Positions 1 through 35,591 of a stretch of DNA of 35,591 nt are shown in pieces. Each line of letters opens with the position of its first letter. Position 1 is the first letter of the stretch. The translations under genes were made by a program, and so were the position numbers. The stretch lies in the NCBI GenBank assembly GCA_903859415.1, contig CAIOMN010000112.1:1-35591 (forward strand), read 5' to 3'. Below the pieces are notes generated by a model, which searched no databases, had not been told where the DNA came from, and worked only from the letters and a program-made list of their open reading frames with translations. Source of the stretch: an uncultured Methylococcaceae bacterium. Its GTDB lineage: Bacteria > Pseudomonadota > Gammaproteobacteria > Methylococcales > Methylomonadaceae.

Positions 1-78
1 CATAAGTTATCACTTATTGCTTAATGATCTTTATTATGTTGATATATTCAATTATGTTTATTTTTTAGGCCTTTCATT

Positions 79-933
79 ATGCGCAAGTTACTGATTCATT
101 GTTGTTTTGGGTTTTATCTGGTTTTAAGTCTGCTTATATTTGGGCTAGTCACAACTGCACCTGCTGTCGCTCAGACGTATAGCGTTTCTGTCGTGCCACA
201 GCTTACTCCGGTCGCTATTCATAAGGATTGGGCTCCGATTCTGGAAAAGTTGGGTGCTGAGACAGGTTTAACATTTGAACTCGTTGTAGAGCCTAGCATT
301 CCAGCTTTTGAGGAGACTTTATTAGAAGGAACCCCTGATTTTGCTTTTATGAATCCTTACCACTGCATTATTGCTAAACGACATAAAGGTTATATTCCTC
401 TGCTTAGGGACTCGGCAAACATGCTTGAAGGCATACTTGTAGTTCGTAAGGACAGCGCTATTAATTCTTTAGGAGAACTTAACGAGCAAAGCGTCGCTTT
501 TCCAGCGCCTAATGCCTTCGCGGCTTCGCTCCTCATTAGGGCGCAGTTGGCTAAGAATCATGTCAATATTATTCCGAATTATGTTAAAACCCATAGTAAT
601 GTTTATCGTAGCGTGCTGATTGGTGATGCAATGGCAGGTGGGGGCGTCAACAATACCTTTGAAAGAGAGCCTGCGGATGTGCGTGATCAGTTACGAATTT
701 TATATGTTACGCCGCAGTCCGCACCTCATGCGCTGGAAGCGAATCCACGCATTCCTAAAGCGGTCCGTAATAAAGTAATTGCTAGCTTTATAAAGTTGTC
801 GAAAGACCCCGCTAATGCTGCGTTTTTTGATGGTATTCAAATTCCTAAGCCGGTACCAGCGGATTATTCCCGAGACTACAAGCCACTAGAGGTTCTTGGT
901 CTCGATAAATTCGCTGTGATTGGTAGTCAGTGA
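79..933 (+). CDS. PhnD-type phosphate/phosphonate-family periplasmic binding protein
   Basis: A 284-residue protein of the PhnD/SsuA/transferrin-like substrate-binding fold (Phosphonate-bd family). An N-terminal signal peptide covers about residues 1-31, with a hydrophobic core and an Ala-Val-Ala cleavage site before QTYSVSV. Family-like segments are FAFMNPYHC near residue 90 and the later AMAGGGVNNTFERE block, the usual hinge and lobe-2 signature. An AGG lies 9 bases before the ATG. The stop overlaps the GTG start of a hybrid histidine kinase, and no ABC permease or ATPase lies beside it. I therefore infer a sensory rather than transport role: it would bind a small anion or other ligand in the periplasm and report it to the kinase. 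The ligand cannot be read from the sequence. Family assignment is firm; the sensory role is inferred. Confidence 0.85.
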   Translation: MRKLLIHCCFGFYLVLSLLIFGLVTTAPAVAQTYSVSVVPQLTPVAIHKDWAPILEKLGAETGLTFELVVEPSIPAFEETLLEGTPDFAFMNPYHCIIAKRHKGYIPLLRDSANMLEGILVVRKDSAINSLGELNEQSVAFPAPNAFAASLLIRAQLAKNHVNIIPNYVKTHSNVYRSVLIGDAMAGGGVNNTFEREPADVRDQLRILYVTPQSAPHALEANPRIPKAVRNKVIASFIKLSKDPANAAFFDGIQIPKPVPADYSRDYKPLEVLGLDKFAVIGSQ

Positions 934-3290
934 GTCTTCAGTCAAAAAGCCTGTTTTTCCGGTTGGCGCTTGTAGGCGCGTTGGGTTCACTATTGTCAGT
1001 ATTTGCCCTGGGGACCTATGTTGCCTATAAGCAAGGCAAGGTGGCAACCCAATCGGCATACAACGAATCCTACTTGATAACTAGCGGTCTAGCGACAGCG
1101 GTAGCTTCGGATCTGATTGTTAAAAATTACGGAGACATTGACCAAACGGTTGCTCAAGTGACGAATTTTTCCAATCTTGACCACCTTAATGTCATTAACA
1201 AGCGAGGTAACATTGTCGTTGAGGCCAAACGAGATCAGCAAAAAGGAACATGGGGACTCTTTCATGGCGGAGTAGTGAAATTGCCGAGTGACGATCAACC
1301 ACTTTCTACTATAGTGGATAATCATATCGTGACCTGGATGCCTATTAATGCAGGTAGTTTGGTTGGTTGGGTGCGTTCTGATATGCCTCTGAGTCAGATC
1401 ATAGCGAGTCAGTATCTGATATTTAGAGATACATTCCTGGTTGCATTGCTTTCAGTAGTGTTATCCATAGGGGTGGTTATCATTGCCTTACGTCGCCCGA
1501 TAAAACAGATCAGGATCGCAGCTAATTTTGCTGATGAGTTACCTAAAATACACGGGCAGTTCTTAAGCTTGACATCTTCGACGTCTGAGTTACAGGATCT
1601 TGTTTCGGCGTTAAATCGGGCATCTAAAAAGTTGCATAATCAAGATCAGGAACTAAGAGAATCAAGAGACCTGGCTCATGAAGTTGCCAAGTCAAAGAGT
1701 GAGTTTTTGGCCAATATGAGTCACGAGATACGGACTCCGATGAACGGAATTATCGGACTGACGCAATTGGCGCTTAACTTGCCAACTGATCCTGTGGTTA
1801 AAGACTATCTAAGCAAGGTTTTTAGCTCATCACAAAGTCTGCTCGGAATCCTTAATGATATTCTTGATATCTCAAAGCTTGAAGCGTCTCGTATCAATAT
1901 TGAGACTAGAGCTTTTAATTTGGATCACCTCTTAAGCAACTTGCGCAATATGTTTGAAGAAAGCGCTACGTCTAAAAATATCGAGTTCATTATCGAAGTA
2001 GAGGCGAGTGTGCCACGTCATTTATTAGGGGATGCTATGCGTATTCAGCAGATCATTTCCAATCTGCTTGGCAATGCCATTAAATTCACTGGACAGGGCT
2101 CTGTTGCTGTCAAGGTGTTCCTCCAAAAGCTTGAAAAATCAAAGGCTCAGCTTACTTTCTCCATTGAGGATACAGGCATAGGCATTGCTCAGGAAAACTT
2201 CGATAAACTGTTTCAGCCCTTTAGCCAGGTTGATGGCTCTATTACTCGAAAATTTGGTGGCACCGGATTGGGATTGGTGATCAGCCAGAGTTTGTTAAAA
2301 CTCATGGGTGGAGAATTCGATGTTCACAGTCAACCCGGCCAAGGCACTGCTTTCAGATTTAGCCTTCAGCTCGGCGTTGCTGCCCAAGGCGCAATACAAA
2401 AAAACCGGTCAGGTAGCAAAGTCGGCAATCTCGAACGTAACCTTAAAGAGATTGGCCATAATTTGCAGGGTACAAAAGTTCTGGTTGCTGAGGATCAGCA
2501 CATTAACCAGAAAGTTATCAGCGAATTCCTTCGCCTTGCCGGTATAGCCGCAGTAATTTCCAACAACGGTCAAGAAGCACTGGATCTTCTTGAACAGGAA
2601 GATTTCGATGCTGTCCTGATGGATGTGCATATGCCGGTAATGGATGGGATGGAAGCCACTCGCAACATTCGCAGCCATCTGAAATATGCTCGACTTCCTA
2701 TCATTGCCGTAACGGCTGCGGTTACGCAAGAAGAGCAAGAAAGTTACTTGGCTTGTGGCATGAATGCCGTTTTGGCCAAGCCGGTAAATCCAGGGGGCTT
2801 AATTAAGTTGCTGAGTCAATGGATAGTTAGACAGAGCGGGGATTCTGCCAAGGCAATGCAGTTACCTGTAGAGCAACCGATTTTACAAGAGCATAATCAG
2901 GCCAAGGCGCTTAGCTGGGCAGATCTTTCCCGGGTACTTACGGAGTTCGATCTGGAAAATATCAAGTCTATACCGAAAGACAAGCCTGAATTTCTATTGC
3001 GGATGTTGCAGAAGTTTTTTGATGGTTTCAACGACAAGGCTAAAATCATTACTGATCATATAAACAATGGCGAATTGGATGCGGCAAAAACCATAATACA
3101 TACCATTAAGGGTGTCGCAGGCAATCTGGGCGCTATGAACTTGCACCAAGCTTGTGTCGTGATTGAAAGCCAGCTCAAACAGGGTGAGTTTGATGCGAAA
3201 GAATTCCAGGCATGGCTTAAATCGTTTGACGACACTTTGCTGAATATTGCGGACTTGCTGCATATTCAATTAAGTTGTCCCGAAAAATAA
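930..3290 (+). CDS. BarA-like hybrid sensor histidine kinase/response regulator with Hpt domain
   Basis: A 786-residue tripartite inner-membrane kinase. Order: TM1 about 8-32, a periplasmic segment of about 130 residues, TM2 about 165-187, a short HAMP-like linker, HisKA with the phospho-accepting His265 in SHEIRTPMNG, an HATPase with N box (QQIISNLLGNAIKF) and DTGIGI and GGTGLGL boxes, a receiver domain with Asp565 in LMDVHMPVMDG and Lys in AKPV, and an Hpt domain with His724 in IIHTIKG. All phosphorelay residues are present. It starts with GTG inside the TGA stop of the binding-protein gene (GTGA overlap), so the two are translationally coupled. No DNA-binding response regulator is adjacent, so the Hpt domain must pass phosphate to a partner encoded elsewhere. 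The pair resembles binding-protein/kinase sensors such as TorT-TorS in layout. Confidence 0.93.
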   Translation: MSLQSKSLFFRLALVGALGSLLSVFALGTYVAYKQGKVATQSAYNESYLITSGLATAVASDLIVKNYGDIDQTVAQVTNFSNLDHLNVINKRGNIVVEAKRDQQKGTWGLFHGGVVKLPSDDQPLSTIVDNHIVTWMPINAGSLVGWVRSDMPLSQIIASQYLIFRDTFLVALLSVVLSIGVVIIALRRPIKQIRIAANFADELPKIHGQFLSLTSSTSELQDLVSALNRASKKLHNQDQELRESRDLAHEVAKSKSEFLANMSHEIRTPMNGIIGLTQLALNLPTDPVVKDYLSKVFSSSQSLLGILNDILDISKLEASRINIETRAFNLDHLLSNLRNMFEESATSKNIEFIIEVEASVPRHLLGDAMRIQQIISNLLGNAIKFTGQGSVAVKVFLQKLEKSKAQLTFSIEDTGIGIAQENFDKLFQPFSQVDGSITRKFGGTGLGLVISQSLLKLMGGEFDVHSQPGQGTAFRFSLQLGVAAQGAIQKNRSGSKVGNLERNLKEIGHNLQGTKVLVAEDQHINQKVISEFLRLAGIAAVISNNGQEALDLLEQEDFDAVLMDVHMPVMDGMEATRNIRSHLKYARLPIIAVTAAVTQEEQESYLACGMNAVLAKPVNPGGLIKLLSQWIVRQSGDSAKAMQLPVEQPILQEHNQAKALSWADLSRVLTEFDLENIKSIPKDKPEFLLRMLQKFFDGFNDKAKIITDHINNGELDAAKTIIHTIKGVAGNLGAMNLHQACVVIESQLKQGEFDAKEFQAWLKSFDDTLLNIADLLHIQLSCPEK

Positions 3291-3505
3291 TTCGAGATCA
3301 CTAGCTACCATTTACCTTTACAGTATTGGTAACATTCTTTACACCTATCCAAACTATATTGTATTTTTCTTTTTAACATAAGGCAAAAAACGTGGGTATT
3401 GTAAGACCTGCAAAACCTTCCTGTATCGACTTTGATTGGTGATCTATAAATGGCTCATTTGCAGTTGAGTCACATCGATGATTAATATTGCTAATATGAT
3501 GTGTA

Positions 3506-3544
3506 GGCGTTAATATTTCCCGAAAGGGGAGAAATTAATAAGCC
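3506..3544 (+). promoter_or_regulatory. Hairpin with GNRA tetraloop over the higB-remnant ribosome binding site
   Basis: Positions 3516-3521 (TTTCCC) pair with 3526-3531 (GGGGAG, two G-U pairs) across a GAAA tetraloop. An outer TTAAT/ATTAA stem (3510-3514 with 3534-3538) and a GGC/GCC clamp (3506-3508 with 3542-3544) extend it to the base just before the ATG at 3545. The purine run GGGGAGA, which would be the Shine-Dalgarno sequence of the old higB gene, lies inside the helix. Whether it still controls anything is unknown. Confidence 0.35.
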
Positions 3545-3691
3545 ATGCGGATTATAGTTAAAAGCACTTTAAAAAAGTTTTGGGAGCAGCCCCAATATAG
3601 TGATTCTAAGGCGCAATATAGAAATGCGAGTATTTGCACTAATAACAGAGTTGCTTTTAATATCGGCGGCAATACGAAAGCTTATTGTCTA
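3545..3691 (+). pseudogene. Remnant of a HigB-type mRNA interferase toxin gene
   Basis: The reading frame from 3545 begins MRIIVKSTLKKFWEQPQ and continues KAQYRNASICTNNRVAFNI, which I recognise as the N-terminal start and the central core of HigB/RelE-fold mRNA interferases (normally about 95-105 residues). The roughly 22-28 residues that usually lie between these blocks (the AWY...DWKTP region) are missing without loss of frame, and the C-terminal strand region carrying FIGTH is absent. No higA antitoxin follows. The frame instead runs on into batD. It keeps a good purine-rich ribosome binding site. I read it as a decayed toxin-antitoxin insertion, not a working toxin. The right edge is approximate. 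Confidence 0.8.
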
Positions 3692-3742
3692 ATGCGTAAT
3701 TTTTTAGCTCTTAATTCGCATTTAATATTAATGATTAAAACT

Positions 3743-5476
3743 ATGATATTTACAAAAGAACTATTTAAATCTGGAATTAGCTTTAGGTTATTACCCGCTT
3801 TAGTTTTTTCTCTATTAATAATGGGGTGGTCTCAAAATACAGCAGCAGCTGATATTCAGGCTTCTGTTGACCGGAATCCAGTCAGTTTTGATGAATCATT
3901 CCAGATCATCTTTACCGCCACCGAGTCGCCTGATGATGATCCGAACTTTAGTCCTTTAGAACAAAACTTCACCATACTCAGTCAAAACAATAGTACGAGT
4001 TCCTCATGGATTAATGGAAAATCAACTAAGACGATTCAATGGATAGTGAATGTGATGGCCAAAGAAACGGGCAGTATAGTTATTCCGGCAGTGAGATTTG
4101 GTAAAGATACCAGCCAGGCATTAACTATCTTGGTTACTGATAATGCGGCAAAAAAACAGGTCAATACTGACGAAGAATTATATATTGATGTTGAAGCGAC
4201 ACAGCAAAGCCCTTTTATTCAATCACAGGTTTTTTACACCTTACGTCTGTTTACGCGAGTCGATATTTCTCAAGCCAGACTGAATGAGCCTGAGTTGCCT
4301 GATGCGGTTATTGAACGTTTAGGAGAGGACAATAATTATACGACTCAAGTCAAAGGCGTTAGTTATACTGTCACAGAGCGTAAGTATGCCATTTTTCCTC
4401 AAAAAAGCGGTAAGTTAACTATTAAACCACTGGTATTAACGGCTGAAGTACTGGTTAATAATCCTGGGAGAATCAATCCCTTCTTTAACTCCCAAATGAG
4501 TAAAACAAAACGGGTTGAGTCCAAAGCAGTAACACTGGATGTGAAGCCTGTACCCGCCGCCTTTACAGGAAAACACTGGTTATCTGCTGAACAATTAGTC
4601 ATAAAGGAATCGTGGTCAGGAGACGCTCAGCAAATGAAAGTGGGAGAACCGTTGACCAGAACCCTAACGCTATTGGCAAAAGGAGCAACAGTAGGGCAAC
4701 TTCCTGAATTGAATACAAACCAGACCAGTGAACAGTTAAAAATCTACCCTGATCAACCGGTATTGCAAGAACAGAAAAAACCCGATGGGCTGCTTTCAGT
4801 CAGAGAAGAGAAAACAGCAATCATTCCTTCTAAAGCCGGCAATTACACATTACCCGCCATTGAAATACCCTGGTTCAACACCCAAACCCAAAAGATGGAA
4901 ATTGCCCGGATTTCAGCAACTAAAATCTCTGCAACGGCTGTCGCTGGACAAACAGAGCCAGCCGCTATAACGCCATCAACAATACCCGCTCCCCAGCAAA
5001 TTAATAGTGTAACTGCTGTACAGCAAAGCCCCCAACCAACCAGCCAGGAAACCAGTGTCTGGCAATGGATTTCAGTGTTTTTAGGACTTGGGTGGTTAAC
5101 AACCCTGATTATTTTGTTCCGCAAACGTGCGCCTAAAAAACAGGTCATTGAAGAAGATCCTACTGAAGTCAGCTTAAAGGAAGCTATTAAGCATTTAAAA
5201 GTGGCCTGCAAGCAAAATGACCCACTGGCGGCTAAGAATGCCTTACTGATCTGGGGTAAGCTAAAGTTTAATAGTCATACCTTAGGCTCACTTGCAGAGT
5301 TTTGTGATGCCCGTTTAAGAGATGAAATACTACATCTAAATCAAACACTGTATGGCAAAGCCGTCGGTCAATGGCAGGGTAAAAAACTATTCCAAACCTT
5401 TACTGAATATAAAGCCCTGAAGAAAATTACCTCTCCTACTGAAGATAAAAGCCTGGAACCGCTTTATCGCCTGTAA
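3743..5476 (+). CDS. batD: BatD family protein (aerotolerance-type)
   Basis: A 577-residue exported membrane protein of the BatD family. From the ATG at 3743 the product has a signal peptide (MIFTKELFK, then a hydrophobic stretch, cleavage near NTAAA/DIQ), an extracytoplasmic region opening with the family-typical IQASVDRNPVSFDESFQ, beta-rich repeats, a single TM helix at about residues 438-461 and a basic cytoplasmic tail. BatD proteins usually act with BatA/BatB von Willebrand-A proteins and a MoxR ATPase; none of these is in the window. The open frame extends upstream to 3545, but that 66-residue extension is a higB relic that would bury the signal peptide, so I chose 3743 although no clear ribosome binding site precedes it (3692 and 3731 are alternatives). 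trmN6 starts one base after its stop. Confidence 0.85.
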   Translation: MIFTKELFKSGISFRLLPALVFSLLIMGWSQNTAAADIQASVDRNPVSFDESFQIIFTATESPDDDPNFSPLEQNFTILSQNNSTSSSWINGKSTKTIQWIVNVMAKETGSIVIPAVRFGKDTSQALTILVTDNAAKKQVNTDEELYIDVEATQQSPFIQSQVFYTLRLFTRVDISQARLNEPELPDAVIERLGEDNNYTTQVKGVSYTVTERKYAIFPQKSGKLTIKPLVLTAEVLVNNPGRINPFFNSQMSKTKRVESKAVTLDVKPVPAAFTGKHWLSAEQLVIKESWSGDAQQMKVGEPLTRTLTLLAKGATVGQLPELNTNQTSEQLKIYPDQPVLQEQKKPDGLLSVREEKTAIIPSKAGNYTLPAIEIPWFNTQTQKMEIARISATKISATAVAGQTEPAAITPSTIPAPQQINSVTAVQQSPQPTSQETSVWQWISVFLGLGWLTTLIILFRKRAPKKQVIEEDPTEVSLKEAIKHLKVACKQNDPLAAKNALLIWGKLKFNSHTLGSLAEFCDARLRDEILHLNQTLYGKAVGQWQGKKLFQTFTEYKALKKITSPTEDKSLEPLYRL

Positions 5477-5477
5477 T

Positions 5478-6191
5478 ATGTCAAGCTTTCACTTTCAGCA
5501 GTTTTCGGTTGTTCAAAACCGATCTGCGATGAAAGTCTGTACAGACGCGGTTTTATTTGCAGCAATGGCACCGGTTAATCGGGGCGCCCATGTTTTAGAT
5601 ATTGGTGCAGGAACGGGGGTTTTATCTTTAATGGCGGCTCAATTAGGCGCAGCCCATGTCACGGCTGTCGAATTAACGCAACCAGGCTATGAAGAGGCTC
5701 AATTCAACTTCCAACAAAGCCCTTGGGCAGATCGCCTGAGGGCTGTACATCAGGATATTCAAAGCTTTGCTAATGAAAGTACCGATCATTATGACCTTAT
5801 CATTTGCAACCCACCTTTTTTTAAAAATCACAGCAAGGCAACAGATTCGCTGAGGCATATTGCTCGACATAATGACCAATTATCTTTTGACGATTTAATC
5901 AAAAGCGCCGAGCATTTATTGTCTGAACAGGGCATATTTTATGTATTACTCCCTGCTCATGCCATAGAACGGTTTACTCAACTCGCACAAGAAGCGGGAC
6001 TGCATTTAAGTCATCGCACAGACTTTAGGGGCTACAGCCATAATAATGCCAAAGTGTCGGCGCTTAGGTACTGCCGTTCCGCCGCCATACTTTGTAAAAC
6101 GTTATTAACGATTTATGCAGCACATAACGCCTATTCTCAAGAAAGTGAGCATTATTTATCACCCTTTCTTTTAAGATTTTCCAAGCTGTAA
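5478..6191 (+). CDS. trmN6: tRNA1(Val) (adenine(37)-N6)-methyltransferase
   Basis: A 237-residue class I SAM-dependent methyltransferase matching TrmN6 (YfiC), which methylates N6 of A37 in tRNA1(Val). It opens with FHFQQFSVVQNRSAMKVCTD, the family signature in which the KVCTDAV segment precedes the SAM-binding loop DIGAGTGVLSLMAA (about residues 42-55). The adenine-N6 catalytic motif NPPFF lies at about 111-115. Length agrees with E. coli YfiC (245). It sits one base after the batD stop (TAATATG), so it depends on batD translation or transcription. No other methyltransferase subfamily combines this N-terminus with NPPFF. Confidence 0.9.
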   Translation: MSSFHFQQFSVVQNRSAMKVCTDAVLFAAMAPVNRGAHVLDIGAGTGVLSLMAAQLGAAHVTAVELTQPGYEEAQFNFQQSPWADRLRAVHQDIQSFANESTDHYDLIICNPPFFKNHSKATDSLRHIARHNDQLSFDDLIKSAEHLLSEQGIFYVLLPAHAIERFTQLAQEAGLHLSHRTDFRGYSHNNAKVSALRYCRSAAILCKTLLTIYAAHNAYSQESEHYLSPFLLRFSKL

Positions 6192-6268
6192 TAAGCCCAA
6201 CTCATTGAGTTAATGCTAAAAAGTCGATGATAACAACGCGACTAAGTGTTGCAATACCGCAGACCCAA

Positions 6269-6664
6269 TCATCTAATCACTTTATGACCACGACCACTCA
6301 TGCAATTGTTATAAGAACTTTTGTATTTATCTTCTGCACCGACACCTTTATACGCTCCACCACCTAAACCACCTACGGTTGCACCAAGCGCTGCGCCTGT
6401 ACCAGGACTTCCAGCAATAGCGCCTAACAGAGCACCACCCGCCGCACCCACTAAGGCACCAGTACCTGCACCTATTGCAGTTTCAGATGCTGTCCCACCA
6501 GAAGCCTTACTGGCAAGTTGCTTACACTCAGCCATGTCTTGATTAATTCGATATGCATTAGGATCATTATAGGCATCAATGGTCGGAGTCCAACCGCCTT
6601 GACTGGCACAAGCTGTTAATAAAATACTACTTATTAAAGCACCAACAGTTGTCAATTTTTTCAT
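6269..6664 (-). CDS. Glycine-zipper lipoprotein
   Basis: A 131-residue lipoprotein. It has a lipobox signal peptide (LISSILLTAC, Cys at about 19), then a short region with two further cysteines, then a glycine-zipper segment (about residues 66-107, repeats of GxxxG such as GALVGAAGGALLG). Glycine zippers of this kind form hairpin-like membrane segments in Rick_17kDa/SlyB/YMGG-type outer-membrane lipoproteins. The reading frame can start at a GTG at 6673, but that GTG lies in the ribosome binding sequence AAAGGTGAG of the ATG at 6664, so I prefer 6664. It stands alone, convergent with trmN6. Role inferred: envelope integrity; no substrate is known. Confidence 0.85.
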   Translation of the reverse strand: MKKLTTVGALISSILLTACASQGGWTPTIDAYNDPNAYRINQDMAECKQLASKASGGTASETAIGAGTGALVGAAGGALLGAIAGSPGTGAALGATVGGLGGGAYKGVGAEDKYKSSYNNCMSGRGHKVIR

Positions 6665-6738
6665 ATTGCTCACCTTTAAAAGTTATTGTTTCAGTCTATT
6701 AATTTAACATGAATGCCCAATGAACAACCGATTTAAGA

Positions 6739-9228
6739 TTATAGTTCTCTCAAAACTTGAAGCGGGGGTTTATTAAGTACCTGCCTAACACCCATGAATC
6801 CTGCTGTTCCCACGAAAAAAGCACCTATTAATGGGATAGAAATGAATGTTCCTATACTAAAATGATATTCTATAGCCATCAATTGAGTGTATAGTGCATA
6901 GGTAGTTGCTTCCGATATGATCACAGCAAATAAACCAGAAATGAGTCCAAGCATCCCAAACTCAAGTAACTGAGTTCTTCTTAAAAAGGATCGGTTGGCT
7001 CCAAATGTCCGCATCAACGCACCTTCATATATGCGGTTATCCAAGGTCGCATAAACCGCTGCAAACAGTACTGTAAACCCCGCCATCAGTGCAAAATACA
7101 ACAAGTAATTGATGGCTTGGGTTAATTGCATTAACAAGGTCTTAACTTGCTTTAAAATTAAATCAACCTCTAAAATGGTGGTACTCGGATATTTCTTAAC
7201 CAGACTATTAAGTAGATCTTTTTGTGTTTCCGGTAGATAAAAACTGGTGATATAAGTACTCGGATAAGCCTCTAAGGAACCCGGTGAGAAAATCATATAG
7301 AAATTTGGCTTCATCGTATCCCAGCGTAATTCACGAACGCTGCTTACCGTTGCATTAACTTGTTGGCTGCCAATCGTAAAAGTTAAAAGATCGCCCAGTT
7401 TTATTTTTAAACTATCAGCCAGCTTCTTTTCAATAGAAACCTGATCAGCTAGCTGTTCATTGCTCCACCAATTTCCAGCGACTATCTTATTTTCTTCTGG
7501 AAGTTCTTTTGTCCAGGTCAAACTTAATTCACGATGGGTTGCATTTTCACCCTGTGAATCTTTACTCACAAACTGTTGTACAGGCAGGTGGTTAATTTCA
7601 ACTAAACGCCCCCTGACAACCGGATAAAATTGACTGCCTTTAATAGCGTTTAGTTGTAAATCACTTTTATACGCGGCTTGTTGCTCGGGGAAAATATTTA
7701 ACGCGAAATGGTTAGGTGCATTATCGGGTAATTGCTGCTGCCAATTATCAATTAAATCAGTACGTACCGTAAAACTAAGCGTCATGGCAGCCAATGTCAA
7801 ACCAAAGGCTAAGATCTGGCTAATGGTGGTACTGCTATTTCTTAATAAGCCTTGAAACGAAAAACGCCACGTTAAATTCATTGACGGGAGCCAGTTTTGA
7901 ATCAACTTCAATAAGCCATAGGTCAATAACCACAATGCTAATAAAACGCCTAAACCAGCGCCTAAAATGGTTACAGTCATTTTTATATCCGTCGTATAGC
8001 GCCAAATCAACAAACCAATAACCCCAATGGACAGACTATAAACTAACCATGCACTCGCGGGTAAGGGCTCCAGATCACGTCTCAAAACGCGTAAGGGTGA
8101 TACTTGTTTAAGTCGTAATAATGGGGGTATAGCAAAGGCCAGTAATACAACGATACCGATAATAAACCCAAAGAAAACGGCGCCAAAACTGGGACTGACT
8201 AACTGCTGTGGAAGTAATTCTTTCAGCAATTGAAATAATACTTCCTGGGCAAACCACCCCAGTACACAGCCAAAAGCACTGGCTAAAGCCCCCAGTACAA
8301 CAAATTGACTGCTGTAAAGCCAGAGTATTTCTTGCTGTTTACAACCTAAACAACGTAATAAAGCCGTCGCGTTAAAATGCCGCTCGGTATATCGCCGTGT
8401 TGCCATGGCAATGGCAACACCCGAAATCAGGATAACCAGTATACTCGAAAGCCCCAAATAGCGCTCTGCACGCAATAAAGCAGTGCCTAACTCAGGACGA
8501 TCTTCATGAATATCCACCAGATGTTGAGACGGATTAAGCTGTGGCTTAAGCCATTGCTTAAAGTCCAGGATTACTTGTGGCTCACCACTGAACTGGAAGA
8601 AATAATGCACATGGCTACCGGGCTGAATAATATTCGTTGCCGCTAAATCGGCCTCATTAATCATCACTCTTGGCGCAAAGCTATAGAAGTTACCCTTCTT
8701 ATCGGGCTCATAGGTCAGTACATGACTAATGGTAAGCGGTTTTTCTCCAACGGTTAATGAATCACCTATTTTTAGCTTAAGTGCAGAGAGAATGCGCTTT
8801 TCTACCCAGGCAGTACCTTTCTCTGGACCGGCATGTAAAATGGTTTCAGAAGTATAATCCTCTGTCGTGGTCGCTTTTAAAATACCTCTTAAAGGATAAC
8901 GGTCACTGACTGATTTAATACTCGCTAATAAAAGTTCCTCATGTTCAATTAATACGCTTGAAAAGTCGACTGTTTGGGCTTGCATTAAGCCAAACTGTGT
9001 TGCCTTAGTTAGCCAATCGGCTGAAATAGGCGTTGTACAGTCGATAACCAAATCAGCCGCTAGAAATTCCGCCGCTTGATTAACCATGGTTCGTTGTAAA
9101 CGGTCAGAAAATAGGGCAATCGCTGTTGAACTAGTGACAGCAATGATGAGAGCCAGTATCAAGATAGTCAGTTCACCAGAGCGACTATCGCGCCACAATA
9201 AACGCAAGGCTAAATTAAATCGACTCAT
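6739..9228 (-). CDS. ybbP: ABC transporter permease, FtsX family (YbbP-like)
   Basis: An 829-residue inner-membrane permease of the FtsX/MacB type. One TM helix lies at about 15-38, a large extracytoplasmic domain follows, a multi-helix block spans about 255-440, a second periplasmic domain follows, and a last three-helix FtsX block lies at about 715-829. This doubled architecture and length match E. coli YbbP (804 residues). The ATG overlaps the end of the ATPase gene by 4 bases, so the two form a transporter operon. Its divergent neighbour tesA reproduces the E. coli tesA/ybbA-ybbP layout. The transported substrate is unknown; related systems act as mechanotransmitters or move lipoproteins or hydrophobic compounds. 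Confidence 0.9.
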   Translation of the reverse strand: MSRFNLALRLLWRDSRSGELTILILALIIAVTSSTAIALFSDRLQRTMVNQAAEFLAADLVIDCTTPISADWLTKATQFGLMQAQTVDFSSVLIEHEELLLASIKSVSDRYPLRGILKATTTEDYTSETILHAGPEKGTAWVEKRILSALKLKIGDSLTVGEKPLTISHVLTYEPDKKGNFYSFAPRVMINEADLAATNIIQPGSHVHYFFQFSGEPQVILDFKQWLKPQLNPSQHLVDIHEDRPELGTALLRAERYLGLSSILVILISGVAIAMATRRYTERHFNATALLRCLGCKQQEILWLYSSQFVVLGALASAFGCVLGWFAQEVLFQLLKELLPQQLVSPSFGAVFFGFIIGIVVLLAFAIPPLLRLKQVSPLRVLRRDLEPLPASAWLVYSLSIGVIGLLIWRYTTDIKMTVTILGAGLGVLLALWLLTYGLLKLIQNWLPSMNLTWRFSFQGLLRNSSTTISQILAFGLTLAAMTLSFTVRTDLIDNWQQQLPDNAPNHFALNIFPEQQAAYKSDLQLNAIKGSQFYPVVRGRLVEINHLPVQQFVSKDSQGENATHRELSLTWTKELPEENKIVAGNWWSNEQLADQVSIEKKLADSLKIKLGDLLTFTIGSQQVNATVSSVRELRWDTMKPNFYMIFSPGSLEAYPSTYITSFYLPETQKDLLNSLVKKYPSTTILEVDLILKQVKTLLMQLTQAINYLLYFALMAGFTVLFAAVYATLDNRIYEGALMRTFGANRSFLRRTQLLEFGMLGLISGLFAVIISEATTYALYTQLMAIEYHFSIGTFISIPLIGAFFVGTAGFMGVRQVLNKPPLQVLREL

Positions 9229-9914
9229 ACGATGCGCCCTGCTTCAATTCTAATGGTACGCTGACAATGTGCGGCTAGAATGGGGTCATGCGTTACTAGA
9301 ATCAATGTGGTCTGGTTTTCGCGGTTCAACTCAAACAGTAAATTAATAATGGTCTCCCCCGTTTTACTGTCTAAATTCCCGGTTGGTTCATCGGCAAATA
9401 AAATAGCAGGCTTAGTGGCAAAAGCTCTCGCTAAAGCAACCCGCTGCTGCTCACCACCCGACAGTTGTTTGGGCGTATGAGACAACCGCTGTCCTAAACC
9501 AACCCGATTTAATAACGCCGTAGCCACTGCCTTTGCATTTTTATCACCTCTTAATTCTAAAGGTAACATGACATTTTCCAGTGCTGTCAGCCCTTGCAAT
9601 AATTGGAAGGACTGAAACACAAAGCCAATCAACTCATTACGTAAGGTCGCCCGTCCGTCTTCATTCATTTCAGTCAAGGATTTGCCCTTAAGTTTAATCG
9701 TTCCACTACTCGGCGTGTCTAACCCTGCCAACAGACTAATGAGGGTTGATTTCCCTGAACCTGACTCGCCAATAATGGCAATACTCTCACCCGAGTTGAT
9801 TATCAAATCTATCGATGACAAGATATGCAGGGTTCCTTCGGAAGTTACCACGGCTTTACCTAAATCTTCTGTTAATATAATAGAGTTTAAGGTCTGTTTA
9901 ATTTGAGTTTGCAT
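9225..9914 (-). CDS. ybbA: ABC transporter ATP-binding protein (YbbA-like)
   Basis: The cytoplasmic ATPase partner of the following permease, of the LolD/MacB/YbbA group. Visible motifs are Walker A GESGSGKST, Q-loop FVFQSFQLL, signature LSGGEQQR, Walker B ILFADEPTGNLD and the H-loop THD. The frame is open to an ATG at 9953 inside tesA, but the ATG at 9914 gives 229 residues, close to E. coli YbbA (228), and leaves one base between the two divergent start codons (tesA ATG at 9916). None of the candidate starts has a clear Shine-Dalgarno sequence. Because tesA and ybbA start back to back, each promoter must lie inside the other gene or overlap its start. Confidence 0.92.
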   Translation of the reverse strand: MQTQIKQTLNSIILTEDLGKAVVTSEGTLHILSSIDLIINSGESIAIIGESGSGKSTLISLLAGLDTPSSGTIKLKGKSLTEMNEDGRATLRNELIGFVFQSFQLLQGLTALENVMLPLELRGDKNAKAVATALLNRVGLGQRLSHTPKQLSGGEQQRVALARAFATKPAILFADEPTGNLDSKTGETIINLLFELNRENQTTLILVTHDPILAAHCQRTIRIEAGRIV

Positions 9915-9915
9915 C

Positions 9916-10524
9916 ATGTCTAAATTGTTATTTACGGTTATATTTTTACTCATGCCTTGGTCAGTCTTGGCTAAGCCACAAACAATACTGGTGTTTGGTG
10001 ATAGTATCAGCGCGGGTTATGGCATTGACGTTACCCAGGGCTGGGTGTCTTTATTACAGAAAAAGCTTGTTGAATCCAATAGCCAATATAGTATTATAAA
10101 TGCCAGTATCAGTGGAGAAACAAGTGCGGGCGGTTTATCGCGTATTGATGCGCTTTTGGTAACCCATAAACCTGACATTGTTTTGCTTCAACTTGGGGCA
10201 AACGATGGCTTACGGGGTCTTTCGCCGGTACAATTGAAAAGCAACCTTGCTGAAATTATTCATCGTAGCCAGAAATCTGGAGCTAAAGTGATTCTGTTAG
10301 CCATGAAAATTCCACCCAATTACGGTAAACGTTATATTGAACTTTTTTACGCAGTCTACCAAGAGCTAGCCAGTGAATTAAATGTTCAGCTAGTCCCTTT
10401 TCTTCTCGAAGATGTCGCGCTGGATAAAAAACTTATGCAGTCTGATGGACTGCATCCCAACGCCAAAGCCCAACCCATTCTTGCCAACAAAATAGAACCC
10501 TATCTTTTCCCTCTACTTAAATAA
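9916..10524 (+). CDS. tesA: Periplasmic acyl-CoA thioesterase I / arylesterase / lysophospholipase
   Basis: A 202-residue SGNH hydrolase with a signal peptide (residues about 1-19, cleavage after VLA). The catalytic serine is Ser30 in VFGDSISAGYG (block I), the oxyanion residue Asn96 is in LGANDG (block III), and Asp177 and His180 sit in DGLHPN (block V). Length and motifs match E. coli TesA (208 with signal). It is divergent from ybbA with start codons one base apart, as at the E. coli locus, and 14 bases upstream of the GlcG-like gene. It hydrolyses acyl thioesters and esters in the periplasm; the physiological substrate is not settled even in E. coli. Confidence 0.93.
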   Translation: MSKLLFTVIFLLMPWSVLAKPQTILVFGDSISAGYGIDVTQGWVSLLQKKLVESNSQYSIINASISGETSAGGLSRIDALLVTHKPDIVLLQLGANDGLRGLSPVQLKSNLAEIIHRSQKSGAKVILLAMKIPPNYGKRYIELFYAVYQELASELNVQLVPFLLEDVALDKKLMQSDGLHPNAKAQPILANKIEPYLFPLLK

Positions 10525-10538
10525 ACGAGAGTTTACCG

Positions 10539-10967
10539 ATGACTGGATTAACCTTAAAACAAGCCAATCTTATTATAAATACCGCTGTACATATAGCACG
10601 AGAACTAAATTTAGCGCCTCTGACTGTTGTGGTTCTAGATACGGCAGGCCATATTAAAGCCCTGCAAAGAGAAGATGGAGCCAGCATGATAAGACAGCAA
10701 ATTGCTACTGCAAAAGCTTGGGGTGCTGTTAACATGGGGGTATCATCTAGAAGTCTGGCTGGGGTAGCAGCACAGCGCCCTGATTTTATGAATGCCCTTA
10801 TTGACGTAGCCGGAGGCAAGATAATGCCGGTACCTGGCGGTGTACTGATTCGTGATGCTGATAATAATCTGCTAGGCGCTGTCGGTATTAGTGGCGATGT
10901 ATCCGATCAGGATGAGCGTTGCGCCATTGCAGGTATTGAAGCAGTAGGCTTTTTCGCCGTTGTTTAA
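10539..10967 (+). CDS. GlcG/HbpS family heme-binding-like protein
   Basis: A 142-residue protein of the GlcG/HbpS (formerly DUF336) family. It shows the usual VVVLDTAGHIKALQRED segment, the ATAKAWGAVNMG helix region, GGVLIRDADNNLLGAVGISG near the C-terminus and a final AGIEA helix. HbpS in Streptomyces binds heme and GlcG sits in glycolate operons, but most members have no proven function and this copy has no signal peptide and no glycolate genes nearby. It follows tesA by 14 bases with a GAGAG ribosome binding site, so it is likely co-transcribed. Family is firm, function open. Confidence 0.85.
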   Translation: MTGLTLKQANLIINTAVHIARELNLAPLTVVVLDTAGHIKALQREDGASMIRQQIATAKAWGAVNMGVSSRSLAGVAAQRPDFMNALIDVAGGKIMPVPGGVLIRDADNNLLGAVGISGDVSDQDERCAIAGIEAVGFFAVV

Positions 10968-11055
10968 TACCAACAATTCTGTTCAATAGCGTTAATACTA
11001 ATCCCTGTTAAACGGTTAATTAACTTTAATCGTTTAATAGTGCTGACTGAAATTA

Positions 11056-11841
11056 TTACTTTTCTATTTTCATGATCTGATTTTCTTCACAGTCATCGAG
11101 ATCTTCAGTATCTTTTCTCTCAATCAATCTAGCGAATACTAGACCCACTTCAAATAACATCCACATGGGTACAGCCAATAATGTTTGTGAAATAGCATCA
11201 GGCGGCGTTAAGAAAGCACCTATGATAAAAGCTGCCACAATAACATAAGGCCGTTTATCGGCAAGATCGGCGGTCGTAACCAGACCAGTCCAAACCATCA
11301 CGATAGTAAAAATCGGTACTTCAAAGCAAACCCCAAAAGCAAAAAACAGCGTTAAAATAAAATCCAGATACTTCGTTATATCGGTCATTATTGCAACTCC
11401 CGTTGGAGCTGCCGCTGTTAAAAAACCAAATATCAAGGGAAAAACAACAAAATAAGCGAATACGACCCCTAAATAAAATAAAAAGGTACTGGCAATCAGC
11501 AAGGGAAAAATCATTCTCTGTTCACGCTTATAAAGACCTGGTGCTACAAAAGCCCAAAATTGATAGAGAATAACAGGGACGGAAATAAAAACTGCAACAA
11601 TTAGTGCCAATTTGAAGGGTGTCAAAAACGGCGATGCCACATCAATAGCTATCATCGTGCTATTCTGCGGCATGTGTTTCAATAAGGGCCCAGCTAAAAA
11701 ACTATATATATCATTAGCATATGCCGACAGTCCTAAAAATATCACCAGTACACAGGCAACCACCTTTAGGAGGCGGTTACGTAATTCAATCAGGTGACTA
11801 ATAAAAGGCTGAGCAGTCTCTTCAAGTTTATTTTGGTTCAT
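11056..11841 (-). CDS. tatC: Sec-independent (Tat) protein translocase subunit TatC
   Basis: A 261-residue inner-membrane protein with six predicted TM helices. It carries the family signatures: the N-terminal SHLIELRNRLLK cytoplasmic segment that contacts the twin-arginine signal, FWAFVAPGLYKREQR in the first periplasmic/TM region, and FLTPPDAISQTLLAVPMW near helix 5-6. TatC is the receptor that binds RR signal peptides together with TatB. Its start overlaps the 3' end of tatB by 14 bases, so it is translationally coupled. A partly paired TTAAACG/CGTTTAA inverted repeat at 11008-11037 lies downstream, but without a T-tract. Confidence 0.96.
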   Translation of the reverse strand: MNQNKLEETAQPFISHLIELRNRLLKVVACVLVIFLGLSAYANDIYSFLAGPLLKHMPQNSTMIAIDVASPFLTPFKLALIVAVFISVPVILYQFWAFVAPGLYKREQRMIFPLLIASTFLFYLGVVFAYFVVFPLIFGFLTAAAPTGVAIMTDITKYLDFILTLFFAFGVCFEVPIFTIVMVWTGLVTTADLADKRPYVIVAAFIIGAFLTPPDAISQTLLAVPMWMLFEVGLVFARLIERKDTEDLDDCEENQIMKIEK

Positions 11842-12154
11842 TGACTTGACTCGTTTCTATTTTAGCTTCCTCTAAAGATTCGATCAGTGAAACTTTAAAA
11901 GCATCAGTGGCGTCTGTGGTTTCATTGATTGCTGAATGCAACTCTTGCAAGTCTATCTGCTCTTTTAATAATTGTCGCAATTCTTCCTGTTGAAACTCTT
12001 GATGGATTTCAGCCTTAACAGAGGCCATCATTGATCGAGACTTACCAATCCAGTAGCCAGCAATTCTGGCAACCTTCGGTAATCGTTCTGGCCCAATCAC
12101 AATCAAGCTAACCAGGCCAATCATCACTAACTCGGAAAATCCTATATCGAACAT
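11828..12154 (-). CDS. tatB: Tat translocase subunit TatB
   Basis: A 108-residue TatB. It has an N-terminal TM helix with the diagnostic MFDIGFSELVMIGLV start and the IGPERLP hinge before an amphipathic helix, then a charged, Gln/Glu-rich tail. TatB forms the substrate-binding complex with TatC in the inner membrane. It lies one base downstream of tatA and overlaps tatC. The tail is shorter than in E. coli TatB (171 residues), within the range seen in other proteobacteria. Confidence 0.94.
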   Translation of the reverse strand: MFDIGFSELVMIGLVSLIVIGPERLPKVARIAGYWIGKSRSMMASVKAEIHQEFQQEELRQLLKEQIDLQELHSAINETTDATDAFKVSLIESLEEAKIETSQVNEPK

Positions 12155-12155
12155 A

Positions 12156-12374
12156 TTAGATTTTTTCGTTCTTTTTTGAGGTCACTTCTCCCTCAATTGT
12201 TTCTTCCTCTGTATCTACCGGATTTTTTTTGTCATCCTCGCCCTCTTTAACGGCTGCCCTGAAGCTTTTTATCGCTCCACCTAAATCAGACCCGATATTG
12301 CGAAGTTTCTTGGTGCCGAACACGACAATAACAATAACTAATATAACTAATAATTCTTTAATTCCGATGCCCAT
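12156..12374 (-). CDS. tatA: Tat translocase subunit TatA
   Basis: A 72-residue TatA. It has a short N-terminal TM helix ([16 protein letters not shown]), the [20 protein letters not shown] hinge and amphipathic helix, then an acidic-basic soluble tail. TatA oligomerises to form the conduit for folded substrates. First gene of tatABC. A 93-base gap separates it from hisE, longer than other gaps in the his block, so a separate tat promoter there is possible though none is obvious. Confidence 0.94.
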
Positions 12375-12467
12375 TGTTTACTCCAGTGTTCTATTAAGAT
12401 AAATTGCAGCGAATATGACTATTAAATGTGTTTAACCGAACTGATTCTTTGTAATGGCTTTAGCTAT

Positions 12468-12791
12468 TTAGGATTTCTGGCTACGCTGTGCTTTTTCTTC
12501 TAGGCCTGATAGACCAAAACGACGCTGTAGCTCATTTAAAACATCTTCAGGCCCTAAGCCTTGATCTGCAAGAAGCACCATGCAATGAAACCATAAATCT
12601 GCAGTTTCATAAATAATCTGTTGTTTATCGCCATCTTTAGCAGCAATTATAGTTTCTGCAGCTTCTTCCCCTATTTTTTTTAAAATTGTGTTGATACCCT
12701 TTGCATAAAGGCTTGCCACGTAGGATTTTTCTGCTGACTCCAGTTTACGTTGTTCAAGTATTTCTGCTAATTGTTGCAATACATTACTCAT
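12468..12791 (-). CDS. hisE: Phosphoribosyl-ATP pyrophosphatase
   Basis: A 107-residue all-alpha NTP-pyrophosphohydrolase (MazG-like fold) catalysing the second step of histidine synthesis, PR-ATP to PR-AMP. Seen are the metal-binding helices with [15 protein letters not shown] and [13 protein letters not shown], the conserved HisE pair. It overlaps the end of hisI by 8 bases. Encoding HisE and HisI as separate proteins rather than a HisIE fusion is usual in Pseudomonas and its relatives but not in enterics. Confidence 0.95.
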
Positions 12792-13179
12792 GTTTTGTGT
12801 AAATTGTGTGAGGATCTTTTAAAACAGGTTCGACTGATTGCCATTGTTGATCGGTCAGACGCCGATAAAAACAGCTTTCGCGCCCCGTATGACAGGCGAT
12901 ACCACCTTCTTGTTCTATCTTAAGGAGAATAACGTCTTCATCACAATCCAAAAATAGATCAATAACTTTTTGTCGGTGTCCAGACTCTTCGCCTTTACGC
13001 CACAAGCGTTTGCGTGATCGGGACCAATAGACCGCATAACCTTCAGATACTGTTAAAGCTAAAGACTCACGATTCATCCAGGCAAACATCAGGATTTTGC
13101 CGCTTTCTGCCTGCTGAGCAATCACCGGACACAGGCCCTCATTTGTCCAGCGGATTTCATCTAACCATGAAAGACTCAT
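12784..13179 (-). CDS. hisI: Phosphoribosyl-AMP cyclohydrolase
   Basis: A 131-residue stand-alone HisI that opens the adenine ring of PR-AMP (third step). The metal-binding signature is complete: [17 protein letters not shown] with its Asp/Cys cluster, followed by [12 protein letters not shown] with two more cysteines. The [15 protein letters not shown] segment near residue 26 is also typical. Its start overlaps hisF by 4 bases and its end overlaps hisE by 8, so it lies inside a tightly coupled operon. Confidence 0.95.
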
Positions 13180-13949
13180 AAGCGCATTTCTATACCGCGA
13201 GAAGCCAAATGCTGTTTGGCTTCTTGAATGGTATATTCCGCAAAGTGAAAAATGCTGGCTGCTAATACCGCATCAGCTTTACCCTCAAGCACCCCTGCTG
13301 CCAAATGATCCAAGTTTCCCACACCACCCGAAGCAATCACAGGTACCGTGACGGCTTCACTAATTGCGCGTGTCAATAACAAATCAAAGCCTTCTCTTGT
13401 ACCGTCTCTATCCATACTGGTTAAAAGAATTTCACCAGCACCATAATCGACCATTTTTTTAGCCCATTGAATTGCATCAATCCCCGTTGCTTTTCGCCCA
13501 CCATGCGTAAAAATTTCCCAATGATTCACGTCGCCCGCTGAACTCACTTTTTTAGCATCAATTGCCACTACGATACATTGCGAGCCAAAACGCTGTGCGG
13601 CTTCACGAACAAATTCTGGATTAAAAACGGCGGCACTATTAATACCCACTTTGTCTGCCCCCGCATTCAGCATACGACGAATATCATCCAACGTTTTAAT
13701 ACCTCCACCAACGGTCAAGGGTATAAAAACCTCACTAGCAACCTGTTCAACCACATGTACCATCGTGTCACGATTATCATGCGTTGCAGTAATATCTAAA
13801 AAAGTAATTTCATCGGCGCCTTCACGATCATAGCGTCTGGCAACCTCTACCGGGTCACCAGCATCACGAATATCCACAAACTGCACGCCTTTAACAACGC
13901 GCCCATTCGCGACATCCAGACAAGGAATAATACGTTTAGCTAAACTCAT
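13176..13949 (-). CDS. hisF: Imidazole glycerol phosphate synthase, cyclase subunit
   Basis: A 257-residue (beta-alpha)8 barrel that joins PRFAR with ammonia delivered by HisH to give IGP and AICAR. The two catalytic aspartates are Asp12 ([16 protein letters not shown]) and Asp131 (VVAIDAKK); phosphate-binding loops GGGIKT and ASGGVG are present. Four-base overlap with hisA upstream (ATGA) and with hisI downstream. It forms the HisHF amidotransferase with the product of hisH two genes upstream. Confidence 0.97.
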
Positions 13950-14686
13950 GAGTTGTTATACGATTCAGCAAGTTTTTCTGCTTCGGCAAAATCTAATGTA
14001 CCTTCATAAATAGCACGTCCTGTAATTGCGCCCATAATACCTTCAAAAGCTACGGCACCTAGGGATTTTATATCATCTATATTCGTAATCCCACCAGAAG
14101 CAATAACAGGGATTTTAATAGCCCTGGCGAGACGGGCAGTGGCTTCAATATTAACGCCTTGCATCATACCGTCTCTGGAAATATCCGTATAAATAATGGC
14201 TTCTACACCATCCGCTTCAAAGTGCTGAGCCAAATCAATGACATCATGTTTAGACAGTTTTGACCAGCCATCAATAGCCACTTTACCGTCTTTAGCATCT
14301 AGGCCAACGATAATTCGTCTTGGATATTCTTGAGCCATATCTCTAACAAAGTGCGGCTCATTAACTGCTTTAGTACCGATAATGACATATTCTACGCCAG
14401 CATCCAGATACGCCTGAATTGTGTCTTCATCACGAATTCCACCGCCAATTTGCACGGGAATATCAGGATAGGCCGCAACGATGGCATGAATAACTTCAGC
14501 ATTAATTGGTTTGCCAGCAAAAGCGCCATCTAAATCAACGAGATGAATTCTTTTAGCACCGGCCGCAACCCAGCGCCCAGCAACAGCCACAGGATCATCA
14601 GAAAAAATCGTGTTATCGTCCATTCGACCTTGACGTAAACGCACACATTTTCCTTCTTTCAAATCGATAGCGGGTATTAACAACAT
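13946..14686 (-). CDS. hisA: ProFAR isomerase (phosphoribosylformimino-AICAR-P isomerase)
   Basis: A 246-residue (beta-alpha)8 barrel for the Amadori isomerisation of ProFAR to PRFAR (fourth step). Catalytic Asp8 lies in [18 protein letters not shown] and the second acid Asp130 in [20 protein letters not shown] is the usual HisA loop and ASGGI the phosphate site. It follows hisH by 33 bases and overlaps hisF by 4. The C-terminal FAEAEKLA region is ordinary for the family. PriA-type dual activity is not expected outside actinobacteria. Confidence 0.97.
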
Positions 14687-14719
14687 AGAAATTGAATCCT
14701 TTACAACAAATAGGGTGGG

Positions 14720-15361
14720 TTAAACTTGACCATCCCAGTGCAAAAAGTTATTCAGCAATTGTAAACCAACCGCTTGACTTTTTTCTGGGTGAAATTGTAC
14801 TGCAAATACATTCTCTCTAGCCAAAGCGCAAGCAAATGCAGTGGGATACTCTGTAGTGGCACTGATTAAAGTCGTATCATTAGGTACTGCATAGTAGCTA
14901 TGCACAAAATAAAACCGACTATTTTGTTGAATTTTATCCCATAGCGGATGCGAGGAAAAATGAACTTGATTCCAACCCATGTGCGGGATTTTTAAATTAT
15001 TTCCTTGAGCATCATGCAACGACTGGGAGAAATGAACAACATGACCAGGAAGAATATCCAAGCCTTGTGTGCTACCATTTTCCTCGCTATCTGTTAATAG
15101 AGCCTGCATACCCAAACAAATACCTAATAAAGGTTTACTTTTGGCAACTTCTTTAATTACATTGGCTAAATTAGAATCGTTAAGAGCTTGCATACAGTCT
15201 CGCATCGCTCCAACGCCTGGAAAAACGACTCGATCAGCTTGCAGAATCAGATCGGGATCTGAAACAATTTGTACATCAACATGGGGTGCTGCATACTGCA
15301 ACGCTTTTGCAATTGAATGCAAATTTCCCATTCCATAATCAATAACAGCGACAGAAGACAT
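14720..15361 (-). CDS. hisH: Imidazole glycerol phosphate synthase, glutaminase subunit
   Basis: A 213-residue class I glutamine amidotransferase that supplies ammonia to HisF. The nucleophile is Cys82 in LLGICLGMQ; the His and Glu of the triad are His191 and Glu193 in VQFHPEKSQ. The N-terminal VIDYGMGNLHS and FPGVGAMRDCM motifs are characteristic of HisH. It lies between hisB (27 bases upstream) and hisA in the operon order common to gammaproteobacteria. Confidence 0.97.
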   Translation of the reverse strand: MSSVAVIDYGMGNLHSIAKALQYAAPHVDVQIVSDPDLILQADRVVFPGVGAMRDCMQALNDSNLANVIKEVAKSKPLLGICLGMQALLTDSEENGSTQGLDILPGHVVHFSQSLHDAQGNNLKIPHMGWNQVHFSSHPLWDKIQQNSRFYFVHSYYAVPNDTTLISATTEYPTAFACALARENVFAVQFHPEKSQAVGLQLLNNFLHWDGQV

Positions 15362-15388
15362 AAAACAAATTTAAAGTAAGATTTAAGG

Positions 15389-15982
15389 CTAAAGAATCCC
15401 TTTAGTAGAAGGCATTATACCCGCCATTCTTTCATCTGCGGTAATTGCCATGCGTATTGCTCTTCCAAACGCTTTAAAAATGGTTTCAGCCACATGATGA
15501 GCATTGGCACCTTTCAAATTATCAATGTGTAAAGTAACGCCGGCATGATTAACAAAGCCTTGAAAGAATTCTCTAAACAAATCCACATCAAAACGCCCTA
15601 TCATTGCTTTGGGATAGTTAACGTCATAAAACAAACCTGGACGCCCAGAAAAATCAATCACCACACGAGACAAAGACTCATCCAAAGGCACATAAGCATG
15701 TCCATAACGATAAATACCACGTTTATCACCAAGAGCCTTGGCAAAAGCCTGACCTAAAGTGATACCAATATCTTCGACTGTATGATGCGCATCAATTTCT
15801 AAATCACCTACTGCATGGATATCAATATCTATCAAACCATGCCGGGCGATTTGATCAAGCATGTGATCCAGAAAAGGCACCCCCGTCACAAATGACGACT
15901 TACCCGTTCCATCGAGATCAATTTTAATCTTAATTTGGGTTTCGAGCGTATTGCGCTCAACTTCAGCCGTTCTTTGAATCAT
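15389..15982 (-). CDS. hisB: Imidazoleglycerol-phosphate dehydratase (monofunctional)
   Basis: A 197-residue monofunctional IGP dehydratase, the manganese enzyme of the sixth step. The two His-rich metal-binding repeats are visible: [11 protein letters not shown] with [10 protein letters not shown] in the first half and [16 protein letters not shown] in the second. The histidinol-phosphatase domain fused to enteric HisB is absent. It is the first gene of the his-tat block, with a 130-base gap to typA that contains a small hairpin. Confidence 0.97.
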
Positions 15983-16004
15983 TATTTTATTTTCAAATAA
16001 GGTG

Positions 16005-16026
16005 AGCGGGCAATCTTTTACCCGCT
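16005..16026 (-). other. Short hairpin between typA and hisB
   Basis: AGCGGG at 16005-16010 pairs with CCCGCT at 16021-16026 around a 10-base loop. It lies 98 bases after the typA stop and 22 bases before the hisB ATG. The downstream side on the minus strand is CACCTTATTT, not a clean T-tract, so it could be a weak typA terminator or a structure in the hisB leader. No His-rich leader peptide is visible. Confidence 0.3.
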
Positions 16027-16112
16027 ATCGATAAATAAAGTGAGCAATATAACATCGCCCACTGTTCCAATCTTTACTCAAGACTAACTATCAAGGAATT
16101 GTGCCTATGTAG

Positions 16113-17924
16113 TTAACTCTTAGATGCTCTTTTACGCTCGTTTTCAGTTAACAACTTTTTTCGTAGACGGATAGATTTTGGTGTAACTTCAACTAATTCA
16201 TCTTCAGCAATAAACTCTAAAGCTTGCTCCAACGTTAGCTTTTGAATACGAGCTAACACTAAGCTCTCATCAGTACCAGAGGCACGAACGTTAGTCAATT
16301 GTTTAGGTTTACAAGGATTAACACATAAATCATTACTGCGTGAATGTAAGCCAACTAACATGCCTTCATAAACTTCGTCACCATTAACCAATAACAATTC
16401 GCCACGTTCTTGTAATGGATGTAACGAGTAAGTCACCGCTTTACCCGCTACCATAGAAATCATAACACCGCGCATACGATTTCCTACATCACCCGCTTTC
16501 ATGGGTCCGTAATGGTCGAAAACGTGATACAACAAACCAGAACCCGAAGTAGCTGTCATAAATTCTGTTTGAAAGCCAATTAAGCCACGTGAAGGCATCA
16601 TATATTCTAAACGGATACGACCCTTACCGTCAGGAACCATATTGGTTAAATCACCTTTACGATCGCCCAGCTTCTCCATAATGGTTCCTTGATGCTCTTC
16701 TTCAACCTCAATAGTCACCATCTCGAAAGGTTCGCATTTTTTACCATCAATCTCTTTAAGGATTACTTCTGGACGTGATACGCCCATTTCGAAACCTTCA
16801 CGGCGCATGTTTTCAATTAAGACTGATAAATGCAACTCACCACGACCTGATACTTTAAATTTGTCTGGATCAGCCGTGTCTTCAACTTTCAATGCCACGT
16901 TATGTTGTAATTCTTTATCTAGACGATCACGAATTTGACGGGTAGTAACAAATTTACCTTCTCTACCTGCAAACGGTGAGTTGTTAACCTGAAAAGTCAT
17001 TGTCACAGTGGGTTCGTCAACCGATAATGGTGGCATAGCTTCAACCGCATCAGGATGACATAAAGTATCTGAAATTTCTAGTTTTTCGATACCGGCGAAA
17101 GCGATAATATCCCCGGCCCGTGCATCAGTAACTTCAACACGCTCTAAACCATGAAAACCATAGATTTGTAACATTCTTGCTTTACGCTCAACGCCTTCAC
17201 GGTTAACAACGACTAATGGTTGGTTTGGCTTAATACTTCCGCGTTGAATTCGGCCAATACCAATAACACCGACATAAGTATTGTAATCCAAGCTAGACAC
17301 TTGCATTTGGAAAGGACCCTCTATATCAACCGGTGGCGGGCTTACTTTGTCAACGATAGTTTGGAATAAGGGCGTCATGTCGCCATCGCTTATATTATGG
17401 TCTAAACCGGCATAACCATTAATCGCTGACGCATACACGATAGGGAAATCAAGCTGTTCATCCGTTGCCCCTAAACGATCGAACAAATCAAACGTTTGAT
17501 CTACAACCCAATCAGGACGTGCGCCTGGACGATCAATTTTATTGATAACAACAATCGGTTTTAAGCCTAAAGCAAAGGCCTTTTGAGTTACAAAACGAGT
17601 TTGTGGCATTGGGCCATCAACGGCATCAACCAAGAGTAAAACGGAATCAACCATCGATAATACACGCTCTACTTCACCGCCAAAATCAGCATGGCCTGGG
17701 GTATCAACGATATTGATATGATAACCGTTCCAATCTAACGCAGTATTTTTTGCCAAAATGGTAATACCGCGCTCTTTTTCAATATCATTTGAGTCCATTA
17801 TCCGTTCAGTAACTTTTGCATGGGCAGCAAAAGTGCCCGACTGCTGTAACAGCTTATCAACCAAGGTCGTTTTACCGTGGTCAACGTGGGCAATAATGGC
17901 AATATTTCTTAATTTTTCAATCAC
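16113..17924 (-). CDS. typA: Ribosome-associated translational GTPase TypA/BipA
   Basis: A 603-residue translational GTPase. G1 is AHVDHGKTT near residues 12-20, the switch I region ERGITI is at about 52-57, G3 is [11 protein letters not shown], and G4 is [10 protein letters not shown]. The effector-contact domains and the C-terminal BipA-specific domain ([18 protein letters not shown], ending with a Lys/Arg-rich tail) are all present, and length matches the family (about 605). It starts with GTG. BipA works in 50S ribosome assembly and in stress and cold adaptation. It stands alone between the his operon and the LysR operon. Confidence 0.97.
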
Positions 17925-18003
17925 TTTTTGTGTACTCTAATGGTTTTAATAAATTGTTGTGTGTAAGCGTTAAGCGCCCTTTATAACGTGATTAACATAT
18001 TGA

Positions 18004-18396
18004 TTAACTTTGAACCCACGGCAGATTATCGAAGCGCCAGCCTCCTAAATTGCCCCGATGATTCTGGTCATCTAATGGACCTTCAAAGCCATCGATGATA
18101 TTTATCAGTCTTTGGTAGCCGATACTTTCAAGAGCCTTTGCAGCATCAAGTGAACGCTGTCCACTCCGACATAGCAGCAAAATAGGGATATTTTTATTAC
18201 TCACCCTTATTTCAACATCTCTCAAAAACTGCGGGTTAACTTGCCAATCAGGAGCTTCTTTCCAGGCAATATGAATAGCTCCTATAGGATGGCCTACAAA
18301 ACTATGCTCAACTTTAGAACGAACGTCAATTAATACTGCACCCTGATTTTGTTGCAACAAATCCCAAGATTGCAGTGGAGTTAAATTTTCTATCAT
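18004..18396 (-). CDS. Rhodanese-like domain protein (sulfurtransferase)
   Basis: A 130-residue single-domain rhodanese. It carries LIDVRSKVEHSFVGHPIGA near the N-terminus and the catalytic loop LLCRSGQRSLDAA with Cys76. It would hold a persulfide on Cys76 and pass sulfur to an unknown acceptor. The open frame reaches back to 18441 inside the methyltransferase gene, but the ATG at 18396 lies 4 bases after that gene's TAA, has TTGGTAA upstream, and begins right before the domain, so I chose it. Third gene of the LysR/methyltransferase/rhodanese operon. Confidence 0.88.
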   Translation of the reverse strand: MIENLTPLQSWDLLQQNQGAVLIDVRSKVEHSFVGHPIGAIHIAWKEAPDWQVNPQFLRDVEIRVSNKNIPILLLCRSGQRSLDAAKALESIGYQRLINIIDGFEGPLDDQNHRGNLGGWRFDNLPWVQS

Positions 18397-18400
18397 TGTA

Positions 18401-18988
18401 TTACCAATTTTTTCGCTTTTGGCCGACAAACTGAGTTTCATTCCTTAATCCACGAAGCGGTTCGCCGATTAAAGCATTTTCTCTATAAAAAATTACCCTT
18501 AACGGTGAAAATAACGTCAGCAGCTCATTCTCAGTCAACAGATAATCTGGATTATTAGGGGGGTTCTGCATCATTTTTTCTCGTGTGAAAGTCTGATAAA
18601 AAAGCAATCCCTCCGGTTTAAGTGCTTCTATTATCGCATCACTTAGAGTACGGTCAAGAAATCGACTCACAACGATGACATCAAAAGAACTTCCTGTAAA
18701 ACTCTCGACATTGATTTTTTCTTGGCAAGCATTGATATTAAGCCCTTGCTGGGTGGCATGAGTACTTAATTTATCTATAGCAACAATGGAAATATCCCAG
18801 CCAGTCACCGTCATTCCATGACGTGCCAAGAAAAGCGCATTAGCACCCACTCCACAGGCTAAATCTAATGCAGTGCCTGCTTTTGGTAATAAAAATTCAT
18901 TTTCAGTCAGTACTGATACCGGCAGACTATTTTCTACGTCCAATTGAGCATAAATCGCATCCCATTTGTGACTCATTACATCAATCAT
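18401..18988 (-). CDS. Class I SAM-dependent methyltransferase (TehB-like)
   Basis: A 195-residue methyltransferase with SAM-binding motif I ALDLACGVGANALFLA (about residues 36-51), an acidic residue closing beta-2 in VTGWDIS, and a hydrophobic motif near DVIVVSRFLDRTL. It resembles the TehB/thiopurine-methyltransferase-like group in size and in the HKWDAIYAQ N-terminus, suggesting a small thiol, selenium, tellurium or quinone substrate, which I cannot specify. The ATG overlaps the LysR stop by 4 bases (ATGA); an internal ATG five residues on is an alternative start. Confidence 0.8.
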   Translation of the reverse strand: MIDVMSHKWDAIYAQLDVENSLPVSVLTENEFLLPKAGTALDLACGVGANALFLARHGMTVTGWDISIVAIDKLSTHATQQGLNINACQEKINVESFTGSSFDVIVVSRFLDRTLSDAIIEALKPEGLLFYQTFTREKMMQNPPNNPDYLLTENELLTLFSPLRVIFYRENALIGEPLRGLRNETQFVGQKRKNW

Positions 18989-19893
18989 TCAGCTCCTGGC
19001 ATGCTTACACGATGCTCTAACCATACCTGTAAGAAATCCATAAAAGCCTTTACTTTTGCAGACAAATATTTTCTATGGGGATAGACTGCATGGATATCCA
19101 AAGGAGGCAATGGATAATTTTCCAATACAACCTTAAGTGTACCATTTTCAATATCTTTTCCAACAATATACGTAGGTAACATAACAAGACCCAAGCTGTT
19201 AATAGCGGCAATTCGTATCGGATGAGCTGCATTAGCTTGCATTCTCCCAGATACCGTCACTATTTTGAAGCCATTATCACTCTTAAATTGCCATTTATTA
19301 CGCGGTGAAATAGCCCAGTTCACCAAACAACTATGATTTGTTAAATCTTCAGGCGTCATAGGAACGCCATATCGTTCTAAATATTCAGGTGAGCCACAGA
19401 CAACCAAGGAAGAACTGGCTAATTTTCGGGCCACCATACTGGTATCTTCCAATGCACCCAAAAAAATCGCTACGTCAATACCCTCATCAATCAAATCACC
19501 AGGACTTCCTTGTAAAATCATTTCCACGGTTAAATCAGTATGTATTTTTAAAAACTCTGCCACAGCACGTGCTATATGAGTAGCGCCTATGGCAGGTGGA
19601 GCACTGATTTTTAATAGCCCTCTTGGTTCCGTTTGCAAATGTGTTACCGCAGACTCCATTTCTTCAACATCTAGCAGCACTTGCTGGCAACGCTCAAAAT
19701 ATGAAACTCCTACATCTGTCAAACTTAGACTCCGCGTGGTACGATTGATCAAACGTGTACCAAGGCAGCCTTCAAGTTGCATAATATGTTTGGTTGCCAT
19801 AGCTCTAGAAATTCCCAAATCACGCGCACCACCAGCAAAACTTCCTGCTTTAGCAACACGAACAAAAACGGTCATACTCGTTAACTTATCCAT
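18985..19893 (-). CDS. LysR family transcriptional regulator
   Basis: A 302-residue LysR-type regulator. Residues about 1-60 form the winged helix-turn-helix (SFAGGARDLGISRAMATKHI), and the rest is the PBP2-like effector domain opening with GLLKISAPPAIG. The LTxxG and LNRTTRS-like wing (LINRTTRSLSLTDVG) places it in the large group of AaeR/CrgA-like regulators. A GAGG sequence lies 5 bases before the ATG. It is the first gene of an operon with the methyltransferase and rhodanese, an unusual same-strand arrangement for LysR proteins, which are usually divergent from their targets. Confidence 0.93.
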   Translation of the reverse strand: MDKLTSMTVFVRVAKAGSFAGGARDLGISRAMATKHIMQLEGCLGTRLINRTTRSLSLTDVGVSYFERCQQVLLDVEEMESAVTHLQTEPRGLLKISAPPAIGATHIARAVAEFLKIHTDLTVEMILQGSPGDLIDEGIDVAIFLGALEDTSMVARKLASSSLVVCGSPEYLERYGVPMTPEDLTNHSCLVNWAISPRNKWQFKSDNGFKIVTVSGRMQANAAHPIRIAAINSLGLVMLPTYIVGKDIENGTLKVVLENYPLPPLDIHAVYPHRKYLSAKVKAFMDFLQVWLEHRVSMPGAE

Positions 19894-20005
19894 TTAATCC
19901 TCATTAATCAGGCGCAAATCTTATTGTCGTCAATGCCCACGACAATAAAAGACTTGACATTACACACCATTTCTAATTTCGAAACAATTTATTTATTATT
20001 TAGTA

Positions 20006-20019
20006 TATTGTATACAATA
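20006..20019. promoter_or_regulatory. 14-base perfect palindrome, candidate operator
   Basis: TATTGTATACAATA is its own reverse complement and lies between the divergent LysR gene and the 50-aa membrane-protein gene. It fits the LysR box spacing T-N11-A and also the GntR-type TTGTATACAA pattern, and its right half contains a -10-like TATACAAT. I infer an operator, possibly for the adjacent regulator. Confidence 0.45.
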
Positions 20020-20121
20020 AATAACCCTGTATAGTAGTACCCATGTAAGAACGCAACAAAATTTGTAATTCAGCAACTATGCTGCTTGAACAGTTTTAAA
20101 CTTTATTACAGGATTAAGCTA

Positions 20122-20274
20122 ATGAATAATTTAAAAAAATTTACTATTATTGGGTTAATCTTTGGTGCTGGCATAGGCAGCTTCATTTACGGTCAATTTA
20201 TTTTTTCGACTTTATTATTTGCCTTCGCTGCTATCTATAGCAACATTGCCAAGCGAATAAAACTAGACAGCTAA
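20122..20274 (+). CDS. Small membrane protein of unknown function
   Basis: A 50-residue protein starting MNNLKKFTIIG. Nearly the whole chain is hydrophobic, with one or two short TM segments separated by GSFIYGQ, and a basic C-terminus (AKRIKLDS), suggesting a membrane hairpin. The frame is open from 20086, but the ATG at 20122 has AGGA 7-10 bases upstream, so I chose it. It has its own terminator downstream and a palindrome upstream. No family is recognised. Confidence 0.6.
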   Translation: MNNLKKFTIIGLIFGAGIGSFIYGQFIFSTLLFAFAAIYSNIAKRIKLDS

Positions 20275-20350
20275 GTGCAACAAGTTAACTACCTCCTGGT
20301 GTTATACCTCCAAGCAGTTCCTCCTCATAAATGCTCTGCTTGAATTTTCG

Positions 20351-20386
20351 CCTTCCATTGCTGTTTCGCTTTGGAAGGTTTTTTTT
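20351..20386 (+). terminator. Rho-independent terminator after the small membrane protein gene
   Basis: CCTTCCA (20351-20357) pairs with TGGAAGG (20372-20378) around a 14-base loop, followed by eight T. The T-tract is only on the + side, so it ends the + transcript. A second inverted repeat, CAAGCAG at 20311-20317 with CTGCTTG at 20336-20342, lies just before it. Confidence 0.75.
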
Positions 20387-20405
20387 GCCTGCTGTTTTAC
20401 AACTA

Positions 20406-22379
20406 TCAATTGGCTATTTGCACAGCCCCGTTATCTGCTTTCCAAATAACATCCTCAATTCCACACTGAGGAATAAAACCTGATACGGCTTGCCTCAACA
20501 ATACCCGTAATTGCTCGACATCATCACTATTTACAGCATTTTCAAATGAGGCTAACATTTTTTCAAGTTCAAACCAAGTAATAACATGTTCTTCAGCCCT
20601 CATTATTCTTGGATGAATGGTTTCTGAAACATTATTACCAATCAACAATTCTTCGTAAAGCTTCTCACCTGGCCTTAAACCTGTAAAACTAATTTCTATT
20701 TCCCCTCCTGGATGACTTTCATCTTTTATTTCTAATCCACTTAAATGGACCATTCGCTTTGCCAAGTCCAGAATTCTAATAGGTTCTCCCATATCCAGCA
20801 CAAATACGTCACCTCCTTGACCCAATGCACCGGCTTGAATCACCAGTTGAGAAGCTTCAGATATAGTCATAAAATAACGGATAATCCTCTCATCTGTCAC
20901 AGTGACTGGCCCTCCTCTTGCAATCTGCTCTCTAAACAAAGGCACTACAGATCCAGAGGAGCCCAACACGTTACCAAAACGCACCATAGTAAAACGAATT
21001 AGCTGTTCTGGAGTAAGTTGCAAACTAAGTGCTTGCAAAATAAGTTCTGCAAAGCGCTTTGTCGCACCCATAGTGTTAGTCGGCCTTACTGCTTTATCCG
21101 TTGAAATTAAAACAAACAACTCAACACGGGCTTTAATCGCCGCTTTTGCTAGGTATAAAGTACCGAATATATTATTCTTCACAGCTTCGCTTGGATTTTT
21201 CTCCACCATAGGAACATGTTTATAAGCCGCTGCGTGATAAATCGTTTGTACTTTAAATACCCTGCATACTTTTTCAACACGCTTAGCATTCGTAACAGAC
21301 CCCAAAATGGTAACAATCTCCGTAGGTTTTGACGAAGATATTTTTTCTTTGGCAAACAGTTGTTTTAATTCTTTTTCTATAGTGTAGAGCCCAAATTCAT
21401 TGATCTCAAATAAAACCAATGTGTTGGGTTGCAGTTTGATAATTTGACGACACAACTCTGAACCTATAGAGCCACCTGCTCCGGTCACCATCACTACTTT
21501 GCCTGTAATATTAGCCTTAAGTAAAGACTGATTCGGCGCCACTGGATCGCGACCTAAAAGATCTGCAATATCAACTTCTTGTAAAACATCCACAGTCACT
21601 CGGCCTTGTGCAATATCCGATAACCCTGGCATCGACATCACATGAACCCTATAAGGCTCCAACATTCGAATCAACTCACTAATACGAGACCGTTTTGCTG
21701 ATGGCATCGCCAATAAGACATTGGATACTTCATATCGACCTATTAAATAACCTAAAGAGCTCAGAGGATATATCCGAAGATCATTAATCTTTCTTTTATG
21801 CAACGCCTTATCATCATCGATAAAAGCCACCGCCTTAAAATCGCGACCATGCGCTAAAGCAGAAGCTAATTGGACTCCAGCACTGCCCGCCCCATAAATA
21901 ACCACGCTCTTCTTATACGACTTTGTTTTGTTGCGATTAATGCCAACATTAAAATAAGCCTCCCCCAACCACCATCTAGCAAAAAAACGACTACTCCCAA
22001 CCAGCAACATCACAATTAACCAATTAAGCGGCGAAACCGTTCGAGGAATAACCGGTATAGCAGATTGATACAACACAAAAGCAAAAACTAAAGCATATAG
22101 TGCAGAAGCCTGAAAAATCGTCCACAGCGCTCTAATTTCAATATAACGGATAATTGCTCGATACAGCCCTAATCTGACAAAAATGGGTAAAGCAATAAAC
22201 GGAGCCACAGAAAATAAATACCACTCATCACCTTTCGGAATATAGAGTACTCCCCACCTTAAAGAAAATGCAGACCAAAGAGCGAATAAGACAAAAAACA
22301 CATCCATGCTAATTAGGATAACGGCTTTATATTTTCGCTGAAGACCTATAAACCAGTGTGCCAACTTTGTTTGCATCAT
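20406..22379 (-). CDS. wbpM: Polysaccharide biosynthesis UDP-sugar 4,6-dehydratase (WbpM/CapD type)
   Basis: A 657-residue membrane-bound nucleotide-sugar dehydratase. Four to five TM helices fill about residues 18-130, then a first Rossmann domain (VIYGAGSAGVQLASAL, about 160-175), then the catalytic SDR domain with VTGAGGSIGSELC (298-310). The active site reads MGATK with Met437 and Lys441: the usual SDR Tyr is replaced by Met, the hallmark of WbpM-type UDP-GlcNAc 4,6-dehydratases. The product would be a UDP-6-deoxy-4-keto sugar for O-antigen or exopolysaccharide. It overlaps the WecA-type gene by 4 bases (ATGA) and ends an operon of three, as wbpM does in Pseudomonas O-antigen clusters. 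Confidence 0.92.
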   Translation of the reverse strand: MMQTKLAHWFIGLQRKYKAVILISMDVFFVLFALWSAFSLRWGVLYIPKGDEWYLFSVAPFIALPIFVRLGLYRAIIRYIEIRALWTIFQASALYALVFAFVLYQSAIPVIPRTVSPLNWLIVMLLVGSSRFFARWWLGEAYFNVGINRNKTKSYKKSVVIYGAGSAGVQLASALAHGRDFKAVAFIDDDKALHKRKINDLRIYPLSSLGYLIGRYEVSNVLLAMPSAKRSRISELIRMLEPYRVHVMSMPGLSDIAQGRVTVDVLQEVDIADLLGRDPVAPNQSLLKANITGKVVMVTGAGGSIGSELCRQIIKLQPNTLVLFEINEFGLYTIEKELKQLFAKEKISSSKPTEIVTILGSVTNAKRVEKVCRVFKVQTIYHAAAYKHVPMVEKNPSEAVKNNIFGTLYLAKAAIKARVELFVLISTDKAVRPTNTMGATKRFAELILQALSLQLTPEQLIRFTMVRFGNVLGSSGSVVPLFREQIARGGPVTVTDERIIRYFMTISEASQLVIQAGALGQGGDVFVLDMGEPIRILDLAKRMVHLSGLEIKDESHPGGEIEISFTGLRPGEKLYEELLIGNNVSETIHPRIMRAEEHVITWFELEKMLASFENAVNSDDVEQLRVLLRQAVSGFIPQCGIEDVIWKADNGAVQIAN

Positions 22380-23404
22380 ATTGACTCTCGCGTCCCTGCT
22401 TTAAAATAAATAACTAGCCATAAAAGTGGCAAGTATGCCAATGCCAGACCCAAAAATACATTTAAGCCGGCTAAACCTACACCTAAAGCCAAAGGAGTTA
22501 ACCAAATTACATTAATCAAACCAACAGCCAATGAAACTTTTTTATGTGAACCGTAATAACGTGAGGCATATTGATAAGCATGACTTCGATGAGCCTCATA
22601 GACCTTTTCACCTTGTAAAAAACGCCTACTTAATGTCCAGGTCGCATCCGCTATAAAAACACCCAATAAAATTAACCAACTCCAGAAAAACTGGGGTATT
22701 ACCCAAGCAGCTTTAATGGAAAAAAGTCCCAATACAATACCTAAAAAACCACTCCCTGCATCACCCATGAATATCTTAGCTGGAGGAAAATTCCACCATA
22801 AAAAACCTGCAACGATTGACCCCAATAAAATCAGACCAAACCATTGCTCACCACCGACACCTAATAAAATGAGTAGGGTTCCTCCTAAACAAACGGCAAT
22901 AGCTTCAATACTAGCTAAACCATCGATACCATCCATAAAATTATAGAGATTAAGCAACCAAACTAGATAAAAAACACCGACTATTTGCTCTAACCACCCC
23001 AAATCAACCTGTGTAATACCAAGAGTAACCGCTAAAGGCGGCACACCACCCAGCCAATATAGCCCCCAGATTGCAGCAATAAAGTGTATTAGTAACCGCC
23101 ATTGTGCGGCAATATGACCATGATCATCTAAAAAACCCACTAAAGCGACCCAGATACCTGCTCCACAGAATGCCAACAAGGTTGCAGAACTCATCCATTC
23201 CATTGCATAAAAAAACGGAAGAATCAATAAATACACCAGCACAATGGCCACACCCCCGCCTCGTGGTGTAGGGATACTATGCGAACTTCTGGCGTTAGGA
23301 ACATCTAACAAATGCCTTGATAAGGCATAACGACGCATTAATCCTGTTAATACCAGAGTTAACAACAAAGCAAAAATAGACATTATCCCAACTTCAACTG
23401 CCAT
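22376..23404 (-). CDS. WecA/WbpL-type undecaprenyl-phosphate glycosyl-1-phosphate transferase
   Basis: A 342-residue polytopic membrane enzyme (about ten TM helices) of the MraY/WecA/WbpL family, which moves a sugar-1-phosphate from UDP-sugar to undecaprenyl phosphate and so starts a lipid-linked glycan. Catalytic and Mg-binding motifs are FLDDHG (Asp93, Asp94), NFMDGIDGLAS (Asn155, Asp158, Asp161) and IFMGDAGSGFLG (Asp215), with the C-terminal AHRSHAYQ loop typical of the WbpL branch. Start MAVEVGIMSIF; the internal MSIF is an alternative. It lies between an epimerase and WbpM, which match its role. Confidence 0.92.
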   Translation of the reverse strand: MAVEVGIMSIFALLLTLVLTGLMRRYALSRHLLDVPNARSSHSIPTPRGGGVAIVLVYLLILPFFYAMEWMSSATLLAFCGAGIWVALVGFLDDHGHIAAQWRLLIHFIAAIWGLYWLGGVPPLAVTLGITQVDLGWLEQIVGVFYLVWLLNLYNFMDGIDGLASIEAIAVCLGGTLLILLGVGGEQWFGLILLGSIVAGFLWWNFPPAKIFMGDAGSGFLGIVLGLFSIKAAWVIPQFFWSWLILLGVFIADATWTLSRRFLQGEKVYEAHRSHAYQYASRYYGSHKKVSLAVGLINVIWLTPLALGVGLAGLNVFLGLALAYLPLLWLVIYFKAGTRESI

Positions 23405-23442
23405 GAAGAATATCTAGCCTATAGTTAAGATTAAAATATTTA

Positions 23443-24408
23443 TTATTCATGTAAGCCACTTTTATAAAATTTCGCCGTTTTAAGCAGTGCGTCATTTATC
23501 TTGACTGGAGGCGCCCAGCCTAATAACTCACGGGTCTTGGAAATATCAACCTGTAATGATCCACAAAGCCTTATTGCTATTGCTCGCTTTCCAATCAAAC
23601 AAGCGCACTGTTTTATAACAACGGTCGGCAGAGGAATTAACCACGCCTTTTTACCTAACGCTATAGCCATGAGCTTTAACAAAGCAGGGGTTGAAACATC
23701 CTCACCGTCAGACACTAAAAAGGTTTGATTAATAGCTGCTGGATGATGGGTGCAAGTGATAATTAAATCTATCATGTTATCTAATGCAACCAGACTACGC
23801 TGATTCTGAATTGCACCTAATGGCAATGGAATAGACTTATCCAAATAGCGCATCATGCTATGAAAATTAGCTTTCACACCCGGTCCATAAATAAGAGGCG
23901 GACGAATAATAACAACCTCTATTCCCGTTTCATTGGCCAACTGACGCAATGCGTCTTCTGCTTCTCGCTTTGATACTCCGTAAGCGTCCACAGGTGCTGG
24001 TTTATCTTCGGCAGTATAGGGTGCTCCTGATGAAGTCTCTTCTCCATTAACCTTAATTGAACTAATAAAAATAAAACGCTTTATATCCAATTCAACAGCC
24101 TGTCTAGCTAGATTTAAGGTACCCTCAACATTAACCTTACGAAATTCTGCCAGCCCTCCATCAGTTGAAATTTCTTTCATCACATGCACGCGGGCTGCAA
24201 GATGAATTATAACGTCTACCCCCGACAATGCTTCTGTCCAAGTGGTAGTGCTATTTATATGACCAATTGAAACTGTTTCTACATTTAACGCCCGTTTATC
24301 TCGCCCTCGAATAGCCCTCCTAACGCTATACCCCTGACGCAAAAGCTCTAAGCAAAGAGATTTACCTATAAAGCCATTTGCTCCAGTGACCAACACTCTA
24401 TTTGGCAT
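23443..24408 (-). CDS. NAD-dependent sugar epimerase/dehydratase (extended SDR, WbpV-like)
   Basis: A 321-residue extended SDR enzyme. The NAD-binding loop is VTGANGFIGKS (residues 7-17), the acid and stabilising motif is HLAARVHV, and the active site is YGVSK. It is likely a UDP-sugar 4-epimerase or 4-ketoreductase acting next to WecA and WbpM; similar genes (wbpV, fnlA-like) sit in O-antigen clusters. The frame extends to 24432, but the ATG at 24408 has GGAG 8 bases upstream and starts right at the Rossmann strand, so I prefer it. It is the first gene visible of the cluster; glycosyltransferases, flippase and polymerase are not in this window. Confidence 0.9.
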   Translation of the reverse strand: MPNRVLVTGANGFIGKSLCLELLRQGYSVRRAIRGRDKRALNVETVSIGHINSTTTWTEALSGVDVIIHLAARVHVMKEISTDGGLAEFRKVNVEGTLNLARQAVELDIKRFIFISSIKVNGEETSSGAPYTAEDKPAPVDAYGVSKREAEDALRQLANETGIEVVIIRPPLIYGPGVKANFHSMMRYLDKSIPLPLGAIQNQRSLVALDNMIDLIITCTHHPAAINQTFLVSDGEDVSTPALLKLMAIALGKKAWLIPLPTVVIKQCACLIGKRAIAIRLCGSLQVDISKTRELLGWAPPVKINDALLKTAKFYKSGLHE

Positions 24409-24577
24409 TAAATTAACTCCATCAGACAACATTTACTTTCAGCTTATTCATTAAATTTATATTTTGGTAATATTGTTTACAGCCAATTATTCTAGAAAAT
24501 TGCACACAAATTAAGTGTATTATAAGCTTGATATCGGCATCACTGATAAGAAGATATTGAGGTACTTCAGCATCGTT

Positions 24578-24623
24578 GGGTAAAACTCTAAAACACTATA
24601 TTTAACTGCATAGAGTTTTACCC
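24578..24623. repeat. 13-base perfect inverted repeat
   Basis: GGGTAAAACTCTA at 24578-24590 is repeated inverted at 24611-24623 around a 20-base AT-rich loop. It lies in the gap between the lipoprotein gene and the epimerase gene. No T-tract follows on either strand, so it does not look like a standard terminator. Confidence 0.6.
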
Positions 24624-24636
24624 GCAAATCATTCAG

Positions 24637-24663
24637 AAAACCTGGCGGCTCTAAAGACCAGGC
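24637..24663 (-). terminator. Weak candidate terminator of the lipoprotein gene
   Basis: On the minus strand CCTGG (24662-24658) pairs with CCAGG (24645-24641), with a G-U pair below, around a 12-base loop, followed by TTTT. It begins 24 bases after the lipoprotein stop. The short stem makes this tentative. Confidence 0.35.
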
Positions 24664-24686
24664 CTTATTACTTTTAACACATCAAT

Positions 24687-24965
24687 TTATTTCAACATTG
24701 ATTTTTTAAACTTTCTATCCAATTTGTTATTGGCTTCTTGTGATAACGCAGAAGCACGATTTGCCTCCGCTTCTGCTGCTTGTGCTCTTGCAGCGGCTGA
24801 GGCAGCGGTTGATTGTGCATTATTTGCATCAGCTGATGCTTGTTTTACGGAAGAATCTAAACTATTCACTTGGGCCTGCAAATGCTCAATATCAGAATTA
24901 GTAGCGCAAGCGCTCAAAAGACTCACCGCGAGAGTAATCACTGATAATTTTATTACTTTCTTCAT
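24687..24965 (-). CDS. Alanine-rich Lpp/OprI-type lipoprotein
   Basis: A 92-residue lipoprotein. The signal peptide ends in the lipobox LLSAC (Cys at about 20), followed by a single long amphipathic helix with heptad-spaced Ala, Leu and Val (alanine-zipper coiled coil). This is the build of Lpp/OprI trimers in the outer membrane. The chain ends in lysine (KKSMLK); a C-terminal Lys is the residue by which Lpp is covalently joined to peptidoglycan, but the Tyr-Arg-Lys ending of E. coli is absent, so linkage is only possible. AAGGA lies 8 bases before the ATG. Monocistronic. Confidence 0.85.
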   Translation of the reverse strand: MKKVIKLSVITLAVSLLSACATNSDIEHLQAQVNSLDSSVKQASADANNAQSTAASAAARAQAAEAEANRASALSQEANNKLDRKFKKSMLK

Positions 24966-25030
24966 ATTACTTTTCCTTATTAAAAGCTTAGGACTGCAAA
25001 AACATTAAAATATGTAAAACAACTGAATAT

Positions 25031-25067
25031 ATTGACGCCTAGAAATAATCCGATGAAGTGCGTCAAT
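25031..25067. repeat. 8-base inverted repeat upstream of the lipoprotein gene
   Basis: ATTGACGC at 25031-25038 is repeated inverted at 25060-25067 with a 21-base spacer, within the 220-base gap between the RnfB-like gene and the lipoprotein promoter region. It could be an operator or a leader hairpin; nothing else marks it. Confidence 0.35.
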
Positions 25068-25185
25068 AAAACATCACATAACGAAAAACTCAAATTACAT
25101 TTAATATGAGTAGTCCTATATTGTGCCTTGATACCTTAATACGAACTTAACAAGTACAAGTAATTTATTAAAAAGAGACTAACCA

Positions 25186-25746
25186 TCATTTTTTTAGCAT
25201 ACCCAACTCAGCTTTCTTTTGTTTCGCGCGTTCAGCTTTTTCTTCAACCTCCTTTGCTTTACGTAAACAGCGTGCATCATAGCGTTTCTTTGCTAACTGT
25301 GAATCAGGGTATTTATCTTTCTGAACAAGAGACTGACTCTGAATAGTCAGTGATAAGGGGTGCATCACGATACAATCAACTGGGCAGGGTGCGATACAAA
25401 GTTCACACCCAGTGCATTCTGAAGCAATTACAGTGTGCATAAATTTTGCAGCACCTAAAATCGCATCGACGGGACAAACAGCAATACATTTAACGCAACC
25501 AATACACATATCTTCAATAATGAAAGCAACCTGTTTTGGCTTATATTCACCATATTCTGGGTTAAGTGGTTTGGGGTCAATATTTAATAAACGCGCTAAC
25601 TCAACAATACCTAACTCACCACCTGGAGGGCACTGATTAATATCTGCTAGCCCTGAAGCAATCGCTTCAGCGTAAGGACGACACCCTTGAAAACCACATT
25701 TTCTACATTGCGTTTGTGGCAAAATAGCATTTATTTGATCAATCAC
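25186..25746 (-). CDS. RnfB-like ferredoxin without membrane anchor
   Basis: A 186-residue iron-sulfur protein. Cys14, Cys17, Cys22 and Cys39 ([16 protein letters not shown] ... NQCPPGG) form the Fes-domain [4Fe-4S] site, followed by two bacterial ferredoxin motifs ([16 protein letters not shown] and [16 protein letters not shown]). This is the RnfB/RsxB cytoplasmic part. The N-terminal TM helix that anchors RsxB in E. coli is missing: the chain starts directly at [14 protein letters not shown]. No rnfA, C, D, G or E is adjacent. It is therefore probably a soluble electron carrier of the stand-alone RnfB type rather than a Rnf pump subunit. Basic, coiled C-terminus of unknown role. Confidence 0.88.
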
Positions 25747-25844
25747 GGTTATAGCTTCTAAAATTATACCTGGACATTATCTATCACTGACCGACTCGCT
25801 AAAACTAAACAAACGGCCAGTGATATTAACTATTTGACTGTTTC

Positions 25845-25862
25845 GCAGATAACAATATCTGC
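25845..25862. repeat. Perfect 7-base-stem hairpin
   Basis: GCAGATA (25845-25851) pairs with TATCTGC (25856-25862) over the four-base loop ACAA. It lies 41 bases after the coiled-coil gene's stop on the minus strand. There is no T-tract, so it may be a processing or stability hairpin at the 3' end of that transcript. Confidence 0.35.
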
Positions 25863-25902
25863 ATCCGATTTTTACTACTTACTAACTGATAATCTTAAGC
25901 AA

Positions 25903-27438
25903 TTACTTTTTTTTACCAAACAAACCTTTTAACTTTCCTGCAACACCAACGACTGGCTCAGGTGTTGTTTCAACAATAACAGGCTCTATATCAACAGGTT
26001 CTGGATCTACTAATGGCGTAACAGGTGTAGTTTTACCAAAAATGCCTTTAAGCTTTGCCTTTACTTTAGCGACATCTTCTTTTATGACCTCCACTGGCCC
26101 CAGTTGAACAGCCAACTGCTCAGGCTCAATTTCTGGTTCTGGTTCAACAACCACAGGAACAATTTCAATAGCTTCAGGTTGTTCAACAACGAGACTCTTT
26201 GAATTATTTTTGCCAAACAGCTTTTTAAATTGCCCACTTAAACTAACAGTATTTTCGTTAGCAATACTTTCAACCTGAGGCTCTTTCAATTCAGGTTCTG
26301 GCTGAGTATCGACAACAGGAATTACTTCAATCGCTTTTGGAATATCAACAACCTGTGTTGTGCTATTTTTACTACCAAATAATCCTTTAAACTTGTTTTT
26401 CAAGCCACCCATAGTTTCTTCCTTTACTGAGTTGAGTGTTTCTATCGACTCATGAGAGGGTTCAACTAAAACAGGTTGATTAATCTTTTCAACAATTACA
26501 GGCGCTTCATTTACTTCAATCGTAGACTTTATCGAAATCGGTTTTGGCTCTTCCTTTCTAACTTCAGTAGCTAATTTAACTTCTGGAACTACCTTTAAAC
26601 TTTCAAGCTGAACAATTAAAGCTTCTTTAGCTTTTAACACTTGTTTCAACTCACTTAATTCCTGCTGAGTATTAACCAAACTTAACGCTTTCTTTTCTAG
26701 CTCAGGAATACGAGCCAGTTCAGAATTGTTTTTTTCGATGGTCTCCACTAAAACTTGCTGCGCCTTATCTTGCTGAACCTTCAGGATTGATTTTTGATCT
26801 TCTAGCGCCTGCTCTAAAAGAGATAGCTGGTCAGCTTGAACCGCTAAAGTTACCTGCAATGTTTTTGCTACTGCTTCATGTTCAGTACGCTTTATCTTTT
26901 CAGCTTGATACGATTCTTGTAACTGAGCTTTAGTCTGTAGTTCTGTTACCAGTTTTGTCACTAAAAGATTGACCACTCTGTCATGCTGTTGCCACAAGCC
27001 TTCTGCCTTAATATCACCCATAATTGGCAAGGGACGCTCGCCCAAATCAACACGGGTAGATAATGACTTAATAAGATCCGCTATCTGGGCGTTACGCTGT
27101 TTAAGTTGTTCCTCAAGTTTTTTAGCTTTTTCTGCCTCTATTTGAGCCGTATGCTGGTTTTTTTTCAATTGCTCATTATTAGCGGACAAAACCTCTTGCA
27201 TTGCCTGTAACTGCTGCTCTGAAATAGTCAGTGCAGCATTAAGGCTGGTCGCATCTTCTTTATGCGCCTTTTCTCTGGCAATTACTTTCCTTTTTAAAGA
27301 CGAAATTCGAAAGCCGTAGAGAATAGCAGTGACAAAAAAAACCACGGAAGCTAACACAGAGGCATAAATAGGGTTATTCAAAGTGAGTGCAAGCCAATCG
27401 CCCAGTAAGCCGTTAATAATGGGTAAATAAGTTTCCAT
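25903..27438 (-). CDS. Membrane-anchored coiled-coil protein with four basic LFGK repeats
   Basis: A 511-residue protein of no recognised family. A TM helix lies at about residues 23-43 (PIYASVLASVVFFVTAILYG), then a long coiled coil rich in Gln, Glu and Lys (about 46-285), then a Pro/Glu/Val-rich acidic tail. Four copies of a basic hydrophobic motif interrupt the tail: KFKGLFGSK (about 349), QFKKLFGKN (403), KLKGIFGKT (462) and KLKGLFGKK at the very C-terminus (502), separated by acidic linkers with recurring EVIPVV/EIVPVV/DIEPVIV. The TTG at 27453 would add five residues; the ATG at 27438 is preferred. It lies downstream of cobO but no functional link is evident. Scaffold or membrane-binding role is only a guess. 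Confidence 0.75.
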   Translation of the reverse strand: METYLPIINGLLGDWLALTLNNPIYASVLASVVFFVTAILYGFRISSLKRKVIAREKAHKEDATSLNAALTISEQQLQAMQEVLSANNEQLKKNQHTAQIEAEKAKKLEEQLKQRNAQIADLIKSLSTRVDLGERPLPIMGDIKAEGLWQQHDRVVNLLVTKLVTELQTKAQLQESYQAEKIKRTEHEAVAKTLQVTLAVQADQLSLLEQALEDQKSILKVQQDKAQQVLVETIEKNNSELARIPELEKKALSLVNTQQELSELKQVLKAKEALIVQLESLKVVPEVKLATEVRKEEPKPISIKSTIEVNEAPVIVEKINQPVLVEPSHESIETLNSVKEETMGGLKNKFKGLFGSKNSTTQVVDIPKAIEVIPVVDTQPEPELKEPQVESIANENTVSLSGQFKKLFGKNNSKSLVVEQPEAIEIVPVVVEPEPEIEPEQLAVQLGPVEVIKEDVAKVKAKLKGIFGKTTPVTPLVDPEPVDIEPVIVETTPEPVVGVAGKLKGLFGKKK

Positions 27439-27537
27439 AAATAGGGTTCTCAATAAATTAAACAGTCGTGTTCAAATACTAAAAGAAGAGCTTCCACCAC
27501 CAACAAAGTGCGGAATATCTTCCATCATTCATAAAAA

Positions 27538-28074
27538 TTAAAATTCAATGCCTTGTTCAGCTTTGATACCTTTCTCAAACGCATGTTTTATAAGCGACAT
27601 TTCTGTCACTGTATCCGCGATTGCTATAACCTCAGGGGCTGCGTTGCGCCCAGTCAAAATCAAATGACACCAGGACGGTTTGTCATTGAGAATAAAGTCC
27701 GCAATTTCCTGCCCAGAAATCCATTGATAGCCGCAACAATAGTTAATCTCATCGAGCAAAACCAAATCAAACTCTTCAGAAAGAATCTTTTCTTTACTCA
27801 GAGCCCAAATCTCTCGACTGGTTTTAATATCTTGTTCAGGATTTTTAGTGTCCCAGGTAAACCCATCACCTAGCGCATGCCATTCAATATTATCAAAACG
27901 CGCAGCTGCTTTTTGTTCACCTGTTTGCCACTGACCTTTAATATACTGGATAACACACACCTTCATATTCCAGCCTGCTGCCCGAAAAACCATGCCTAAA
28001 GCGCTAGAAGATTTTCCTTTACCTTCGCCAGTATTAACGACAACCAAACCATGTCGCCTTTCTCTTGATTTCAT
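27538..28074 (-). CDS. cobO: Cob(I)yrinic acid a,c-diamide adenosyltransferase (CobO/BtuR type)
   Basis: A 178-residue corrinoid adenosyltransferase of the CobA/CobO/BtuR family, which puts the 5'-deoxyadenosyl group of ATP on cob(I)alamin or its precursors. The P-loop is NTGEGKGKSSSALG (residues 14-27), followed by the typical VCVIQYIKGQW, DLVLLDEINYC and LILTGRNAAPEV segments; the chain ends in the family-usual GIEF. Length slightly below E. coli BtuR (196) because of a shorter N-terminus. It is divergent from hemL, another tetrapyrrole gene, across a 133-base gap with no cobalamin riboswitch that I can see. Confidence 0.94.
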   Translation of the reverse strand: MKSRERRHGLVVVNTGEGKGKSSSALGMVFRAAGWNMKVCVIQYIKGQWQTGEQKAAARFDNIEWHALGDGFTWDTKNPEQDIKTSREIWALSKEKILSEEFDLVLLDEINYCCGYQWISGQEIADFILNDKPSWCHLILTGRNAAPEVIAIADTVTEMSLIKHAFEKGIKAEQGIEF

Positions 28075-28207
28075 TTGCTATTCCAGAATTAAATTATTTA
28101 GCAAGAAAATACAACTTTTTTAAATACGTGAACGCGCTCAGCGCTTTCAATCATGATAAAGTTGGCCTATTCTTTTCGCCCTTCATTGTAACCTTAAAAA
28201 TTATATT

Positions 28208-29488
28208 ATGACCGAAGCAACTATTTTATTTTCTGATGCCAAGCAATTTATACCCGGTGGTGTTAACTCTCCAGTACGTTCCTTTAGTGGAGTGGGAGGC
28301 ACTCCCGTTTTTATTGATCATGCCAATGGCCCTTATTTATTTGATAGCACAGGGAAACGTTATATAGATTATGTTGGCTCTTGGGGTCCCATGATTTTAG
28401 GTCATGCTCATCCTGAAGTGATTGCTGCGGTTAAATCCGCTGCAGAAAAAGGCTTAAGTTTTGGCGCCCCCACTGAAATTGAAACACAAATGGCGCAACG
28501 GGTTTGTGAGTTAGTTCCCTCATGTGATTTGGTTAGAATGGTTAGCTCTGGCACAGAAGCCACCATGAGTGCCATACGTCTAGCTAGAGGCTATACAGGA
28601 AGAGATAAAATCGTTAAATTCGAAGGCTGCTATCATGGCCATTCTGATTCCTTATTGGTGAAGGCCGGCTCAGGTGCATTAACCTTTGGCGTACCAAGCT
28701 CTCCAGGCGTACCTGCTTCTGTTGCCGCTGATACCCTTACGTTGACTTATAACGATTCTGAAGCAGTCAAAACCTTATTTGAAGAAATAGGCGAGCAAAT
28801 TGCCTGCATTATTGTCGAACCTGTCGCAGGCAATATGAATTGCATTCCGCCAGTACCCGGCTTTTTAGAAACGTTGCGTCAAGTCTGTGATAAGTATGGA
28901 AGCGTTTTAATTTTCGATGAAGTGATGACGGGCTTTAGAGTGGGACTCAATGGCGCACAAGGGATTTATAACATCAAACCTGATTTAACGACCTTAGGTA
29001 AAATTATCGGCGGTGGAATGCCTGTAGGTGCCTTCGGTGGCCAACTTAAAATTATGGAACACCTTGCCCCATTAGGTCCTGTCTATCAGGCGGGAACCTT
29101 ATCTGGCAACCCGGTCGCTATGGCAGCCGGACTAAAAACGCTTGAACTCATCGCTCAACCGGGTTTTTATGAAGCGTTAACGCTCAAAACAGAGAAACTA
29201 ACTCATGGCTTAAAAGAAGTTGCCAATCAAGCGGGTATTGCCCTGACGACTAATCAGGTCGGTGGTATGTTCGGTCTGTTTTTTAGCCCAGAACCGCAGA
29301 TTTCAACTTTTGCGCAAGTTATGCAATGCGATCAGACGTTATTCAAACGCTTTTTTCACAGTATGCTTGAAGCAGGGATCTATCTAGCTCCCTCTGCTTT
29401 TGAAGCAGGTTTTGTATCTGCAGCTCACAGAGATGAAGATTTAAATAAAACACTTGCTTGTGCAGAAGCGATATTCAAAATCTTATAA
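28208..29488 (+). CDS. hemL: Glutamate-1-semialdehyde 2,1-aminomutase
   Basis: A 426-residue PLP enzyme giving 5-aminolevulinate in the C5 heme pathway. The Schiff-base lysine is Lys265 in [18 protein letters not shown], the same number as in E. coli HemL. Other class III aminotransferase marks are PGGVNSPVR at the N-terminus, [15 protein letters not shown], and FDEVMTGFR (cofactor Asp). The start has only a weak ribosome binding site. Followed by a strong hairpin terminator, so it is monocistronic. Confidence 0.97.
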
Positions 29489-29522
29489 CTCTATTAATTG
29501 GCTTTTTTTAACGGATAAAAAG

Positions 29523-29552
29523 AAGGCACTTAATGTCAATTAAGTGCCTTTT
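29523..29552 (+). terminator. Terminator after hemL
   Basis: An 11-base perfect stem, AAGGCACTTAA (29523-29533) with TTAAGTGCCTT (29540-29550), around a six-base loop and ending in TTTT, 35 bases after the hemL stop. An A-rich run precedes it, so it may work in both directions. Confidence 0.75.
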
Positions 29553-29892
29553 AGAGGCAACACACAGGAGAGTTAAAGTGTCTATGATAATAAAAGCAAC
29601 AGATATGCCAAAATACTCTTAATGGCTACACATCGTCCATACTACAAAAAAACACGCTCTAATACTCGCCAATTTGCAAATAATGCTCCACTATTAAGCA
29701 ACTTATCCATCAATACGCACCTTTTTAGAGCGCAATATAAATGCAAGTACAAGACCTTAACCTCTAAAGCATTACTAACGAGTCATTGGGTGTTAGAATA
29801 GCGCCCTAAATGGATTTGCTGGGTTAAAGTACGTTGACCATTGAAATGCACGAACCTACCATCATTAATACTAATATTTATTTGAGGACACT
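29553..29892 (+). other. Intergenic region between hemL and the UPF0182 gene
   Basis: No recognised gene. It holds AGGAGAG followed by a 14-codon frame (GTG at 29578, stop 29620-29622) whose stop overlaps the ATG of a 59-codon frame (29622-29801). The latter's product (MATHRPYYKKTRSNTRQF...) looks non-protein-like in composition. An inverted repeat CGCTCTAA/TTAGAGCG joins 29655-29662 to 29725-29732. The last 60 bases carry the candidate promoter of the UPF0182 gene. A small RNA or 5' leader is possible. Confidence 0.3.
29834..29862 (+). promoter_or_regulatory. Candidate sigma-70 promoter of the UPF0182 gene
   Basis: TTGACC at 29834-29839 (five of six to the -35 consensus) and TACCAT at 29857-29862 (four of six to the -10) are 17 bases apart, placing a start about 25 bases before the gene. 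Inferred from sequence only. Confidence 0.35.
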
Positions 29893-32538
29893 ATGCGGAA
29901 CATGAAGTTTTTACCCGCGATCATTGGAGCGACACTTATCGTCGCTATCATTTTGTTTGTCGCTTTCCATTTCGTATTTATTGACCTGTTTGTTGATCTG
30001 TGGTGGTACGAATCATTAAAACTTGAAACTTACTTCTGGCTAAGACTACTCTACAAGTTTTTTCTTTCCGGTGGCGTAACCCTACTGTTCTTCTCCATTT
30101 TCTTTTTCCATTTCTGGATTGCCTCACGTTATCTAGGTATCAATGCAACCAATGAAACCTTCAATAATCTAGAAAGTCGTCGCAGCTTTCAACGCTTTGC
30201 TGATATCTTTATGAATGGCTCAGCAAAAGTCTACACGCCTATTTCATTTGCACTTGCCATCTTTATTGCCATTCCCTTTTATAACCAATGGGAAGATGCC
30301 CTCTTATTCTTTTTTGGACGCGACTCCGGTATTAACGAAACAGTTTATGGCAATGATGTCAGCTTTTACATGCTGTCATATCCAACCTTCATACTCATTC
30401 AGAAAGAACTATTAATCACAGCAATTCTATTGTTCTTTTCGATTGGTCTTTTATATTGGCTTGAACATGTTTTTATACCGAACCAAAGCAAAGAATACCC
30501 ATTAGGTGTGAAAGTCCATCTCAGCATTTTAATGGGATTTGTAGCTGCTTTTGTGGTCTGGGGCTTCATGCTAGACCGTTTCAACCTACTGTATACCACT
30601 ACCCATGAACCGATCTTTTATGGTCCGGGATTTGTAGAAATCCGCTATCAATTACCGCTTATATGGTTAGAAATTATAACGTTCATAGCGACTGCACTCT
30701 CTGCAGGTTTCTTTATTTTTTCAGAAAAACATCGGGTTAAAGCGCCTCTTTTAATCTCATTAAGTTTCTTTATTGTTGCGATTGTCTTGCCCAGAATTGA
30801 GCTTATCCCTAATTTAGTACATAAATACATCGTCAATCCGAACCCGGTAAAGACTAACAAGCCATTCATGCAACAAAATATTGATGCCACACTGAGCGCT
30901 TATGATTTAAAAAACATCAATGTCGTAGATCAGTCGATTAAACTCAACGCGACTGAAGATATTGACACTTGGGGCACTCAAAAACGCTTTGAAAATATTC
31001 CTGTCTGGGACCGTGAGTTTATTATTGACAGTTATAAGCAACTACAAGAGATTAGACCTTATTACAAAATCTTATCGGTCGATGAAGACCGATATTTTGT
31101 GCTAGATCACACCCGCCAAGTCAATTTAGCGGCCAGAGAGGTCAACACCTCTAAATTACCCCCTGAAGCACAAAACTGGGAAAACATACACCTGCGATAT
31201 ACCCATGGATATGGGGCGGCGGTTACACCAGCGGCACAAGATGCCAACAAACCTTTAGTGTGGTATTTACGTGATTTAAACATGAATTCTGATGTTGGCT
31301 TTAAAGTTGAACATCCTGATATTTACTATGGCCTGGAGCACTATGAATACGCCATAGTGCCAAATAAACTAAACATCGAAGCCATTGCTGGCAGTGACCC
31401 CAGTGTAACGCTGGAATATCATGGTGAAGGCGGTATTCCTATCTCTTCTCTCTTTAGAAAAGGCTTATTGTCTTTTTATTTTAAAGATGAAAAGATATTT
31501 CTATCTACCAATATCTCTACACAAAGCAAGATCAAAATACGTCGGAATATCACTGAACGTATTCACACCTTGGCGCCTTTTTTACATCTGGATAAAGATC
31601 CTTATCTAGTGATCAATAGTGATCGTTTTTACTGGATACAGGATGCCTATACGATCTCTAATAAATATCCAGATTCAAAACCGTCAGGCCATGATTTCTT
31701 AGATGGCAAACAGAACTTCAACTACATTCGTAACTCCGTCAAAATAGTGGTTGATGCTTATGATGGTGATGTGGATTTTTATATTTCAGATCCTTCTGAT
31801 GCCATCATCAAGGCTTATGATAATGCCTACCCGGGATTATTTAAAAACCTGGACGAAATGCCTGTGGATTTAAAGAAACACTTACGTTACCCCCGTGATC
31901 TTTATTATCTACAAATGAAAATGTATGCCAAATATCACCAGCAAAGCCCTGAATTGTTCTATGAACAGGCAGAAACCTGGGCACAAGCCAAGGTTCGTGG
32001 CGAACCGGTACAGCCTTATTATCAAACCATGGACTTTGGCAATTGTAATGATTCCGAAGAGTTTGTCTTGATTGAACCCATGACCCCCGTAAACCGGTCT
32101 AATTTAAGTATGATCGGTGTTGCAGGCACTATGGATAAAAAAACTTGCGGCGACACCAGCTATAAGCCGGGTATCACCATCTATAAATTTGGTAAAGATA
32201 TTCAGGTCAATGGCCCCGCTCAAATTGAAGCGCTCACTCAACAAGACCCAGAAATCTCTGCCCAATTTACCTTATGGGGGCAATACGGTTCCGTTGTTGA
32301 GATGGGTCGTATGATTATTTTACCCATGGGACACACAGTGCTTTATGTTCAGCCTATTTATATCGCCTCAGCCAAAGATAAAATGCCCCAACTCACCCGG
32401 ATTATTGTTTCTATTGGTAATGAAACCATTATGGATACCACGTTATGGTCAGCCTTTAATCGGTTAAAGCAGATTTTCATTAAAAACGCAGCCGACAGTG
32501 ATGGTACTGAAACGCCTAAATCCATCATAACGCGCTAG
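29893..32538 (+). CDS. UPF0182 family large membrane protein
   Basis: An 881-residue protein of the UPF0182 family. Seven hydrophobic helices fill about residues 5-300 (first MKFLPAIIGATLIVAIILFV, with DLWWYESL after it, a family mark), followed by a soluble domain of about 570 residues with the typical NPVKTNKPFMQQNIDATLSAY, WDREFIIDSYKQLQEIRPYY and RYTHGYGAAVTPAAQ segments. The family is best known from actinobacteria, cyanobacteria and some proteobacteria; no biochemical function is established. GAGG lies 6-9 bases before the ATG. Monocistronic, ending before a hairpin at 32570. Confidence 0.9.
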   Translation: MRNMKFLPAIIGATLIVAIILFVAFHFVFIDLFVDLWWYESLKLETYFWLRLLYKFFLSGGVTLLFFSIFFFHFWIASRYLGINATNETFNNLESRRSFQRFADIFMNGSAKVYTPISFALAIFIAIPFYNQWEDALLFFFGRDSGINETVYGNDVSFYMLSYPTFILIQKELLITAILLFFSIGLLYWLEHVFIPNQSKEYPLGVKVHLSILMGFVAAFVVWGFMLDRFNLLYTTTHEPIFYGPGFVEIRYQLPLIWLEIITFIATALSAGFFIFSEKHRVKAPLLISLSFFIVAIVLPRIELIPNLVHKYIVNPNPVKTNKPFMQQNIDATLSAYDLKNINVVDQSIKLNATEDIDTWGTQKRFENIPVWDREFIIDSYKQLQEIRPYYKILSVDEDRYFVLDHTRQVNLAAREVNTSKLPPEAQNWENIHLRYTHGYGAAVTPAAQDANKPLVWYLRDLNMNSDVGFKVEHPDIYYGLEHYEYAIVPNKLNIEAIAGSDPSVTLEYHGEGGIPISSLFRKGLLSFYFKDEKIFLSTNISTQSKIKIRRNITERIHTLAPFLHLDKDPYLVINSDRFYWIQDAYTISNKYPDSKPSGHDFLDGKQNFNYIRNSVKIVVDAYDGDVDFYISDPSDAIIKAYDNAYPGLFKNLDEMPVDLKKHLRYPRDLYYLQMKMYAKYHQQSPELFYEQAETWAQAKVRGEPVQPYYQTMDFGNCNDSEEFVLIEPMTPVNRSNLSMIGVAGTMDKKTCGDTSYKPGITIYKFGKDIQVNGPAQIEALTQQDPEISAQFTLWGQYGSVVEMGRMIILPMGHTVLYVQPIYIASAKDKMPQLTRIIVSIGNETIMDTTLWSAFNRLKQIFIKNAADSDGTETPKSIITR

Positions 32539-32569
32539 AACTTTAAGCCTCTGACCCTTAAGCAAACAC

Positions 32570-32598
32570 GGATAACATCCTTTATCGGGATGTTATCC
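32570..32598 (+). terminator. 11-base hairpin after the UPF0182 gene
   Basis: GGATAACATCC (32570-32580) pairs with GGATGTTATCC (32588-32598) over a seven-base loop. It begins 32 bases after the UPF0182 stop. There is no T-tract, so it may act as a 3'-end stabiliser or a Rho-assisted terminator. Confidence 0.45.
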
Positions 32599-32624
32599 AA
32601 TGCCATTAAGTTGACTATACTATT

Positions 32625-32679
32625 GGAGTAAAACAGCTTTAGCTGTTTTCACAGGCAATAGCTGAAGCTATTGCACTCC
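32625..32679. repeat. Nested palindromes predicted to fold as a three-way junction
   Basis: An outer GGAGT/ACTCC pair (32625-32629 with 32675-32679) encloses two adjacent perfect palindromes: AAAACAGCT-TT-AGCTGTTTT (32630-32649) and GCAATAGCT-GA-AGCTATTGC (32655-32674), linked by CACAG. The two share the AGCT core. The layout is that of a REP/BIME-like or MITE-like intergenic element. Only this copy is in the window. Confidence 0.7.
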
Positions 32680-32744
32680 CGTTTTTAACCTTTAACGGTA
32701 ATACTCATATTGACTCATCAAGCGGGTTTTAGGAAAATGATCAA

Positions 32745-33308
32745 ATGATCACTCAAGCACTTATTTGCCATCCCTCTAATCAGAAAATACCCGTCAATGG
32801 CATACAAGTCACACTACACCATGAGCCTCAAGGTGACTTACTTATTCACTATGAACTGACCGGCATCATTGAACAAATTAAAATCCCGGCTTTGCAACCC
32901 TCACAATTCGTAGACGGCTTGTGGGCACACACCTGCTTTGAACTATTTATCGCAGTAAATGATGAAGAGGGTTACTATGAATTCAACTTTTCACCTTCAA
33001 CGCAATGGGCTGCCTACGCTTTTAGCGACTACCGGGTACGTAACACTGATTGGCATTTGACTCACGCGCCCATTATTGATGTAACCCAAACACCCACCCA
33101 TTTACACTTAAACGTTCGTATTGCTGCAGCCGATTTGCCTGTGCTTAAGTCCAAGTTGCTTACATCCAATTCATCCATCCAATTAGGTTTAACGGCGGTC
33201 ATTGAAATGAATACAGGGCAGCACGCTTACTGGGCTTTAAAGCATCCTGAAGATCAACCCAACTTTCACCACCGCGCGGGCTTTATCACTTTATCCAACC
33301 TGAATTAA
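32745..33308 (+). CDS. DOMON-like domain protein
   Basis: A 187-residue all-beta protein of the DOMON-like group (murB-associated type). It shows GLWAHTCFELFIAVNDEEGYYEFNFSPS, the family hallmark W-x-x-T-C-F-E-x-F with Y-x-E-x-N-x-S, then TQWAAYAFSDYR and a closing NFHHRAGF. There is no signal peptide or heme-ligand pattern that I can recognise. An AGGA lies 10 bases before the ATG. It ends 10 bases before the NamZ-type gene, so the two are co-transcribed, and a link to amino-sugar or cell-wall turnover is suggested. Ligand unknown. Confidence 0.78.
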   Translation: MITQALICHPSNQKIPVNGIQVTLHHEPQGDLLIHYELTGIIEQIKIPALQPSQFVDGLWAHTCFELFIAVNDEEGYYEFNFSPSTQWAAYAFSDYRVRNTDWHLTHAPIIDVTQTPTHLHLNVRIAAADLPVLKSKLLTSNSSIQLGLTAVIEMNTGQHAYWALKHPEDQPNFHHRAGFITLSNLN

Positions 33309-33318
33309 CATTACACAC

Positions 33319-34521
33319 ATGAAATTTGGTATTGACCGTTTACTAGAAGAAGCCCCCTTGCGCCGACCACTCGCTGGCAAACGTATTGCCTTATTAGCAC
33401 ATCCGGCTTCAGTTACTCAAGACTTAACGCATTCATTAGATGCCTTAGCCACGTTACCCGACATCACTCTCAGTGCTGCCTTTGGCCCCCAACATGGATT
33501 ACGTGGTGACAAACAAGATAATATGATGGAATCGCCTGATTTTATCGACCCGCTATTAGGTATTCCGGTCTTTAGTCTGTATGGCGAAGTCCGACGTCCC
33601 ACAGCAGCTATGATGGATACTTTCGATGTGTTACTCATTGATTTACAAGATCTAGGTTGCCGTATCTATACCTTTATCACCACCTTGCGCTATCTCTTGG
33701 AAGCCGCTGCCACTCACCAAAAAACCGTCTGGATACTTGATCGTCCTAATCCTGCTGGTCGTCCGGTAGAAGGCTTAAGGCTCCAACCGGGTTGGGAAAG
33801 CTTTGTAGGTGCAGGTCCGTTACCTATGCGTCATGGCTTAACGATGGGCGAACTGGCCGGTTGGTTTATTAAAACGTTATCGTTAAGCGTTGATTGCCAG
33901 GTCATCACCCTTAAAGACTGGCAACCTGAAGCAGCCCCCGGATACGGTTGGCCATTATATGAACGCACCTGGATTAATCCCAGCCCCAATGCGCCTAATC
34001 TTTGGATGACCCGCTGTTATGCTGGCACTGTGATGTTAGAAGGGACCACATTATCTGAAGGGCGGGGCACGACGCGGCCTCTGGAACTGTTTGGTGCACC
34101 CGACCTTGATGCGCGTGCGTTAATTAAAACCATGCATGTGTTAGCGCCCCAGTGGTTATCCGGTTGTCGTTTGCGTGAATGCTGGTTTGAACCTACTTTT
34201 CATAAACATGCACACACGCTCTGTGCGGGTGTACAAATTCATGTGGAAGACCCTTCTTATCATCATGAGACCTTTCAGCCTTGGCGCTTACAGGCATTAG
34301 CCTTTAAAGCATTACGTCAATTACAGCCGGACTATCCTCTATGGCGGGATTTTCCTTATGAATATGAACTGGATCGCTTAGCCATTGATGTTATCAATGG
34401 CTCACCCCTATTACGTGAATGGGTTGATGATGCAGAAGCCACTCCCGCTGATCTTGATGCGATCACCTGTCCTGATGAACGCGCTTGGGAACAAGAGCGT
34501 TTAGACTACTTATTGTATTAA
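33319..34521 (+). CDS. DUF1343/NamZ-type exo-beta-N-acetylmuramidase
   Basis: A 400-residue protein of the DUF1343 family, whose characterised member NamZ (GH171) removes terminal MurNAc from peptidoglycan fragments. Family marks: GKRIALLAHPASV near residue 20, AAFGPQHGLRGDKQDNM, PVFSLYGEVRRPT, LLIDLQDLGCRIYTFITTL, WILDRPNPAGR, and PSPNAPN-like INPSPNAPNLWM with EGTTLSEGRGTTRPLELFGAP. Unlike secreted NamZ there is no signal peptide (MKFGIDRLLEE), so it probably acts in the cytoplasm on recycled muropeptides or related sugars. It follows the DOMON-like gene by 10 bases. Confidence 0.88.
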   Translation: MKFGIDRLLEEAPLRRPLAGKRIALLAHPASVTQDLTHSLDALATLPDITLSAAFGPQHGLRGDKQDNMMESPDFIDPLLGIPVFSLYGEVRRPTAAMMDTFDVLLIDLQDLGCRIYTFITTLRYLLEAAATHQKTVWILDRPNPAGRPVEGLRLQPGWESFVGAGPLPMRHGLTMGELAGWFIKTLSLSVDCQVITLKDWQPEAAPGYGWPLYERTWINPSPNAPNLWMTRCYAGTVMLEGTTLSEGRGTTRPLELFGAPDLDARALIKTMHVLAPQWLSGCRLRECWFEPTFHKHAHTLCAGVQIHVEDPSYHHETFQPWRLQALAFKALRQLQPDYPLWRDFPYEYELDRLAIDVINGSPLLREWVDDAEATPADLDAITCPDERAWEQERLDYLLY

Positions 34522-34594
34522 GGGTAACTGTTGCTAAGACCATCGGTTTTGACTGATGAACTTCCGTCTATTCTCAATGAATTCTGAATGACTA

Positions 34595-35116
34595 TTAATG
34601 AGTGGTATCAGTGTCAAATACAGCGTTCAATGTTTCAGCGGTTAAAATAGATTCACTCCAAATATCTAATTCTTGCTCTGCTGCGTTCTCTAACTTATCG
34701 ATTGCCCAAGTTGGTAAACTGCCGAAACGTTTTTCAAGTAGTTTTTTTAATACTTTAACCTCACCTGTTAGTACCCCTTCGGCTCTAAACTTTTCCATAT
34801 ACATTCTTTGAACGCTGTTGATATAACGCATGTCTTCTCTCCTTTCTATTGATTCAATTTCTTGGAATATTTTTGTTTCTAGCCATGTTGGCAGTTTCAT
34901 CAACCAGTCAACGACTTCAAATAAATCAATGATCCGCTGTTTGTCCCATTGACGTTCATAGAGTAACCTTACTAATCGCAGCTTAGCTTCATAACGGGCT
35001 TGACTCTTTTTTCTGGTTTGTTGAGTTAATATATGGGCGGCTGTAATCAGTGCAAAAGCATTATCGATGCTTAATAGCTCATCCACCCTATCAGAATAAT
35101 CAGTTAACTTAGCCAC
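34595..35116 (-). CDS. N-terminally truncated Rpn-family/DUF4351 protein
   Basis: A 173-residue protein matching only the C-terminal half of Rpn (PD-(D/E)XK nuclease/putative transposase) proteins. It starts at the KLTDYSDRVDELLSIDNAFAL region, continues through KLRLVRLLYERQW and FEVVDWLMKLPTWLE, and ends in a DUF4351 region (LLEKRFGSLPTWAIDKLENA). The nuclease domain, normally about 130-150 residues upstream, is missing: a TAG stop lies two codons before the GTG start, and the upstream DNA is hicA. The GTG has AGGTAGG before it and 29 bases separate it from hicA, so it may still be translated. Probably a non-functional remnant. Confidence 0.75.
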   Translation of the reverse strand: MAKLTDYSDRVDELLSIDNAFALITAAHILTQQTRKKSQARYEAKLRLVRLLYERQWDKQRIIDLFEVVDWLMKLPTWLETKIFQEIESIERREDMRYINSVQRMYMEKFRAEGVLTGEVKVLKKLLEKRFGSLPTWAIDKLENAAEQELDIWSESILTAETLNAVFDTDTTH

Positions 35117-35145
35117 GACCTACCTGGCTTGGCTGGAACGGATGG

Positions 35146-35367
35146 TTAGGCGCGTAATGCTGATATGAAATCATCTAACGGCACACCGGCTTGTTTGAGT
35201 ATTCCAGTTAGAGTTCCAGCTTTCAACTCTTTGTGGTTAGGAACAACACAGCCTGAAGAACCCATTCGTAGAACAATGTGGCTACCGCGTTGCCGAACCA
35301 CCGAAAATCCCAACTGCTCTAAAGCCCGAATTGCTTCTGCACTCGAAACGACGGGGAGCTTAGGCAT
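35146..35367 (-). CDS. hicA: HicA family mRNA interferase toxin
   Basis: A 73-residue HicA toxin with a double-stranded-RNA-binding-like fold. The catalytic histidine is His30 in RQRGSHIVLRM, and the C-terminal VPNHKELKAGTLTGILKQAG segment completes the family pattern. HicA cleaves mRNA independently of the ribosome when not bound by HicB. Its start overlaps the end of hicB by 8 bases. Length and all key residues are normal, so it appears intact. Confidence 0.93.
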   Translation of the reverse strand: MPKLPVVSSAEAIRALEQLGFSVVRQRGSHIVLRMGSSGCVVPNHKELKAGTLTGILKQAGVPLDDFISALRA

Positions 35368-35566
35368 GTCTGGGTACTTGAAAAGTTGTCAAAAGCGGGC
35401 GGGCATAAGTAATCAACGGAAACTCTTCAAGATAGAGTTCAGTTGCTTCGCTCAAATTAGCCAAGGCCTCTTCAACCGTCTCGCCTTGAGTAGTTGTGCC
35501 TGTTTCAGGATTGAAGGCAACGTAACCACCTTCTGAATCTGGTGTTAATACTGCGGAAAATTCCAT
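35360..35566 (-). CDS. hicB: HicB family antitoxin (short form)
   Basis: A 68-residue HicB antitoxin comprising the partial RNase-H-like domain: FSAVLTPDSEGGYVAFNPE, then TTTQGETVEEALANLSEATELYLEE. A C-terminal DNA-binding (HTH or RHH) domain is absent, as in other short HicB proteins paired with HicA. AAGGG lies 7-11 bases before the ATG. Antitoxin first, toxin second, with an overlap that sets their ratio. Any autoregulation would lie beyond the window end or need another protein. Confidence 0.92.
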   Translation of the reverse strand: MEFSAVLTPDSEGGYVAFNPETGTTTQGETVEEALANLSEATELYLEEFPLITYARPLLTTFQVPRHA

Positions 35567-35591
35567 GATTTCTACCCTTTAAATTTAATGA

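Follow-up and report, generated by a model that had tools for sequence, protein, structure and literature searches.

The gene batD in the window, by which we mean the whole analysed stretch of 35,591 nucleotides from a methanotrophic bacterium, is preceded by the remains of a higBA toxin-antitoxin operon. As the original prediction had stated, the broken toxin gene reads without a stop into batD. The frame at 3545-5476 on the plus strand is open over 643 amino acids, beginning with MRIIVKSTLKKFWEQPQ, and the observation of a higB relic running into batD is confirmed as real. The locus is probably best explained by the collapse of a higBA operon ahead of batD via two deletions, the remnant of which most likely now acts only as the 5′ leader of batD. 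The features on which this account is built are the following.

930-3290, plus strand: gene that we take to encode a sensor histidine kinase; its DNA homology to the relative G017 stops at 3268.
3269-3485, plus strand: junction sequence from the kinase gene to the higB leader, whose origin was searched for in 101 genomes.
3486-3544, plus strand: non-coding higB leader, which shares 47 of its 59 bases with that of the intact higB at locus L147.
3545-3674, plus strand: 5′ relic of higB, recognised by the Pfam profile PF09907, by tblastn to intact copies (L043, L045, L046, L048, L044, and L042), and by DNA alignment.
3608-3614, plus strand: AAGGCGC, the scar of a 66-bp deletion, from DNA alignment to the intact copy L045.
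3673-3699, plus strand: 3′ end of higA (YESLLSNA-stop), from BLAST to the higA end of L147; 25 of 30 bases.
3700-3730, plus strand: spacer before the native batD start, from comparison with G017.
3731-5476, plus strand: batD proper, with the Pfam domains BatD and DUF7939 and a native start at either ATG 3731 or ATG 3743.

The first 66 residues of the open frame match the Pfam HigB_toxin profile (PF09907) with an E-value of 1.6e-5 and 25.5 bits, compared to a curated cut-off of 27, and cover profile positions 10-46 of 74, the match being neither above the cut-off nor a complete domain; the NCBIfam profiles gave no HigB match. A chance resemblance to HigB was rejected on the basis of this Pfam E-value and of a DNA match to L147 with an E-value of 1e-38. 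In a PF09907 search of 101 genomes at an E threshold of 0.001, a match was obtained in 28, and the relic is the sole match in the window's own genome (G000), whereas none was found at this threshold in G017, the BatD of which is 94% identical to that of the window. At E-values up to 10, three further, weaker places appeared in the window's genome. The same genome holds, at C20:3242-3803, a pair consisting of a distant higB-like sequence (12.9 bits, E 0.43) and a higA-like one (48% identical, within a 411-residue frame).

When the first 66 residues of the relic were compared by tblastn with 29 loci from the PF09907 search, the six intact copies named above were recovered as close relatives. Alignment of the kept parts with these copies and with L147 shows a single gap of 22 residues (66 bp), located directly behind QYSDS or at most two residues further on, such that higB codons 1-21 are fused to codons 44-65 of the intact gene; the resulting relic has 43 codons and lacks everything past residue 65 of approximately 102. 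The original prediction had described a HigB start followed by the HigB core, with an in-frame loss of about 22-28 residues and of the C-terminus, and both losses are borne out, the internal one at the lower limit of the stated range; the comparison of 3545-3700 with intact higB genes that it had proposed gave significant matches by Pfam, tblastn, and DNA alignment. With its C-terminal part lost, the toxin is expected to be inactive. At the scar point, the intact L045 carries AAAGCGC and AAGGCGC, and because these near-identical copies sit 66 bp apart here, the loss likely occurred via slippage between AARGCGC copies. The DNA match to higB stops at 3674 in five of the six tblastn loci with a second segment, as it also does in L147; L041 stops earlier. 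Comparison of the relic with L147, L043, and L045 over its 129 kept bases gives 7-8.5 nonsynonymous and 11.5-18 synonymous changes; between the intact copies, the corresponding values are 4-5.5 and 15-19, so that the relic's nonsynonymous excess is slight and too small to separate decay from constraint.

The DNA beyond the relic was also considered as plain batD leader from 3673 onward, which was rejected because a third BLAST segment against L147 aligns window positions 3673-3700 with the end of higA. The HigA of L147 terminates in YESLLSDA, and the window's own frame at 3673-3699 reads YESLLSNA-stop, that is, the last eight codons of higA and its stop, out of frame with the higB relic. The tail scores 25 of 30 bases, and elsewhere in the window no place exceeds 20 on the plus or 19 on the minus strand. 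When the upstream DNA (1 kb at most) of 83 batD entries, among which some contigs occur twice, was scanned, this junction scored 25/30 (three entries) and G017 24/30 (two entries), and the other 78 reached at most 20/30. A tblastn search with the HigA protein did not find the tail in the window, this method being too insensitive for 27 bases that are visible by DNA only. A complete higA-like gene follows higB in the intact loci L043, L045, and L147; directly after the relic, only the last eight codons and the stop are left. The higB and higA remnants meet at a TA common to both (3673-3674), and compared with L147 some 434 bp are missing, from mid-higB to the end of higA. Since the tail belongs to higA, the whole higBA operon has collapsed, by two deletions of about 66 and 434 bp. 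The tail, the second deletion, and the rearranged neighbourhood described below had been missed by the original prediction.

G017, the nearest relative, carries RISYERLLSNA-stop ahead of batD, keeping the higA tail only, and the DNA homology of the batD side to G017 starts at 3673. Because this genome also has the higA tail ahead of batD, higBA was probably located there before the lineages of the window and of G017 split. In G017, the frame of the window is closed by a stop just upstream of batD; the spacer in the window is 2 bp shorter than that of G017, and therefore the frame stays open into batD. Within the spacer, the 28 bases at 3701-3728 match at 93% the end of a gene at G000:C264:3809-3836 on the minus strand, presumably alpha/beta-hydrolase-like, in the same reading frame (NFLALNSH vs DFLVLNSH-stop), by chance or as a copied fragment.

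The start region of the dead toxin gene is well preserved. The closest leader is that of L147, taken as Methylococcaceae bin ZH-Oct18-38, with a DNA match running from 3486 through the start codon. The leader holds the Shine-Dalgarno sequence AAGGGGAGA, with a pairing energy of -8.3, which is the third strongest among the 21 long open frames of the window when for each frame the best-scoring start within the initial 60 codons is mechanically taken. It lies 12 nt from the ATG of the relic, a spacing longer than the usual optimum, and the intact copies look similar. In addition, an inverted repeat, TCCCAnnnTGGGA, is present before higB in six of the seven distinct intact loci listed (L043, L045, L046, L048, L053, and L147), beginning 26-31 bases before the ATG, and L042 carries it with one mismatch. 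The relic leader has a degenerate form, TCCCGAAAGGGGA, in which TCCC and GGGA are kept and the inner pair is broken; this repeat is a putative operator. No sigma-70-like promoter match was found inside the conserved leader, and the three found in 3270-3760 are not above chance, with 2.4 expected.

In Acinetobacter baumannii, HigA is reported to repress its own promoter (PMC5906591). The window's genome retains an intact higA at C117:760-1113, the product of which is 88% identical to the HigA of L043. The surrounding locus (L161, C117:203-1116) shows two small genes before higA, which we take to resemble DUF4160 and DUF2442 members, and no higB was seen upstream within it. It could be speculated, as a quite improbable idea, that this orphan HigA still binds the degenerate operator of the relic and regulates HigB′-BatD, such that batD would have been wired to a toxin-antitoxin regulator after the death of the toxin.

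The gene downstream is an ordinary family member. Using queries begun at 3725, two residues ahead of ATG 3731, the translation of 3725-5473 matches Pfam BatD (PF13584) with 95.5 bits (cut-off 24.1) and DUF7939 with 76 bits, and the N-terminus after the native start is signal-peptide-like as judged by eye. The extension of 66 residues given by the original prediction holds if batD starts at ATG 3743; with ATG 3731, it would be 62 residues. Only the second ATG, equivalent to 3743, is present in L102, L141, and similar loci. Among 92 entries, the HigB match ahead of batD is significant in five, all of this one junction (the window, L007, and three of G012: L008, L070, and L092), and the next-best match has an E-value of 0.45; elsewhere, the frame upstream of batD is either closed or open only over a short, unrelated stretch. 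The notion that the HigB extension is a conserved part of BatD was therefore rejected, and the comparison of batD starts in relatives thus turned out in favour of the original prediction. One internal TAA is found in each of the batD matches of L021 (G013) and G049:C171, reflecting frame damage or assembly error.

The batD starts were also scored for Shine-Dalgarno pairing, using the last five in-frame ATGs per locus before the conserved DRN motif in 41 loci (55 named loci, less 13 without a usable BatD N-terminus and L092, which has the same junction). The native starts in the window score 0, as do those of L093 and L094, the nearest other loci, and 37 of the 41 other loci are without an in-frame ATG at -5 or better, the exceptions being L110, L113, L124, and L127. 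A batD start without a Shine-Dalgarno sequence thus looks ordinary, to which the relic adds a strong site. The original prediction, supported only in part, had expected automatic annotation to give batD a false N-terminal extension; since the higB start has a strong site, which the batD starts of the nearest relatives lack, a real fusion should not be dismissed as an annotation artefact. It is plausible that a HigB′-BatD fusion protein is made or that the higB leader is used. As to the function of the downstream gene, Leptospira biflexa from which every bat gene had been deleted is reported to show no growth, morphology, or oxidative-stress phenotype (PMC3557215).

The relic stands in a rearranged neighbourhood. 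In G017, a glycosyltransferase gene and the histidine kinase gene lie on C159, and a sugar kinase gene and batD on C267; the names of the two exchanged neighbours, glycosyltransferase and sugar kinase, are our assumptions from sequence features. In the window's genome, the glycosyltransferase and sugar kinase genes lie together on C221 and the histidine kinase gene and batD in the window, and the DNA matches switch accordingly. The reciprocal junction is seen at L160 (G000:C221) 9596-9690, where the glycosyltransferase gene is located ~94 bp from the sugar kinase gene. The exchange upstream of the relic was thus reciprocal, an inversion being the probable form. The sugar kinase gene is found within 3 kb of batD on the same contig in nine genomes (G017, G023, G015, G010, G004, G001, G011, G006, and G022), because of which the order histidine kinase-batD is most likely derived. 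It is not near batD in five congeners (on other contigs in G012, G008, G013, and G003; far away and as a short match in G019), nor in two genomes of other genera (G038 and G045).

At the kinase side of the junction, the C-terminus HIQLSCPEK (3268-3290) is absent in the copies of G017 and G012, where homology ends at 3268 and 3263, respectively, and the rearrangement may have changed the last kinase codons. For the sequence at 3269-3485, besides the same junction in G012, only two short weak matches were found in the 101 genomes, with up to seven candidates examined in each. In L068 (G017:C267), part of the sugar kinase-batD spacer, at ~14620-15206, has matches of 69-73% at C154, C107, C187, and C58 of the window's genome, and these four matches give it the look of a repeat element.

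It is very improbable that the relic is debris of a higB gene cut by the rearrangement breakpoint itself. The relic does sit between the histidine kinase gene and batD, and the partner junction exists in C221, but what follows the higB break is the higA tail, which is also present before batD in G017 with its sugar kinase-batD order. The break in higB is therefore a deletion within the operon, and the breakpoint lies upstream, in 3268-3486; a relic at an inversion breakpoint was rejected for this reason. An assembly chimera is less credible still, to the point of being nearly negligible. The genome is a draft of 280 contigs, which would allow for one, but the same junction occurs in a second bin, G012, on C10 (taken as CAIMEB010000010, VK_bin-0278), with 99.88% identity over 7,475 bp, and the reciprocal junction in C221 exists as well. 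The G012 junction speaks against a chimera, though it is not an independent species, and the two bins may share source samples. In G012, both batD and the histidine kinase gene also occur in a further copy (76% and 88% identical, respectively), and this bin may therefore mix strains.

The two other readings concern what the leader does now. It is quite possible, even if we do not favour it, that the relic is an inert scar, in which case batD would keep its own promoter and start in ~3700-3743 and the open frame would be a coincidence of three length changes. This would be consistent with the other batD loci, which have no higB leader, with the lack of a promoter-like match in that leader, and with the slightly higher nonsynonymous differences of the relic than those among intact copies. 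The good preservation of the leader and its Shine-Dalgarno sequence argues against it, as does a rough estimate, from two frame choices with a one-in-three chance each and 19 out-of-frame codons lacking a stop, that the frame would stay open by chance in only a few per cent of cases. Rather unlikely is a functional fusion, in which ribosomes would load at the higB site and make a 643-residue HigB′-BatD with its signal peptide 62-66 residues in, an internal signal that would export or anchor BatD. The continuous frame, the strong Shine-Dalgarno sequence at the higB start only, and the zero scores of the native starts here and in L093 and L094 point towards it, but batD starts of this kind look normal in most other usable loci, and the fusion would need an internal signal peptide, which is unusual.

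Under the favoured explanation, a collapsed operon that left a leader, a higBA operon would have been located directly upstream of batD and in its orientation, and it was probably present there by the time of the common ancestor with G017. Two deletions, one of 66 bp within higB, probably across near-identical copies of AARGCGC, and one of ~434 bp, from mid-higB to the last higA codons through the shared TA, would then have left the higB leader with its ribosome-binding site, the 43-codon broken higB, and the last eight higA codons with their stop out of frame. The remnant would serve as the batD leader by supplying transcription or ribosome loading, and translation of BatD could begin at its own start, at the fused one, or at both. 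The order of these events and any expression from the leader are what we infer from the comparisons.

Toxin-antitoxin pairs come and go, and in our judgement it is rare for intermediates of their loss to be resolved at the level of single bases. Here, the sequence shows both deletions with the short repeats that probably flanked them, the remaining end of the antitoxin gene, and how the region looks in a near relative. The locus also illustrates concretely how automatic gene calling may pick a questionable start for a conserved gene, and it is a test case for whether a dead toxin operon can bequeath its leader to a neighbouring gene.

A search of the open-access literature by title found no paper on this locus. 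The relic shares with HigB of PF09907 (PDB 5ifg, 5ycl, and 6kml) the N-terminal part and the NNRVxFNIGGN core, and its intact relative L043 matches these structures with E-values of 2-3e-5; unlike them, the relic is without 22 internal residues and the C-terminal part after residue 65. The window's batD resembles BatD of PF13584 in having both Pfam domains and differs in the HigB-derived frame ahead of it, which is confined to this junction. Degraded type II toxin-antitoxin loci and orphan antitoxins (PMC7354431) are similar in that a broken toxin gene is found here and a toxin-less intact higA elsewhere, whereas the accessible portion of that source describes no relic in frame into a neighbouring gene. 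The nearest precedent found is higBA-higX of Caulobacter crescentus: in a few strains, a probably foreign higBA with a LexA site precedes an ancestral gene for a transcription factor, and its LexA-regulated promoter region is inferred to have altered control of that gene (PMC13384398). In that system higBA is intact and unfused to higX, whereas here it has collapsed and reads in frame into batD. Compared to these systems, the locus is a well-resolved intermediate of higBA decay, open in frame into batD, which poses a testable regulatory question rather than representing a new kind of system.
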